A stretch of DNA of 64,000 nucleotides from Deltaproteobacteria bacterium (lineage in GTDB: Bacteria; Myxococcota_A; Polyangia; Polyangiales; JADJMO01): assembly GCA_025363655.1 (NCBI GenBank), contig JANYDK010000108.1:1-64000 (forward strand). Reading direction: 5' to 3'. This document shows, one piece after another, positions 1 through 64,000 of the stretch; within the stretch, counting starts at the first letter, position 1, and each line of letters starts with the position of its first letter. The notes under the pieces were generated by a model. The model was not told the DNA's origin. It searched no databases and saw only the letters and a program-made list of their open reading frames with translations. Position numbers and translations under genes: made by a program.

Positions 1-113
1 ACCACACGACCAAGAACAAGCGGACGATGACGGAGAAGTTCGAGATCAAGAAGTTCTGCCCGACGTGCCGCAAGCACTTCCCGCACAAAGAAGGAAAGAT
101 CTCGAAGGGCTGA
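1..113 (+). CDS. rpmG: 50S ribosomal protein L33, C-terminal part
   Basis: The 5' end lies outside the window. The frame starting at base 3 reads [21 protein letters not shown] and onward, then stops with TGA at 111-113. The pattern of a TTKNKR stretch, a [10 protein letters not shown] segment and a short basic tail matches bacterial L33. The CPTC pair is one half of the usual zinc-ribbon cysteines, so this may be the zinc-binding form; the other half would be upstream. It is a structural protein of the large ribosomal subunit. It is followed by a hairpin with a T-rich tail, so it probably ends its transcript. Confidence 0.88.
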
Positions 114-138
114 TCGCTATCGGCCACTCGCTGCTCGA

Positions 139-175
139 GGCCTCGCGTTCACGCGCGAGGCCTTTCGGCGTTTTG
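139..175 (+). terminator. Intrinsic terminator after rpmG
   Basis: A perfect 9-bp stem (139-147 with 154-162, GGCCTCGCG/CGCGAGGCC) with a 6-nt loop is followed by TTTCGGCGTTTTGT. It lies between the rpmG stop and the convergent racemase gene and has a T-rich tail only on the + strand. Confidence 0.75.
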
Positions 176-176
176 T

Positions 177-1334
177 CTAACGAACCACGCCCTTTGCACG
201 CAGCGCGCTCACTTCGGCGTCGGCGAATCCGGCTTCGCGCAAGATCGCTTCGGTGTGCTCTCCCATCGACGGCGGCGGGCCTTCCGCAGGCGTGCCGACC
301 GGGAGTCGAATCTGCGGGCTCTCGCCAAAGGGCGTCGGACGGCGAAAGATCGCCTCGCGCGCGCGGAGGTGCAGATCGGCCTCGAGCTCGCTCGGTTCGA
401 GAACGGGTTCGAGACAGCAATCGCGCTCGGCTCCGAAGGCCGCCCACTCGTCACGAGTACGCGTCGCGAAGATGGCCGCCACGCGCGCACGCCACTCCGG
501 TTGATGGGGCCCCGGCAACACCGCCGACATGTCGAATTCGATCCCCACGCCCTCGCAGAACGAGCGCCAAAATTTGGGCTCGAGCGCGCCGAGGGCGACG
601 TACTTGCCGTCCTTGGTGGCGTAGGTCGAGTAGGCCGTGATGCCTCCCGTGAGCGCCTCGCCACCACGCGGTGACTTCTCGCCCGCGAGCGCGCTCACGA
701 GTTGGAAGATCGAGAAGGCCATCGTGCCCTCGCTCATCGCGACATCGACGACGGCGCCTTGGCCGGTGAGATCGCGACCACGCAGCGCCGCGAGGATGCC
801 GATCACCGCCCACATGCCGCCGCTGATGTCGGCGAGCTGGAAGCCAGGCGGTTGCGGCGGACCCTCGGTCGGCCCCGTGAAGCCGAGGATGCCCGCGCGC
901 GCGAGGTAGTCGATGTCGTGTCCAGCGCGCTTGGCGAGCGGCCCCGTCTGTCCGTATCCGGTGAGCGCAGCGATGACGAGCCGCGGAAAGCGCGCGCGCA
1001 GCTGCTCGTGACCGAGGCCGAGACGATCGAGCACGCCTGGCCGGAACTGCTCGAAGAGGACGTCGTAGCGCGGCAATAGGCGCTCGAAGACGGCGCGCCC
1101 TTCGTCGTGCTTGAGGTCGAGGATGATCGATCGCTTGCCCCGATTGAGCGCGAGGAACGCAGCATTCTGACCGCCGATGTGCGGCGGCATGTGGCGAAGG
1201 TAGTCGCCTCCGCTCGGATCTTCGACCTTGTCGACCTCCGCGCCGAGATCGGCGAGGACGAGCGAACCGAGCGGCCCCGGAAGGAGCCGGGTGAGATCGA
1301 GCACACGAACGCCAGCGAGCGGTCTCTGCGTCAT
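177..1334 (-). CDS. Alpha-methylacyl-CoA racemase (CaiB/BaiF, CoA-transferase family III fold)
   Basis: 385 residues, the normal length for family III. The start at 1334 (MTQRPLAGVRVLDLT) is chosen because GAGGT sits about 8 nt upstream; an in-frame ATG 30 bases earlier lacks this. The residues expected for methylacyl-CoA racemases are in place: His139 in AGHDIDYL, Asp169 in QLADISGG and Glu252 in GALEPKF. The AGHDIxY motif favours racemase over CoA transferase. It would epimerise 2-methyl-branched acyl-CoAs so that they can enter beta-oxidation. It lies downstream of an SCP2-domain protein on the same strand, with a terminator-like hairpin in between, so coupling may be partial. A CoA transferase of another specificity is the main alternative. 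Confidence 0.85.
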   Translation of the reverse strand: MTQRPLAGVRVLDLTRLLPGPLGSLVLADLGAEVDKVEDPSGGDYLRHMPPHIGGQNAAFLALNRGKRSIILDLKHDEGRAVFERLLPRYDVLFEQFRPGVLDRLGLGHEQLRARFPRLVIAALTGYGQTGPLAKRAGHDIDYLARAGILGFTGPTEGPPQPPGFQLADISGGMWAVIGILAALRGRDLTGQGAVVDVAMSEGTMAFSIFQLVSALAGEKSPRGGEALTGGITAYSTYATKDGKYVALGALEPKFWRSFCEGVGIEFDMSAVLPGPHQPEWRARVAAIFATRTRDEWAAFGAERDCCLEPVLEPSELEADLHLRAREAIFRRPTPFGESPQIRLPVGTPAEGPPPSMGEHTEAILREAGFADAEVSALRAKGVVR

Positions 1335-1363
1335 CACGTTCACCTCGAGCCCGGGAGGGCGCA

Positions 1364-1412
1364 AAAATGCGAACGGCCCGGCGCTCGTCCCGAGAGGACG
1401 CGTCGCCGGGCC
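1364..1412 (-). terminator. Intrinsic terminator or attenuator after the SCP2 gene
   Basis: A 9-bp perfect stem (1375-1383 with 1404-1412, GGCCCGGCG/CGCCGGGCC). Read on the minus strand it is followed by GTTCGCATTTTTGC, giving the T-run of a terminator. It separates the SCP2-domain gene from the racemase gene and could let part of the transcripts through. Confidence 0.65.
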
Positions 1413-1425
1413 ATCGCAGCCGAAT

Positions 1426-1767
1426 TCACTTCGCGAGATCGAAGAGCTTCTGCAACTTCATCGCGAGCATCTGGTTGCCCTGGACCTTGAGCTTGCCAGC
1501 GAAGAAGAGCTGCATGCCGTTGGCCTGGGGATTCTCGACCAGCTTCTGGAAGTCGGCGTCGGCCATCGTGATCGCACACTCGGCGTTGTCGATCTTGCCG
1601 GCCTTGCACGAAGGGCCCGTGGCGGTCGTGTCGATCGTCCACTCACCGCCGGTGTCGCCGGTGATGTTCATCTGGAAGACATGGCCGACCTCTTTGGCCT
1701 TGTCCGGGTTCTTCGCCATCGCTTCGGGGAGTTCTTTGTCGAAGAGCTGCTTGATGTCGACGGCCAT
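1426..1767 (-). CDS. SCP2 sterol-binding domain protein
   Basis: 113 residues forming one stand-alone SCP2 domain: MAVDIKQLF, then EWTIDTT, AECAITMADADFQKLVENP, and MQLFFAGKLKVQGNQMLAMKLQKLF. The pattern G-K-LKV-GN--LAMKL is typical of this lipid-transfer fold, which holds sterols or fatty acyl-CoA in a hydrophobic tunnel in the cytoplasm. The start at 1767 has GGAGG 8 nt upstream; an upstream in-frame ATG (1782) would overlap that site. It is the first gene of a pair with an alpha-methylacyl-CoA racemase, which suggests branched-chain lipid metabolism. The ligand cannot be read from the sequence. Confidence 0.85.
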   Translation of the reverse strand: MAVDIKQLFDKELPEAMAKNPDKAKEVGHVFQMNITGDTGGEWTIDTTATGPSCKAGKIDNAECAITMADADFQKLVENPQANGMQLFFAGKLKVQGNQMLAMKLQKLFDLAK

Positions 1768-1967
1768 GGGAAGAGCCTCCACTTGGGGTATCGGTGCGCG
1801 GACGATCTCGCGCGCAGAGTGAATGACGATTCAGTGACGAGAGAGCGTGAGCTAACACCGGCCGCGCCGCACCTCAACCCCTCCGCTACGGGCGCGAAAT
1901 ACCGCCAGTTTTCCCGGGAATTGGCTTGAGAGTGGCGGGAGATCGGCCGACGCGGTAACCGTCTCGC

Positions 1968-3254
1968 ATGCTGCGGATCGTCTCCATCGACTCCCCCGAG
2001 TTCGACCCGACCCTGCGCGCCCTCGCTGGCCGTGGCGAGGTCGATCTGCGCGCGGTCGAGGCGAGGGTCCGCGTCATCGTCGACGACGTGCGCGCGCGGG
2101 GTGACGCCGCCGTGCTCGACGCCTGCGAGCGCTTCGAGCGTAGGCGTCCGCAGCCGCTCCTCCGGCGGTTCGACGGTGCAGCAGCGCTCGCGCGACTTTC
2201 GACCGAAGCTCGCGAGGCACTCGTGCTGGCGGCCCAGCGCATCGACGCGTTCCACCAACGTCAGCGCGACGTCGGTTTCGAATATCACGACGGCGGCGCC
2301 ACGCTCGGCACGCGCGTGCGCCCGATGCGTCGAGCAGGTGTCTACGCGCCAGGAGGAAAGGCTCGCTATCCCTCCTCGGTGCTGATGGCGGCGATCCCCG
2401 CGCGCGTCGCGGGAGTCCCCGAGGTGATCGTGGCGACGCCGCTCTCCGGTGACTCTGCCGACGACTCACTCCTCGCGGCCGCGTACCTCGCGGGCGTCGA
2501 CACCATCCTCGACGCCGGCGGCGCCCAAGCGATCGCTGCGCTCGCCTACGGCACGGCGAGCGTCCCCCGCGTCGACATCGTCGTCGGACCCGGGAACATC
2601 TACGTCGCCTGCGCCAAACGCTTGGTCTCGGGTGACGTGAAAATCGACGGCGTCGCGGGGCCGAGCGAGATCCTCGTCGTCGCCGACGCGAGCGCCGATG
2701 CCGCCGTCGTCGCCGCTGACCTTCTCTCGCAGGCCGAGCACGACGAGGCCGCATACCCGCTGCTCCTCACGACCGACGAAGGCCTCGCGCGCCGTGTCCA
2801 GAGCGAGGTCGAGCGCCAGCTCTCGACCCTGCCGAGGCAAGTCATCGCCCGCGAAGCCGTGGAAAAGCAGGGCTTCGCGCTGGTCGTGCGGACGCGGGAA
2901 GAGCTGGCGCGCTTCGCCGATCGCATCGCCGCCGAGCACGTCGCGCTCCACGTCGAGCGGCCCGAAGAGATCCTCGACGGCATCTCGGCGGCCGGCGCGG
3001 TCTTCGTCGGGGGACAGACGCCGGAAGCCGCGGGCGACTACCTCGCGGGGCCCTCGCACGTCCTCCCGACCGGCGGCGCGGTTCGCTTCGGCGCGCCGCT
3101 CGGCGTCTACGACTTCGTCACGCGCACCAGCGTCATCCGCTACGACGCGGCGACGTTGCGCGCGCAGGCCGAGGCCATCTGCGCCCTCGCCCGCCTCGAG
3201 GGGCTGGAAGCGCACGCGCGCGCGGTCGAAGTGCGCCTGCGCACGCGCGGATGA
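1968..3254 (+). CDS. hisD: Histidinol dehydrogenase
   Basis: 428 residues, typical length. It catalyses the last two steps of histidine synthesis, L-histidinol to L-histidine with two NAD+. Seen: YAPGGKARYPSSVLM, DAGGAQAIAALAYGT, VVGPGNIYVACAKRLV, the zinc-ligand region SQAEHDEAA (Gln and His), GDYLAGPSHVLPT (Asp ligand) and GLEAHARAV (His ligand near the C-terminus). No other his gene is in the window, so the pathway is scattered. There is no clear Shine-Dalgarno; a TAACCG box ends 6 nt before ATG, a weak match to the leaderless pattern seen elsewhere here. It converges on the phosphorylase gene with 4 bp between the stop codons. Confidence 0.96.
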   Translation: MLRIVSIDSPEFDPTLRALAGRGEVDLRAVEARVRVIVDDVRARGDAAVLDACERFERRRPQPLLRRFDGAAALARLSTEAREALVLAAQRIDAFHQRQRDVGFEYHDGGATLGTRVRPMRRAGVYAPGGKARYPSSVLMAAIPARVAGVPEVIVATPLSGDSADDSLLAAAYLAGVDTILDAGGAQAIAALAYGTASVPRVDIVVGPGNIYVACAKRLVSGDVKIDGVAGPSEILVVADASADAAVVAADLLSQAEHDEAAYPLLLTTDEGLARRVQSEVERQLSTLPRQVIAREAVEKQGFALVVRTREELARFADRIAAEHVALHVERPEEILDGISAAGAVFVGGQTPEAAGDYLAGPSHVLPTGGAVRFGAPLGVYDFVTRTSVIRYDAATLRAQAEAICALARLEGLEAHARAVEVRLRTRG

Positions 3255-3258
3255 GAAT

Positions 3259-4569
3259 TCAGGCTCGAATCGTCTCGAGAACGAGAGGGCCACGGGCGCG
3301 GGATTGATCGTCGAGGGTGAACGCGGCGAGCACACGCGGCGCGATGGCGTCGACCTGTGCGTCGCTCGCGGCGTGGACCTCGACCAGCGTGTCACCTGCA
3401 GAGACGCGGGTGCCGACGGTGGCGGCGAGCACGAGACCGACGCGCGGATCGACCTTCTGCTCGGCGCGGGTGCGCCCTGCCCCGAGCTCGACGCCGGCGA
3501 GCCCGAGCGCGAGAGGATCGAGATCGACGACGTAGCCCGAACGCGCCGCCACGAGCGGGCGCACGACAGGTGCGCGCGGCAAGCGCGAAGGATCGTCGAC
3601 CACGCGCGGATCGCCGTGCTGCGCCGCGATCATCCGACGCGCCGTCTCAGCCGCCTCTCCGCTCGCGATCTTCTTCTCGGCGAGCACGCGCGCGGCGGCG
3701 ACGTCGGGGGCGACCTTCCCGAGCACGAGCATCTCGGCTGCCAGCGCGAGGGTGCACTCGACGAGGTCGGCCGGTCCGCGACCGTGGAGGATGGCGAGCG
3801 CTTCTGCCGTCTCGAGCGCGTTGCCGATGGTGAGGCCGAGCGGATGATCCATGTCGGTGAGGAGCGCGCTCACGCCTTTGCCACCACGCGCGGCGACCGC
3901 GACCAGCGACTTCGCGAGAGCGCGCGCGCGATCGAGATCTTTCATGAAGGCGCCGCGGCCGACCTTGACGTCGAGGACGAGGGCGTCGATGCCCTCGGCG
4001 AGCTTCTTCGAGAGGATCGAGGCGGTGATCAGCGGAATCGACTCGACCGTCGCTGTGACGTCGCGGAGCGCATAAATGCGCTTGTCGGCGGGCGCTATCT
4101 CTTTGGTCTGCCCGATCATGCAAGTGCCGACCTCGCGAACGATGCGGCGGTAGTCGTCGATGGAGAGATCGACTCGGAAGCCGGGGATCGCCTCGAGCTT
4201 GTCGAGCGTGCCGCCGGTGTGGCCGAGGCCGCGCCCGCTCACCATCGGCACCGGCACGCCGCACGAAGCCACCAGCGGGGCGAGCGCGATCGAGACCTTG
4301 TCGCCGACCCCCCCCGTGGAGTGCTTGTCGACCTTGGTCCCCGGCACGTCGTCGAGCTCGAGGACGACGCCGCTTTCGAGCATCGCGTCGGTGAGCTCGA
4401 GCGTCTCGCGCTCATCGAGGCCACGAAGGTAGGCGGCCATCAGCCAGGCCGACATCTGATAGTCGGCCAGCTCGCCGGCGCCGAAGCCGGAGATGAGGCG
4501 TCGGATGTCTCCTTCGCCGTGCGCGTGTCCATCTCGCTTGTGGGAAAGAAGCTCCACCAGGGTCGCCAT
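3259..4569 (-). CDS. Pyrimidine-nucleoside / thymidine phosphorylase
   Basis: 436 residues. It cleaves thymidine or uridine with phosphate to base plus (deoxy)ribose-1-phosphate in nucleoside salvage. The family signature is clear: GTKVDKHSTGGVGDKVS (residues about 78-94) for phosphate binding, then YALRDVTATVESIPLITASILSKK-type segments (Arg, Ser, Lys that hold the pyrimidine), and GRGLGHTGGTLDKLE. The start at 4569 gives the standard N-terminus MATLVELLSHKRDG. A longer reading to 4653 would overlap the divergent gpsA start. Sequence alone does not separate deoA-type from pdp-type specificity. A TAGTGT box ends 7 nt before the ATG and there is no Shine-Dalgarno. Confidence 0.92.
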   Translation of the reverse strand: MATLVELLSHKRDGHAHGEGDIRRLISGFGAGELADYQMSAWLMAAYLRGLDERETLELTDAMLESGVVLELDDVPGTKVDKHSTGGVGDKVSIALAPLVASCGVPVPMVSGRGLGHTGGTLDKLEAIPGFRVDLSIDDYRRIVREVGTCMIGQTKEIAPADKRIYALRDVTATVESIPLITASILSKKLAEGIDALVLDVKVGRGAFMKDLDRARALAKSLVAVAARGGKGVSALLTDMDHPLGLTIGNALETAEALAILHGRGPADLVECTLALAAEMLVLGKVAPDVAAARVLAEKKIASGEAAETARRMIAAQHGDPRVVDDPSRLPRAPVVRPLVAARSGYVVDLDPLALGLAGVELGAGRTRAEQKVDPRVGLVLAATVGTRVSAGDTLVEVHAASDAQVDAIAPRVLAAFTLDDQSRARGPLVLETIRA

Positions 4570-4576
4570 GGGCGGC

Positions 4577-4582
4577 ACACTA
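4577..4582 (-). promoter_or_regulatory. Putative -10 box of a leaderless promoter (phosphorylase gene)
   Basis: On the minus strand TAGTGT is followed by 7 nt and then the ATG at 4569, with no ribosome-binding site in between. It fits the TANNNT pattern found before at least seven other genes in this window. A 12-base block, GGTGTTTGTCGT, lies just upstream and recurs before the gene starting at 47620. Confidence 0.45.
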
Positions 4583-4632
4583 GTCGCCGTCACGACAAAC
4601 ACCAACACTCGCATTTTCGTGGACGAGTTCGC

Positions 4633-4638
4633 TACGCT
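4633..4638 (+). promoter_or_regulatory. Putative -10 box of a leaderless promoter (gpsA)
   Basis: GCTACGCT contains TACGCT ending 6 nt before the ATG at 4645. No Shine-Dalgarno is visible, and no good -35 hexamer is seen 16-18 bp upstream. Confidence 0.45.
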
Positions 4639-4644
4639 CACGCG

Positions 4645-5649
4645 ATGACACACGCGGCGGTCATCGGCGGTGGTTCGTGGGGGACGGCGCTCGCCAAGGT
4701 GCTCGCCGACAAGGGCGAGCCGGTGCGGCTATGGGCTCGTGATCACGCGCACGTCGCGCAGATGCGCGAGACGCACGAGAACGGTCGCTACCTTCCGGGA
4801 ATCCGGCTCCCCGACAACCTGGTGGCGACGCACGACCTCGGCCACGCGATTCACGGTGCGTCTCTCGTGCTCATCGTGGTTCCCTCGCACACGCTCCGCG
4901 AAAACGTGCGCGCGATGCGTGAGCTCGGTCTCCCGGCTGGCGTGCCCATCGTCAGCGCGACCAAAGGCATCGAGAACGAGAGCCTGCAGCTGATGAGCGA
5001 AGTCCTCGAGGCCGAGCTGCCGACGAGTTTCCACGGCCAGCTCGCGTATCTCTCGGGGCCTTCATTCGCGAAAGAAGTGGCGCGCGGACAGCCCGCGGCG
5101 ATCGTGCTCGCGAGTCATCACGAGAAGCTGGCCGAAGAGCTGATGGGCCGTTTTTCCAGCGAAAGGATGCGCGCTTATGCCAACACCGACGTCGTCGGCA
5201 TCGAGGTCGGCGGCGCCTTGAAGAACGTCATCGCCATCGCCGCAGGCATCTGCGACGGCATGCAGCTCGGCAACAATGCGCGGGCGGCGCTCATCACCCG
5301 TGGCCTCGCCGAGATCGCCCGCGTCGCGGCGGTCAAAGGTGGCAACGCGCTCACCCTCGCCGGGCTCGCAGGCCTCGGCGACCTCGTCCTCACGTGCACC
5401 GGCGAAGCGTCGCGCAATCGAACGGTCGGCTTCGAGCTCGGCAAGGGTCGAGCGCTCGCCGACGTGCTCGCCGGGATGACCCAAGTCGCCGAGGGCGTCC
5501 GCACCGCCAAGAGCGCGCGCGATCTCTCGTTGAAGCTCGGCGTCGACATGCCGATCACGCATGAAGTCTACGCAGTGCTCTACGAGGACAAGCCCGTGGC
5601 GCGCGTCGTCAGTGACCTCATGACCCGCGCGCTCAGTCGTGAGTGGTAG
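4645..5649 (+). CDS. gpsA: Glycerol-3-phosphate dehydrogenase [NAD(P)+]
   Basis: 334 residues, the usual length. It reduces dihydroxyacetone phosphate to sn-glycerol 3-phosphate for phospholipid synthesis in the cytoplasm. The N-terminal Rossmann motif is GGGSWGTALA (residues 8-17). Also seen are SATKGIE, LSGPSFAKEVARG, the catalytic-lysine region GGALKNVIAIAAGICDG, GLAGLGDLVLTCTG and SRNRTVGFELGKG. The start follows the conserved N-terminus; a much longer in-frame reading upstream is antisense to the phosphorylase gene and was discarded. It ends at a strong bidirectional terminator. Confidence 0.97.
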   Translation: MTHAAVIGGGSWGTALAKVLADKGEPVRLWARDHAHVAQMRETHENGRYLPGIRLPDNLVATHDLGHAIHGASLVLIVVPSHTLRENVRAMRELGLPAGVPIVSATKGIENESLQLMSEVLEAELPTSFHGQLAYLSGPSFAKEVARGQPAAIVLASHHEKLAEELMGRFSSERMRAYANTDVVGIEVGGALKNVIAIAAGICDGMQLGNNARAALITRGLAEIARVAAVKGGNALTLAGLAGLGDLVLTCTGEASRNRTVGFELGKGRALADVLAGMTQVAEGVRTAKSARDLSLKLGVDMPITHEVYAVLYEDKPVARVVSDLMTRALSREW

Positions 5650-5671
5650 TCGCGTCACTGAAGACGCACAA

Positions 5672-5706
5672 AAACAGGAAGGGCGACGGTCTCCCGTCGC
5701 CCTTTC
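5672..5706. terminator. Bidirectional intrinsic terminator (gpsA / metalloprotease 2)
   Basis: A perfect 9-bp stem (5681-5689 with 5694-5702, GGGCGACGG/CCGTCGCCC) with a 4-nt loop. The + strand tail is TTTCC, and the minus-strand tail is TTCCTGTTTTTG, which is better for the gene ending at 5738. Confidence 0.75.
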
Positions 5707-5737
5707 CACCTTCTAGAGACCTAAGAGACCAAGTCGC

Positions 5738-8700
5738 TCAGCGGCGCGGCCCGATGCCCATGTCCCAGACCGCGTTGCGCTCGACGTTGATGACGCCGAC
5801 GTACTTCTTGAGAATCGCCTGGTTGTCCGTGCTCAGGATGGTCCCGGGCTTGGTCGGATCGTTCCAGATGATGCGGTGATCGGCGTCGTACATCGGCATG
5901 CCGTCCGCGTCGGTCTTCACGTCGTAGGCGAGAGCGAGGAGGCGGTTGGCGTGCACGAGCATGCGCGCGCCGATTCCCTTCTCGACCTTGGTGCCAGCGA
6001 CGGTGTCGAACCCCGAACGACGAGCAGCCCAGACGATGCCGCTGTCCGGCTCGACGAAGATGACCTTCTCCGAGTCCGGGAGCGTGATGCCTTCCGGTCC
6101 GCCCTCGACCCACACGCGCATCGAGTTGGTGAGCCCTTGGCTGCCGTCCTCGGTGCCGAAGTAGAGGCCGTAGATGATCGCGGCGCCCTGCAGCTTGTAG
6201 CCGACGAGCGGATCGATCAGCGTCACCGCCCCCGTGCGCGTGGCGTCAGCCGTCCAGAGCGGGGTGTAGAGCACTTGCGGTACGACCTTGGTCGTCTTGT
6301 CCGCGAGACCCTTGTTGACGTACGGCGCGACGGTGTCGAGGTCGCCGGCGAGGATGCCCGCGTAGAGACGGTCGTACGCCTGCGGCATGACCGAACGGAA
6401 GTTGAGGAGCACCGTGCGCTCGTCGAGGTACTTGTCGCGAGTGTACGTGTGCACCGGCGGGAACGAGATCGAGAGAGCGATCGCCGAGAGCGGCTTCTCG
6501 ACGTACGTGCCCATGCGTTGCAGGTACGAGAGGTAGTAGAACGAACCGCCCACGTCGTTGTCGAAGAGCTCGTCGACGTAACGACCGTCGAGCGTGCTCA
6601 CCTTGAACTTGGTGCCCGGCGTGAAGTCGGGAACCTGGAACACGGCGCCCGTGACATCGGGGATGGTCGCCGGGTCCACCTGATCGTAGCCACCGGGCTG
6701 CGGGCGGAGCGCCGTACGCTCGAGGGCCTCGAAGAGGATGCTCGCGGCGAGGACGTAGCCACGACCCCAGTCGTCCGACGTCAGCGCCGGGTTCGTCTCC
6801 GGGGTCTTGCCCGGATACATCGCCGAATACTGCGCGGTCTTGTAGGCGGCCTGCCAGCCGAGCGTGTGGAAGCGAGAGAAGTAGCGATCCCAGAGGCGGC
6901 CTTGCACCGCGAAGGTGTGCCACTCACGACGCGCGCGACGCCAGTAGTCGAGCACGTACCGGTACTCGTAGAGATTGCGGACGTTGACCGCGCCTTCGTA
7001 GATGTCGGCGCCCGCGTCGAAGCGGAGGATGTGCGGGTAGTGCGCGAACTCGTCGGTACCGAAGCGGTACGGCCAGCGGTACGCGCCCGTCTTCGAGCTC
7101 TTGTAGTAGGCGGCGGGCTGCTGTCCCGGGAGGACCTCGGCAGAGATCATCTCGGAGACGAAGGCGTGGTCCTTCGGCACCGCGGTGCAGACCTGGCCAC
7201 CGACGGCGTCGGCTTCTTCACCCGGACCGGCGTCGTGACAACGCTCGGCGGCGTAGAGACCGAAGAGGTCGGCCAGCTTGGTGTAGTGCACCGGCTCCAT
7301 GCCGGTCGTGCCCTTCACCATCCACTGTTCGGTGATCGGCGAGATGTTGATCGGCGAGGTCTTGTCGCCGTTCGTCGCAGCGACCGAGCCCTCGGGCATC
7401 GTCTCGACGACGCCGCCGTAGATGAACTTCATCGCGGCGAGGTCGTAAGCGCCGATGCCATGGAGGTCGGTGTTGAAGTCGTAGCCGTAGTCCATGATCG
7501 TCGAGTACTCGAACTCGGCGATGCCCGGCTGGCCCGACAGACCTTCCTCGTTGTCGCTGATCGGATCGAGGTAGCGCGGACCCATGCAGGAGTCCGTCTT
7601 CTGATCGTGCGCGGTCGTGCAGTACTTCTTGGTGTGCGCGCCGTCAGCGGTGCGGAGCTTCCAGTAGTTCGGGTGGAAGTTGACCGCGTCCCACGAGCCT
7701 TGGAAGTTGTGGCGGAGGGCCATCGTGTGGCCGACCTCGTGCTCGGTGACCGCCTTGTAGATGATCGAGCGGAGCTCGGTGAACACCTTCTTCTGGCGAC
7801 AAGCGACGGCGGCGGCGGCGAAGGCCTCTTCGCTACCATCGGCCGGCTGGGCGCAGTCGCCCGGGATGCTGGTGTCGAAGAGGTACTTGTTCTTCAGGCG
7901 ACGAGCGAGGCCCTCGATGTGAGGAGCGTTGAACTCGTCGGTGCCGAACATGCACACGCCGTTGTCCTCGAAGTGCTTGCGACGAAGCTCGGCGAGGTTG
8001 GCGATCTCCATGAAGCCTGCATCACCGAACGGGCTCACCATCTTGCGCAACGTGTCGGCGTCCATGTCCTTGGACGTCGTGATCGCGTTGGCGAGCAGAA
8101 ACTGGTTGTCGTCGGTGACGATGCGCTCGCTGCCTGTGCCGACGAGGCGTGCGGCGAGCGTGTCGTCGTGGGCTTGAGCTTCGGCGGCGCCGCCGAAGCC
8201 AGCCACGCCGGCCGCGCTGCTCTCCGAGATCATCGCCTTCACCGCGCTGAGGCGCTGCGCCGCCGTGGCGTCCGGCGAGATACGGCCGGCCGCGCCGAGA
8301 CGATCGACGAACTCGTTGGCGTTGATGCCCGAGAAACGCGCCTTGATCTCCGCGTCGGTCATCCCGACCGGCTTGGTGTCGGCGAGCTTGCCCTGCATGT
8401 ACTTGCCGTAGGGCGCGAAGAGGTCGGGATCCATCTTCCCGAGCATCGTCGCCGCGCTCTTCGGGTCGTACGTGCCGAGGTTCTGATCGACCTGGACGCC
8501 GGCCACGAACTGCTCCGGGTTGAGGTCGCCGTTGGCGATGGCGACGAGGTCGCGGGTCATCGCCACGTAACTGTCGAGCGACGCACCGTAGATGTACGCG
8601 GTCGACTGGAGGACCTCGCCGGTGAGCGGGTCGGCGCCGTCGGGACCGTAGCCGAGGGGCGCGGCCGCGAGGGGGGAGTCGATCCAACCGATGAGGTTGA

Positions 8701-10192
8701 AGCGGAGGTCGCCTTGGCGGACGACGTAGCCGTCCTGCACCGGGTTACCGGCCGGGTCCTTGAGCGGGTTGCCGACGCGATCGAAGCGGCACGACGGATC
8801 GTCGGTCGAGACCATCGGGTTGTGGCACATGACCACGATCTCCGACTCGGTCTTCGCCTTGTCGCCGTTGAAGTGCTTGCCGTGACAAGCATCCTTGTCA
8901 CCGCCCGCAGCGCGGCACTCGGTCTCACGGGTGGTGGCGACCGCGAGCTTGAGCGCGTCGTTCCACTCGCCGAGGAGAGCCGCGTTGGACGCCTCGAGAT
9001 CCTTCGGCATCGTCGCGTCGAGGAAGTAGGGGACCTTCCGCAGCGTGCGCTTCTCGAAGGGGATCGTGCAGAGCCCCGCGTTCATGTCGCAGTTGCTGCC
9101 TGGGGTCGCCGCCGCGCACGCCTGATCGGCGAGCTGCTTGCTCTGATCGGGAGTGCCGCAGGTGAGGTTCGCCGGGAGCGCCTTGATTTGGCCGGTCTTC
9201 AACTTGTCGACGTCGCCGCTCGCGGTCGCGAGGTGGCTCTGCTTCCAGAGGTTGTGACGCGCCATGTACTGGTGGAGCGCGGTGTCGATGACGCCGTACT
9301 GGCGGTCGTAGCCGTAGCGCTCGCGGTTGAACGTGCCGAACATCGTGAACTTGTCGCCGCTGGTCTCGGCGGCTTCGTAATCACGATCGGGCACCTTCAT
9401 GAAGGCGGTGCGAACGGTCATTTCCTGATCGTTGCAGTCGGTCGTGTCGGTGCCGGTGTACAGATTGTAGATGTAGCAAGTCGGAATCGAGAAGTAGCGG
9501 AACTGCCACTTCTCCGACTCGACGACGAACTTCGAGGTGATGTCGAAGTAACCATTCGCGGAGTCGAGGACCGGCGCGCTCGGGCTCTTCGGATCGCTGT
9601 CGAAGTATTGCACCGGCACTACGTTCATCTCGCCGAAGACCTTGGGGAACCACAGCTCCTCGAAGTCGGGATCGGAGACGAGGTTCTGCGACCAGTCGAC
9701 GCGGACGTAGTCACGCTCGTACCAGACGCGATCGACGTCGTTCTCGACGAGGATGTTGCGCTCTTCACCGGTCGAGGTCTCGTACGCGCGCCGGATGTCG
9801 AACTGCTTCGAGATCGGGTACATCGCGACGATGACGCCGTCGTTGGTCTTGGCCGACGCACCCTTGCCGTCGGAGCCCGAGACGAGCTCGTAGGCGCGGC
9901 GGGCAATCAGGTAGTTTTCCTGGATGTCCCAGCGGACGCGACGCAGGTTGTCCTGCATGCCGGGGAAGGCGAAGGGGTTCGACCGCCGCACGTCGATGAC
10001 GGTGTTGCGGATGTACCACTCCGTCGGGTGGTCCTTGTCGGTACCGACCAGATCGGACTTCTTGATGTAGTTCGACTGAACCTGGACGATCGGGTCTTTC
10101 TCACCCGCGCATCCCGTCGCCGAAGCGCCTCCGAGCACGAGCCAGCCCATCGCCGTGGCGACGCCCAGCCGACTCATCCATCCCTTGCGCAT
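5738..10192 (-). CDS. Large lipoprotein zinc metalloprotease, metzincin-like (copy 2)
   Basis: 1,484 residues. The start at 10192 (MRKGWMSRLG) has GGAGG 7 nt upstream and an N-terminus parallel to the paralogue next door. A lipoprotein signal peptide ends at Cys28 (lipobox ATGC). The zinc motif HEVGHTMALRH lies at about residues 818-828 and has the HExxHxxxxxH spacing of metzincins, with Ala at the usual Gly position. A Met-turn-like STIMDYG follows about 70-80 residues later. The motif and its HNFxxSWDAV continuation resemble the DUF4953/DUF5117 group of secreted zinc proteases. The remainder shows no domain I can name. It is probably exported and anchored to the outer membrane; the substrate is unknown. 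It lies 101 bp downstream of the paralogue, likely in one operon, and ends at a terminator. Confidence 0.85.
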   Translation of the reverse strand: MRKGWMSRLGVATAMGWLVLGGASATGCAGEKDPIVQVQSNYIKKSDLVGTDKDHPTEWYIRNTVIDVRRSNPFAFPGMQDNLRRVRWDIQENYLIARRAYELVSGSDGKGASAKTNDGVIVAMYPISKQFDIRRAYETSTGEERNILVENDVDRVWYERDYVRVDWSQNLVSDPDFEELWFPKVFGEMNVVPVQYFDSDPKSPSAPVLDSANGYFDITSKFVVESEKWQFRYFSIPTCYIYNLYTGTDTTDCNDQEMTVRTAFMKVPDRDYEAAETSGDKFTMFGTFNRERYGYDRQYGVIDTALHQYMARHNLWKQSHLATASGDVDKLKTGQIKALPANLTCGTPDQSKQLADQACAAATPGSNCDMNAGLCTIPFEKRTLRKVPYFLDATMPKDLEASNAALLGEWNDALKLAVATTRETECRAAGGDKDACHGKHFNGDKAKTESEIVVMCHNPMVSTDDPSCRFDRVGNPLKDPAGNPVQDGYVVRQGDLRFNLIGWIDSPLAAAPLGYGPDGADPLTGEVLQSTAYIYGASLDSYVAMTRDLVAIANGDLNPEQFVAGVQVDQNLGTYDPKSAATMLGKMDPDLFAPYGKYMQGKLADTKPVGMTDAEIKARFSGINANEFVDRLGAAGRISPDATAAQRLSAVKAMISESSAAGVAGFGGAAEAQAHDDTLAARLVGTGSERIVTDDNQFLLANAITTSKDMDADTLRKMVSPFGDAGFMEIANLAELRRKHFEDNGVCMFGTDEFNAPHIEGLARRLKNKYLFDTSIPGDCAQPADGSEEAFAAAAVACRQKKVFTELRSIIYKAVTEHEVGHTMALRHNFQGSWDAVNFHPNYWKLRTADGAHTKKYCTTAHDQKTDSCMGPRYLDPISDNEEGLSGQPGIAEFEYSTIMDYGYDFNTDLHGIGAYDLAAMKFIYGGVVETMPEGSVAATNGDKTSPINISPITEQWMVKGTTGMEPVHYTKLADLFGLYAAERCHDAGPGEEADAVGGQVCTAVPKDHAFVSEMISAEVLPGQQPAAYYKSSKTGAYRWPYRFGTDEFAHYPHILRFDAGADIYEGAVNVRNLYEYRYVLDYWRRARREWHTFAVQGRLWDRYFSRFHTLGWQAAYKTAQYSAMYPGKTPETNPALTSDDWGRGYVLAASILFEALERTALRPQPGGYDQVDPATIPDVTGAVFQVPDFTPGTKFKVSTLDGRYVDELFDNDVGGSFYYLSYLQRMGTYVEKPLSAIALSISFPPVHTYTRDKYLDERTVLLNFRSVMPQAYDRLYAGILAGDLDTVAPYVNKGLADKTTKVVPQVLYTPLWTADATRTGAVTLIDPLVGYKLQGAAIIYGLYFGTEDGSQGLTNSMRVWVEGGPEGITLPDSEKVIFVEPDSGIVWAARRSGFDTVAGTKVEKGIGARMLVHANRLLALAYDVKTDADGMPMYDADHRIIWNDPTKPGTILSTDNQAILKKYVGVINVERNAVWDMGIGPRR

Positions 10193-10293
10193 ACCGTGCC
10201 TCCTCTTCATCACCGGAAAAAAAATCTTTGGCCCTGGGATTCGCTCGACGCCGGCCGCTCCATGAAGAAGAGGCCGGCGGAGCGACGTGCGCG

Positions 10294-13200
10294 CTAGAAG
10301 TCGTCCTCGCCGCGGCCGAGCGGGCCGAAACCGAGCCACCAGAGCGCCTGACGCGTGATGTTGAGGAACCCGACGAAGTCGGTCAGCTTCGCCGCTGCCG
10401 TCGCGTCCTTCACCGTGAGCTTCGTCGGATCCGCCGAAGCGGGGTCGATGACCGGGCGACCCCCGGCGTAGAGCACGCGGCCCGTCGCCGGGTCGACCTT
10501 GACGTTGTAGGCGACAGCGAGCAGCTCGTTCGCGTGCTGGAGCATGCGAGCGCCGATGCCGATTTCCACCGTCTTGCCGTCAATCGACTCGGTGCCGAAC
10601 TTGGACGCGCCCCACTGGATGCCTTCCTTCGGATCGAAGAAGACGAGCTTGTCCGCGTCGGCCACCTTCACGGCTTCCGGTCCACCTTCCACCCAGATGC
10701 GGGTGCGGTTGACCATCTCCATGTTCGAGTCGATCGGCTGGAAGAGGAGCGTGAGGATCATCGCCGGGACCTTGGCTCGGTAGCCGAGCATCGGGTCGAT
10801 GACCTTCGCGTTCGTCGGGCGAACGATCGGCGCCGTCGCACTGGCGTTCCAGAGCTGCAGCGTGTGCATCGGCGACATGCCGGCTTCACCCTTCTCGCCG
10901 GGCACGATGTACGGAGCGACCGTGTCCCAGTCGTCGGCGAATGCGCCGGCGAGGAGCCGGTCGAACGCCTGCGGCATGGCAGAGCGGAAGCTGAACATCA
11001 CGTTGCGACCGTCGAGGAAGGTCTCACGAGCGACCGTCGAGAGCGGCGGGCGCGAGTCCGTGAGTCCGATGGCGGCGAGCGGCTTCTCCACGAAGTGACC
11101 GACTCGCTTGATGTACGACTGGTACCAATAGCCCTGATTCGTGTCGTACTGGTTGTCGATGTACGACGCGTCGAGGACGCCGAGTTGGAAGTCCTTCCCT
11201 TCGGCGTCGAGGGGCACGCCGTAGAGATCGTGAATCTGACCGGCGCCCTTGCTCGGCGCGCCGTAGCCACCCGGCTGCGGACGCAGGAGCTCGTTCTGCA
11301 TCAGGTCGAAGAGCATCGTCATCGAGAGCAGCGGGCCCTTGCCCCAGTCGTCCGACATCGCGATCGCGTTGTCGTAGATGGTGCTGCCAGCGAAGAAGCT
11401 CGCGTCGCGAACCGTGCTGTTGATCGCGTCCCACGCCAGCAAGTGGATGTGCCGGTAGTAGTTGCGGAAGATGTGGTTCTGGATGAAGTCGGCAGCCCAC
11501 TCGCGGCGCATGCCACGGTAGAAGCCCACTGCATTGTTGAGGTTGTGCAGGTCGACGATGTCGCGCGTGACCTCGAAGAAGTCTGCGCCCTGGTCGAAGT
11601 ACATGATGTGTGGGTAGTGCGCGAAGCTCGACGGACCGTGCTTGTACGGCCAGCGAATCTTGCAATCACCCGCACCGATGACGGAGCCGGCCGAGCTCTT
11701 GGCAGAGCAGCCCTCGTAGCCGTCCTTGGTACGCCAGTAGCCGATGTAGCGGTCGTTGCTGCCGTCCTTGATGTTCTCCGTGACCATGTCGCGGATGAGG
11801 ACGTGATCGCGCGGAACCGGTGCGCACACCTTTCCATCGGGACCGACGCCGCTGGCCTTCTCTTCCGGCGTCGCCGTACGGCAACGCGCGGGGTCGAAGA
11901 GGTTCAGCTGACGACCGATCTCAGTGTAGTGCGTCGGCATCGAGAACGCCTGCCCGAGGCCCTTGTCCGCTCGGTAGAACTCCCAGTCGCCGCCGAGCAT
12001 GCTCTCGAGGGACGCCTTGATGTTCTCTGCGACCCCGGCGGCCGGAGCCGTCGGAGCCGACGTGTCGAAGGTCTCGACGACGTTTCCGTAGACGAACTTG
12101 GTGATCATCTTGTCGTACTGGCCGAGACCCGAGGGCCAGTAACGGCTGTCCTCGTGGTAGTCCATGAACGACGAGGTGCTGTACGCGGAGATCTGGTCGT
12201 GCTCGTCACCAGGCGTCGTGCCGAGCTCGGCGGGCGACTCGGGGTCGAGCCAGCGCGGGCCCATGCAGTTGTCGACGTCGCCCGGCTTGCGGGGCTTGTC
12301 GGTCGGACAAGCAGCGTTGGTCGGATCCTTGAGCGAGACGCCGTGCGAGCGGAGCTGCCAGTACTGCGGCGCGTAGTTGACCGCGTCCCAGCTGGCGCCG
12401 AAGTTGTGATCGAGGCTGAAATTATGCCCCATCTCGTGCTCGAGGACCTGGGTGTAGACCAGCTCGAAGAGCTCCCAGAAGATGATCTTTCCGCGGACGG
12501 CGCGGTCGATGATCTGACCCTCGACGCCCGCCATCTTCGCGAACTTGCCGCTGGCGGTGTCGCCATTCTTGTAGCGCGCGAGGTACTTGGCGGCGATGCC
12601 GTCGAAGTGACCGAAGGCGAGGCCCCACACGTTCGAGGGGTACTTGCAGGCGTGGTACTTCGACCAGTGGCTGTCCCACTCGGTGTCGATCTGCGCTTGC
12701 ACCATCGGGCTGAGCTGCCCGAGCGGCGAGATCGCGGAGATGACGCCGGGGTTCTTCTGACCGGACGGGTCGATGCCCATGTTGGCGATCATCTGGTCGT
12801 TCACGACCTGACTCTCGAGACCGCCCGCCTGGAGCTTCTTGGCCTGGTTGGAGAACTTCTTCGCGTACTCGGCGAAGCCGCCGAAGCCCGGCGTACCGAG
12901 CACGCCCTGCTTGGCGATGTACGCCTTGACGGCAGCGCGCTTCTCGTCGACCGAGGTGATGCCTTCGAGCGCCTTGGCGAGGCCGAGGCGAGCGACGGTG
13001 GAGGTGACGTCGATGCCCTTCACGCGGGCGTCCATCTCCTGCTTCGTCATCCCCGCGCCGGCCTTGGTGCGCGGCCACTGCGCGAACATGGCGTCGAGCG
13101 CCGGGTCACGCTGCGGGTCGTTGGCGTAGGCCGATTTCGACGTGCCGTAGATACGCGCCGGCACACCGTCCGCGTACTCCGACGGAGTGACGTCGCCGTT

Positions 13201-14847
13201 GGCGAGCTGGATCCAGTCGCGATAGACCGCGATGGCCGACTCCATGCCGTCGCCGAAGATGTTCGCCATCGACGAGACGTGCTCGCCGCTGAGCGGGTCT
13301 TGACCGAGGACGACGACGCCGAGGGGCGCCTCCCAGGAGGGGTTATTCCACCATGCGATCATGTGGTAGCGGATGTCGCCCTTGCGGATGACGATCGGCT
13401 TGCCGGTGGTGGTGTCGAGGGTCGGGTTGCCCTGATCGTCGCGGAGACCGCATTCGGGCGCGTCGGCCTTGAGCACCGGGTTGTGACAGATGACCGCGAC
13501 CGGCCCCTGCGCCGCGTTCGGCTTGTCGGGGTTGGCGGGGTCGTTGTTCACGACGAAGAACTTGGCGTGGCAGGCCTCGCGCCCAGGCGAGCCCTCGACG
13601 CGACGGCACTCGGCCTCACGACCGGCGGCGACGGCCACGGTCAGCGCCGAGTTCCAGTCGCTGACGGCTTGCTGCGTGGCGCTGAAGAGCTGATCGGGGA
13701 GATCGGCGTCGACGTGGAAGGCGATGGGGCGGATCTTCCGATCCGTCATCGGGATGGTGCACTTCTTGGCGTTGAGATCGCAGGTGCTGTTGGCGTTGAT
13801 GCCCGCACAGACCGCGTCGCCCTCCGCCTTCTTGTTGTCCTTGCCGCACGCCGTGGCCGTGTGGCTCTTGTCCCAGATGTTGTAGCGGATGAGGAACTGG
13901 TGCCAGGTGTTGTCGGTGATGCCGTACTGACGATCGTACGAGAGACGATCGGTCTTGAAGGCGTCGACGACGTTGAACTGCTGGCTGTCCATCTCCGACA
14001 CTTCGTAGTCGGTGTCGGTGACCCGAGCCATCGAGGTGCGGATGACGATCTCTTGATCGTTGCACTCGACGGAGCCGTCGCCGTGCATGCCCGGATTGAA
14101 CGTGAGGTTCAGGAGCAGGCACTGCGGGACGTTGTACCCGTAGTAGTTGACGCTCGCCGGCTTGAGCAGCCAGCGCGAGGTCACGTCCATGTAGCCGCTC
14201 GCCAGCTCGTGGAAGTTGGAGACGGTCGCGCTCGAGGGGTTCTCCTCGAAGTACTGGACCGGCTGGACCTCGAGCTCGCCGAACGCCTTCGGGTACCAGA
14301 TCTCGAAGAAGTTGGGGTCGTTGACGAGGTTGCGCGACCAGTCGACGCGCATGTAGTCGCGCTCGTACCAGCGGCGATCGGTCGCGTTCTCTTCGGTGAC
14401 GTTGGTCGACTCGCCGGTCGCCGGGTTGTAGCCCTGACGAATGTCGAAGTGCGACTGGATCGGGTACATCGCCACGACCGCGCCGTTGTTCGTCTTCCCA
14501 GTTGGACCGCCGTGGCCGTCGGAGCCCGCGATGTACTCGTAGGCGTCGCGAACGATGAGGTAGTCCTCTTGGATTTCGTAGCGCACGCGACGAACGATGT
14601 CTTGGAGACCATCGCTGAAGTACGGGTTCGTGCGCTGCACACCGATGATGGTGTTGCGCATGTACCACTCGGGTGCGGTCGACGGATCGCGGTAGTTCTC
14701 GCCGACGAGATCCGTCTTGCGCACCGCGTTCGACTGCACGCGGTTGATCGGATCGCGTTGCGAGGCGCATCCGGATGACGCTCCCGACACCGCGAGCCAT
14801 CCCGCCACCCCGGCGAGGCCGAGCCTCTTGAACCATGCGCTACGCAT
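10294..14847 (-). CDS. Large lipoprotein zinc metalloprotease, metzincin-like (copy 1)
   Basis: 1,517 residues, a full-length paralogue of the downstream gene. Shared features include the start (MRSAWFKRLG against MRKGWMSRLG), the segment near residue 30 (DPI--VQSN---K-DLVG), the zinc site and the C-terminal GIGARMLxHANxLLA block. AAGGAGG lies 7 nt before the ATG. A lipoprotein signal peptide ends at Cys27 (SSGC). The zinc site HEMGHNFSLDH (about residues 804-814) has metzincin spacing with Ser at the Gly position. SSFMDYHEDS is a probable Met-turn. Cell-surface or periplasmic proteolysis is the inferred role. The catalytic Glu and all three His are present in both copies, so neither looks dead. 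The gene is preceded by a 467-bp spacer. Confidence 0.85.
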   Translation of the reverse strand: MRSAWFKRLGLAGVAGWLAVSGASSGCASQRDPINRVQSNAVRKTDLVGENYRDPSTAPEWYMRNTIIGVQRTNPYFSDGLQDIVRRVRYEIQEDYLIVRDAYEYIAGSDGHGGPTGKTNNGAVVAMYPIQSHFDIRQGYNPATGESTNVTEENATDRRWYERDYMRVDWSRNLVNDPNFFEIWYPKAFGELEVQPVQYFEENPSSATVSNFHELASGYMDVTSRWLLKPASVNYYGYNVPQCLLLNLTFNPGMHGDGSVECNDQEIVIRTSMARVTDTDYEVSEMDSQQFNVVDAFKTDRLSYDRQYGITDNTWHQFLIRYNIWDKSHTATACGKDNKKAEGDAVCAGINANSTCDLNAKKCTIPMTDRKIRPIAFHVDADLPDQLFSATQQAVSDWNSALTVAVAAGREAECRRVEGSPGREACHAKFFVVNNDPANPDKPNAAQGPVAVICHNPVLKADAPECGLRDDQGNPTLDTTTGKPIVIRKGDIRYHMIAWWNNPSWEAPLGVVVLGQDPLSGEHVSSMANIFGDGMESAIAVYRDWIQLANGDVTPSEYADGVPARIYGTSKSAYANDPQRDPALDAMFAQWPRTKAGAGMTKQEMDARVKGIDVTSTVARLGLAKALEGITSVDEKRAAVKAYIAKQGVLGTPGFGGFAEYAKKFSNQAKKLQAGGLESQVVNDQMIANMGIDPSGQKNPGVISAISPLGQLSPMVQAQIDTEWDSHWSKYHACKYPSNVWGLAFGHFDGIAAKYLARYKNGDTASGKFAKMAGVEGQIIDRAVRGKIIFWELFELVYTQVLEHEMGHNFSLDHNFGASWDAVNYAPQYWQLRSHGVSLKDPTNAACPTDKPRKPGDVDNCMGPRWLDPESPAELGTTPGDEHDQISAYSTSSFMDYHEDSRYWPSGLGQYDKMITKFVYGNVVETFDTSAPTAPAAGVAENIKASLESMLGGDWEFYRADKGLGQAFSMPTHYTEIGRQLNLFDPARCRTATPEEKASGVGPDGKVCAPVPRDHVLIRDMVTENIKDGSNDRYIGYWRTKDGYEGCSAKSSAGSVIGAGDCKIRWPYKHGPSSFAHYPHIMYFDQGADFFEVTRDIVDLHNLNNAVGFYRGMRREWAADFIQNHIFRNYYRHIHLLAWDAINSTVRDASFFAGSTIYDNAIAMSDDWGKGPLLSMTMLFDLMQNELLRPQPGGYGAPSKGAGQIHDLYGVPLDAEGKDFQLGVLDASYIDNQYDTNQGYWYQSYIKRVGHFVEKPLAAIGLTDSRPPLSTVARETFLDGRNVMFSFRSAMPQAFDRLLAGAFADDWDTVAPYIVPGEKGEAGMSPMHTLQLWNASATAPIVRPTNAKVIDPMLGYRAKVPAMILTLLFQPIDSNMEMVNRTRIWVEGGPEAVKVADADKLVFFDPKEGIQWGASKFGTESIDGKTVEIGIGARMLQHANELLAVAYNVKVDPATGRVLYAGGRPVIDPASADPTKLTVKDATAAAKLTDFVGFLNITRQALWWLGFGPLGRGEDDF

Positions 14848-15251
14848 CCAACGCCTCCTTACGAATCTCTGAGCGACTGACCGAACCTGACACCGCCACG
14901 AACCTTCACCGGGTCGGTGACCTCGCGAGACTTGCTCGCGTCAGTTCCGCACCACGGCTTGGGCGGAGCCTCCTAGCAACTCTGAAGCCAGGCCGATAGG
15001 GGTGCGGAAAAGCAACCGAAGCCCCCGACGAGCGAAGGCAAACCGCGCCTTCGTTAGCTCCGTAACGGAGCTTCTGGCGGACGATTCGCTCGTGAATGCA
15101 CGCCGAAATCCAGCCAGAGAGCAATCGTGCAGTGGAGAAGGACGAGAACGCGCGTGCCCGTGGGAGAACGTCGGAATGAGTAGGAGATGTCCGTATTTCA
15201 ATGAGAACAGAGCAAGCAACGCGGCAGTGCGGCTGCCAGAGCCGGAATCCC

Positions 15252-15280
15252 TTGACTCCGTAGCGTCAAACTCCTAGTAC
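15252..15280 (+). promoter_or_regulatory. Putative sigma-70 type promoter of the merR-isc operon
   Basis: TTGACT (15252-15257), a 17-bp spacer and TAGTAC (15275-15280). The first part also forms TTGAC-N8-GTCAA (15252-15269), a short inverted repeat. The predicted transcription start falls just before the 15288-15309 inverted repeat. Confidence 0.5.
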
Positions 15281-15287
15281 CAAGCCA

Positions 15288-15309
15288 ACTCTTACGCTTA
15301 CGTAAGGGT
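15288..15309 (+). promoter_or_regulatory. Inverted repeat, probable MerR-family operator
   Basis: Arms ACTCTTACG (15288-15296) and CGTAAGGGT (15301-15309) are separated by CTTA. The arms match at eight of nine positions and the core CTTACGTAAG is a perfect palindrome. Length, symmetry and the outer ACY/RGT bases resemble operators of MerR-family regulators. It lies directly before the merR-like gene and overlaps its AAGGG ribosome-binding site, so binding could control the regulator and the isc genes behind it. Confidence 0.55.
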
Positions 15310-15314
15310 CACGA

Positions 15315-15863
15315 GTGAGCACCATGGCGGACGACCTTCACCATCTCCCCATTGCCAGGCTGGCGGCGCACCTTCCCGAGGCGCCGGCGGAGCCCGAGCA
15401 CCTGTTGCAGGTCGGTGACCTGGCGAAGGAAGCCGGCAAGACGGTCCGCGCGCTCCACCTCTATGAAGAGCTGGGCCTACTGAAGCCGCACGCGCGGTCG
15501 AAGGGTCGTTATCGACTCTATGGTCCCGAGGCGCTCGTCCGCGTTCGTTGGATCAGCAAGCTGCAAGAGATGGGGCTCTCGCTGGCCGAGCTCGCGGAGC
15601 TGGTGAGAGAGTGGGAGTCGAGCGGGACGGCGCCGGTCGCGATGGGCAAGGTGCGGCGGGTGCTCGAAGGGCGGCTGCTGCAGGCGCGCGAGCACATCGC
15701 TCGGCTGCGGTCGCTCGAAGGCGAGCTGGTCGCTTCGCTCGCCTACCTCGACGTGTGTGACGTGTGCGATCCGGTGCGGGTGCATTCGCACTGTCGCGCT
15801 TGCGACCTGCACACCTGCGCCGAAGCGCCCGACCTGGTCGCGGGCGTGCGCGCCAACGGATGA
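15315..15863 (+). CDS. MerR-family regulator with C-terminal Cys/His cluster, first gene of the isc operon
   Basis: 182 residues from GTG (AAGGG about 7 nt upstream); ATG at 15324 is an alternative. The N-terminal winged-helix domain is clear ([20 protein letters not shown], then [20 protein letters not shown]). A dimerisation helix follows (residues about 105-145). The tail carries Cys148, 151, 160, 163 and 168 with His157, 159 and 166, arranged C-x2-C-x8-C-x2-C-x4-C. This differs from the four-Cys SoxR cluster but could hold an Fe-S cluster or zinc. It lies 25 bp before iscS, where many bacteria carry the Rrf2-type IscR. I infer that it senses Fe-S status or metal and controls the operon; no direct proof is in the sequence. 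Confidence 0.85.
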
Positions 15864-15888
15864 ACTGCTGCGGAGACGGAGAACCCTG

Positions 15889-17139
15889 ATGCCGAAGCTG
15901 CCGATCTACATGGACTACCACGCGACGACTCCGGTCGATCCTCGCGTGATCGAGACGATGCTCCCTTACTTCACGCTCGAGAGCGGGAAGTTCGGCAACG
16001 CCGCGAGCCGCAACCACGTCTTCGGTTGGCGCGCGGAAGAGGCGGTCGAGACGGCGCGCGAGGAGATCGCCCAGCTCATCGGCGCGGTCGACGAGAAGAC
16101 GGGACAGCCCGACAGCAAGTCGATCGTCTTCACCTCGGGCGCCACCGAGAGCGACAACCTCGCGCTGAAGGGCGTCGCCGAGTTCTACCGTGAGAAGGGC
16201 AACCACATCATCACGTCGAAGATCGAGCACAAGGCGATCCTCGACACCTGCAAACGCCTGGAAAAAGAGGGCTTCGAGGTCACGTATCTCGACGTCGACA
16301 AGCACGGAATGGTGCAGCCCGAGCAGGTCGCGGCGGCGATGACCGACAAGACCATCCTCGTCTCGCTGATGCTCGCCAACAACGAGGTGGGCACCATCAA
16401 TCCCCTCGCCGAGATCGGCAAGCTGACGCGCGCGAAGGGCGTGCTCCTCCACAGCGACGCGGTCCAGGGCATCGGCAAGGTGCCGTTCGACGTCAACGCG
16501 ATGCACGTCGACCTCGCCTCGCTCACCGCGCACAAGATGTACGGCCCCAAGGGCGTCGGCGCGCTCTACGTTCGCCGCAGCAAGCCGCGCGTGCGCCTCA
16601 CCGCGCAGATGGACGGCGGCGGGCACGAGCGCGGGCTCCGCTCCGGCACGCTCAACGTCCCCGGCATCGTCGGCTTCGGCAAGGCCGCCGAGCTGATGCG
16701 CACCGAGGGCAAGGCCGAGAACGAGCGCATCCGTGGACAGCGCGACCGGCTCCACGCGCTCATCGGCAAACGCGTCGACGAGATCACGCTCAACGGTCAC
16801 CCGACCGAGCGGCTCCCCGGCAACCTCAACGTCTCCTTCAACTTCGTCGAGGGCGAAGCGCTGATGATGGCCATCAAGGACGTGGCGGTGAGCAGCGGCT
16901 CGGCGTGCACCAGCGCCAGCCTCGAACCGAGCTACGTCCTGCGCGCGCTCGGCATCGGCGAGGAGGCGGCGCACAGCTCGATTCGCTTCGGGCTCGGCCG
17001 CTTCACCACCGACGAAGAGATCGACTACGTCGCCGACCTCGTCTCCAGGCAAGTGGGCAAGCTCCGCGAAATGAGCCCGCTCTACGAGATGCATAAAGAG
17101 GGTATCGATTTGAAGTCCGTCCAATGGGCGGCTCACTAA
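15889..17139 (+). CDS. iscS: Cysteine desulfurase IscS
   Basis: 416 residues, close to the usual 400. This PLP enzyme takes sulfur from L-cysteine and passes it to IscU. The start [20 protein letters not shown] has GGAGAA 6 nt upstream. Seen: [12 protein letters not shown] and [12 protein letters not shown], the PLP lysine Lys216 in [26 protein letters not shown], and the sulfur-carrying Cys340 in [10 protein letters not shown]. The group I loop and SSGSAC motif indicate IscS rather than SufS. It is the second gene of the merR-isc operon; 97 bp separate it from iscU. Confidence 0.97.
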
Positions 17140-17236
17140 CACCGGTCGGGGGTCCAGCGACCGAGCGAAGCGAGATCGACCGGACGGTCAAAGTTGCGAA
17201 GCAATCTTTGGCGAAAGAGACGAAGGAAGAACAGCC

Positions 17237-17635
17237 ATGGCCTACAGCGAAAAAGTCATCGACCACACCGAGAACCCGCGCAACGTCGGCACGCTCGACA
17301 AGAACGACGACGCGGTCGGCACCGGGCTCGTCGGCGCGCCTGCCTGCGGCGACGTGATGCGCCTGCAGATCAAGGTCGGCGACGACGGCAAGATCGCCGA
17401 CGCCAAATTCAAGACCTTCGGCTGCGGCTCGGCGATCGCCAGCTCTTCGCTCGCCACCGAGTGGCTCAAGGGGAAGTCGCTCGACGAGGCCGAGGCGATC
17501 AAGAACACGCAAATCGTCGAGGAGCTGAACCTCCCGCCGGTGAAGATTCACTGCTCGGTGCTCGCCGAGGACGCGATCAAGTCGGCCATCGCCGACTACC
17601 GCGCCAAGCAGGCGGCACGAAAGTCCGCGACCTGA
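17237..17635 (+). CDS. iscU: Iron-sulfur cluster scaffold IscU
   Basis: 132 residues. It is the scaffold on which [2Fe-2S] clusters are built with IscS and released by HscA/HscB. The three cluster cysteines are Cys37 (GAPACGDV), Cys63 (FGCGSAIASSS) and Cys106 (KIHCSVLAEDA). The HscA recognition sequence LPPVK is present at 99-103, the same numbering as E. coli IscU. This agrees with hscBA being in the same operon. The N-terminus MAYSEKVIDHTENPRNVG is canonical. Confidence 0.98.
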   Translation: MAYSEKVIDHTENPRNVGTLDKNDDAVGTGLVGAPACGDVMRLQIKVGDDGKIADAKFKTFGCGSAIASSSLATEWLKGKSLDEAEAIKNTQIVEELNLPPVKIHCSVLAEDAIKSAIADYRAKQAARKSAT

Positions 17636-17675
17636 AGCGACGCGAGACGACCGAGACGCGCACGAGAGAGACATC

Positions 17676-18068
17676 ATGAGCACCCCCGAAGAGCACGCGG
17701 ACACGACGCCGAAGCAGGAGACTCCGAAGAAGGAGCTCTCGATGACGATCACGAGCAAGGCGGCCGAAGCAGCGAAGAAGCAGCTTTCGAAGCGCAAGAC
17801 GCCCGATGCGATGATTCGTCTCGGCATCAAGGGCGGCGGATGCTCGGGCTTCGGCTACGTCATCGAGTTCGAGGACGGACCGCCGCGAGAGAATCGCGAT
17901 CGGGTCTTCGAGGTCGACGGCGCCAAGTTCGTCGTCGACAAGAAGTCGCTCATCTACCTCGCCGGCACCACGCTCGACTGGAAGGTCTCGCTGATGCAGC
18001 AGGGGTTCGAGTTCATCAACCCGCAGGTGAAGAGCAACTGCGGGTGCGGTCACTCGTTCCAAGTCTGA
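17676..18068 (+). CDS. iscA: A-type iron-sulfur carrier IscA
   Basis: 130 residues from the start used here. The carrier domain (residue 23 on, MTITSKAAEAAKK) has the three conserved cysteines Cys56 (GGGCSGFGY), Cys122 and Cys124 (NCGCGHSF). It delivers Fe-S clusters to target proteins. The start is uncertain. ATG at 17742 has AAGGAG 6 nt upstream and would give the usual 107-residue protein. The 22-codon extension from 17676 has strong G/C-ending codons and a GAGAGA site, so it may be translated. It lies 40 bp after iscU. Confidence 0.94.
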   Translation: MSTPEEHADTTPKQETPKKELSMTITSKAAEAAKKQLSKRKTPDAMIRLGIKGGGCSGFGYVIEFEDGPPRENRDRVFEVDGAKFVVDKKSLIYLAGTTLDWKVSLMQQGFEFINPQVKSNCGCGHSFQV

Positions 18069-18085
18069 TCACGAGACTGTCCCTC

Positions 18086-18642
18086 ATGCCCGCGGATCCG
18101 TTCGAGAGACTGGGAATTCCCCGGCGATTTGCCATCGACCGTCGAGAGGCCGAGGAGAAGCACCTCGCGCTTTCACGAGCCTTGCACCCGGACAAGCAGG
18201 TGGGCGCCTCGCCGCCTGAGCGTCGCGCGGCGCTTTCGCTGGCGATCGAGGTCAACGAGGCATGGCGGGTGGTCCGCGATCCGATCAAGCGGGCAGAGGC
18301 CATCCTTCAGCTCTCCGGTCTCGAGGGCGAGGTCGGCGAGACACGTGAGCCGAAGCCTTCGGGCGGCTTCCTGATGGAGGTGATGGAGTCACGCGAGGCG
18401 CTCGAAGAGGCGCGCGCTTCGAAGGAACGGGCCGCCGTCGAGGCGGTCGTCGTCTCGGCGAAGAAGCAGCGCGAAGACGTCGAAGGCGAGCTCGCGTCCC
18501 GCCTCGATGCCGCACTCGCCCTGCCCGAGGTCGAGCGTTTGCCTGCGCTGCGCGCCACCATTCCCTTGCTCGGTCGACTGCGCTACGCGGCCAGGCTGCT
18601 CTCCGAAGCGAACACTGCGCGCGACGAAATCGACGGATTCTG

Positions 18643-18643
<1 letters not shown>
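18086..18643 (+). CDS. hscB: Co-chaperone HscB (J-protein of the ISC system)
   Basis: 185 residues. The N-terminal J-domain carries the HPD motif at residues 34-36 ([10 protein letters not shown]). It is followed by the [19 protein letters not shown] helix and a C-terminal helical domain that binds IscU. It stimulates the HscA ATPase and brings IscU to it. The first codons [18 protein letters not shown] match the family. The stop overlaps the hscA start by one base (TGATG), showing translational coupling. Sequence conservation is moderate, but context makes the call firm. Confidence 0.93.
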
Positions 18644-20577
<1,934 letters not shown>

Positions 20578-20578
20578 C

Positions 20579-20941
20579 ATGGTGAAGATTCGATGGGTCG
20601 CCGATGGCGTCGAGGTCGACGTTCCGCTCGGCACCGACCTCCGCACCGCGGCGAAGAAGGTTCACGCGCCGCAAGGCGATGCGTGTGGCGGCAAGTGTGC
20701 GTGCTCGACGTGTCACGTCTACGTGCTCAAGGGCCGCGAGCTGCTCAGCGAGGCCGAAGAAGACGAAGAGGACACGCTCGACAAGGGCTTCGACGTGCGC
20801 GCGAACAGCCGGCTCGGGTGTCAGACGCGAGTGGTGCGCGAGGGCGTGATCGAGCTCGAGGTCGCGCGCGAAAGCCGCGAATCCTTCTGGAACGAGCACC
20901 CCGAGCACGCGCCCGAAGATTGGCGGAAGAAGAAGGACTGA
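20579..20941 (+). CDS. fdx: ISC-type [2Fe-2S] ferredoxin
   Basis: 120 residues. The ligands follow the ISC ferredoxin pattern: Cys36, Cys42 and Cys45 in ACGGKCACSTCHVYV, and Cys81 in SRLGCQT. An extra Cys40 occupies the position often seen as Ala/Cys in the family. It supplies electrons for cluster assembly. The acidic segment EAEEDEEDTLDKGFDV is typical of the adrenodoxin-like group. It is the last clear member of the isc operon; no iscX is present. murA begins 39 bp later. Confidence 0.95.
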   Translation: MVKIRWVADGVEVDVPLGTDLRTAAKKVHAPQGDACGGKCACSTCHVYVLKGRELLSEAEEDEEDTLDKGFDVRANSRLGCQTRVVREGVIELEVARESRESFWNEHPEHAPEDWRKKKD

Positions 20942-20980
20942 GCCTTTCGGCGGCCGGGGATTTGGCCTAGATCCCTTTGG

Positions 20981-22275
<1,295 letters not shown>

Positions 22276-22279
<4 letters not shown>

Positions 22280-23511
22280 GCGATCGCCCTCCCCGCGAGG
22301 GCCCGAGCGGCCGACTCGGCGCGATCTTCCTCACCGTCTTCCTCGATCTGCTCGGCTTCGGCCTCGTCATCCCGCTCCTGCCTCGGTACGCGCAGTCGCT
22401 CTCGGCGAGCGCGATCGCGATTGGCCTCCTCGGCGCGTCGTACTCGGCGATGCAGTTCATCTTCGTGCCGGTGTGGGGCCGCCTCTCCGATCGCGTCGGA
22501 CGAAGGCCGATCCTCCTCGGGAGCATCCTCGCCACCGCCGCGTCGATGATCGTGCTCGGCTACGCGAACAGCCTCGTCTGGCTCTTCTGCGCACGCCTCT
22601 TCGGCGGCATCGCCACCGCCAACATCGCCACCGCGCAGGCCTACATCGCCGACTCGACGACGCCGAAAGAGCGCGCCAAGGGGATGGGGCTCATCGGCAT
22701 GGCGTTCGGCATGGGTTTCATTCTAGGCCCATTTTTCGGGGGAATTCTCGCTTCGTACTCGCTCGGGCTTCCCGCCAAGGTGGCCGCCGGGCTCTCGGTC
22801 TTCAACTTCGTCTGGGCCCTGCGCGCGCTCCCCGAGTCGTTGCCGGCGGAGGTGCGCGAGAAGAATCGCAAAGAGAAGCAGCGCATCACCATCGGCCTCG
22901 ACGTCGCGCTCTTCCGACGGACATGGGCGCTCCCGGGGATGGCCCTCGGAATCGTCCTCTTCTTCATCGCGGCCGCATCGTTCTCCAACCTCGAGCAGAC
23001 GTTCGCGCTTTACACGCACGACGAGTTCGGCCTCGATTCGAAGCAGACGGGCTACATCCTCGGCGGCGTCGGGCTCGTCGGCGCGCTCGTGCAAGGCGTG
23101 CTCATCGGGCGACTCTCCCGCCGCTACGGCGAAGTACGCCTGATTCGCGTCGGCGCGATCGTGCAGTCGCTCTCGATGGCGGGCATCGCGCTCGCTCCTG
23201 GTCTGCCGATCGTCTTCATGTACACCGTCTCGATGTTGCTCTCGCTCGGCAACGGGCTCACCGGTCCCTCGCTCACGTCGTACGCCAGTCGACGAGCACC
23301 GCCGGAAATGCAGGGCGGCGCGCTCGGCATCCTCCAATCGATGGGCGCCCTCGCCCGCGTCTTCGGCCCCACCTGGGGCGGCTTCGTCTACGGGCTCGGT
23401 CATCGCCTGCCCTACGTGACGGCGGCGATAGGTCTGCTCTTCGCGGGCGGGCTCGCCTTCGTGATGCGTGTGGAAGAGCCGATCGCGAGGCAGCCGGAGG
23501 TGGTGCGCTAG
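22276..23511 (+). CDS. MFS efflux transporter (TetA-like, DHA1 family)
   Basis: 411 residues with about 12 hydrophobic segments. Motif A is clear between TM2 and TM3 ([15 protein letters not shown]), and the motif C region [12 protein letters not shown] is present. The N-terminus [24 protein letters not shown] is typical of the TetA/MdtG-like drug:H+ antiporters. It sits in the inner membrane; the substrate is unknown. It starts at TTG inside the murA stop (TTGA), with AAAGGGG about 9 nt upstream, so it is translationally coupled to murA. A drug or metabolite exporter is the safest description. Confidence 0.85.
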
Positions 23512-23523
23512 TGCAAGGCGCGC

Positions 23524-23529
23524 TAGATT
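23524..23529 (+). promoter_or_regulatory. Putative -10 box of a leaderless promoter
   Basis: GCTAGATT contains TAGATT ending 7 nt before the ATG at 23537. No Shine-Dalgarno is visible in the interval. Confidence 0.4.
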
Positions 23530-23536
23530 TCTCGCC

Positions 23537-23950
23537 ATGAAGACCAGCTCTTCCTTCTTTTCAACGCTCTCTGCGCTCGTCCTTCTCGCGGCCGGTGGCC
23601 TCGTCGCCTGCAGCAGCAGCACCAGTGACGCCGGCAGCACCACCGACACCGGCAGCGCGACCGACGCCGTCGTCGACACGCGTCCAGGTGCTGCCGACAG
23701 CGCCGCGAGTGACACCAACACCAGCGCCGACGCGAGCGGCGACGCGAGCGCCGACACGACGACGAGCGACGACACGTCCAGCGAAACGAGTGGGGCGCCG
23801 ACGGCGAACTGTGCGGCCCTCACCTCGTGCTGCGCAGCTTCGACGATGCCTGCGTCGTATCGGCCGTCGTGCAACTCGACCGCCAAGGCCAACGACGACG
23901 CCGCCTGCAAGTCGGCGCTCGACGCCTACAAGACTGCGAAAAACTGCTGA
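23537..23950 (+). CDS. Small lipoprotein with Cys-containing C-terminal domain
   Basis: 137 residues. A lipoprotein signal peptide ends at Cys25 (GLVAC). Residues about 26-90 are a low-complexity Ser/Thr/Asp/Ala tether. The last 45 residues form a small domain with six cysteines (NCAALTSCC, SCNST, AACKSAL, KNC), probably disulfide-bonded in the periplasm or at the surface. I know no function for it. The stop overlaps the next start (TGATG), so the two lipoproteins are co-translated. Confidence 0.75.
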   Translation: MKTSSSFFSTLSALVLLAAGGLVACSSSTSDAGSTTDTGSATDAVVDTRPGAADSAASDTNTSADASGDASADTTTSDDTSSETSGAPTANCAALTSCCAASTMPASYRPSCNSTAKANDDAACKSALDAYKTAKNC

Positions 23951-24501
23951 TGCGTGCCTTTATTCTCGCTACGGCAGCGACTCTTTGTGGCTGCGGTGCG
24001 AGCTCGCAACTGGCGTCGGTCGATGCGGGTGACGCGGGTGATGCGGGCGATGGCGGCGCGGGCAAGGACGGAGCGATCGTCGACACCGGCGTCGTCACCG
24101 ATGCACCCGTCGACACGGCGGTGCCGACGATCTCGGCAATCTCGTCGCTCGAGTGCGGTCCGACCGATGCACCGATGCTCGTGATCGTCATCGCGACGAC
24201 GCGGATCACCTGCGATGCGCGGAGCAAGCCGCCCGAGATCTTCTCCCGCGTGCTCCTCTACTCGCCGCCGAAGGGTCCCACGATCATCACGCTCACGCCG
24301 ACGAGCACCGACGGTTCGGCGATGAGCTGTGCGGGGTCGCCCAGCTCGTGCACGCCGATTTCCAAGGTGGTGCTCGAGCTCACCGACGTGAGCAAGAGCG
24401 GCACCGTCGGCGGCAACTTCACGTTCACCGCAGCCGACGGCACCGAGCGCCGAGGCTCGTTCGACGCCACGAATTGCGGTAGTTTTCTCGGCTGCGGCTG
24501 A
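23950..24501 (+). CDS. Small lipoprotein, unknown function
   Basis: 183 residues from the ATG inside the previous stop codon. The signal peptide MRAFILATAATLCGC gives a lipobox Cys at 15. It is followed by Asp/Gly repeats (DAGDAGDAGDGG) and a domain of about 120 residues rich in beta-forming sequence (FTFTAADGTERRGSFDATNC). Cysteines in that domain suggest disulfides. No family is recognised. It converges on the next gene with 17 bp between stops. Confidence 0.72.
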   Translation: MRAFILATAATLCGCGASSQLASVDAGDAGDAGDGGAGKDGAIVDTGVVTDAPVDTAVPTISAISSLECGPTDAPMLVIVIATTRITCDARSKPPEIFSRVLLYSPPKGPTIITLTPTSTDGSAMSCAGSPSSCTPISKVVLELTDVSKSGTVGGNFTFTAADGTERRGSFDATNCGSFLGCG

Positions 24502-24518
24502 CGAATACCGAGTCAGGG

Positions 24519-25118
24519 TCAGGGAGAAGTGCGCATGCCGCCGGTCGGGACGCCGCTGAGCGCTCCGGCCCACCGCGTGCGCACGCGGAGGATGAAGGGG
24601 CTGCCGGCGACCGTCACGCGTTCGGCGTGACCGGCGTGGCGGAAGTAGCGGAGCAGCCCTTCGTGCTGACCGAGCCACGCTTCGCAGAACGGCGCGTTCG
24701 AGGCGTAGTGGAAGCTGCGGACTTCGGTGGTCGCCTCACGCATCGTCGCTTCGACGCAACGCATGTCGCCAGCGTCACGACGCATGAGTGACCAGATGCG
24801 CGGCAGGTCGCCGAATGCGCGGCTCGGATCGCGTCCCCGAAGGCTCTCGAGCGGTCCGACAGCGTCGAACCAGACGACATCGAGGAGCCCGCGCATCGCG
24901 TGACGACCGAGGGTGCGTACGAGCGTGGGACCGCGAAGGGCGGCGACCGCTTCGTAGATCGCGAGCTCGTAGACCTCGTCGTACCAAAGGCCTTCGTCGA
25001 CGCGCGAGAGAATCGAACGAGCGCCCGCAGAGACGCGTTCGGCGACGGGGCCGAGAAGCTGTTGCGTTGCGAGCGTCGAGCGGAGGAGCTCGAGCCACCT
25101 TCCACGAACCAAAGCCAT
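24519..25118 (-). CDS. Hypothetical protein, about 200 residues
   Basis: 199 residues from ATG 25118, which has AGGTGG 5 nt upstream; GTG at 25127 is an alternative. It is soluble, with no signal peptide or membrane segment. It contains a helix-rich body (RSILSRVDEGLWYDEVYELAIYEAV) and ends with VTVAGSPFILRVRTRW. The size and pattern recall a paralogous myxobacterial family of about 180-200 residues, but I cannot place it with confidence. The G/C-ending codon bias supports a real gene. Confidence 0.65.
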   Translation of the reverse strand: MALVRGRWLELLRSTLATQQLLGPVAERVSAGARSILSRVDEGLWYDEVYELAIYEAVAALRGPTLVRTLGRHAMRGLLDVVWFDAVGPLESLRGRDPSRAFGDLPRIWSLMRRDAGDMRCVEATMREATTEVRSFHYASNAPFCEAWLGQHEGLLRYFRHAGHAERVTVAGSPFILRVRTRWAGALSGVPTGGMRTSP

Positions 25119-25264
25119 GGAGCCCACCTATGGGGAAGCAGGGCCTGGCGAGAGCGCCGGCGAGGTGACGTGGCTTGGCGACTAGAGCAGAGGTCAGCGC
25201 GAATTGCGCATGAGAAGAGGCGTACCTTGCGCCAAATCAGCCACTTGGGCTTCTTCGTGTTCGT

Positions 25265-26329
25265 TTACTTTTTGAACACGTGCGAGACGTCACCAGCGCC
25301 GAAGCGCGCGATGACGCCGCGACGCTTCTTGCCGGGCGTGGCGCCGCTGAGGAAGTCGCCGCCGACCGCCCAAAATGCGTCGCCGCTCGCGTCGGCCCAG
25401 CTGCCGTGGAGATCGGTGAAAGGGGCGACGGCGAACTCGTCGATCCATTTTCCTGTCACGAGGCGCTGCTTGAGGCCACCGGACCCGACGAGAACGACGC
25501 TGCCCACTGCGTGCTTTTGTGCGTCGGGATCGGTCTCCGAGAACATGCAGGCAACGCCGTTGAGCTGGCTCGAGAGGGTGACGTCGATCTTCGACCACTT
25601 GGTGCCGTCGGAGTGGAGGACGTCGCCACCGCCGACCGCGTAGACGTCGCCGCCGTTGCAGCCATTGACCGTGAAGAGCGTTCCCGAGGCGAGGGGCGCA
25701 TCCTTCGACTCGAGCTTCCAAGCCGCTCCCTTGCGATGCCAAAGGGTGCCGGCTTCACCGACGACGTAGAGGTCGTTCGAGCTCGTGCCCCACACCTTGA
25801 AGAGCGAACGCCCAAGCGGCGCGTCGGGGAGCACTTCGGGATTCCACGCGGTGCCGTCGAAATGAAGGACGACGTCGTTCGGCGCTTTGGCGTCGCCGGG
25901 CGTTCCGCCGACGGCCCACGCGTCAGAAGCGCTGAACGCGAATACGCCCCAAATCGTGGCTGACGTGCCAGATACATAGGGAGTGAATGTTTTTCCGTTC
26001 CAGTGGCTGATGCGCCCTGCGGTGCCGACCATCCAGACGTCACTGCTCGAGGTGCCGTGCACCCACCAGAAGGACTCGGCGCCGCCGGCGTGCATGTCCG
26101 ACCAGGTGGTGCCGTCGAAGTGGAGGGCGAGCGCTTCTCCTCCGTTGCCGAGCGCGCCACCGACGGCGTACACGTCGCTGCCGGTGCCCCAGATGGAGAG
26201 GAGCGCGCGATCGAGCTCGGCGTCGAGCACCGTGCGCCAAGCTGCGGGAGCCGGCGCGGGCGTCGAGTCTTTCGGGCTGCACGAGAGGAGCGACAGCGCG
26301 GCGAGGATGAGGACCGAGGAAACGCGCAT
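25265..26329 (-). CDS. Lipoprotein with six WG/DVYAVG-type repeats (beta-propeller-like)
   Basis: 354 residues. The start at 26329 has GGAGG 6 nt upstream, overlapping the end of the preceding gene. The lipobox is at Cys17 (LLSC). Six repeats of about 50 residues share a core: IWGTGSDVYAVGG, VHGTSSSDVWMVG, FSASDAWAVGG, VWGTSSNDLYVVG, NGCNGGDVYAVGG and SWADASGDAFWAVGG. Each is usually followed by a strand ending in FDGTxW. This periodicity suggests a six-bladed propeller at the cell surface or in the periplasm, perhaps for binding. It is the last gene of a three-lipoprotein operon. Confidence 0.75.
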   Translation of the reverse strand: MRVSSVLILAALSLLSCSPKDSTPAPAPAAWRTVLDAELDRALLSIWGTGSDVYAVGGALGNGGEALALHFDGTTWSDMHAGGAESFWWVHGTSSSDVWMVGTAGRISHWNGKTFTPYVSGTSATIWGVFAFSASDAWAVGGTPGDAKAPNDVVLHFDGTAWNPEVLPDAPLGRSLFKVWGTSSNDLYVVGEAGTLWHRKGAAWKLESKDAPLASGTLFTVNGCNGGDVYAVGGGDVLHSDGTKWSKIDVTLSSQLNGVACMFSETDPDAQKHAVGSVVLVGSGGLKQRLVTGKWIDEFAVAPFTDLHGSWADASGDAFWAVGGDFLSGATPGKKRRGVIARFGAGDVSHVFKK

Positions 26330-26331
26330 CG

Positions 26332-27018
26332 TCATCCTCCGTCCGTCGCGTCCGAGCTGGCATCCGCATCGGGCGCTCCGGCGTCGGGCGGCGGCACGTA
26401 AGGATCGCAGTGCGAGCCGAGGATGTAGCCACCTTTGCAGATGCAGTGACACTCGTCTTCGCGACCCGACTCGTTGCACCGCGGAGTGATCGTCAACTTC
26501 TGGGTCGCGCTGCGGCCGTCTTTGTCGACGACGGTGACTTCGATTTGGTACGGCCGATCGAAGATGTCGGCGCTCGCCCATTGGTTCGGGCACACTGGCA
26601 CGTTCGAGAACGTCGAGATGTCGCTGTCGACGCTGGTGCCGAAGCCGTCGGCGTGCGGGACGAGGTTGATGGTGCGATTGTCGATGCGCACCTGCCTAGT
26701 GGAGAGATCGCGAATCGCTCCGTTGAGTCGAACGGTGCACGGGTCGAGATTCTTCGCCCGGACGCCGAGGAAGATCACGCGCCCGCCTTGTGGCGGAAAG
26801 AGGATCGAGAGGTCGCTCCCGTCGCGGAGAACCGTCGATTTTCCCAATGAATCACGCGCCGTCAGCTGCAACTCGACGGGCTTCGTCTTGTCTCCGAGGA
26901 ACGGCAACTGACACGCCGGAGCGCTGTCGTGCAATTGCGTGTCGTCGCTCGTGCAACCCCCGCCCGCGAAGACGAGCATGAGCGCGAACGGGAGTGCAAA
27001 CGCCGTCTTTAGAAACAA
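26332..27018 (-). CDS. Lipoprotein of unknown function, TTG start
   Basis: 228 residues. The best start is TTG at 27018, inside the last codons of the upstream gene. It gives a perfect lipoprotein signal, MFLKTAFALPFALMLVFAGGGC (lipobox Cys22); the next ATG (26979) would leave too short a signal peptide. The body has a beta-rich region with Cys pairs, then CHCICKGGYILGSHC (an EGF-like or short Cys knot) and a Pro/Asp/Ala tail. It overlaps the upstream gene by 10 bp and lies 2 bp from the downstream one, so the three genes are one unit. I know no function for it. Confidence 0.68.
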   Translation of the reverse strand: MFLKTAFALPFALMLVFAGGGCTSDDTQLHDSAPACQLPFLGDKTKPVELQLTARDSLGKSTVLRDGSDLSILFPPQGGRVIFLGVRAKNLDPCTVRLNGAIRDLSTRQVRIDNRTINLVPHADGFGTSVDSDISTFSNVPVCPNQWASADIFDRPYQIEVTVVDKDGRSATQKLTITPRCNESGREDECHCICKGGYILGSHCDPYVPPPDAGAPDADASSDATDGG

Positions 27019-28106
27019 GTGACGTTGTCGGCCTTGGGCCAGTAGTAGACGAAGGCGTTGCAGTGCTCGTTCTTCTCGACGATGGGGCCGAAGGTGTAGC
27101 AGCAGTCTTGCACCTCGGGCGCGGTGCCGTACTTGGTGGCGTCGAAGGTGTTGAGCGTGTCGCAGGTGACGGGCGCGGTCGGCGCGACCCAGTCGTAGCC
27201 GCACGAGTACCAAATGCCGGCGCCCGGTTGGACGGTGACGTCGAGCTTCGGCGACGTCAGCATCGGCGGATCGGCCCAGTTGAGCGACTCGTAGAAGTTC
27301 TTGCTGGCGTCCGGGGTGGTCGTCGAAGTGCCGTCCCACGAGTACATTTTGAAGTCTTTGCCGCGGCTGTGGAAGTGGCCGTTGGCGCCGATGATGTGCA
27401 CCGGCTCCTTGCTGTTGACCTGGCAGCTGCCTTCGAAGGTCGGGTGCGGGTTCTTCTGGCAGATGCGGATCGACTGCTTGGTCGCGAAGACGGTGCCGAG
27501 CTCGTACTTCGCCTCTGCGTCGGGCACCGTCCAGAAGTTGACGCGAACCTTGCCGAAGTCGGTCGGGGTCTTCTGCGACGTGGCGTTGACGAAGTGCGTC
27601 TGCAACATCAACCACTCGTCGGGGTTGAACTTGTTGACGACCCCGTCGGGGTAGGTCCAATCGATGAGGCCGTCGACCTGGCTGTTGGCGACGAGCGGCC
27701 AATCGGCCCAGTTCGAGCTCTTGAAGCACTCGCCGGCGCCGTTGGTGCCTTTGACGGTGCCCTTGGTCGGATCGAGTCCGACCACCGACTTCACGCGGAA
27801 GACGTTCATGTGGTGCGAGCCCTTCCGCTGCGCCGTCTGGATGCGGTGCAGGTTGACGGGCTTGGTCGCATCGAGGCCGGCAGCGGCGGCCAGATCGCCG
27901 ACCTTGAAGAAGTAACAGTCTTGCTCTTCGGTGCCGGCGGGGACGGCGACGTCTTCGGTCACGAGCTGGAAGCCCTTGCCCTTGTCGGGCGCGGCGAGGT
28001 CGGACGGGTCGACCGTGACGGGGGGCGGGTCGGCGGTCTTCGAGGAGCAGGCGAGCGCGGACACACCGAGGGCAAGAGCAGCGGTGGAGAGGAAAAAGCG
28101 ACGCAT
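27009..28106 (-). CDS. Copper type II (ascorbate-dependent) monooxygenase-like lipoprotein
   Basis: 365 residues; GGGAG lies 7-8 nt before ATG 28106. The lipobox is at Cys20 (ALAC). The layout resembles the PHM/DBH family: a first copper site with HH in KGSHHMNVFR and a later His in LMLQTHFVNATS, and a second copper site with HxH in NGHFHSRGKDF. The usual EMC-x-YYxP motif that supplies the Met ligand reads here NEHCNAFVYYWP, so Met is replaced by His. Family enzymes hydroxylate unactivated C-H bonds, but the substrate is unknown, and the substitution may alter or abolish activity. It heads an operon with two other lipoproteins. A copper-binding rather than catalytic role is possible. Confidence 0.75.
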   Translation of the reverse strand: MRRFFLSTAALALGVSALACSSKTADPPPVTVDPSDLAAPDKGKGFQLVTEDVAVPAGTEEQDCYFFKVGDLAAAAGLDATKPVNLHRIQTAQRKGSHHMNVFRVKSVVGLDPTKGTVKGTNGAGECFKSSNWADWPLVANSQVDGLIDWTYPDGVVNKFNPDEWLMLQTHFVNATSQKTPTDFGKVRVNFWTVPDAEAKYELGTVFATKQSIRICQKNPHPTFEGSCQVNSKEPVHIIGANGHFHSRGKDFKMYSWDGTSTTTPDASKNFYESLNWADPPMLTSPKLDVTVQPGAGIWYSCGYDWVAPTAPVTCDTLNTFDATKYGTAPEVQDCCYTFGPIVEKNEHCNAFVYYWPKADNVTCF

Positions 28107-28234
28107 GAGCAGCTCCCTAGGCAAACGATGTGCCTTCAGTCTACACGAAGAATCCCGCGTCAATCTCCACTGTGCCAGGTCGTGCTCGGTGACGGTCGTG
28201 GCACGCTTGTCATGGCCTCCCCTCGCGCGCTGGC

Positions 28235-28240
28235 TACACT
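28235..28240 (+). promoter_or_regulatory. Putative -10 box of a leaderless promoter
   Basis: GCTACACT contains TACACT ending 7 nt before the ATG at 28248. No Shine-Dalgarno lies in the interval. If this is the promoter, the upstream in-frame ATG at 28212 is not used. Confidence 0.45.
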
Positions 28241-28247
28241 CGCCGTC

Positions 28248-29120
28248 ATGCGCGTAGCCCTCGGAGACGTCGAGATCGAGTACGAGACCTTCGGCGAAGG
28301 CGAGCCCCTCCTCCTCGTGATGGGGCTCGGCGCGCAGATGATTCTCTGGAACGACGGCTTCGTCGATTCGCTCGTGAAACGAGGCTTTCGCGTCATCCGC
28401 TTCGACAACCGCGACGTCGGGCTGAGCACCAAGATCAAGCGTCGCATCGGCGATCCTCGCCTCCTCATGGCACGTCGCATCCTCGGAAGGCCGGTGCCGG
28501 CGCCCTATTCGCTGAGCGACATGGCGCGCGATGCGGTCGGGCTCCTCGACCACCTCGGCATCGAGCGGGCCCACGTCGCCGGCGTGTCGATGGGCGGGAT
28601 GATCGCGCAGACCATGGCCATCGAACACCCCACGCGCGTGCGTTCTCTCACTTCGATCATGTCGAGCCCTGGAGCGCGAAGGCACCTCCTCTCGAAGCCA
28701 CGCGCGCTGAAGATGTTGCTTCGAAAGAGGCCGGCCGATCGCGCGCAAGCCATCGAGGGAGCGCTCTCCTTCTTCGGCGTCTGCGGCGGGACGACCCATC
28801 CGCCAGACGTCGAGTGGCTCCGGGAGATCGCCGGCGTCGCTTACGATCGGTGCTTTCATCCCGCCGGATTCGTGCGGCAGTTGGCGGCGATCCTCGCGAG
28901 CGGCGATCGTCGAAAAGGTCTCGCGGGCGTGCGCGTGCCTGCCGTCGTCATCCACGGCACCGTCGATCCGCTCGTCCTCCATCACGCTGGCGTCGCCACC
29001 GCCAAGGCCATCCCCGGCGCTCGCTTCGTCTCGGTCGAGGGCATGGGACACGACGTCCCCTCGAGCCTCTGGCCACTCCTCGGCGACGAGCTCGAACGCG
29101 TTCGTGCGAGAGCGGCGTGA
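28248..29120 (+). CDS. Alpha/beta-hydrolase
   Basis: 290 residues. The fold elements are clear: oxyanion region LLLVMGLGAQM, nucleophile elbow GVSMGGMIAQ (Ser), HGTVDPLVLHH (Asp) and EGMGHDVP (His). The sequence FDNRDVGLSTK after the first strands is frequent in esterases and lactonases of this superfamily. The cytoplasmic substrate is not known. The start at 28248 follows the conserved N-terminus and a TANNNT box; ATG 28212 would add 12 residues. It is divergent from the copper-protein operon, and its stop faces the ASCH-like gene 26 bp away. Confidence 0.87.
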   Translation: MRVALGDVEIEYETFGEGEPLLLVMGLGAQMILWNDGFVDSLVKRGFRVIRFDNRDVGLSTKIKRRIGDPRLLMARRILGRPVPAPYSLSDMARDAVGLLDHLGIERAHVAGVSMGGMIAQTMAIEHPTRVRSLTSIMSSPGARRHLLSKPRALKMLLRKRPADRAQAIEGALSFFGVCGGTTHPPDVEWLREIAGVAYDRCFHPAGFVRQLAAILASGDRRKGLAGVRVPAVVIHGTVDPLVLHHAGVATAKAIPGARFVSVEGMGHDVPSSLWPLLGDELERVRARAA

Positions 29121-29146
29121 GGTCCCGCGCGTCTTCTGAACTGGAT

Positions 29147-29755
29147 TCAGGCCTTCTTTCGCCGTGTCATCGCGAGAAACGCGCGCCCGCGTGGAGAGAG
29201 CTCGTAGCCGACCTCGAAGCTCTGCGTGAGGCCGAGCTTCTTCAGCTTCACGACGTCGGCCTTGAAAGGGAGCGTCTCGCGATCGACCTTCTCGGCGAGC
29301 CGTGAAGCTGCGACGCGCGGATGCTTCTCGATGAGGGCGAGCGTCTTCTTCGTCCATGCGCCCTTCGCGTGCTTTTCGTCGAGGCGCGCGAGCTTCTCGC
29401 GGATCGTCGCCACGTCTTCTTTCGAAAGGTCGGCGTTCATGGCCGCTTCGACGCGATCGCCGTCACCGCCGTGGTGGAGGCGAACGCGATGCACGGTGGC
29501 GCCTGCCTCGAGCGGACCGAGCTCGGCGAGATAGGCGATCAGCGCCTCGCGCGAGCCGAGCCCAGCAGCCACTGCGTCGGCCTCCGAAATCGACGCAATG
29601 GTGACGAGCTCGACGGCGTCGACCTCGAGCACGCCGATGGGATGACAGCGATAGCGGCCGCCGGCGCGGACGTGCGAGCGCGTCCAACGACGAAAGGTGA
29701 GCGTGATGGCCCCGCTGACGAGGCCTGCATGAAAGGGCTTCTTGAAGAGGAGCAC
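29147..29755 (-). CDS. ASCH/PUA-like protein with C-terminal helical domain
   Basis: 202 residues from GTG 29755. The N-terminal half (MLLFKKPFHAGLVSGAITLT, then a GVLEVDAVELV strand) resembles ASCH domains, which bind RNA or nucleotides. The C-terminal half (residues about 115-200) is basic and looks like a winged helix (VAASRLAEKVDRETLPFKAD, LKKLGLTQSFEVGYELSPRG). It lies 31 bp downstream of smc on the same strand, so it is probably co-transcribed. The function is inferred only: a small nucleic-acid-binding regulator. Confidence 0.65.
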   Translation of the reverse strand: MLLFKKPFHAGLVSGAITLTFRRWTRSHVRAGGRYRCHPIGVLEVDAVELVTIASISEADAVAAGLGSREALIAYLAELGPLEAGATVHRVRLHHGGDGDRVEAAMNADLSKEDVATIREKLARLDEKHAKGAWTKKTLALIEKHPRVAASRLAEKVDRETLPFKADVVKLKKLGLTQSFEVGYELSPRGRAFLAMTRRKKA

Positions 29756-29786
29756 GACGGCCCGAGCGTAGCGCCCAGGCCGCCTG

Positions 29787-32700
29787 TCACGCCACCGCGA
29801 CCGGCTGCTCGGCAGGCTTCGGAAGGGCGTTGCGCTTCTTGTCGACGCTCGTGAGGTCGACGCTGGTGAGCGCCGAGACGCCCGGCTCGGGCATCGTCAC
29901 GCCGTAGAGGACGTCCACCATCTGCATCGTCCGCTTGATGTGCGTGATGAGGATGAACTGCGAACGATCGGTCATCGTCCGGATCGCCTCGTTGTAACGA
30001 GCGACGTTGGCCTCGTCGAGCGGCGCGTCGACCTCGTCGAGGATGCAGAACGGGCTCGGGCGAATCTGGAACATCGCGAAGATGAGGGAGACCGCGGTGA
30101 GAGCCTTTTCGCCGCCGCTCATGAGCTCGATGTTGCCGATGCGCTTGCCCGGCGGCTGCGCGAGGATCTCGATGCCGGTCTCCAGCAAATCGTCCGGGTT
30201 GGTCATGAGCAGCGACGCCTTGCCGCCGCGGAACATGATCGGGAAGAGCTGTTGGAAGCGCTCGTTGACGGCGTCGAAGGTGTCCTTGAAGAGGCGACGC
30301 GACTCGCGGTCCATCTGCTCGATGGCCTTGGTCAGATCGGAGAGCGCCTTGTCGAGATCGGCCTTCTGCGTCGTGTAGAGCACGTGACGCTGCTCGGCCT
30401 CCTGGTGCTCGCGACGCGCGTCGAGGTTGACGGCGCCGAGGCGATCGATGAGCCCGCCGAGCTCGTGGACGCGCGCCTTGTGGTCCTCGCCGGGAATGTC
30501 GCGGAGGTGGTAATCGCCGATGATTCGCGGCAAATCGAGGCCGCGGAACTTCTCTTTGACGCTCTCGAGGAGGTTGCGCATCTCGATGGCGAGCTCGCGG
30601 ACCTTCATCTCCAGCTCGACGCGCGCCTTCTCGGCCGACTCGGCGTCTTGACGGAGGGTCTTCAGCTCGGTCTCGTGGACCGCCATCGCTGCGCGGGCCT
30701 CTTCGTGCGCGCCGCGGGCGCTCGTCAGCTCGTCCTTGCGGAGGTGCGCGGCGTCGATGGCGAGGCCGAGCTTCTCCTTGTCGACGAAGAGCGCGCCGGC
30801 GAGCTCGCCCTGACGCTTGGCGCCCGTACGCAGCTCGTCTTCGAGACGGGCCTCGCGCTCACCGAGCTCGTGCGCCGAACGGCTGAGGCGATCGAGCGCG
30901 CCTTCGAGGCCACGCGTCTTCTCCTTCGCGCGCGCCGCTTGGACCTTGCGATCGGTGACGATTTGGCGACGGGCGTCGAGCTCTTCGCGCTGACCGTCGG
31001 CGTCACGCTGCGCGTCGTCTGCGGTGCGATCGAGGCCTTCTTTTTCGATGGTCGCGCCGTCGAGGTCGGCGCGGGCGGTGGCGTGCTCACCCTCGGCCTC
31101 CGACAGCTGCTCGGCGAGATCCATCGTCTCGCCGGCGACCTGCTCGAGGCGCGTGCGGCTGCGCTCGAGGTCTTGCTCGACCGCGCGCAGATCGCGCTCG
31201 GAGGTGACGAGCGCGAGCTCGCCTTTGTGCTCTGCCTGACGCGCCGTATCGAGCGCGACCTGGGTCTCGCTGATGCCGGCGCGAAGAGCTTGGTGCTTCT
31301 GCACCAGCTCCGTGACGACGACGTCGAGGCGGCTGACGATCTCGGCGAGCTCGCGCGTCTCGCGCTTGCTGTCGAGCATTCCGGCGGCCATCTGCTCGCG
31401 CTCACCGGCGGCGATGCGACCATCGGCGAAGAGCACCTCGCCATCGACGGTGACGACGGCGCGTGGGGTGATGGCGCGGGCGATTTTGTGGGCCGCTTCG
31501 AAGTCGCGGGCGACGACGATGTCCCCGAGCACGGCGCGGACGAGCACCTCGTCTTCGCTGCGGAATTTGCAGAGATCGGCCATGTAGCCGAGCGCGCCGC
31601 CGTCTCCGAGGAGCTCTTCGGGGAGACCGGCCTTGGCCGCGCCGAGGTGATCGCCGCTGCGGGGAAGGAAGACCGCGCGACCCTTCTTCTCGTCACGGAG
31701 CCAATGGGCGAGCTCGATCGCCTTGTCTTCGTCACTCACCACCAGCGTCGTCAGGTTTTCGCCGAGCACCGCGGCGAGGGCCTGCGTCAGCTCGGGGGGC
31801 GGCTCGACGAGATCGGCGAGCATGCCGAGGACGCCGGCGTCGCGCTTGAGCACCACCGCGCGTACGCCCTGCCCCACGCCTTCGAGCCGCGACTGCACCT
31901 CGAGGAGCGCCTGCATGCGCGAGCGCGCCTTCTGCAGGTCGTGTTTGTTGGTGTCGAGGAGCCGCTCGCTCTCGATGACGTCGCGCTTGAGACCGGTGAG
32001 CTTCTGCTCGAGCTCTTCGCGCTGCTGCTTGCTCGAGGTCTTGCCGTCGCGGAGATCTTCGACGATGCGACGCAGTTCTTGCTGGCGCGCGACCTGCTCG
32101 ATCTGCTTGATTTCGAGCCCCTCGCGCTCGACGAGGATCTTCGCCTTGCGCTGCTCGATGTCGCCACGACGACGCTCGAAGCCCTTGAGGGCGGCCTCGG
32201 CGGAGGCGATGCGGGCGCCGAGCGCGGCGGCCTGACGACGGAGCTCTTGCAGCTTGCGATCGGCCTCTTGCTGACGAGCGGTCGACTCCTGCAGACGCTC
32301 TTCTTCGACGGCGAGCGCCTCGGCGGAGGCCGATTCTTCTTCGCGGTGGAGCGAGAGGTCGCTGGCGAAACGCGCTTGTTCACCGGCGAGGGCGACGCGC
32401 TCACTCGACACATTTCCGAGCTCACGCGAGGCGTCGACCTCGCGGCTGCGGATCGCCTGGAGCTGATCTTTCGCGCGGGCGATTTCGCCTTCGAGCGCGC
32501 GGACCTCGTTCTCGGCGCCGAAGTGGGCGGTGTGCGCCGCCTCGAGCCGACGCTCGGTGTCGAGCGCGGCCAGCCGAAGACCTTCGAGATCGGCTTCGCG
32601 GGTGACGAGCGCGGTGCGCTTCTCACTGGCGATGCCGGTCCATTCGTCGAGCGCGCCGGTCGTGTACTTCCCGGTGACGACGATGCCGAGGTAGCGGTGC

Positions 32701-33401
32701 GCCGCCTCGTGGAGGATCAAGTCGTCGAGCTCGGCGCGGTAGGCGAGGTAGCGATCGGCCTTCTGGGCCTGACGCTTGAGCGAGCCGAGGTTCTTCTCGA
32801 GCTCGGCGACGATGTCACCGACGCGCAGCATGTTCTGCTGCGTCAGCTCCATCTTGCGCTCGGCCTGCTTGCGCTTGCTCTTGTACTTGGTGATGCCCGC
32901 CGCCTCTTCGATGAGCATGCGGCGATCTTCGGGCTTGCTCGAGACGATGAGCCCGATGCGCCCCTGCTCGACGATCGAGTACGCCTTGGTGCCCGCGCCG
33001 GTACCGAGGAAGAGGTCGGTGATGTCCTTGAGGCGGACCTGCGTCTTGTTGATGATGTATTCGCTCTCACCATCACGGTGGAGACGACGCGTCACCGCGA
33101 TGTCGGTGTAGTCGCGGTATTCGACCGGCGTGAGGCCGTCGGTGTTGTCGAAGGTGAGCGTGACCTCGGCGAAGCCGTGCGGCCCGCGCGACTCGCTGCC
33201 GTTGAAGATGACGTCCTCCATCGACTTGCCGCGGAGGTGCTTGGCGCTCTGCTCGCCCATGCACCAACGAATCGCGTCGACGATGTTGGATTTGCCGCAG
33301 CCGTTGGGACCGACGATGCCGGTCACGTCGTGATCGAACTTGAGGACGGTGCGATCGACGAACGACTTGAACCCGAGAATTTCGAGTTTCTTCAGCTTCA
33401 T
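29787..33401 (-). CDS. smc: Chromosome segregation ATPase SMC
   Basis: 1,204 residues, the full family length. Walker A is GPNGCGKSN (31-39) after MKLKKLEILGFKSFVD. Long heptad-rich coiled coils flank a hinge at about residues 520-640 (GVGQGVRAVVLKRDAGVLGM, ENLTTLVVSDEDKAIEL). The C-terminal ABC signature LMSGGEKALTAVSL and Walker B/D-loop FCILDEVDAPLDEANV are intact. It compacts and separates chromosomes with ScpA/ScpB, which are not in the window. The start at 33401 matches the conserved N-terminus; an in-frame extension to 33479 has no support. Confidence 0.97.
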   Translation of the reverse strand: MKLKKLEILGFKSFVDRTVLKFDHDVTGIVGPNGCGKSNIVDAIRWCMGEQSAKHLRGKSMEDVIFNGSESRGPHGFAEVTLTFDNTDGLTPVEYRDYTDIAVTRRLHRDGESEYIINKTQVRLKDITDLFLGTGAGTKAYSIVEQGRIGLIVSSKPEDRRMLIEEAAGITKYKSKRKQAERKMELTQQNMLRVGDIVAELEKNLGSLKRQAQKADRYLAYRAELDDLILHEAAHRYLGIVVTGKYTTGALDEWTGIASEKRTALVTREADLEGLRLAALDTERRLEAAHTAHFGAENEVRALEGEIARAKDQLQAIRSREVDASRELGNVSSERVALAGEQARFASDLSLHREEESASAEALAVEEERLQESTARQQEADRKLQELRRQAAALGARIASAEAALKGFERRRGDIEQRKAKILVEREGLEIKQIEQVARQQELRRIVEDLRDGKTSSKQQREELEQKLTGLKRDVIESERLLDTNKHDLQKARSRMQALLEVQSRLEGVGQGVRAVVLKRDAGVLGMLADLVEPPPELTQALAAVLGENLTTLVVSDEDKAIELAHWLRDEKKGRAVFLPRSGDHLGAAKAGLPEELLGDGGALGYMADLCKFRSEDEVLVRAVLGDIVVARDFEAAHKIARAITPRAVVTVDGEVLFADGRIAAGEREQMAAGMLDSKRETRELAEIVSRLDVVVTELVQKHQALRAGISETQVALDTARQAEHKGELALVTSERDLRAVEQDLERSRTRLEQVAGETMDLAEQLSEAEGEHATARADLDGATIEKEGLDRTADDAQRDADGQREELDARRQIVTDRKVQAARAKEKTRGLEGALDRLSRSAHELGEREARLEDELRTGAKRQGELAGALFVDKEKLGLAIDAAHLRKDELTSARGAHEEARAAMAVHETELKTLRQDAESAEKARVELEMKVRELAIEMRNLLESVKEKFRGLDLPRIIGDYHLRDIPGEDHKARVHELGGLIDRLGAVNLDARREHQEAEQRHVLYTTQKADLDKALSDLTKAIEQMDRESRRLFKDTFDAVNERFQQLFPIMFRGGKASLLMTNPDDLLETGIEILAQPPGKRIGNIELMSGGEKALTAVSLIFAMFQIRPSPFCILDEVDAPLDEANVARYNEAIRTMTDRSQFILITHIKRTMQMVDVLYGVTMPEPGVSALTSVDLTSVDKKRNALPKPAEQPVAVA

Positions 33402-33777
33402 GGTTTCTGACGAAGCGGGGGTAGCGCCCTTGCTCGAACCGCCACCGGGACCAGCCCGGGAACGGCGCGCGAAGAGCACGCCACGTCAGTGTCTGAAGGG
33501 GTACGCCCCTTCGAGTTCGACTGCAAGCTCGCATCGTAAGGTTATGAAGGTGCTTGTGTTTTCGGCGGAGTGCATAAGTGAATAATGAACGGGGTTATGG
33601 GTCGTCGAGCTCGTACGGCCCTACCGCACCAGCAAGCTGAAGTCCTGCCCGCGCCGACCACCCGCGCCGACCCCCCGCGACGGCCAGCTCCGACGCTGAG
33701 TGATGACGGACGGACCACTGACCAAACGATGACGGGGAAGGTACGTGATGTGCGTTGACTTCTTCGCACCGGGTGCT

Positions 33778-33792
33778 ACTGGTTATACCAGT
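33778..33792. promoter_or_regulatory. FadR/GntR-type operator 1
   Basis: ACTGGT-TAT-ACCAGT is a perfect 6-bp inverted repeat. Its core TGGTTATACCA (33780-33790) fits the TGGTNNNACCA type bound by FCD-subfamily GntR regulators (FadR, PdhR). It begins 17 bp after TTGACT (33755-33760), where the -10 region would be, so binding should block transcription of the regulator operon. Confidence 0.65.
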
Positions 33793-33794
33793 TG

Positions 33795-33805
33795 TGGTGA
33801 TACCA
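33795..33805. promoter_or_regulatory. FadR/GntR-type operator 2
   Basis: TGGTGATACCA is a second copy differing from operator 1 by one central base (TGGTNATACCA). Start-to-start spacing to operator 1 is 15 bp, so two dimers could bind side by side. It ends 66 bp before the regulator start. Confidence 0.6.
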
Positions 33806-33871
33806 GTCATGCCGGTATCGAAGGGATATCACCTCTTCCTGCACCCCCCAGCAACGCCGTAAGTATTTTCC

Positions 33872-34600
33872 ATGGCCGAGAAGAAGCGCGCAACCGAAGA
33901 AGCAGCCGACCAGCTCCGAGCAGGCATCCTCCGCGGTGAGTTCCGCCCGGGGACCGACCTGCCGGGCGAGCGCGAGCTCTCCGTTCGTCTCGGGGTCAGT
34001 CGCCTGACGTTGCGTGCAGCGCTGACGCGTCTCGAGTCCGAGCAGCTCGTGCGTCCGGTCCATGGCTCGGGCACGCGCGTCCTCGACTTTCGAGAGACGG
34101 GCGGCGTCGAGATGCTCGGCCACCTCTATACGCTCGCGGCGGGCGGCTATGCGCCAGCGTCGCTCCTCGCCAACCTCCTCGAGCTGCGCCGCATGGTCGC
34201 GGTCGAAGTGCTCGGCCTCTGCGCCGATCGCGCCACCGACGACGAGCTCTCGGCGCTCGACGCCCAGGTCACCGCGCTCGAAGACGTGGTCGACGACGTC
34301 ACCGAGTTCATGAAGCGCGACGTCGACCTCGCCCTCGGCCTCGTGCGCGCGACCCACAACCTGGCGCTCGTCTTCCTCGCCAACACCATCGCTCGCGTGA
34401 TGCTCGATCAGCCGGGAATCGAAGCGGCGTTCGCCATCAACCCGCGCGGTACGGTGCTCATCTACAGGCGCATCGCCGAGCTCCTCCATGCCCGCGACGG
34501 CAAGAAGGTGCGCAAGCTCACGCGAATGCTCATCAGCAAGCTCGATCGCAACCTCGTCGCCGTCGTCACCCAGCTCTCCGCGCTCGCACCCGCCTCGTGA
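33872..34600 (+). CDS. GntR-family regulator, FadR/FCD type
   Basis: 242 residues. The N-terminal winged helix is typical (AADQLRAGILRGEFRPGTDL, then LPGERELSVRLGVSRLTLRA and LESEQLVRPVHGSGTRV). The C-terminal helical domain binds an effector in the family, often an acyl-CoA or carboxylate (LLELRRMVAVEVLGLCADRA, then MKRDVDLALGLVRATHNLAL). Two TGGTNATACCA sites lie just upstream. It is followed at 35 bp by a small protein and a GMC oxidoreductase, so it probably represses this operon and itself. An acyl or alcohol-derived effector is inference from the neighbours. Confidence 0.87.
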   Translation: MAEKKRATEEAADQLRAGILRGEFRPGTDLPGERELSVRLGVSRLTLRAALTRLESEQLVRPVHGSGTRVLDFRETGGVEMLGHLYTLAAGGYAPASLLANLLELRRMVAVEVLGLCADRATDDELSALDAQVTALEDVVDDVTEFMKRDVDLALGLVRATHNLALVFLANTIARVMLDQPGIEAAFAINPRGTVLIYRRIAELLHARDGKKVRKLTRMLISKLDRNLVAVVTQLSALAPAS

Positions 34601-34635
34601 TTGCCTCTTGATCGCCCTCCGAGAAGGACTTCGTC

Positions 34636-35178
34636 ATGTTGCTCGCCTTCGAACGTCGCCAAGCTGCCGCCATCCTCGAAGCGTATGCGCCGCCCCGCGC
34701 AGAGAGCGACGGCGACGTTCCCGCCGGCAAATACGACGATGACGCCAAGAGCTCCGGAGAACGTAAAGTACGTCTCCTCGTGCCGCGTCCAGGCGAGGTC
34801 GACTACGTCGGCACGGTGCTCAAGATGATGGCCGCGAGCACCGCTCAGGCGCGTCTCGGCATCCACCTCGGGCTCGCGATCGCCACCTTCGCGCCGCTCT
34901 GGCTATGCGGTCGCTTCCGCACGATGGCCGGGCTGCCGATGGAGGAGCGCACACCGATCATCTCGCGCCTCCTCAAGCACAAGAATTTTCTCGTGCGTGA
35001 GCTGATGCTGCTCTTGAAAATAGGCGTCTCGCTCGGGCTCATCGGCACGCCCTCGGTGCGCGCCCGCACGCAGTTCGCGGCAGCGCGCGAAACACGAGAA
35101 AAAAAGCTCCGTTCGCTTCCGGTCGTCTCCTCGGCTGAGGCGTCGAGCTCATCCGCGACCGCGCAGGAGGTGGCGTGA
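34636..35178 (+). CDS. Small helical protein paired with the GMC oxidoreductase
   Basis: 180 residues; AAGGA lies 8 nt before ATG 34636. It has one or two hydrophobic stretches (GIHLGLAIATFAPLWLCG, ELMLLLKIGVSLGLIGTP) and a basic tail. No named domain is seen. Its stop overlaps the GMC gene start (TGATG), so the two products are made together. By position it may play the part of the N-terminal region of long-chain alcohol oxidases or of the small subunit of some GMC dehydrogenases. That is inference and needs a structural comparison. Confidence 0.65.
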   Translation: MLLAFERRQAAAILEAYAPPRAESDGDVPAGKYDDDAKSSGERKVRLLVPRPGEVDYVGTVLKMMAASTAQARLGIHLGLAIATFAPLWLCGRFRTMAGLPMEERTPIISRLLKHKNFLVRELMLLLKIGVSLGLIGTPSVRARTQFAAARETREKKLRSLPVVSSAEASSSSATAQEVA

Positions 35179-36677
35179 TGGCCCGCGAGCACCTCGTCGA
35201 CGAAGCCGACTACGTCATCATCGGCACTGGAGCCGGCGGCGCCACGGCCGCGCGCGTGCTCACCGAGGCCGGTCTCGAAGTGCTGATGCTCGAGGAGGGT
35301 CCGCACCTGGCGGCGAAAGATCGTCCGCGCGAGCTGGTCGACGCGATGGCCACGTCGTTCCGCGACTTCGGCACCTTCACCACCGCCGGTACGCGCCCTT
35401 TCCCGCTCCTCCAAGGACGCATGGTCGGCGGCAGCACCGCGATCAACTCCGGAATCATCTGGCGCATGCCGGAAGACGTTCGCCTCGATTGGACCAAGCG
35501 CTTCGGCCTCGGCGAGCTCGTCGAAGAGAAGGCGCTCGATCGCATCTTCACGCAAATCGAGGAAGAGCTCTCGGTCAGCGACACTCCCGCCGAAATCTAC
35601 GGCGGAAACGTCGAGAAAATGGCCGAAGCGTGCAAAATCATGGGCCTCCCGGGCAAGCCGATGCGCCGCAACATGAAGGGTTGCGAGGGCAGCGCCGAGT
35701 GCTTGCAGGGCTGCGCCAAAGAGCGTCGCCAAAGCATGGACGTCTCGTACATTCCGCGCTCGCTGGCCAAGGGCGGCCGTCTTCACGCGCTCGCCCGCGT
35801 CGACGAGGTGCTCATCGAAGGCGGCCGCGCAGTCGGCGTACGTGGCTCACTGCTTCATCGCGACACGCGCAAGGTCCGCGGCACTTTTCACGTGCGCGCG
35901 CGTCGCGGGGTCATCGTCTCGGCCGGCGTCATCCACACGCCCGTCATCCTCCGGCGCAGCGGACTCGCCGGGCTCGTCGGCGATCGCTTCCAAGCACACC
36001 CCGGCACCGCCGTCGTCGGTCGCTTCGGCGAACCGGTCGGCATGGGCTTCGGCGCGACGCAGGGCTACGAGGTGCCGATGCGCGACAAGGGCCTCAAGCT
36101 CGAGTCGCTCTCGCTCCCGCCCGAAATGCTGGCGACGCGCCTCCCTGGCGCCGGCGTCGAGTGGCAAGAGCGCCTCGCCGAAATGGATCACTACGCGCAG
36201 TGGTGCGCCATCGTCCGCATGAAGGCGCACGGCAAGGTGCGCCCGAGCTTCGGCGGCGGAATTTCGGTGAAGTTCGTCCCCTTGCAAGACGATCTCGATC
36301 GCGCGCAGTACGCGGCGGCGCTCCTCTGCAAGATGATGTTCGCGGCCGGCGCCACCGAGGTCTATCCCGGCATCAGCGGGCGGCCCGAGGTGCTCAACTC
36401 CGTCGACGAGGTGAAGCTCATCGAAGAAGGGAAGATGCGCCAAGGCGACTTCCACTTCATGGCCTCGCACTTGTTCGGCACCGCGTGTGCCTCGAGCGAT
36501 CCGAAGACCGGCGCCGTCGACGCCAACCTCGAGAGCCACGACGTGCGCGGTCTCTACGTGATGGACGCGTCGGTGTTCCCCACCAACCTCGGCGTCAACC
36601 CGCAGCACTCGATCATGGCGGTCGTCTTCCACGCGTCCGAGAAGCTGGCCAACGCCGCCAATTCCGTCGCCGCGTGA
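35178..36677 (+). CDS. GMC-family FAD oxidoreductase (long-chain alcohol / sterol oxidase type)
   Basis: 499 residues. FAD motif DYVIIGTGAGGATAARVL with a final acidic residue (EVLMLEEGP); GGSTAINSGIIWRMPE (GMC signature 1); GVIVSAGVIHTPVILRRSG (signature 2); C-terminal SHLFGTACAS and VMDASVFPTNLGVNPQHSIM with the active-site His. Cysteines in GCEGSAECLQGC are a feature of this subgroup. The family oxidises alcohol groups to aldehydes or ketones. AGGAGG lies 7 nt before ATG 35178; GTG 35175 is an alternative. Third gene of the FadR-type operon, followed by a terminator. Fatty alcohol is the guessed substrate. Confidence 0.87.
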   Translation: MAREHLVDEADYVIIGTGAGGATAARVLTEAGLEVLMLEEGPHLAAKDRPRELVDAMATSFRDFGTFTTAGTRPFPLLQGRMVGGSTAINSGIIWRMPEDVRLDWTKRFGLGELVEEKALDRIFTQIEEELSVSDTPAEIYGGNVEKMAEACKIMGLPGKPMRRNMKGCEGSAECLQGCAKERRQSMDVSYIPRSLAKGGRLHALARVDEVLIEGGRAVGVRGSLLHRDTRKVRGTFHVRARRGVIVSAGVIHTPVILRRSGLAGLVGDRFQAHPGTAVVGRFGEPVGMGFGATQGYEVPMRDKGLKLESLSLPPEMLATRLPGAGVEWQERLAEMDHYAQWCAIVRMKAHGKVRPSFGGGISVKFVPLQDDLDRAQYAAALLCKMMFAAGATEVYPGISGRPEVLNSVDEVKLIEEGKMRQGDFHFMASHLFGTACASSDPKTGAVDANLESHDVRGLYVMDASVFPTNLGVNPQHSIMAVVFHASEKLANAANSVAA

Positions 36678-36680
36678 TCG

Positions 36681-36722
36681 TCTCGCGGCGCAAAAAATCG
36701 CGAGAATTGCCTTGTTTTTTCC
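36681..36722 (+). terminator. Intrinsic terminator after the GMC operon
   Basis: A 7-bp perfect stem TCTCGCG/CGCGAGA (36681-36687 with 36699-36705), an 11-nt A-rich loop, then ATTGCCTTG and a T-run beginning at 36715. Confidence 0.6.
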
Positions 36723-36760
36723 GTGTTTTTTGCCCGATGCCGGTTTCCGCGCATCGCTGA

Positions 36761-36766
36761 TACCCT
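36761..36766 (+). promoter_or_regulatory. Putative -10 box of a leaderless promoter
   Basis: GATACCCT contains TACCCT ending 6 nt before the ATG at 36773, with no Shine-Dalgarno. Confidence 0.45.
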
Positions 36767-36772
36767 CGTCGC

Positions 36773-37732
36773 ATGGGGGTTGACGATCTCGCCAAGCATT
36801 TGTCCTCGACGTCCCGCATCGGCCTCGACGCCGGGCTCGTCACCAAGCTGAAGATTCGCAGCGAAGACGCGACGAGAGGCCAGCTGATGGCCGCGCGCGA
36901 AGGGAGCTCCGGACACCTCGGGGTCTACTTCCTCGCCGCCCACGTCGTCGACGACACCGACTTCTTCGGCAAGGGCGAAATTTATTGGTGGGCGATCCCG
37001 CTCCTCGGCGATCGCGACGGCACGGTCCGATGCGATCCGATGTGTGGCCTTCCCACCGCCGCCAAGCCGATCAAGTGCGGCTCGGGCGAGTGGATGAAGT
37101 CGCCGTCGATCGAGAAGCCGGTGCTGCTCGCGGTCATTCCGCCGTCCGACGACGTCGTCGCCTGTCTCGTCAAGCTCGGGCTCTACGACGACGATGGCGT
37201 GCCCGCCGACGTGCCGAAGGCGATGAACGCCGCGCTCGAAGCGCTCGCGGACTTGAAGGGCGAAGCGCAGAAAGATCCGGAAGCCATCTACGGGCCGGTC
37301 CGCACCGCGCTGTGGAACGCTCTGAAAGCGCAGCAAGACGACAAGCTCCAGGAGCGCGAGCTGCGCCTCTTGCGCGACGCTGCGAACTTCTCGGCGGGGA
37401 TGATCGAGTCGCTGCCGTCGACCCACGCCAGCGTCTACGTCTTGGTGAAGGACGAAGAGCACACCGAGCAGATCGGTCCCATCTCGCTCGCCAAGGGACA
37501 GACCGAAACGCTGAAGTTCAAGCAAGCTCTGAAGACGGGCGGAAGGCTCACCCTCTTCGCCCGCGGTGGCGAGGTGCAGACGACGAACTTCGGCAACCTC
37601 ACGACCGACACCCCGTTCGCCAACAAGATCATCGACGCCACCGGCGAGGCCAGCCTCAAGGATGGTTTCCGGGTCGATGCGATGAACAACGTCGACCTCG
37701 TGGCGTACTACACGCCTCGCATCGGCGGCTGA
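36773..37732 (+). CDS. Hypothetical protein, 319 residues
   Basis: It is soluble, without a signal peptide or membrane segment. It begins MGVDDLAKHLSSTSRIGLDA and contains GHLGVYFLAAHVVDDTDFFG, Cys residues in VRCDPMCGLP and KCGSG, a central helical part (AALEALADLKGEAQKDPEAI) and a beta-rich C-terminal half (SVYVLVKDEEHTEQIGPISL). I recognise no family. The codon bias and the TANNNT box before the start support a real, separately transcribed gene. Confidence 0.7.
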   Translation: MGVDDLAKHLSSTSRIGLDAGLVTKLKIRSEDATRGQLMAAREGSSGHLGVYFLAAHVVDDTDFFGKGEIYWWAIPLLGDRDGTVRCDPMCGLPTAAKPIKCGSGEWMKSPSIEKPVLLAVIPPSDDVVACLVKLGLYDDDGVPADVPKAMNAALEALADLKGEAQKDPEAIYGPVRTALWNALKAQQDDKLQERELRLLRDAANFSAGMIESLPSTHASVYVLVKDEEHTEQIGPISLAKGQTETLKFKQALKTGGRLTLFARGGEVQTTNFGNLTTDTPFANKIIDATGEASLKDGFRVDAMNNVDLVAYYTPRIGG

Positions 37733-37788
37733 GTCCGCGACAAAACAAGCCCTATCGTCGCGTTCGCGCGAGGGTGCACGACTTCGGA

Positions 37789-37794
37789 TAATCT
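37789..37794 (+). promoter_or_regulatory. Putative -10 box of a leaderless promoter
   Basis: GATAATCT contains TAATCT ending 7 nt before the ATG at 37802. This is the closest of the set to a standard TATAAT-like box. Confidence 0.5.
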
Positions 37795-37801
37795 CGGCGG
37801 C

Positions 37802-38440
37802 ATGAAGCTCGCTTTCCCTGGTCGTCGTTCGCTGGTTGGCCTGTTCTCCTTCGTCGGTCTCGGAGCTCTCCTCGTCGCCTGCACCGTCGACGCGAAGAAG
37901 CTCGAGGACTCGATTCGCACCGAGATGAAGAGCAAGGGCGTGGAGATGAAGTCGATCTCGTGCCCGACCGGACAGAAGTCGTTCGGCACCAACAAGTTCG
38001 ACTGCACCGGCGAAACCAACGACGGCGAGAAGGTCGTCTTCAACGCCAATACGCAAGGCGGCGGCGCGGTCGCGTGGGAGCTGAAGGGAAAGATCATCCC
38101 CGGCACCGAGCTCGAGGACATGATCAAGGAGAAGGCCGACCACCCGATCAAGGTCAAGTGCCGGATGAAGGTGATGATCTTCAACGAGGGAGACGTCTTC
38201 TTCTGCGACGAGACCGTCGAAGGGAAGAAGTTCGCGCTGCAGGTGAAGGCGAAGAACGACTCCGGCCTCTTCGAGTGGAAGGCGGCGACGAACGACGACG
38301 GCGAGAAGATGAAGAAGGCCGACGGCGACGACGACGACGACAAGGCCAAGTCGAAGGACGACGACGACGACAAGAAGAAGAAAAAGTCGAAGGACGACGA
38401 CGACGACAAGAAGAAGAAAAAGTCGAAGGACGACGACTGA
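37802..38440 (+). CDS. DUF4333-like lipoprotein with acidic/basic repeat tail
   Basis: 212 residues. The lipobox is at Cys27 (LLVACTVD). Residues about 30-95 match the DUF4333 pattern (LEDSIRTEMKSKGVEMKSIS, then C, later FDCTGETNDGEKVVF and AVAWEL), and a second similar half follows. The last 45 residues are built from KSKDDDDDKKKK units encoded by a perfect 36-bp DNA repeat. The tail is strongly zwitterionic and probably disordered. Function is unknown; a role at the cell envelope is inferred from the lipobox. It is followed by a strong terminator. Confidence 0.78.
   Translation: MKLAFPGRRSLVGLFSFVGLGALLVACTVDAKKLEDSIRTEMKSKGVEMKSISCPTGQKSFGTNKFDCTGETNDGEKVVFNANTQGGGAVAWELKGKIIPGTELEDMIKEKADHPIKVKCRMKVMIFNEGDVFFCDETVEGKKFALQVKAKNDSGLFEWKAATNDDGEKMKKADGDDDDDKAKSKDDDDDKKKKKSKDDDDDKKKKKSKDDD
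38351..38437 (+). repeat. 36-bp in-frame tandem repeat
   Basis: Two perfectly identical 36-bp units (38351-38386 and 38387-38422) and a 15-bp partial third unit end just before the stop codon. Each unit encodes SKDDDDDKKKKK. Copy number may vary between strains by slippage. Confidence 0.85.
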
Positions 38441-38458
38441 GCTCGGGCAGTCGAAACG

Positions 38459-38495
38459 AAAACGGCGCGATCCTCGGGGACCGCGCCGTTTTTTC
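38459..38495. terminator. Bidirectional intrinsic terminator (lipoprotein / purH)
   Basis: A 9-bp stem AACGGCGCG/CGCGCCGTT (38461-38469 with 38482-38490), with A-run on the left and T-run on the right (TTTTTT), so it can stop both convergent transcripts. Confidence 0.8.
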
Positions 38496-38524
38496 GTCGA
38501 GCTCCGGAGAACTAGCGCGAGAGT

Positions 38525-40129
38525 TCAGTGACGGAAGTGGCGGATGCCGGTGAAGATCATCGCGACGCCGTATCGATCGCAGCAAGCGATGACCTCGGCG
38601 TCCTTCACCGAGCCGCCGGGTTGGGCGATGGCAGTGATGCCACCCTGGGCCGCGGCCTCGACGCCGTCGGGGAACGGGAAGAAGGCGTCGGAGCCGAGGA
38701 CGCTCCCCTTCGCGAGATCGCCTGCTTTTTTCAGGGCGATTTCCACCGAGACGACGCGTGACATCTGACCGGCGCCGACGCCGACGGTGCGGGCCACGGT
38801 GCCGTCGTCGACGGCGAGGACGATCGCGTTCGACTTCACGTGCTTGGTGACGCGCCAGGCGAAGCGAAGAGCGCGGAGCTCCGCTTCGGTCGGTGCGCGC
38901 TTGGTCGCCACCTTGGCGTTTTCGATTTCGCCGTCGCCGCCGAGGTCGGCGCTCATCGCCGCGAGCCCGCCGCTGATGCGACGGAAATCGAGGAGGGCGC
39001 CCTGCTGCGCGGGAGCCTCACCGACCGCCAGGAGGCGGAGGTTCTTCTTCGTGCGAAGGACGTCGAGGGCGCCGGTGCTGAACGACGGCGCGACGATGCA
39101 CTCGAGGAAGGTCTCACCGAGCGCCTTCGCGGTGGCGACGTCGACGACGCGGTTGAGGGCGACGATGCCCCCGAAGGCGCTGACCGGATCGGCCTCGCGC
39201 GCGATGCGATAGGCGGTCTCGAGATCGGGCGCGGTGGCGGTGCCGCAGGGGTTGGTGTGCTTGACGATGACGCAGCCGGCGAGCTTTCCGGCATCGAACT
39301 CGCGGACCGCCTCGAGCGCCGCTTGAACGTCGACGAAGTTGTTGAACGAGAGCTCTTTGCCGCCGGCGCCGATCGACTCGGCGAGCGCGAGGGTGCCGAC
39401 CGCGGCGCCACGTTGACGATAAAATGCGCCATTTTGGTGCGGGTTTTCGCCATATCGGAGCGAGTAGGCCTTCTCGTACGAGAGCGTCAGGTACTGCGGA
39501 TAGAGCTCCTTGGCCGAGCCTTCGAGGGCGGCGTCGCGCGAGAGGTAGGCAGCGATGGCCCCGTCGTACGCCGAGGTGTGGGCGAAGGCTTTGGCGGCGA
39601 GACGGGCGCGCGTGGCGAGCGTGGTGCCGCCGGCCGCGGTGATCTCCGCGAGCACGTCTCCGTAGTCGGCCGGATCGACGACGACGGTGACGCGCGGGTG
39701 CGACTTCGCCGCCGAGCGAACCATCGACGGACCACCGATGTCGATCTCTTCGATGATCTGTTCGTGCGTCGCGGTGCCTTTGGCGACCGTCTGTTCGAAG
39801 GGATAGAGGTTGACGATCACGAGGTCGATCGGCTTGCCGCCGACCTTCGCCAAGTCCGCGAGATCGCGATCGCCACGCATGAGGATGCCGCCATGGACGC
39901 GCGGATGGAGCGTCTTCACGCGGCCGTCCATGATCTCGGGCGAACCGGTGTATTCGCTGACTTGGATGACGGGGACGCCTCCCTCGACGAGGTGCTTGGC
40001 GGTGCCACCCGTCGAGAGGAGCTCGACGCCACGCGCGTGGAGCTTCTTCGCGAGGTCGAGGAGACCCGTCTTGTCGCTGACGGAGACGAGTGCGCGTTGA
40101 ATTCGCGAGGGGGCATTGGGCTCGGTCAT
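38525..40129 (-). CDS. purH: Bifunctional AICAR transformylase / IMP cyclohydrolase
   Basis: 534 residues, the usual length. It performs the last two steps of de novo purine synthesis. The N-terminal IMP cyclohydrolase domain has RALVSVSDKTGLLDLAK, STGGTAKHL and GRVKTLHPRVHGGIL. The C-terminal transformylase domain has LRYGENPHQNGAFY, the catalytic VKHTNPCG motif and FFPFPDGVEAAAQGG. The start at 40129 has GGAGG 6 nt upstream. It is divergent from trpD with only 85 bp between the starts. Confidence 0.97.
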   Translation of the reverse strand: MTEPNAPSRIQRALVSVSDKTGLLDLAKKLHARGVELLSTGGTAKHLVEGGVPVIQVSEYTGSPEIMDGRVKTLHPRVHGGILMRGDRDLADLAKVGGKPIDLVIVNLYPFEQTVAKGTATHEQIIEEIDIGGPSMVRSAAKSHPRVTVVVDPADYGDVLAEITAAGGTTLATRARLAAKAFAHTSAYDGAIAAYLSRDAALEGSAKELYPQYLTLSYEKAYSLRYGENPHQNGAFYRQRGAAVGTLALAESIGAGGKELSFNNFVDVQAALEAVREFDAGKLAGCVIVKHTNPCGTATAPDLETAYRIAREADPVSAFGGIVALNRVVDVATAKALGETFLECIVAPSFSTGALDVLRTKKNLRLLAVGEAPAQQGALLDFRRISGGLAAMSADLGGDGEIENAKVATKRAPTEAELRALRFAWRVTKHVKSNAIVLAVDDGTVARTVGVGAGQMSRVVSVEIALKKAGDLAKGSVLGSDAFFPFPDGVEAAAQGGITAIAQPGGSVKDAEVIACCDRYGVAMIFTGIRHFRH

Positions 40130-40214
40130 GGCGCCTCCGGTACGTGCACCGCCGAGGTGCATCAAGTCACCCAAGGCGGAACGGAGCGCGAACGTCCGAG
40201 AAGGAACGCTCGCG

Positions 40215-41372
40215 ATGGACTATGCTGCGCAGTCTGCCGTGGCCCGCGTGACCGATCCTCAAGGCGCTCCGAGCGTCGCTCCTGCCGTTGCCTCCACCTC
40301 GATTGCAGAGGTGCTCGAGAGACTTCTCGCGGGGCACGACCTCGAGGCGAGCGTCGTCGAAGACGTCTTCGGGCGGCTCTTCGACGGGCAGCTCGGGCCG
40401 GCGCAAGTGGCGGCGCTTGCGGTGGCGATGCGCGCCAAGGGCGAGACCGCCGACGAGCTCGCGGCTGCGGCGAAGGCGCTTCGTGCGCGAGCGAAGACGC
40501 TCAGGCCGACGCACGCGAGCGTCGTCGTCGACACCTGCGGCACCGGCGGCGATGGCGCGCACACGGTCAACGTCTCGACGATGGCGGCGATCGTCGTCGC
40601 CGCCGCCGGAGCCACCGTCGCCAAGCACGGCAATCGCGCCGTCAGCTCGCGCGCGGGGAGCGCCGATTTGATCGAAGCGCTCGGCATCGCCGTCGAGCCG
40701 CCGGCGGGGAACGAGCCGGAAATCGAGACGTTCGATGCACGCGTACGTCGCGCGATGGACGACGCACGCATCGGCTTCCTCTTCGCGCCTCGTCACCATG
40801 CAGCGATGCGACACGCGGCGCCTGCACGTCGCGAGCTCGGCATTCGCACCCTCTTCAACCTCCTCGGTCCGCTGGCGAATCCAGGCGGCGCGACGCATCA
40901 GCTGGTGGGCGTCTTCGAGAACCGCCGAAGACCGATGATCGCCGAAGTGTTGCGACAGCTCGGCCTCCGTCGCGTCTGGGTGGCGCACGGCCACGCGTGC
41001 GAGGGTGCGCCGCGGGGACTCGACGAGGTTTCGCCGGCCGGAGAGACGTCGATCACCACGCTCGACGATTCGGGAGAGATGGGCGAAACCACGATCACCC
41101 CGCGCGACGCCGGCCTCGAACCGGTGCCTCTGCACGAGCTCGCGGGCGGTGACGCACGGAAAAATGCGGCGGTCGCGGAGGCGCTCTTCGCCGGCGAGGG
41201 TTCACGTGCCGTGCGAACTGCCGTCGTCCTCAATGCGGCATGTGCCCTCGTGGTGGCCGAGGTGGCGAGCGATCTCCGAGAAGCCCGCGAACGTGCCGAG
41301 GCCGCCCTCGATCGTGGCGACGCAGCGAGGACGCTCGCCGCGTGGCGAATGCACATGCAGCACGAACGATGA
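40215..41372 (+). CDS. trpD: Anthranilate phosphoribosyltransferase
   Basis: 385 residues, somewhat longer than usual because of an N-terminal extension of about 20 residues. It transfers phosphoribose from PRPP to anthranilate in tryptophan synthesis. Seen: VDTCGTGGDGAHTVNVSTMA (PRPP-binding GTGGD), KHGNRAVSSRAGSADLIEAL, and FAPRHHAAMRHAAPARRELG with RTLFNLLGPLANP. The start at 40215 has AAGGA about 8 nt upstream; in-frame codons back to 40116 overlap purH and were not used. It overlaps trpC by 4 bp (ATGA). Confidence 0.95.
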   Translation: MDYAAQSAVARVTDPQGAPSVAPAVASTSIAEVLERLLAGHDLEASVVEDVFGRLFDGQLGPAQVAALAVAMRAKGETADELAAAAKALRARAKTLRPTHASVVVDTCGTGGDGAHTVNVSTMAAIVVAAAGATVAKHGNRAVSSRAGSADLIEALGIAVEPPAGNEPEIETFDARVRRAMDDARIGFLFAPRHHAAMRHAAPARRELGIRTLFNLLGPLANPGGATHQLVGVFENRRRPMIAEVLRQLGLRRVWVAHGHACEGAPRGLDEVSPAGETSITTLDDSGEMGETTITPRDAGLEPVPLHELAGGDARKNAAVAEALFAGEGSRAVRTAVVLNAACALVVAEVASDLREARERAEAALDRGDAARTLAAWRMHMQHER

Positions 41373-42166
41373 GCGTCCTTCCCGCCATCGTCGCCGCGAC
41401 GCAGGAAGAGATCCGTCGCCTACGCGCGTTCCCGATGACCACCTCGACGCGGACGCCGATCGACATCGCGAAACGTCTGCGAAGGCCCACCCGCGAAAGC
41501 CCGCTCGCGCTCATCGCCGAGATCAAGAAACGATCGCCTTCGGCTGGACCGCTCTCGGTCGCGCTCTCGGTCGCCGAACGCGCGGCGATCTACGCCGATG
41601 CAGGCGCGCGGATGATCAGCGTGCTCGTCGATCGCGAGCACTTCGACGGTAGCTACGACGATCTCGCGGCCGCACGCGCGGTCACGGGCGCCCCGCTTCT
41701 GTGCAAAGGCTTCATCCTCGACGAGGTCCAGCTCCGCGCCGCCCATGTCGCCGGCGCCGACGCGGTCTTGCTCATCGTCCGCCTCCTCGACGACGACGCG
41801 CTCGCATCGCTCGGGCTCGCCGCGCGCGCCCTCGGTCTCACGCCCATCGTCGAGGTCGTCGACGAGGCGGAGCTCGAGCGTGCCCTCCGCGCCCCCGAGG
41901 CCCTCGTCCTCGGCGTCAACGCACGCGACCTCGACACGCTGCAGATGAACCGCGCGCGCGCCGAACGCGTCCTCGCGGCCATTCCCGACGATCGCGTTGC
42001 ACTCTATTTTTCAGGCATTTCCCGCGTCGAAGAGGTCACCGCACTGGCCTCCCGCGAAGCCCGTCGCGAGGGCCGCCGAATCGAGGGTGCGCTGATCGGC
42101 GAAGCGTTGATGCGGCAAGACGATCCGGGCCCCCTCTTGCGCTCGTTGGTGGCCGCGGCAGGCTGA
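41369..42166 (+). CDS. trpC: Indole-3-glycerol phosphate synthase
   Basis: 265 residues, a (beta/alpha)8 barrel. It closes the indole ring in tryptophan synthesis. Seen: LIAEIKKRSPSAGPL (catalytic Lys region), SVLVDREHFDGSYDDL, LLCKGFILDEVQL (second catalytic Lys), GVNARDLDTL and IEGALIGEALMR. The start ATG at 41369 overlaps the trpD stop. No other trp gene is in the window, so this is a short trpDC operon. Confidence 0.96.
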   Translation: MSVLPAIVAATQEEIRRLRAFPMTTSTRTPIDIAKRLRRPTRESPLALIAEIKKRSPSAGPLSVALSVAERAAIYADAGARMISVLVDREHFDGSYDDLAAARAVTGAPLLCKGFILDEVQLRAAHVAGADAVLLIVRLLDDDALASLGLAARALGLTPIVEVVDEAELERALRAPEALVLGVNARDLDTLQMNRARAERVLAAIPDDRVALYFSGISRVEEVTALASREARREGRRIEGALIGEALMRQDDPGPLLRSLVAAAG

Positions 42167-42177
42167 ACGGTCGGTGC

Positions 42178-42183
42178 TACGCT
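42178..42183 (+). promoter_or_regulatory. Putative -10 box of a leaderless promoter
   Basis: TGCTACGCT contains TACGCT, with an extended -10-like TGC before it, ending 8 nt before the ATG at 42192. No Shine-Dalgarno lies between. Confidence 0.45.
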
Positions 42184-42191
42184 CGACATCG

Positions 42192-43376
42192 ATGCGCTTT
42201 TTCTCGGCAGTGCTCGCTCTCTGCGGCGCCGCCATCGGTTGCTCGAGCAGCGCGCATCCTCCACCGCCACTCTTCGGTGCCGACACATCCTTCGACGTCG
42301 GTCCCACCGACTCGGGTACCAGCGCGTTCGACGTCGCCCGCGACAGCGCCACGTTCAACTGCGCCGACGGCATCGACGCGGGCGTGTGCGCGTGCACCGA
42401 GCTCGGACAGACGCCCCCTGCCCTCTACATCCTCCTCGACAAGTCCGGCTCGATGGAGCAAATCGTCGCGCCCTCGACCGTCTCGAAGTGGGACCAGGTG
42501 CGTCGCGCCCTCTTCGACTCGACGAACGGTGTGCTTCGCAAGTTGGGCTCCCGCCTCAGCGTCGGAATGGCTCTTTTTCCCAGTGGAAGTGGCGCTGCGT
42601 GCGCGCCCGGGGTGCAGGTCTTTCCCATCGGCGTCGGCCTCTCGTCGACCTACGACACGCTCGCGTCGATCCTCTCCTCGACCAAGCCAGCAGGCTCGAC
42701 GCCGACCGCGAGCTCGGTCTCGGCGCTGATTCCGCTGCTCAAATCCCGCAAGGCCGGCACGACGTTCGTGCTCTTGGCGACGGACGGTGCGCCCAACTGC
42801 GGCACCACCGCATGCTCGGCCGAACAGTGCCAGTACGACATCGACGGCGCCAAGCTGAGCGACGGGACGTTGTGCGCGCCGCCGCTCAACTGCTGCGACC
42901 AGACCGTCGTCATGGGCGGCGATGGTTGGAAGGCCTGCAACGACGAAGGCGCCACGCGGAAGGCCGTCGCCGCGCTCGCCGCCGCCGGCATCAACACCTT
43001 CGTCCTCGGCATCCCCGGCACCGAACGCTACGCGACGACCCTCGACGATCTCGCGCTCGCCGGCGGTGAAGCACAGGCCACCGCCGGACCGCGCTACTAC
43101 GCAGCGACCGACGGACCGTCGCTCGAAGCCGCGCTCTCCGCCATCGCCGCGAAGGTCATCGACACCTGCGTCATCGCGCTCGAGACCGACGTCACCGATC
43201 CTGGCATCACCAACGTCCTCGTCGACGGCACGCTCGTTCCCAAAGACGACGTCAGCGGCTGGAGCTGGCTCGACTCGTCGCACATTCAGCTCAACGGCAC
43301 GACCTGCGACAACGTCCACGCCGGCCGCGTCTCGCGCATCCAAGTCGCGGTCGGCTGCAAGACGATCGAGCGCTGA
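42192..43376 (+). CDS. Lipoprotein with von Willebrand factor A domain
   Basis: 394 residues. The lipobox is at Cys17 (AAIGCSSS), followed by a tether of about 40 residues. The VWA domain starts with the MIDAS motif DKSGSM (84-89) and continues with VLLATDGAPNCG and INTFVLGIPGTERYATTLDD. Many cysteines (CSAEQC, LNCCDQ) suggest disulfides. VWA domains bind metal and protein or matrix ligands; a cell-surface binding or adhesion role is inferred. Its stop is 2 bp from the convergent asnS stop. The ATG at 42174 was rejected because it adds no signal-peptide sense. Confidence 0.85.
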   Translation: MRFFSAVLALCGAAIGCSSSAHPPPPLFGADTSFDVGPTDSGTSAFDVARDSATFNCADGIDAGVCACTELGQTPPALYILLDKSGSMEQIVAPSTVSKWDQVRRALFDSTNGVLRKLGSRLSVGMALFPSGSGAACAPGVQVFPIGVGLSSTYDTLASILSSTKPAGSTPTASSVSALIPLLKSRKAGTTFVLLATDGAPNCGTTACSAEQCQYDIDGAKLSDGTLCAPPLNCCDQTVVMGGDGWKACNDEGATRKAVAALAAAGINTFVLGIPGTERYATTLDDLALAGGEAQATAGPRYYAATDGPSLEAALSAIAAKVIDTCVIALETDVTDPGITNVLVDGTLVPKDDVSGWSWLDSSHIQLNGTTCDNVHAGRVSRIQVAVGCKTIER

Positions 43377-43378
43377 AG

Positions 43379-44683
<1,305 letters not shown>

Positions 44684-44719
44684 GCGCCGCTATTTACCAC
44701 GCTTTTGGCTGCGAAGATC

Positions 44720-47620
44720 TCAGTGCGCGGGCGGCTCGTGGCTGATCGCGCGGCGGTAGCGATCGCGGCGGGTGGCGTCCTTGAGGACGTCGTAGGCCTC
44801 GTCGAGCACCTGGAGCACGAGGTGGAGATCGTCGACCAGGTCGCCGAGCGAAGGGCGGAGGATGCGCGAAGGATCGAGCGCGCGACGGAGCTCGATGTAG
44901 GCGCGCCTGATCTCGTAGCCGGTGGCGATGCGCGGCACCCCGAGGATGGCGAAGTAGTCACCGTCTTCGACGAGCGCGCGACGCACGCCGATGCGCGAAC
45001 GGAGGGCCGAATCGTCGAGCTCGGCATCACGCACAGGATCGGCCTCGTCGGCGACCGACGGCTCGTCGTCGACGCGCCGCGAGGACGAGATCGACGAAGC
45101 AGGCGCACGGGCGGCAGCGAGCGCGGTGAGCACACCGAGCGCGACCAGGGCGTAGACGAGCGGCGCGGCATCGTCACCGCGCGCACCGAGGACGTCGCGG
45201 AGAGAGGCTCCAGCGGCGCGACGGACGACGGCATCGTCGGCATCTTCGAGCCCGCACTCGTCGATCAAGCGGGAACGCTCCCCGCTCGCGAGACGTACGT
45301 CGAGGCCGCCCATGCGCCCGATCGCCTCCGCCGGAGGAACCGCGCGACGCGTGATTTCGACGATCAGCGCAGGGCCGGGCGTGCCGCCGAAGACGGGCGG
45401 TTCGCCCTTGAGGCGCGCCGGCGGTTCACGCTCGAAGGCGATTTGTCCGCGCGCCATCCCGATCGCTCGCGTCAAGAGCCACGCTGCGTGGGCCTGCAAC
45501 ACGTCCCACAGCTGATCTTGATGAACGTGCCCGTGAGCGACGAGCGCGGCACCCGCGAGGCGACCGAAGGGCGGAACACGTCCTTCGAGCTTCTTCACGA
45601 CGTCGGCGGCGATGTCTCCTCGACCTTGCAGATACCCGAGGAGCGACTCGCCTTCGACCGAGGAGGCAGCGGTGACGACGTCGCCATCCTGCAAGACCAC
45701 GCGACGAATACCGGCTGCTTCGTCGAGACGGAGAACACCGGTGACGCGCGTGGCGACCGCTTCGGCGAAGGCCCGCAAGGCGTCGTCGGACGAGATGATC
45801 GGCCGCGCGGCAGGCAAAGCGGCGACGGGATGGGCGAGTGGCGGAGGCGGCACCGAAGGAGGTGACGGCGCGGCTCGCGGATAGAGCTCTTCGCGCGGCG
45901 GCGATGGCGGCGCGGGCAACGCCACGTCGACTGCCCGAGGCGGCGGCGCGGGGCGTGCGGTGATCGGCGCCAGAGGAGGCGGGTGCTCGCTCGCCGGACG
46001 CGGCATCGCCATCTGCATCGACACTTGGCTGAGGCTACGCTCGTCGTCGTCGTCGACGTCGGGCCCCGACGAGGTGATCGCGCGTGGATCGGTGTGCGCA
46101 GGCGCGCGACGTGGCGGCCTCGGCGTCGGCAGCTGCTCGGAGCCGCGGAGATCTTGCTCGATGCGTCCGCCCGCGGTGGTGAGCGCCGCTTCGATGCCGC
46201 CGCTCGACGTCCCTTCGCCCGCATTGGTGCCCGCCGAGAGATCGAGGGCGACGCCGACACCCGTCGCGCCACCGCCCGTCGTCTGCGGCGCCGCGCGCGC
46301 TTGGCTGCGTCGAGCCTGGCCCGTCGTCGGACCACGCGGCGTCCCCGTGTCGGCGCTGCTGCCTTCGTCGTCCTCACCGCCGAGATCGAGCGGCTCGTCG
46401 AGCGACGCCAGGATCTCCGCCGGAAGCACCGCCTCGACCTCGTCCTCCGGCGAGAGCACCTCGTCGTCGGCGAGCAACACGTTCTCGTTCGAGCGCTGCG
46501 ACGACGGACCGATGACGCGCGCCTCGGCCTCGCGCAAGAGCCTCTCGAGATCGGGCGAGAGCCGGACCTCGGCAGCACGCGCCGACCATCCGCGACCGGC
46601 GGCTTCCGAGCTCGCACCACCGCGCTGCGAAGAAGGCGCCTCTTCACCGGCGCGCAGCTCGGGACGATGCGTCGTCGGCGGCGCGATGCTGATCGCACCC
46701 GGAGGAATCGGCAGAGGCGGCCTCGGCGGCAAAGGGCTCAGCGGCGCACGCAGCGACGGCGGAGGAGGCGGCGGCGGACGCGAGCTGCGTCGTGGAACCT
46801 GCGGACGCGAGCTCGGCGGCACGCTGCGATGACCTGTCTCGAGCAGCGGCGACGGCCGACCGGGAGGAGCGTCGTCGACGACGCCGAGGAGCGCGTCGAT
46901 CTTCTCGACCAGCGCATCGACGTCGATGGGTCGCGCAAAGAAGCCGCTCCCTTCGTGGGCGAGCGCGTCGCGCCCGTTCGCGAACGTTTGCCCCGGATGA
47001 CCCGCGTAAATCAGGTGGATGCTGCCGCCACCGGGGAGCGCCCGAAGGCGCGCTGCCACCTCGAGCGCCGACCGCGCGTCGACGTCGAGCAAGACGAGGT
47101 GCGGCTTCTGCACGGCCGCGCGACCGACGAGCATCGCCAGCGGCACGTCGATGACCACGTACCCGCGCGCACGCAGAGCCCATTCGATGCGCGCCGCTTC
47201 GACCGTCGGATCGGCGACGAAGATGGTCGGACCCTCGGCCTCGACGATCTCGTCGTCCCCTTCTGGGAGCGGCTCGTCGGCGAGCTCTTGATCGGAGGCC
47301 ATGACCGGTGAACGCATCGCCACCGTCGGCGGCGCGCCAGCGGCAGAGAACGGTGGAGCGGGTGCCGAAGCACCGGTAGCAGGGGCCAGAGCCGGCGGAG
47401 GTTTCGACGCCGAGGGCAAGGGCAAGCTCGCCGCAGCAACGGGCGCTGGTGGCGGCAGCGAGGGATGCGAAGAGGGTGCTGGCGCCGGCATCGAAGGAGC
47501 CGCGGCGAGCCCAGATGGTGGCGGGCTCGTGGGATCGGCGCCTTCGGGAACAGCCCGCTCCGCGTCCGCAGGCGGCTCGTCCGCGCGTTCGCCGTCGTCG
47601 GGATCACCGGGAGCGCCCAT
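44720..47620 (-). CDS. Receiver-like / PATAN (DUF4388) / degenerate J-domain protein
   Basis: 966 residues. Order: Pro/Ala-rich N-terminus (1-125); a receiver-like domain (about 130-245) keeping an acidic site in PHLVLLDVDARS but with Arg for the usual Lys (FFARPID); a long Pro/Ser/Arg-rich linker (about 250-610); a DUF4388/PATAN-like domain (about 620-770; GVLRLDEAAGIRRVVLQDGD); and a J-like C-terminus (890-966; DYFAILGVPRIATGYEIRRA) in which HPD is replaced by LDP. Such mixtures are typical of myxobacteria and tied to signalling or motility. The J part probably cannot stimulate Hsp70. It has no Shine-Dalgarno; TAGAGT ends 9 nt upstream. Confidence 0.78.
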   Translation of the reverse strand: MGAPGDPDDGERADEPPADAERAVPEGADPTSPPPSGLAAAPSMPAPAPSSHPSLPPPAPVAAASLPLPSASKPPPALAPATGASAPAPPFSAAGAPPTVAMRSPVMASDQELADEPLPEGDDEIVEAEGPTIFVADPTVEAARIEWALRARGYVVIDVPLAMLVGRAAVQKPHLVLLDVDARSALEVAARLRALPGGGSIHLIYAGHPGQTFANGRDALAHEGSGFFARPIDVDALVEKIDALLGVVDDAPPGRPSPLLETGHRSVPPSSRPQVPRRSSRPPPPPPPSLRAPLSPLPPRPPLPIPPGAISIAPPTTHRPELRAGEEAPSSQRGGASSEAAGRGWSARAAEVRLSPDLERLLREAEARVIGPSSQRSNENVLLADDEVLSPEDEVEAVLPAEILASLDEPLDLGGEDDEGSSADTGTPRGPTTGQARRSQARAAPQTTGGGATGVGVALDLSAGTNAGEGTSSGGIEAALTTAGGRIEQDLRGSEQLPTPRPPRRAPAHTDPRAITSSGPDVDDDDERSLSQVSMQMAMPRPASEHPPPLAPITARPAPPPRAVDVALPAPPSPPREELYPRAAPSPPSVPPPPLAHPVAALPAARPIISSDDALRAFAEAVATRVTGVLRLDEAAGIRRVVLQDGDVVTAASSVEGESLLGYLQGRGDIAADVVKKLEGRVPPFGRLAGAALVAHGHVHQDQLWDVLQAHAAWLLTRAIGMARGQIAFEREPPARLKGEPPVFGGTPGPALIVEITRRAVPPAEAIGRMGGLDVRLASGERSRLIDECGLEDADDAVVRRAAGASLRDVLGARGDDAAPLVYALVALGVLTALAAARAPASSISSSRRVDDEPSVADEADPVRDAELDDSALRSRIGVRRALVEDGDYFAILGVPRIATGYEIRRAYIELRRALDPSRILRPSLGDLVDDLHLVLQVLDEAYDVLKDATRRDRYRRAISHEPPAH

Positions 47621-47629
47621 CCGAGTTCG

Positions 47630-47635
47630 ACTCTA
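47630..47635 (-). promoter_or_regulatory. Putative -10 box (PATAN/J-like gene)
   Basis: On the minus strand TTGTCG, a 17-bp spacer and TAGAGT are followed by 9 nt and the ATG at 47620. The upstream block GGTGTTTGTCGT is identical to one before the phosphorylase gene near 4.6 kb. Confidence 0.45.
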
Positions 47636-47756
47636 GGTGTTCGCCGCCGTGACGACAAACACCTTGCTCACTGCGCCTCGCTGCGACTTGGCGTACCTCG
47701 CCGTTACTGGCTGTTTACGGCGCCACCGACGCCGAGGTACGACGCAGACTCCCGAG

Positions 47757-48230
47757 ATGGCCAAGGAGAAGGGCGAGAAAATCGTCGCCAAGAATCGCCG
47801 CGCGTCCTTCGACTACACGCTCGAAGAGTCGTGGGAGGCGGGGCTCGTCCTCACGGGGAGCGAGGTCAAGTCGCTGCGCGCGGGCAAGGCGGAGATCGTC
47901 GACGCCTACGGCACCATCGAGCGCGGTGAAGCCTGGCTGATGCAGCTCTACGTCGCGCCTTTCGAGCAGGCGAGCGTCTTCGGCCACGAGCCGCGCCGCA
48001 AGCGCAAGCTCCTCTTGCACGGCAGCGAGATCAAGAAAATCGGCGCCGCGCTCAAGGACAAGGGTTACACGCTGATCCCGACGCGCCTCTATTTCAAGGA
48101 CGGAAAGGCCAAGATCGAGCTCTCCCTCGGCCGCGGCAAATCGCGAGGCGACAAGCGCCAAGACATCGCGCGCAAGGACGCCGAACGCGAGACGCGCATC
48201 GCCATCGGGCGCGCACGCAAGGGACGCTGA
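47757..48230 (+). CDS. smpB: SsrA-binding protein SmpB
   Basis: 157 residues. It binds tmRNA and delivers it to stalled ribosomes in trans-translation. Seen: IVAKNRRASFDYTLEESWEA, GLVLTGSEVKSLRAGKAEIV, PRRKRKLLLHGSEIKKI, LIPTRLYFKDGKAKIELSLG and the basic tail ending RIAIGRARKGR. No tmRNA gene is seen in this window. The start MAKEKGEK is the family norm; 40 upstream in-frame codons were rejected as non-coding in character. A small gene follows after 2 bp. Confidence 0.96.
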   Translation: MAKEKGEKIVAKNRRASFDYTLEESWEAGLVLTGSEVKSLRAGKAEIVDAYGTIERGEAWLMQLYVAPFEQASVFGHEPRRKRKLLLHGSEIKKIGAALKDKGYTLIPTRLYFKDGKAKIELSLGRGKSRGDKRQDIARKDAERETRIAIGRARKGR

Positions 48231-48232
48231 GC

Positions 48233-48535
48233 ATGAGCGAAAAGAGCGAAGGCGCCATCCGCGTCGCCTCCCCGAACGTGCACGACGCCACCTTCGTCGC
48301 TTGGGATGGCAACGAGCTGTCGATGCACGCGCCGCGGGCCTATCCGCCGGGTGCGCGGCTCGAGGGCACGCTCGATGCTCACGCGCTGCGCATGAAGGTC
48401 CATCGCTGTCGCCGCGTCGAAGAGGGGCGTTTCCTGGTCATCGGTCGTCCGCTCGACCTCCGGCGCGAGGCCGCCGATCACCTCGCCACACTCGCCCGCA
48501 CGAGCCCCGAATCGGCCGTGGTGCCGCGCTGGTGA
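48233..48535 (+). CDS. Small hypothetical protein, PilZ-like
   Basis: 100 residues, starting 2 bp after the smpB stop. It appears to be all-beta (FVAWDGNELSMHAPRAYPPG, KVHRCRRVEEGRFLVIGRPL) followed by a helix (RREAADHLATLA). The order resembles a PilZ domain, but the RxxxR and D/NxSxxG c-di-GMP motifs are not clear, so c-di-GMP binding is doubtful. Co-translation with smpB is likely. Confidence 0.6.
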   Translation: MSEKSEGAIRVASPNVHDATFVAWDGNELSMHAPRAYPPGARLEGTLDAHALRMKVHRCRRVEEGRFLVIGRPLDLRREAADHLATLARTSPESAVVPRW

Positions 48536-48576
48536 TGAGCGTTGGAGAGGCCACGAGGCGGTGATAGAGCGCTCTC

Positions 48577-49227
48577 ATGGTTCATCGTCCTCGCCCGCAA
48601 CACCTCGGCGTCGTTCTCTCCCTCCTTGCCGTAGGGCTCGCGGCGTCGCTCGCGTTCGTCGGCTGTGACGACAAGCCGAGCGGCGGGGGCGGCACCAGCG
48701 CAAGTACGACGGCCGCGGCGACGACGTCGGCACCGAGCGCGTCCACCAGCGTGGCAGCGAGCGCCAGCAGCGCAGCCCCCACCGCCAGCGCCTCCGCGAC
48801 CGACACCGCGGCACCGAGCGCGAGCGGCGCGCCCTCGACGGTGGCCTCGGCCAAGCCTTCCGACACGGGAAAGACGGCGCCCACCGCCTCCGCTTCGGAC
48901 ACCACCACCGCGGCCGCATCGGCGAGCGCCGCGCCGGCTGCATGTGGTGGAACGGGACAACCGAAGTGCCCGCTGCAAGGCTGGATGGGCAGTAACCTCG
49001 GTGCTCCGATGAAGGCAGCCGACGCCGCCAAGCTTGCCGCTGGCCTCCGCGCTGCGGCCAAGCTCGGCCCCGCCGGCTACTCCGACTGGGCGAAGTACGC
49101 CAACGACGGCGCCGCCGCGGTCGAAAAATCGAAAGACGTCGCCGACGGCAAGGCATCCTGCAAGTCGTGTCACAACGCTTACCAGAAGAAATATCGAGCC
49201 GAGATGCGCGATCGCCCGCTGCCGTGA
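48577..49227 (+). CDS. Lipoprotein with C-terminal c-type haem site
   Basis: 216 residues. The lipobox is at Cys30 (AFVGC). Residues about 35-125 are a tether of almost only Ala, Ser, Thr, Pro and Asp. The C-terminal domain is helical and ends with one haem-binding motif, CKSCHNAYQKKYR (Cys195-His199). That placement close to the C-terminus resembles cytochrome c-prime type or other single-haem helical bundles. It is probably a periplasmic electron carrier or gas-binding haem protein. TAGAGC ends 6 nt before the ATG. Its stop overlaps the truD start (GTGA). Confidence 0.75.
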   Translation: MVHRPRPQHLGVVLSLLAVGLAASLAFVGCDDKPSGGGGTSASTTAAATTSAPSASTSVAASASSAAPTASASATDTAAPSASGAPSTVASAKPSDTGKTAPTASASDTTTAAASASAAPAACGGTGQPKCPLQGWMGSNLGAPMKAADAAKLAAGLRAAAKLGPAGYSDWAKYANDGAAAVEKSKDVADGKASCKSCHNAYQKKYRAEMRDRPLP

Positions 49228-50297
49228 GCGCGCTTCCCGCGGTCGTCTTCAAGGCCACGCCCGAGGACTTCGTCGTCGACGAGCTCGACGCCTACGCAGC
49301 GTCGGGCACGGGCACGCACACGTTCGTCCGCATTCGCAAGCGCGGGCTCACGACCGACCAAGCCATCAAGCGGTTGGCCGGCGCGCTCGGCGTCGATGCA
49401 CGAGCGTGTGGCGCTGCCGGGATGAAGGACAAGGATGCGGTCACCACGCAGCGCCTGAGCCTTCCCGAGGTGGCTCCCGAAGCCGCCCTCGCCCTCGCGG
49501 ACAAATGGGACGATCTCACCGTCCTCGAGGCAGCTCGTCACGGCAACAAGCTGAAGCCGGGGCACCTCGAGGGCAACCGCTTCGTCATCCGTCTCCGCGG
49601 GCTCCCGGAGGCTGCGCTCGAGGCGTCGCTGACCGGCTTCCAGCGCATCGGCGTCGTCGGTTGCCCGAACGCCTTCGGTCCACAACGCTTTGGTCGCGAC
49701 GGTGACAACGCCGAGCGCGCGCTCGCCGCAGTGCGCGGAGATGCTCGTTTTCCAGGCGATCCGCGCGATCGCCGGTTCCTATTCTCGGCGCTGCAGTCGC
49801 GCTGGTTCAACGTCCTGCTCGAGAGCCGCGTGCAAGACGGCACGTGGATCGTCCCGCAGCTCGGCGACCTCCTGAAGAAGCACGATTCGGGCGGGCTCTT
49901 CCTCTGCGAAGACGTCGAGGTCGATCGCCCGCGCGCCGAGCAGAAAGAGCTCTCGCCGACCGGCCCGATGTTCGGCGTCAGCATGCGCGAAGCGGGGGGT
50001 GAAGTGCAGGCGCGCGAGGCCGCGATCCTCGCCGCCGACGGCGTCCGCATCGAGCACCTCGCGCCACACAAATCGCTTGGCGAAGGCACCCGTCGCTCGC
50101 TCCGTCTGCTCGTCGACGATCTCGCGGTCGAGGTCCTGCGCGAAGACCAAGGCGGGCACGCGTCACCGGTTCTACAAGTGACCATGTCACTCACCAAAGG
50201 CGCGTACGCCACGACGGTCCTCGGGCAGGTCGTGGAGTTGACCCGAAGCAGAGCCGAGGCCGAACCGCCGGCGGAAATCGTCGAAGCCCGCGATTGA
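49224..50297 (+). CDS. truD: tRNA pseudouridine(13) synthase TruD
   Basis: 357 residues from GTG 49224, which overlaps the previous stop. It converts U13 of tRNA-Glu to pseudouridine. Seen: FKATPEDFVVDE, the catalytic Asp69 in GMKDKDAVTTQ, GNRFVIRLRG, FGPQRFGRDGDN (a TruD hallmark), the central TRUD insertion, and a C-terminal LTKGAYATTVLGQVV segment equivalent to the usual LPKGSYATMVLREL-type end. A longer in-frame reading from 49167 lies within the haem-lipoprotein gene and was rejected. Confidence 0.93.
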   Translation: MSALPAVVFKATPEDFVVDELDAYAASGTGTHTFVRIRKRGLTTDQAIKRLAGALGVDARACGAAGMKDKDAVTTQRLSLPEVAPEAALALADKWDDLTVLEAARHGNKLKPGHLEGNRFVIRLRGLPEAALEASLTGFQRIGVVGCPNAFGPQRFGRDGDNAERALAAVRGDARFPGDPRDRRFLFSALQSRWFNVLLESRVQDGTWIVPQLGDLLKKHDSGGLFLCEDVEVDRPRAEQKELSPTGPMFGVSMREAGGEVQAREAAILAADGVRIEHLAPHKSLGEGTRRSLRLLVDDLAVEVLREDQGGHASPVLQVTMSLTKGAYATTVLGQVVELTRSRAEAEPPAEIVEARD

Positions 50298-50514
50298 GCA
50301 GTGACCTCGCCGCCTCTCGTCGCATCGGGGATGGAAGGGCTCGCCGGTTGCCTGCCTGGATGGACACACTACTTAACGCCCTGGTCCGGACGGGCCACCC
50401 TTGCTCCCGCGTTGCCGAACGGGCAATCGTCTGCAGCCCGACGCCGCGAACGGCCATGAGCGCGAGCGCGAATGCGGGTCTCGACGTGGTTTCCAAGAAA
50501 CGAGCCGAACGCAA

Positions 50515-51342
50515 ATGAACATCGTCGCGAAGTCGAAGGCCGTGATGCTGGCGATGGGCGCCTCGCCCGTCATGTACTTGATGATCGCGCTCAGCATCCT
50601 GAGCCTCGCGATCATCCTCGAGCGCGCCTACTTCTTCTATTCCATCCGCGACGACCTCGAGGTCCTCGCCCGCGAGCTCGCCCGTAGCCTCCGCAAGGGT
50701 GACTACGAAGAAGCGAAGAAGCGCATGGAAGCCTCGCCGTCGGCCGAAGCCGCGGTGGTGGTCGCCGGCCTCGTCGAATCCGATCGCGGCGCCGAAGCCG
50801 CTGAAGAGGCGATGGCCGGAGCGACGGCGCTGCAGCGCATGAAGCTCGAACGTCGCCTCGCGTACCTCGGTACGCTCGGCAACAACGCGCCGTTCATCGG
50901 TCTCTTCGGCACCGTCATCGGCATCATCCAGGCGTTCGAGCACCTCGGTGACAAGAGCGCCGCCGCGGCTACCGGTTCCGCTGCCCCCGCCGCGGTCATG
51001 TCGAGCATCGCCGAAGCGCTCGTCGCCACCGCCATCGGCCTCGCGGTCGCCATCCCCGCCGTCGCCGCGTACAACTTCTTCCAGCGGATGATCAAGTCGA
51101 CGGTGACCAACACCGACGCGCTCACCCGCGTGCTCTTGGCGCACCTCAAGGGCCTCGGCGAAGACGAAGCGCTCGCCGTCGCCTCCGCAGTGAAGCATGG
51201 TCGCGCCTCGACCCCAGGCCACGGCGCCCACAGCGAAGCCCGCAAGTCGAACCCGCCGAAGACGAAGGCCAAGAGCGAGGAAGAGCCGGCCGAGAAGGCC
51301 GAGAAGAAGAAGAGCGACGCGCACGACGAAGAGGAGGGCTGA
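50515..51342 (+). CDS. exbB: ExbB/TolQ/MotA-type proton channel protein
   Basis: 275 residues with three membrane segments: MYLMIALSILSLAIILERAY near residue 20, and the pair GTLGNNAPFIGLFGTVIGII and SSIAEALVATAIGLAVAIPA that forms the ExbB signature. With ExbD it uses the proton gradient to energise TonB. The last 45 residues are a Lys/Glu-rich hydrophilic tail (KTKAKSEEEPAEKAEKKK) not found in short ExbB. First gene of an exbB-exbD-tonB set; the 217-bp upstream region has no clear promoter. Confidence 0.9.
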   Translation: MNIVAKSKAVMLAMGASPVMYLMIALSILSLAIILERAYFFYSIRDDLEVLARELARSLRKGDYEEAKKRMEASPSAEAAVVVAGLVESDRGAEAAEEAMAGATALQRMKLERRLAYLGTLGNNAPFIGLFGTVIGIIQAFEHLGDKSAAAATGSAAPAAVMSSIAEALVATAIGLAVAIPAVAAYNFFQRMIKSTVTNTDALTRVLLAHLKGLGEDEALAVASAVKHGRASTPGHGAHSEARKSNPPKTKAKSEEEPAEKAEKKKSDAHDEEEG

Positions 51343-51344
51343 AA

Positions 51345-51788
51345 ATGGCCGGCGGCTCGAAGATGGAAGACGACGAGGTCATCGCCTCGATCAACGTCAC
51401 GCCGCTCGTCGACATCACGCTCGTGCTCCTCATCATCTTCATGGTGACCGCGAAGATCATCGTCTCGCAGGCCATTCCCATCGACCTGCCGAAGGCGGCG
51501 ACGCCGGGCGAGGTGCAGAACATCTTCGCCGTGACCATCGACAAGGAAGGCCACATCCTCGCCGACAAGCGGCCGATGACCAACGACGACGAGCTCCGCC
51601 GAGCCGCGAAAGACGCGCTCGACAAGAACAAGGACCTCCGCACGATCATCCAGGCCTCGGCGCAGGTGCCGCACGGGACGGTCATCCACGTCCTCGACGA
51701 GCTTCGTCAGGTCGGCATCACCAAGGTCGGTTTCGCCGTCGACAAGACGGTCTCCGCCGGCGGCGTGAAGACGACCGCGCCGCAGTGA
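51345..51788 (+). CDS. exbD: ExbD/TolR-type protein
   Basis: 147 residues; GGAGG about 7 nt before ATG 51345 lies at the end of exbB. It has one N-terminal membrane helix with the essential Asp (INVTPLVDITLVLLIIFMVT) followed by a periplasmic domain (VTIDKEGHILADKRPM, HVLDELRQVGITKVGFAVDK). It forms the proton channel with ExbB and transmits force to TonB. A 119-bp gap with a small CCTTG/CAAGG hairpin separates it from tonB. Confidence 0.93.
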   Translation: MAGGSKMEDDEVIASINVTPLVDITLVLLIIFMVTAKIIVSQAIPIDLPKAATPGEVQNIFAVTIDKEGHILADKRPMTNDDELRRAAKDALDKNKDLRTIIQASAQVPHGTVIHVLDELRQVGITKVGFAVDKTVSAGGVKTTAPQ

Positions 51789-51907
51789 TGCCCAAAGCGA
51801 GGTTCGACGATCTCGCAATCGATGAAGCGTGGAGATTTCTTCTCCTGACCTTGCCAAGGGGCGGCGGGTAAGCAACAAACACGGACCGGCTCGCGACGTT
51901 CACGCCC

Positions 51908-52780
51908 ATGTACACCCCTCGCATCGACGAACAGAACGGCACCCCGGTCGCACCTGCTGCCGTCCTTCCCACGGCCGACGCGAACCCTTTCGACCGAGTT
52001 TTTCACTTCGGAACGCGTCATCCGGTCGAGCTCTTGCTCGGCTGTCTCGTCGCTGCGTTCGGTCTCCACGCGCTGCTCGTCTTCGGCTTGATGCGTAAGC
52101 CAGTGCAAGAAGAGCAGACCGAGACCGAAATCATCGAGGTCGACAACATCGCCGAGAAAGAGGAGCCGCCGCCTCCCCCGCCGCCGCCTCCTGCTCCTCC
52201 TGATCCGGAGCCCACGCCTCCGCCGACCGAGCAGCCGCCCAACAACACCGCGCCGCCCCTCGGCAAGGTCGGTAGCCTCCTCACCGATCCGACCGCTCCG
52301 CCCGATCCGACGGGAACCGCGAGCGATCCGCTGTCGTTCGACGGCGAATATGCCGGAGGCACCTCGGGCGCCGACGGGGGTGACACGCCTGGAACCGACG
52401 GTGGCAAAGCAGGCGGTCAAGACGGCGGCGTCGGCACCGAAGCAGGACCTCCGCCGCCTCCGCCGCCCCCTCCGCCTCCGCCCAAGCCGACCGTCGATCT
52501 GAGCAAGAACCCGTCGCTGCAGCGTGGCCCCAACGCCTGCAAGGGCTACTTCCCGCCCGACGCCGACGACGACACCGCCGTCGTGCAGGTCCTCGTCACC
52601 GTGCAAGCGAGCGGCAGCGTCACCTCGGCCAGCGTCATGTCGGAAGATCCGAAAGGCCAGGGGTTCGGCAAGGCGGCCCGCAGCTGCATGCTCACCGAGA
52701 AGTTCGAGCCCGGCCTCGACGTCGACGGCAAACCGGCTGCGAAGACGCTACCGATCAAGATTCGCTTCACGCGTTTCTAA
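51908..52780 (+). CDS. tonB: TonB-family energy transducer
   Basis: 290 residues. The N-terminal membrane anchor at about 40-62 (PVELLLGCLVAAFGLHALLV) is followed by an acidic stretch and two Pro-rich runs (about 86-110 and 185-198) that would span the periplasm, with a Gly/Asp-rich linker between. The C-terminal domain (about 215-290) has the TonB-like fold (VVQVLVTVQASGSVTSASVM, ending LPIKIRFTRF). A Cys pair (NACKGY, RSCMLTE) may form a disulfide. It may serve outer-membrane receptors or a gliding/Glt-like complex. Its stop abuts the convergent permease stop with no gap. Confidence 0.85.
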   Translation: MYTPRIDEQNGTPVAPAAVLPTADANPFDRVFHFGTRHPVELLLGCLVAAFGLHALLVFGLMRKPVQEEQTETEIIEVDNIAEKEEPPPPPPPPPAPPDPEPTPPPTEQPPNNTAPPLGKVGSLLTDPTAPPDPTGTASDPLSFDGEYAGGTSGADGGDTPGTDGGKAGGQDGGVGTEAGPPPPPPPPPPPPKPTVDLSKNPSLQRGPNACKGYFPPDADDDTAVVQVLVTVQASGSVTSASVMSEDPKGQGFGKAARSCMLTEKFEPGLDVDGKPAAKTLPIKIRFTRF

Positions 52781-54013
52781 TCACTCGCGTCGGAGGGCTT
52801 CGATCGGATCGAGCCTCGCCGCGCGCCGCGCCGGGAAGAAGCCGAAGACGACGCCGATGGTGCCACTGACGCCGAGCGCGAGCCCGAGCGCTTGCGGGCT
52901 CATGCTCATCGGCCACTCGAGAATTTTCGCCAATCCGACGATGGCGCCGATGCCCGCGAGCGTGCCGACCGCGCCGCCGAGAAGCGACAGCACCACCGCC
53001 TCGATGAGGAACTGCGTGAGGATGTCGGCCTCGCGCGCGCCGATGGCCATGCGGATGCCTATCTCGCGGGTTCGCTCGGCGACCGACACGAGCATGATGT
53101 TCATGACGCCGATGCCGCCGACGAGCAGCGAAATGGCGGCGACCCCGAGGAGCAACGCGGCGAGCGCGCTGCGCATGGCCTCGAACGACTTCTGCACTTC
53201 TTGGACGTTGCGGACGATGAAGTCGGGCTCGCGATCGGGCGAAATGTGGTGCCGTTGCAGGAGCAGCGCCTTGATCTGCGCCTCGGCGCGACCTGTGGTG
53301 TGCTCGTCGGTGGCGCTGGCGAGGATGGTGTCGACGGTGTGGCGCGGCTTGTTGGAGATGCGCCCGGAGAACGTCGCGAGCGGCATCAGCACCGTGTCGT
53401 CCTGATCTTGTCCGAAGCTGTTTTGCCCCTTGGTGGCGAGGATGCCGATCACTCGGCAGGGCATCTTGTTCAGACGCATCAGCTTGTCGATGGGATCGAC
53501 CGCGCCGAACACGTTGAGCCGCACGGTGTTGCCGATGAGGCAGACGCGGGCACCGGCGCGCTCGTCGGTCTCGGTCCAGACCGAGCCACGCTCGATCTTC
53601 CAATCGCGAACGCGAAAGTAGTCGAGCGTCGTGCCGGAGAAACGCGTCGAGTAGTTCTGATCTTCGTAGACGACCTGACCGGCGCCACCGACGACCGGCG
53701 CGACGGCGGCGACCGAGGGACACTCGTGACGAATCGCGTTGACGTCGTCCTCGGTGAGCGAGGCGACCGAACCAGCACTACCCTTCGCTCCGGAGCTGGT
53801 GTTCGCTCCCGGGAAGACGATGATCATGTTGGCGCCGAGCGAGCGCATCTGCTCGCTGATTTTCGCCTTTGCGCCTTCGCCGAGCGCCGTCATGGCGACG
53901 ACGGCGGCGATGCCGATGAGGATGCCGAGCACCGTCAGCGTCGCGCGCAGCTTGTTGCGGGCGATGGCGCGAATCGCCAACCGGAACGCGTCGATCCAGG
54001 CGAGCGGGTTCAC
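52781..54013 (-). CDS. MacB-type ABC transporter permease (no ATPase domain)
   Basis: 410 residues. The first membrane helix (LTVLGILIGIAAVVAMTALG) is followed by a periplasmic MacB_PCD domain (about 55-270) and three C-terminal helices with the FtsX signature (VAERTREIGIRMAIGARE). It lacks the N-terminal ATPase domain of MacB and no ATPase gene is in the window, so its partner is elsewhere. Members work as mechanotransmitters exporting peptides, lipoproteins or drugs with a TolC-like channel. It lies 26 bp downstream of a zf-HC2 protein on the same strand, and ends in MNPLAWIDAF...PIEALRRE form typical of the family. Confidence 0.9.
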   Translation of the reverse strand: MNPLAWIDAFRLAIRAIARNKLRATLTVLGILIGIAAVVAMTALGEGAKAKISEQMRSLGANMIIVFPGANTSSGAKGSAGSVASLTEDDVNAIRHECPSVAAVAPVVGGAGQVVYEDQNYSTRFSGTTLDYFRVRDWKIERGSVWTETDERAGARVCLIGNTVRLNVFGAVDPIDKLMRLNKMPCRVIGILATKGQNSFGQDQDDTVLMPLATFSGRISNKPRHTVDTILASATDEHTTGRAEAQIKALLLQRHHISPDREPDFIVRNVQEVQKSFEAMRSALAALLLGVAAISLLVGGIGVMNIMLVSVAERTREIGIRMAIGAREADILTQFLIEAVVLSLLGGAVGTLAGIGAIVGLAKILEWPMSMSPQALGLALGVSGTIGVVFGFFPARRAARLDPIEALRRE

Positions 54014-54039
54014 GGCCTATGCACGAAGAGCGAGAGCTC

Positions 54040-54378
54040 TCAGCCCTCGCCGTCCTTCGAGTGCGGGTGCGGCGCAGGCGCATCGCCGACGCAGAACGAG
54101 CAGCCCCCGGCCTTCTTCGGCGCAGGCGCGGGCTCTTCGGCGAGGACCTCGGCTTCGAGGAAGCTCCAGAGCGAGGCCTCGCAGCCCTCCGGCATTCCCG
54201 CGACGAGATCGTTGCGAACGCACCGCTTGGCGGCGCTGAAGGTCCGCAGGAAAGCCGCGCAAGGCGGGCACATCTGCAGATGGAGCTCGAGACTTTGGGC
54301 GGTGGCGGGATCGAGCTCACCGTCGACGTACGACGAGAGAAGCTCTTCAATCAGCTGGCGACAGGTATCGACTTCCAT
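54040..54378 (-). CDS. zf-HC2 zinc-finger protein (anti-sigma factor-like)
   Basis: 112 residues. The N-terminal part has the HCC zinc motif of anti-sigma factors (YVDGELDPATAQSLELHLQM, then CPPC): His, three residues, Cys, two residues, Cys, plus an earlier Cys in DTCRQLIEE. The C-terminal half is short, with GGCSFC, and has no membrane segment, so a soluble ZAS-type regulator is likely. No sigma factor gene lies beside it. It is in operon position before the MacB-type permease. The 282 bp upstream shows no gene. Confidence 0.75.
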   Translation of the reverse strand: MEVDTCRQLIEELLSSYVDGELDPATAQSLELHLQMCPPCAAFLRTFSAAKRCVRNDLVAGMPEGCEASLWSFLEAEVLAEEPAPAPKKAGGCSFCVGDAPAPHPHSKDGEG

Positions 54379-54660
54379 CGGTTCTTACTTGTTCCCGAGA
54401 TGCGCCGAGCGAAAAGAGCGTTACGCGGTAGTCCCGATCCGCGCCCCGACATCGTAGGCCAAACGCCGGCGCGACGCCCAGTCCTTGAATGCGGGGGTGC
54501 GGATGGCGGTTGGATGCAGGTCGGCGGCCAGACGGTTTTCCCCGAAATGCAGGGCTTCTTCGAGGATCCCCCTCCGACAGCCGCCGTGTTAGGTCGCGCC
54601 CGGTCCAGGCGTTGTCAGTGGGCAACCCGTGGCGGTACGTGAACGGGGCGGAGGAAAGCG

Positions 54661-55800
54661 ATGACTGCATCGAGGTCGGCACGAGCGAGGTCTGGTTTGG
54701 TCATTGCCGCGCTGTCGGCAAGCGTGCTTGGGGCTTGGGCATGTGGTCCCGAGGAGCCCGAGCCCAAAGTCGGCGGGGTGGTTCCGCCGCCCCCGACGAC
54801 GACCCAAACGGCGACGACGACGCCGCCCCCCGCCGAGCCGACGCTCGACGAGCGCCGCAAATCTGCCAAAGCGGCCTATGACGCGGGTGATTGGGCGAAG
54901 GCGCAGGCCGAGCTCGAGATCATCGTCGGCAAAGAGCCGACCGATGGTCCGAGCCAGGCGATGCTCGCCGACATCTACGCCAGCAAGGGCGACAAGCGAG
55001 CGGCCGACGCGTACCTGGCGGCGACCAAGGCCGACGGCGGGAAAGACGAGCGCTTGGCGCTGATGGCGGCCAAGTCCCTGTTCGATCAGCGCCGCTACGA
55101 CGACGTCGTGACGGTGTCGACCGCAGCGACGAAGGCCAACGAGAAGTCGATGCCGCTGTGGATGTACCTCGGGCTCTCGCAGCAAGCGAAGCTCGATTGG
55201 GCTGCCGCGAGCGAGACCTACGGCAAGCTGACCACCGCGTGGCCCGACGAGCCCGAGCTCTGGGCCGACCTCGCGAACGCGCAGGTCGGTGCGGGCAAGG
55301 TCCCCGAAGGAAAGAAGTCGGCGAAGACCGCGCTCGACAAGTGGACCGAAGTCCGCGGCGCGAAGAACACGAAAGAAGTGAAGCTCGGCAAGGGACCGGA
55401 CGAGCTCTGCTCGATCGCCCGCGCGATGCGCCGTGCCGGCGATGCCAACGGAGCGCTCGGCGCCCTCGGCAAGTACACGATCGCCAAGGACGAGCTCGCG
55501 GTGACCATCGACATCGAGAAGGGCTTCGCGAAGCACGCCCTCAAAGACGACAAGACCGCCTACCAGAGTGCGGACAAGGCGCTCAAGCTGTCGAACAACG
55601 GCTCGGCGCCGGCGCACCTGCTCCTCGCAGCAGTCGCGATCGATCAGAAGCACCCGGAAATCGCCAAGGCCGAGCTCGGTGTCTACGACATGCTGGGTGG
55701 GGAAATCGCCTACGCATGGGACCGCAAGTCGCTGGAAGAGCAGATGAACAAGCCGGCGGTCGAGCCGACCCCGAAACCCGCGCCCAAGAAAGCCAAGTGA
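54661..55800 (+). CDS. TPR-repeat lipoprotein
   Basis: 379 residues; GGAGG about 6 nt before ATG 54661. The lipobox is at Cys28 (GAWACGPE), followed by a Pro/Thr tether. Residues about 60-350 form TPR-like helical pairs (AKAAYDAGDWAKAQAELEII, MLADIYASKGDKRAADAYLA, MYLGLSQQAKLDWAAASETY, ADLANAQVGAGKVPEGKKSA). It ends in a Pro/Lys tail. It is probably a periplasmic scaffold for envelope complexes; the partner is unknown. The neighbouring TonB set makes an envelope-energised role conceivable. Confidence 0.85.
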   Translation: MTASRSARARSGLVIAALSASVLGAWACGPEEPEPKVGGVVPPPPTTTQTATTTPPPAEPTLDERRKSAKAAYDAGDWAKAQAELEIIVGKEPTDGPSQAMLADIYASKGDKRAADAYLAATKADGGKDERLALMAAKSLFDQRRYDDVVTVSTAATKANEKSMPLWMYLGLSQQAKLDWAAASETYGKLTTAWPDEPELWADLANAQVGAGKVPEGKKSAKTALDKWTEVRGAKNTKEVKLGKGPDELCSIARAMRRAGDANGALGALGKYTIAKDELAVTIDIEKGFAKHALKDDKTAYQSADKALKLSNNGSAPAHLLLAAVAIDQKHPEIAKAELGVYDMLGGEIAYAWDRKSLEEQMNKPAVEPTPKPAPKKAK

Positions 55801-56000
55801 GGCGGGCGCTTCGGTCGTTTGGCGGAGTCGCGAGTTTCAACCTTGCAATCGCGTTGCGCGACTGAATGCCGCGGCGCCCTCAAGGCGACCTCGCACGATC
55901 GAAAGCCACGGCGAATTCGACCCACCCGGCGATGGCCTGACGGTTGCTAGAGAGCAAGCAGACGGGCGGCACCACCGACCCGTCGCTGCTTTCCCCCGCA

Positions 56001-56021
56001 CCAGCCCCCGCCAGGGGCTGG
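56001..56021 (+). terminator. Strong hairpin between the TPR gene and the response regulator
   Basis: CCAGCCCC/GGGGCTGG (56001-56008 with 56014-56021), 5-nt loop. There is no T-run behind it, so it may be a factor-dependent terminator, an RNA stability element or a control element for the next gene. Confidence 0.4.
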
Positions 56022-56125
56022 GCGGGTTGATTAACGGGGGGGTTCGCATGCGGGAGTCGATGTTCCATTCGTCGGTCGACGAAGACACCACACCGGCTTG
56101 CGGACCCTCTTCGTGGGTGAGGTCC

Positions 56126-56497
56126 ATGCCCCGAGTGCTCGTCGTCGATGATGAAGAATCGAAGCGCGACGAGCTGACCGTCGCATTGCGCCACGCCGGC
56201 TTCGACAGTGAGGGAGTCTGCAGCGCGCGAGCGACGGAGGACGACGCCTCACGCGGCTTCGACCTCGCGATCATCGACCTCATGCTCCACCGAACGAACG
56301 GCTTCGAGCTGGCGCGGCGGCTGCGGATGACGAACCCCGACGTACGCGTGGTCCTCACCAGCGCCTACCACTTCACAGAGCACCAACTGGCGCGCATCGA
56401 CTGCGGCGCGATCGGCTTCGTTCCGCAGCCCTTCGCCCTCGAGGAGCTGACGTCGTTCCTCTGGTCGAAGCTGGCACCGCGTCGCGACGCTTCCTGA
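56126..56497 (+). CDS. Single-domain response regulator
   Basis: 123 residues from ATG 56126 (GTGAGG about 5 nt upstream). ATG 56048 with a G-rich site upstream would add 26 residues of weak coding character. Receiver features: VLVVDDEESKRDEL (acidic pair), phosphoacceptor Asp in LAIIDLMLHRTNGFE, and switch residue in VVLTSAYHF. The invariant Lys is replaced by Gln in GFVPQPFALEEL. There is no output domain and no kinase nearby. It may relay phosphate or act by binding a partner; the Lys loss may change its switching. Confidence 0.8.
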   Translation: MPRVLVVDDEESKRDELTVALRHAGFDSEGVCSARATEDDASRGFDLAIIDLMLHRTNGFELARRLRMTNPDVRVVLTSAYHFTEHQLARIDCGAIGFVPQPFALEELTSFLWSKLAPRRDAS

Positions 56498-56608
56498 GCC
56501 GAAGCCATCGCCGTTCGCGACGCGTTGCGCGTCGGGCGCGCATCTCCTAAGACGCCACGCACTCCTAAGGTCGCTGGGCGTTCCCAGCGCGGAGCGAGCA
56601 AGTGTCGC

Positions 56609-57841
56609 ATGCGCGTCGATCTCCTCGAGTACACGCTCCCTCCCGAGCTCATCGCGCAGGAACCACCTGCGACGCGCGATGGTGGGCGTCTGCTCGTGGT
56701 CGAGCCGAACGGAGCCGCAGAAGCAACGCTGAGTGACGCGAACATCGGCGACCTCGCCGAGCGACTGCCGCCTCGCTCTCTCCTGGTCGTCAACGACACG
56801 CGCGTGATTCCGGCGCGCCTCCTCGCGCGCAAGCCGGAGACGGGCGGCAAGGTCGAGATCTTCCTCGTTCGCCCAGAAGGTCCGGCCGAGCCGAGCATGG
56901 TCGGCGAAAAGGCCAAGAGCACGGACGATGCAACCGACGCCGACGATGAAGACGCGACGCCGCCGCTCGACGGAGAGATCTGGCGCGCGCTCGGCAAGTC
57001 GTCGAAGCCGCTTCGTTTCGAGAAGGACTTGGTCGTCGGCGACGAGCTGACGGTGCGCATCCTCGGTCGCGCCGAAGACGACGGGCTCTTGCGCGTGCTC
57101 CTGCTCTCGACCACCTCGGTGCGCGCAGCGATCGAGACCTACGGGCAGGTGCCGCTGCCCCCGTACATCAAGCGCGCGACGGCCGAGGGCGACGCCGAGC
57201 GATACCAGACCGTGTTCGCCCGGCATGCCGGAGCGGTGGCCGCGCCGACGGCAGGACTGCACCTGACCAACGCGCTCCTCGGTCGCTTGGCGATCGCAGG
57301 GCACGACGTCGTCAGCGTCACGCTGCACGTCGGGCTCGGCACCTTCCAACCCGTGCAGGTCGACGATCTCGACGTGCACAAGATGCATGAAGAGGCGTTC
57401 GCCGTGACGCGCGCCGCGGCCCTCGCGATCTCGCGCGCGAAGCAGGAAAAGAGACCGATCGTCGCCGTCGGTACGACGGTGGTGCGCGCGCTCGAAGCAG
57501 CAGCGCTCCTCGCGCGTGAGGCGGGCGCCGAAGCTCCGCTCATCGCGTGCAGCGGAACGACCAAGCTGCTTCTTCAGCCCGGCGCACGTCTCCACGTCGT
57601 CGACGGTCTCCTGACGAACTTCCATCTGCCTCGCTCGACGCTCCTCGCGCTCGTCGGCGCCACCGTCGGCCTGCCCAACTTGCGGCGCACCTACGAGCAC
57701 GCGATCGCCGAGAAATACCGCTTCTACAGCTACGGCGACGCGATGTTGGTGAAGCACGTGGTCGACCCGGAAGACGTCGCCCGCCACCTCGTTCCGTTGA
57801 GCGAGAAACCCGACGCCCCGCCAAGACCGGAGACGCCGTGA
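56609..57841 (+). CDS. queA: S-adenosylmethionine:tRNA ribosyltransferase-isomerase
   Basis: 410 residues, longer than the usual 340-360 because of an acidic insertion at about 98-120 (STDDATDADDEDATPP) and a C-terminal extension. It makes epoxyqueuosine in tRNA from preQ1 and SAM. Seen: LPPELIAQEPPATRDGGRLL, VVNDTRVIPARLLARK, QTVFARHAGAVAAPTAGLHL, VTLHVGLGTFQPV and LLTNFHLPRSTLLALVGA. Its stop overlaps the tgt start (GTGA), forming a queuosine operon. Confidence 0.96.
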   Translation: MRVDLLEYTLPPELIAQEPPATRDGGRLLVVEPNGAAEATLSDANIGDLAERLPPRSLLVVNDTRVIPARLLARKPETGGKVEIFLVRPEGPAEPSMVGEKAKSTDDATDADDEDATPPLDGEIWRALGKSSKPLRFEKDLVVGDELTVRILGRAEDDGLLRVLLLSTTSVRAAIETYGQVPLPPYIKRATAEGDAERYQTVFARHAGAVAAPTAGLHLTNALLGRLAIAGHDVVSVTLHVGLGTFQPVQVDDLDVHKMHEEAFAVTRAAALAISRAKQEKRPIVAVGTTVVRALEAAALLAREAGAEAPLIACSGTTKLLLQPGARLHVVDGLLTNFHLPRSTLLALVGATVGLPNLRRTYEHAIAEKYRFYSYGDAMLVKHVVDPEDVARHLVPLSEKPDAPPRPETP

Positions 57842-59037
57842 GCGGACCGATCACTCCGGGGTTCGCCTTCCGCGTCGATGGCGTCGATGGTCATGCGCGC
57901 ACCGGACTCTTGACGACGCCCCATGGTGACGTGCCGACGCCGACATTCATGCCCGTCGGCACGCAGGGCTCGGTGAAGGGGCTCGCACCCGACGAGGTCG
58001 CCGCGACCGGCGCGCGCGTCGTCCTCGGCAACACGTACCACCTCTGGTTGCGACCCGGCCCCGAGCTCATCCATGGCCAAGGTGGGCTTCATCGCTTCAC
58101 GCAGGCGCGGCACGCGATGCTCACCGACAGCGGTGGTTTTCAGGCCTTTTCGCTCGCCCAGCAAGGCCCCCGCACCCAACGCAGCGGCGCCACCGTGACC
58201 GCCGGCGCGAAGACGACCGAAGACGGCGTCGTCTTCCGCTCGCACCTCGACGGCTCGCGACACGCGATGAGCCCCGAAGAATCGATGCGCGTGCAAGGCC
58301 TCATTGGCGCCGACATCGCCATGCAGCTCGACGAGTGCCCGCCGCTGGGAGGCGAAGGCGTGCGCGATCGCGTCGGCATCGAACGGGCGGTCGCGCGCAC
58401 CACTCGCTGGGCCAAGCGCTGTCTCGACGTCTGGAGACGCGACTATCGGCCGAAGGGCCAAGCACTCTTCGGCATCATTCAAGGCGGGACCTTCACCGAC
58501 CTCCGCATCTCCCACGCCGAAGAGCTCGCCGCGCTCGATTTCGACGGGCTGGCGCTGGGTGGCTTCTCGGTCGGCGAGCCGATGCCGATGATGTACGCCG
58601 CGCTCGCCGAGGTCGCCCACCGCGTCGATCCGGAGCGGCCGCGCTACTTGATGGGCGTCGGCACGCCACTCGACTTGCTCGAGGGGATCGAGCACGGCAT
58701 CGACATGTTCGATTGCGTGCTGCCGACGCGCAACGCACGCAACGGCCAAGCACTCACGCGTTTCGGCAAGCTGAACGTCAAGCACGCCAGACACAAGGCA
58801 GACGCGCGCCCACTCGACGCCGAGTGCGGATGTCCGTGCTGCGCCGGAGGCTATTCGCGCGCCTATCTCCGCCACCTCTTCATCGCCGGCGAGATGCTCG
58901 TCCTCCGGTTGCTCTCGCTGCACAACCTCCACCTCTACGGATGGCTGATGAACGAGGCACGCAGCGCCATCCGCGAAGGGCGCTACCAGTCGTGGAAGCG
59001 CACCTTCGTCGACGGCTACGAGCGCGGCGAGCTCTGA
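57838..59037 (+). CDS. tgt: Queuine/preQ1 tRNA-guanine transglycosylase
   Basis: 399 residues from GTG 57838. It exchanges guanine-34 of the wobble position for preQ1. Seen: TPTFMPVGTQGSVKGL, catalytic Asp in MLTDSGGFQAFSL, GADIAMQLDECPP, GIIQGGTFTDLR, DFDGLALGGFSVGEP, and the second Asp in DMFDCVLPTRNAR. The zinc site CGCPCCAGGYSRAYLRHLF gives three Cys with the His near HNLHLYGW. A short Gly/Thr-rich insertion lies at about residue 108-130. It is co-translated with queA. Confidence 0.97.
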   Translation: MSGPITPGFAFRVDGVDGHARTGLLTTPHGDVPTPTFMPVGTQGSVKGLAPDEVAATGARVVLGNTYHLWLRPGPELIHGQGGLHRFTQARHAMLTDSGGFQAFSLAQQGPRTQRSGATVTAGAKTTEDGVVFRSHLDGSRHAMSPEESMRVQGLIGADIAMQLDECPPLGGEGVRDRVGIERAVARTTRWAKRCLDVWRRDYRPKGQALFGIIQGGTFTDLRISHAEELAALDFDGLALGGFSVGEPMPMMYAALAEVAHRVDPERPRYLMGVGTPLDLLEGIEHGIDMFDCVLPTRNARNGQALTRFGKLNVKHARHKADARPLDAECGCPCCAGGYSRAYLRHLFIAGEMLVLRLLSLHNLHLYGWLMNEARSAIREGRYQSWKRTFVDGYERGEL

Positions 59038-59055
59038 GATCTACGAGGCCGGGCC

Positions 59056-59520
59056 TCAGGCGCCGGTGCACTCCTTCGGGCAGTTCTTCGTCTCGCAGCT
59101 GTCGATCGTGCCGAGGCAGGTGCGACACGCGTCGGGCGCCGACACGGTGCAAGCCTGCTGGCAGATTCGATCGGCCTCTTTGCAGCCGCACATGCAGTCC
59201 GCGAACGACCCACAGACGCCGCTGAACTTGGCGTCGAGGTAGGCCGAGCCGACGCACGCGACGTGCTCGGCGCTGCACTTCGTGTCGGAGCAGTCGTCGC
59301 AAGCGCGCTCGACCGACTGCGACGACTTGACGAACCAGCAGATGGCCGGCGTCGTGTCGGTCGGCGCCGGCGTGGTGTCGGGCACGGCCGTATCGACGTG
59401 CGGGCTGTCGGAGCCGGAATCTGTGGTGGTGGTCGGACTGTCGCTGCTGCTGCTGCAGGCAGTGACGCTGCACACGGAGACGGCGAGCGCGGCGACGAAG
59501 TGCATGGACGGGCGAAGCAT
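59056..59520 (-). CDS. Cys-rich lipoprotein
   Basis: 154 residues; GGAGG lies 7 nt before ATG 59520. The lipobox is at Cys22 (SVTAC). A Ser/Thr/Asp/Pro tether (23-65) leads to a domain of about 85 residues with more than a dozen cysteines in spaced pairs (CDDCSDTKC, DCMCGCK, CQQACT, CRTCLG). It is probably heavily disulfide-bonded outside the cytoplasm. Similar plans occur in several myxobacterial surface lipoproteins. I know no function for it. Confidence 0.77.
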   Translation of the reverse strand: MLRPSMHFVAALAVSVCSVTACSSSSDSPTTTTDSGSDSPHVDTAVPDTTPAPTDTTPAICWFVKSSQSVERACDDCSDTKCSAEHVACVGSAYLDAKFSGVCGSFADCMCGCKEADRICQQACTVSAPDACRTCLGTIDSCETKNCPKECTGA

Positions 59521-59717
59521 GAAGAAACCTCCAAATAGGGGAGCGAGCGGAGCGAACCGGCAGTCTTTCGCGCGGAGAAATGCGTTCTTGTCCAATCGCT
59601 TCGCCTGGTCCACGTCGAACGGCTCATCATCCGCGCAGGCGGTGAAATACCTGTCTCGATCATGCGGTGACGACCGACGTCCTCGCCCCTCGGGCACATT
59701 GCCCGACGCGGAGAATC

Positions 59718-60569
59718 TCAGCCTTTGCGCACGAGACGCCCACGGGCGACGCGAACGGCCTCGGCGCTGACGTCGATGCCGATCGCGCGACGACCCGCTC
59801 GCACGGCGGCGACGAGGCTGGTGCCGCTGCCGCAGAAGGGATCGACGACCAGCTCTCCCTCACGAGAGTGCGCGCGCACGAGCGGCTCGAGGAGCGCGAG
59901 CGGCTTCTGCGTCGGATAGCCGGTGCGTTCCTTCGCCATGTTGTTGAGCGAGGCCACGTCCCAGACGTCGCCGAGACCAGAGGACGACGCGGCGTCTTCG
60001 ATCGCAGTCGGCGTGTCGAGATCGTCGAGGCGAGGTGGACCGAGGAAGACATCGAGCTGCTTCTTCGTCTTGCCGCGCATCCGCATCGAGCGCGCGGGCA
60101 TGCGCGGCGCGGCGAAGGTCCACGTCGCGCCCTTGCTGTACCAGAGCAAGGTGTCGTGCTTGCGTGGATAGGTCGTCGCGGTGCTGCCGCCGAGGCCGTA
60201 GGTCCAGATGAGCTCGTTGCGAAAGCCGGCGATCGGCTCGCCCTTGCGCGGCTCGCGAGCGCCTGGGCCGAAAAGCTCGTCGAGCAACACCGCCACGAGG
60301 TGCGCGATGCGATGATCGAGGTGCACGAGGAGCGAGCCGTCGCCCGCGAGCAAGCGATGACAACGTTCGAGACGCGGACGTAGCGCCTCGACGAGCCCGT
60401 GCCGACCTCCCTCCCATCGATCGTCGTACGCGCCGAAATCGCGACCGGTGCCGAACGGTGGATCGAGGTAGACGAGGGCCACGTGTCCAGCCACCTCGGC
60501 GTCTGCGAGGAGCGCGTCGAGCACGTCGAGGTTGTCGCCCTCCAGCACCTCGCCGCCCATGCCGCGCAT
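59718..60569 (-). CDS. DNA (adenine-N6 or cytosine-N4) methyltransferase, beta class, orphan
   Basis: 283 residues. Motif IV is DPPF (36-39, LVYLDPPFGTG), and the SAM-binding motif I is near the C-terminus (DPFCGSGTSLVAAV, from about 243). This IV-before-I order marks the beta class. A target-recognition region (about 130-210) lies between, and ERTGYPTQKPLALLE is the usual motif before motif I. It methylates double-stranded DNA at an unknown site. No restriction endonuclease or specificity gene is nearby, so it is solitary. Two ATGs 9 bp apart are possible starts. Confidence 0.88.
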   Translation of the reverse strand: MRGMGGEVLEGDNLDVLDALLADAEVAGHVALVYLDPPFGTGRDFGAYDDRWEGGRHGLVEALRPRLERCHRLLAGDGSLLVHLDHRIAHLVAVLLDELFGPGAREPRKGEPIAGFRNELIWTYGLGGSTATTYPRKHDTLLWYSKGATWTFAAPRMPARSMRMRGKTKKQLDVFLGPPRLDDLDTPTAIEDAASSSGLGDVWDVASLNNMAKERTGYPTQKPLALLEPLVRAHSREGELVVDPFCGSGTSLVAAVRAGRRAIGIDVSAEAVRVARGRLVRKG

Positions 60570-60708
60570 CGTTTGCTCTTACCGAGAGCGCGAGCCGACG
60601 GAAAGGAGCCCGACCGCCAAAGCCCTATCGTCCAAGATGGACGGGGTCGCCCTCCGACGTGGCCCGTGATAGCTGCACTCGCAGTTCGCCAAGGATTGCT
60701 TCGCAACT

Positions 60709-61743
60709 GTGGAGATGACCGCGACCACTTCTGAGGCTCTGCCGCTCTGGCGTCGTGTCGGCATGGCGCTCTTGCTCGCGGCGTTGCCCGGTGTCGCCGT
60801 CGGCGAGCTCGTCGTCGGCGAGGCCCAGCGAAAGCACGTCCCGACGCGCCCGCAGTGGCAAGCGGCGGCCGACGCTGCTCGCGCCGCGACCAAGCCGGGT
60901 GACGTCGTCATCGTCGCGCCTCGTTGGGCCGAGCAACACGGCCGGATGGCGATGGCCTCGTACGGTGCGCCGCGAATCGACATCACCGCTGCTCCAGGAT
61001 CCACCGCGGAGCTCGACGCCGCCTTCGACGTCCACGTGGCCGCACGCGCCGATCTCGAGACGGCCACGCGCGTGCTCGAGCTCGCAATCCGGGGCAAGGA
61101 CGACCCGCTGGTCAAGGGCTGGACGCTGGAGAACGAACAGCGCTTCGGCGACGTCGCGCTCCGCATCTTCGCCAATCCGCATCCCCAGAAGCTGATTCGC
61201 GATCTGGTCGACGAGGTCGACACCACCGCCATCGTCTCGCGCGTCGGCCCTTCCGGCGTCGATCGCTGTCGTTGGGAAGAAGGCGGCACGCCGCGGATGC
61301 CCGCCCTCTTCGGCGGTCCGATCATGCCGCCGCGACACTTTCTCTGCGCACCGTTCGATCCCGGATGGTCGTGGGTCGCCCCCACCGTGATCACCGATCT
61401 CGACTACGTCCCGCGCCGTTGCATCTTCATGCACCCCCACGAGAGCAACGTCACCACGATCGAGCTGCCGCCGAAGAAAATAGGCAAACGCGTCGTCGCT
61501 TATCTCGGCCTCCACGTGTACCAAGAGCGCGATCTCGGGCGAGCGCCGGTGCTGGCGCGCATCACCGTCGGAGGAAACGTGGTGGCGACGACGACGCATC
61601 CCGACGGCGCCGGCTGGCAACGCTTCGAGGGGAGCACCGAGTCGATGCAGGGCACCGATCAACCGGTGAAGCTCGAAGTTTGGGTCGAGCGCGGCCTCTC
61701 CCAGTTCCGCACGGCGTGTCTCGCCGCGCAAATCCGCGAGTGA
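60709..61743 (+). CDS. Membrane-anchored protein paired with a glycosyltransferase
   Basis: 344 residues from GTG 60709; ATG 60715 is an alternative and neither has an ideal Shine-Dalgarno. One N-terminal membrane helix (RVGMALLLAALPGVAVGELV) is followed by a periplasmic part beginning KHVPTRPQWQAAADAARAAT and KPGDVVIVAPRWAEQ. That segment resembles the soluble domains that follow the membrane part of GT39-type enzymes. It lies 7 bp before the GT39-like gene. The function is not known; a partner of the glycosyltransferase is inferred. Confidence 0.75.
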   Translation: MEMTATTSEALPLWRRVGMALLLAALPGVAVGELVVGEAQRKHVPTRPQWQAAADAARAATKPGDVVIVAPRWAEQHGRMAMASYGAPRIDITAAPGSTAELDAAFDVHVAARADLETATRVLELAIRGKDDPLVKGWTLENEQRFGDVALRIFANPHPQKLIRDLVDEVDTTAIVSRVGPSGVDRCRWEEGGTPRMPALFGGPIMPPRHFLCAPFDPGWSWVAPTVITDLDYVPRRCIFMHPHESNVTTIELPPKKIGKRVVAYLGLHVYQERDLGRAPVLARITVGGNVVATTTHPDGAGWQRFEGSTESMQGTDQPVKLEVWVERGLSQFRTACLAAQIRE

Positions 61744-61750
61744 GCAGGTC

Positions 61751-63690
61751 ATGATTCGGCTCCTCGTCGTCATCGCGCTGACCTGCCTCTCCCTCGCGGC
61801 GATCGGCCTTTTTCCCCGCGTCGGAACGTTCAAAGGCGGCTTCCTCGCCCCGCTCGAGGGACGCGGCGGAACACGCTGGGCCGATCACCTCGTCGGCATC
61901 GCCCTCGCCTGCGGCTTCATCGCCGTCGTCCTCGCCGGCGCGCACATCCTCGGCTTCACGCGCGACGAGGGCATGTACTTCGACGCCTCGAAATCGTACG
62001 GCGCGTGGTTCGAGCAGCTCCTCTCGCCCGACACGGCGATTCGCGAGCGAGCCTTCACCCGCGAGTCGGTCGATCAGCACTGGACGGCCAATGGCGAGCA
62101 CCCGTCGCTGATGAAGTCGAGCTTCGCGCTCAGCTGGATTTACCTCTGGAAGACGTGGCCGACGGGTCTCATCGAGCTCTTCAAGCGGAGCGCGTTGACG
62201 ACGCCCCTCGCCTGGCTCGTCTCCGGCATCGCGAAGATCGCGCCGCAGCTCTTCACCGAAGAGAGCGCTGCGTTCCGCTTCCCGAGCATGGTCGCGGGTG
62301 GCGGCATCCTCTGGATCACGTACCTCTTCGGCGCCCACGTCAGCGGTCGCGCCGCAGGTCTCTGCGCAGCCCTCCTCATCGCCGCCTGTCCGCGACTCTT
62401 CTACGACGCGCACCTCGCCTGCTTCGACGCCGCCGCAGCGCTCGCTTGGCTCGCCGTCGCCTACGCGTATTGGCGCGGTCTCTCCAGCCTCGGATGGGCC
62501 ATCGGCTCGGGCTTCGTCTGGGGCTTCGCGCTCCTCACCAAGCACAACTCTTGGTTCCTGCCCGTCGTCTTCCTCGTCCACTACATGTGGCTCGCGTGGG
62601 ACGTCTCACGCGCGAGGCCTGGCGCGTCCGCACATCTCGGCGCGCGGCTCCGTCGCATCCCCATTCCGTGGCCGTTCCTCTTCATGGGAATGATCGGCCC
62701 CGCCATCTTCATCTACGGCTGGCCGCGCCTCTGGTTCGACACATGGGGACGCATCGACTGGTACTTCACCTTCCACGCGAAGCACGAGTACTACAACATC
62801 GAATACCTCCACAAAACGTACTTCCAGCCGCCGTTTCCGATGTCGATGCCGTACCTCCTGGTGCTCGGCACGGTGCCGTTGGCGACGCTGGTGGCGATGG
62901 TGATCGGCGTCGGCTCACGCTACCGCGCGATCGTCGCGCCGCTCATCCGTCGGTCTGGCTCGATCGCATCGCGTCGGAGGACGAGCCCGAAGAAGCAGGG
63001 AGCCCTCGCGACGACGCGCGGCGCACCACCTTCTTCTGGTTCTTCAACATGAATCTGCCGGTGTTCCTCATCGCGCTACCGTCGATTCCTCACTTCGGCG
63101 GCACCAAGCACTGGCACCCGGCGTATCCGTTCATCTGTCTGCTCGCTGGCACCGGCGTCGTCTGGGTCGGAACACGGCTCGCACGCTTCGTCGCCGGTGA
63201 AGCTCGGCGTTGGGCCCCGGCGTTGACGGTTCCCGCGCTGACGATGCTCGTCTTCGCGCCGGCGTACCCCGAGACGCAGCGCTCGCATCCGCATGGCCTC
63301 TCGCACTACACGCCGATCCTCGGTGGCCCGCCCGGTGGCGCCGATCTCGGTCTCAACCGCGGCTTCTGGGGCTACGAAACGGGCGCCATCGTCGACTGGC
63401 TCAACGTGCACTTGCCGACCGGCGGGCGCGTCTATCCGAACGACACGTTCTATTCGTCGTTCGAGCAGCTGAAGACCGACAAGCGACTCCACGCCAACAT
63501 CGACCAGGAATTCTGGAGTGTGGCAAATTGCGACGTCGCGGTCATCGAGCACGAGCAGCACATGGACGAGGTCGAGCACCAGATCTGGGTGGCGTTCGGC
63601 ACGGTGACGCCGGTGCACGTGGTGACCCTCGATGGCGTACCTACGCTGACGGTCTACGTGAACCCGCGCAGCACGCGTTTCGTGCCTTGA
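61751..63690 (+). pseudogene. GT39/ArnT-like membrane glycosyltransferase, frameshifted
   Basis: The first frame (61751 to about 62950) encodes ten or so membrane helices with the early DE motif of GT-C enzymes (GFTRDEGMYFDASKSYGAWF), NGEHPSLMKSS and LTKHNSWFLP. It then turns into Arg/Ser-rich nonsense and stops at 63052. The rest of the protein is in the -1 frame from about 62950: SVWLDRIASEDEPEEAG, TTFFWFFNMNLPVFLIALPS, and a periplasmic end to 63690. A single lost base at about 62948-62956 would restore one protein of about 646 residues. No slippery heptamer is seen there. It is either a recent pseudogene or a sequencing error. Confidence 0.8.
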
Positions 63691-63810
63691 ACTAGAGCGT
63701 TTCCGCCTGCTGCGATCCAGGCTCGGGGACCGCTCGTATCCACACTGACAGGACGAGCGCCGGCGACTTGCACGAGCGCGTTGCATCCCTCAGAACTGGA
63801 ACTCACCACC

Positions 63811-64000
63811 ATGGATCCCCACGTCGAAGATCGTCTGGCCGACCTCACGCTCGGCTTGCTCTCCGACGTCGAGCGGGTAGCCATCCACAGCCACACCGAG
63901 CACTGCTCGCGCTGCCTGGCCGAGCTCACCCGAATGGAAGAAACCGTCAGCGCGCTCGCCGATGGACTCGTCCCCGAACCTCCCCCGAGCGCGCTGCGTG
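63811..64000 (+). CDS. zf-HC2 anti-sigma factor-like protein, N-terminal part
   Basis: The gene runs off the window; 63 residues are visible. The start MDPHVEDRLADLTLGLLSDV is followed by the zinc motif in AIHSHTEHCSRCLAEL (His-x3-Cys-x2-Cys) and EETVSALADGLVPEPPPSAL. This is the usual N-terminus of ZAS-type anti-sigma factors, which hold an ECF sigma factor. No sigma gene lies upstream in the window. The 120-bp gap after the glycosyltransferase shows no clear promoter. Confidence 0.75.
   Translation, partial: MDPHVEDRLADLTLGLLSDVERVAIHSHTEHCSRCLAELTRMEETVSALADGLVPEPPPSALR

Follow-up and report, generated by a model that had tools for sequence, protein, structure and literature searches.

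PHM and DBH, the animal relatives of the protein described here, make peptide hormones and noradrenaline, and it is unsettled why these enzymes keep a thioether, and not an imidazole, on the catalytic copper, a question that has been approached through engineered, mostly inactive variants. In PHM, the substrate carboxylate is anchored by Arg240, Asn316, and Tyr318; the amidating lyase partner of this enzyme is a beta-propeller, and DBH carries a DOMON domain. The copper ligands of PHM, as numbered in PMC6123673, are H107, H108, H172, H242, H244, and Met314, and the same paper places the two coppers of the open form ~11 Å apart. A search of a limited open-licence literature collection found neither a natural Met-to-His variant of the CuM site nor a myxobacterial member of the family. 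Here, we describe a lipoprotein of this fold family with His at the position of the CuM Met, together with a clade of relatives in which the His is fixed.

A lipoprotein with the predicted fold of PHM and DBH

The gene of interest and the features of its product are listed in Table 1, with positions given for the window, i.e., the whole stretch of DNA that was analyzed (64,000 nt).

Table 1. Positions of the three genes and of the putative copper ligands in the window
Feature	Position	Strand	Basis or remarks
EHC-type copper monooxygenase-fold lipoprotein, 365 aa	27009..28106	minus	Reading frame, signal peptide, lipobox
Lipobox ...SALAC20 after the signal peptide			C20 kept in 17/17 aligned relatives
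Second gene: lipoprotein, ~228 aa, conserved Cys-rich C terminus	26332..27018	minus	Inferred TTG start, in overlap with the stop of gene one
Third gene: 356-aa lipoprotein, Ycf48/HCF136-like beta-propeller	25265..26335	minus	ATGA overlap with the second gene
His98-His99, CuH-type ligands (PHM H107/H108)	27810..27815	minus	67/67 EHC rows, 24/24 gap-free Met-type rows; aligned with DBH HHM
His171, third CuH-type ligand (PHM H172)	27594..27596	minus	67/67 EHC rows, 26/26 Met-type rows
His244-Phe245-His246, two CuM-type ligands (PHM H242/H244)	27369..27377	minus	67/67 EHC rows
Glu347-His348-Cys349, His at the CuM Met (PHM Met314)	27060..27068	minus	His in 67/67 EHC rows, Met in 26/26 Met-type rows

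In Pfam, the protein matched PF03712 (Cu2_monoox_C) with 28.2 bits, above the cut-off of 23, and the N-terminal domain PF01082 with 17.1 bits, below the cut-off of 30; at an E-value of 0.01, 11 of 17 relatives matched the former and 7 of 17 the latter. No DOMON domain was found by Pfam in the 365 aa, and neither an NCBIfam scan of the protein nor a PDB search with its single sequence returned a match. A predicted structure, which had been suggested as a check of the original prediction of a copper monooxygenase-like lipoprotein, recovered the PHM/DBH fold. Specifically, the AlphaFold2 model (pLDDT 89.2, pTM 0.85) had DBH (3.2e-13) and PHM (6.2e-13) as its best Foldseek matches and aligned best with PHM 6ALA (chain 6ala_C; VIA Z of 23.6, rmsd 3.2, 268 aligned) and also with 1PHM (VIA Z of 21.6, rmsd 3.8, 271 aligned), with the first unrelated fold reaching a Z of only 9.3. 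The product of 27009-28106 thus has the predicted two-domain jelly-roll fold of PHM and DBH and, as a lipid-anchored protein, would be located on the outside. The slightly higher Z for closed (6ala_C) than for open (1PHM) conformers was considered as a sign that a closed conformation is a hallmark of the clade, with a hint of a coupled dicopper site, and this idea was rejected since a Met-type control (L027) behaves alike: its model (pLDDT 82.3) reached Z values of 23.8 with 4zel_A, 23.5 with 6ala_C, and 21.0 with 1PHM. The preference for the closed conformer, being common to the control, therefore carries no evidential weight.

Within its own genome, the protein is the sole full-length match to itself, with a second match that is partial and weak (E-value of 0.0027). 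Two more PF03712 proteins are encoded in the same genome (C113 and C39), and both read EMC.

A histidine at the position of the CuM methionine

Among solved chains, human DBH (4ZEL) was the best match for a profile built from the 17 relatives (E-value of 0.012). This alignment brought HHM, the later His, HxH, and EMC all into register and placed His348 over the Met, as did a profile-profile comparison with 21 Met-type paralogs (probability of 100, E-value of 9.8e-49). The original prediction had described, without naming a strand, HH, His, HxH, and EHC in the order known from PHM and DBH, and this order is borne out at residues 98-99, 171, 244/246, and 347-349 on the minus strand. Its central claim, that a His replaces the Met ligand, is likewise supported by the DBH and paralog profile alignments and by clade-wide fixation (see results below). 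In the 67 aligned relatives with His at this position (the EHC rows), the CuH site of three His is present throughout (67/67); the CuM site of two His and a Met is changed, with both His kept and the Met replaced by the equivalent of His348 in all 67. As read from the aligned sequences, the ligand set is 3-His plus 3-His, i.e., the five expected His and His348 at the place of the CuM Met. Because the CuM Met is missing and the PF01082 score lies below the cut-off, we place the protein in the PHM/DBH fold family as a variant of the His type and call it neither a PHM nor a DBH.

Fixation and distribution of the EHC motif

A scan of the genomes of 84,980 species yielded 67 loci. Across the loci collected for the alignment, the profile found 115 frames; 94 of these were aligned, and 21 were dropped (13 duplicates and 8 shorter than 200 residues). 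At the CuM Met position, the 94 aligned frames have His (67), Met (26), or Val (1). All 67 His rows, among them isolates of Sorangium and Minicystis with complete genomes, retain His98, His99, His171, His244, His246, Glu347, Cys349, and Asn350, and the clade keeps every other ligand down to ~30% identity. The codon for the His is CAC in 69 and CAT in 4 of the 73 distinct sequences. Given EHC in 67/67 relatives and this synonymous variation, the motif reflects neither chance nor a base error.

Two trees were built, both without the column that holds the CuM Met or His. The first placed the 67 His rows on a single branch (SH-aLRT of 99), and the second, comprising 85 rows (five Bacteroidota rows added; six rows that were decayed or sat on long branches, and eight near-duplicates, omitted by choice; LG model without mixture), split 60 His rows from 25 Met rows with a support of 100/99. 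Whether the His is fixed in a clade had been posed as a check of the original prediction, and it is: 67/67 distinct relatives, on one branch with a support of 100/99. As the trees are unrooted, the direction from Met to His rests on the Met found in PHM, DBH, and the remaining family. The best explanation for the pattern of residues is that the CuM Met was replaced by His once in evolution and has been retained ever since.

The lone Val row (L023, 375-1859; genome G012, contig C1031) reads EVC, with HG for HH and R.R for HxH, so that three of the five other ligand His are also gone. Dropping several ligands together in this manner is, judging from its residues, how real decay of this copper fold looks.

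The motif recurred in later searches. Among 29 frames from later loci (L131-L159), 28 had EHC, several of them repeating earlier ones, and one had EMC. When 377 Myxococcota genomes were searched with the profile, 57 matched at an E-value of 1e-25; 30 places in 29 genomes scored at least 294 bits, the rest scored at most 147, and all high-scoring ones were EHC. In a Bacteroidota-side sample of 345 genomes, 12 matched, with the His type present in two (G411 and G621). Clade members from Bacteroidota read EHC (L183), EHD (L184), and EHF (L196, a fragment), i.e., the equivalent of His348 persists in L184 and L196, where the neighboring Cys, which by analogy with PHM would form a disulfide, is lost. 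One contig titled Bifidobacterium breve (L086) groups among the myxobacteria and is probably mis-binned or mislabeled. On another, myxobacterial contig, one Met-type and one His-type member lie ~3.2 kb apart (L084:1433-2785 and L084:5962-6990).

Gene neighborhood

The EHC gene is the first of a tight three-gene unit, followed by a lipoprotein and then a beta-propeller lipoprotein, and the three are presumably transcribed as an operon. A homolog of the second gene was found at 47 of 65 loci by tblastn and at 50 by profile, and at 41 it comes immediately after the EHC-type gene in the same orientation; a homolog of the third gene is downstream on the same strand at 30 of the 65. The other window genes tested (an alpha/beta hydrolase, SMC, and three more frames) were near the relatives at 0 of 65 loci within the fetched flanks. 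No match to an enzyme family was found for the downstream partners. The third-gene profile matched Ycf48-like structures (E-value of 1.2e-5), and a Pfam search of 14 third-gene members found no family that matched more than one. An analogy with PHM and its lyase, which we considered for the third gene, was rejected on the same data since the profile gives Ycf48-like proteins and no lyase.

At the Bacteroidota loci, the neighbors are secreted FG-GAP/ASPIC proteins (Pfam on two of these proteins, in L098, which is the same place as L198). In one 15-kb stretch (L198, G411), an intact His-type member and a CxnCH lipoprotein occur together with several proteins of the FG-GAP type, and a partial second His-type member (EHF) stands at the contig end.

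Candidate electron donors in Met-type and His-type members

Of 32 Met-type proteins from Myxococcota, 27 have a CxxCH heme c motif in front of their copper domains, against 0.21 expected by shuffling; the observation concerns the Met-type PF03712 proteins of L104-L113, L115-L130, and L032. Six carriers were scanned, yielding four weak cytochrome c matches in Pfam, all below the curated cut-off. These proteins look like fusions between a cytochrome c and a copper monooxygenase, and the arrangement suggests that they take electrons from cytochromes and not from ascorbate. The motif was absent from the EHC frames (0/105, duplicates included), which leaves them with no evident source of electrons.

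In two non-Myxococcota genomes (Bacteroidota and Ignavibacteria loci), the EHC-clade gene is close or next to that of a small, lipoprotein-like CxnCH protein, and a similar small CxnCH protein is encoded just upstream on two myxobacterial contigs (L093 and L094). Four such proteins were scanned, giving one weak match to PSCyt1 (E-value of 0.01) and one to a cytochrome (E-value of 0.077), both under the cut-off. Their motif suggests that they are cytochromes, and a CxnCH protein nearby could act as the electron donor.

Residues around the altered site and possible functions

The surroundings of the ligands are also distinct in the EHC clade. The residue between the two CuM His is Phe in 67/67 EHC rows; of the 26 Met-type rows, 17 have Met there and 5 have Thr. 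Phe245, Asn350, Trp150, and Gln178 are invariant in the 67 EHC rows and specific to the clade, Trp277 is kept in 67/67, and Gln169 in 66/67. The best reading of these alignments is that the fold of the type II copper monooxygenases occurs here in a variant form, with a 3-His plus 3-His ligand set under strong selection, and the retention of six ligand positions across very divergent sequences favors a working metal site over decay. The protein is probably still a dicopper redox enzyme. We lean, by a modest degree, toward a lipid-anchored dicopper redox protein of the PHM/DBH fold with a Met-to-His CuM site, held in a small envelope complex with both adjoining lipoproteins. Under this proposal, both three-His sites would still bind copper, as the conservation of the ligands suggests, and one domain would relay electrons, while the other may activate oxygen or peroxide at its three-His copper. 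That redox activity persists is suggested by how strongly the ligands are conserved, and the envelope complex would join the protein to the products of the second and third genes. Counting against this proposal are the reported inactivity of Met-to-His tyramine beta-monooxygenase, the lack of the heme c motif in the EHC frames, and the PF01082 score below the cut-off; the neighbors, moreover, point to no substrate.

A quite different possibility is that His348 belongs to the second shell and that the sulfur ligand of CuM is supplied by another Met, either Met167 or Met100, which directly follows HH; we consider this very improbable. A different Met at the ligand position had been named as the finding that would overturn the original prediction, and none was found at the sequence level, where the 67 aligned EHC rows hold no invariant Met column. 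The commonest Met of the clade, Met100 of HHM, beside the other copper site, is present in 66/67 EHC rows vs 6/26 Met-type rows, and residues of both sites come together in the closed conformer of PHM according to PMC6123673. However, Met100 is replaced by Phe in L011, and L150, L152, L154, and L158 have Leu or Val in its place, so it is no obligatory stand-in ligand; Met167 is present in 60/67 EHC rows and absent in 7, and the likeness of the model to the closed conformer, which the Met-type control shares, is nothing specific to the clade.

Other readings accept His348 as a ligand. Hydroxylase activity may have been lost, leaving a surface copper store, buffer, chaperone, or sensor in which the old ligands hold Cu(I)/Cu(II); this we regard as unlikely, though deserving of weight, since engineered Met-to-His enzymes have reportedly lost activity, the EHC frames lack the heme c motif, and the downstream partners lack an enzyme family match. 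Yet the ligands of catalytic type are all kept, as are Gln169, Asn350, and Trp277 at the frequencies given above, with no obvious role in storage, a protein that only binds copper should have drifted in the way L023 has, and no copper-handling partner was found among the window neighbors tested. There is a slim chance that the second site has switched metal, becoming a three-His zinc (or iron) site of hydrolase-like or structural use: three-His sites are common for zinc, and with the soft sulfur ligand a donor favoring Cu(I) has been removed. Against such a switch, the CuH site, useless without redox chemistry, is fully kept (67/67), and the fold and ligand spacing are as in PHM and DBH. We give similarly little credence to a six-His (3+3) dicopper enzyme whose all-His CuM would perform O2 or peroxide chemistry unlike that of the Met enzymes, possibly through a domain-closed, type-3-like Cu2O2 center. 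The dicopper redox protein with a Met-to-His CuM site remains the reading that we prefer. The original prediction had offered either changed chemistry at an all-His second site or a copper-binding protein with lost hydroxylase activity, and the sequences by themselves fit both. The exchange is informative in either case: His can sustain the chemistry when suitably surrounded, or the fold now serves a different copper function.

Comparison with known systems

PHM shares with the protein the two-domain fold (1PHM) and the five copper-ligand His out of six ligands, and differs in its CuM Met314, where His is found here, and in sequence (~14% identity); the present protein is a bacterial lipoprotein without a fused lyase domain. 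Asn350, which follows the motif Cys, presumably matches Asn316 of PHM. Going by motif spacing, Asn350 would lie at Asn316, Phe352 at Tyr318, and Asn242 at Arg240 (PHM numbering). DBH and tyramine beta-monooxygenase have the same order and spacing of ligands, with DBH 4ZEL as the best PDB profile match, but carry Met at CuM. The nearest sister group (support of 82), the Met-type bacterial PF03712 paralogs L027 to L030, likewise has HH, H, and HxH, whereas it shows EMC instead of EHC, HMH instead of HFH, and a motif Cys that is followed by Met instead of Asn. Tyrosinase and hemocyanin, which are type 3 copper proteins, also hold two coppers with three His each, but in an unrelated fold.

The same ligand position has been altered in the laboratory, as M471H in tyramine beta-monooxygenase and M314I in PHM (1YI9). 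Hess, Klinman and Blackburn reportedly found in 2010 that the Met-to-His form of tyramine beta-monooxygenase was inactive and that residue 471 was not bound to the reduced copper. In comparison with these changes to animal enzymes, the His described here is natural and fixed, and its surroundings have been remodeled. The EHC clade is a natural experiment in which the same swap was made and retained with the other ligands intact, and nature may supply a working form of an exchange that reportedly inactivates the enzyme of animals.
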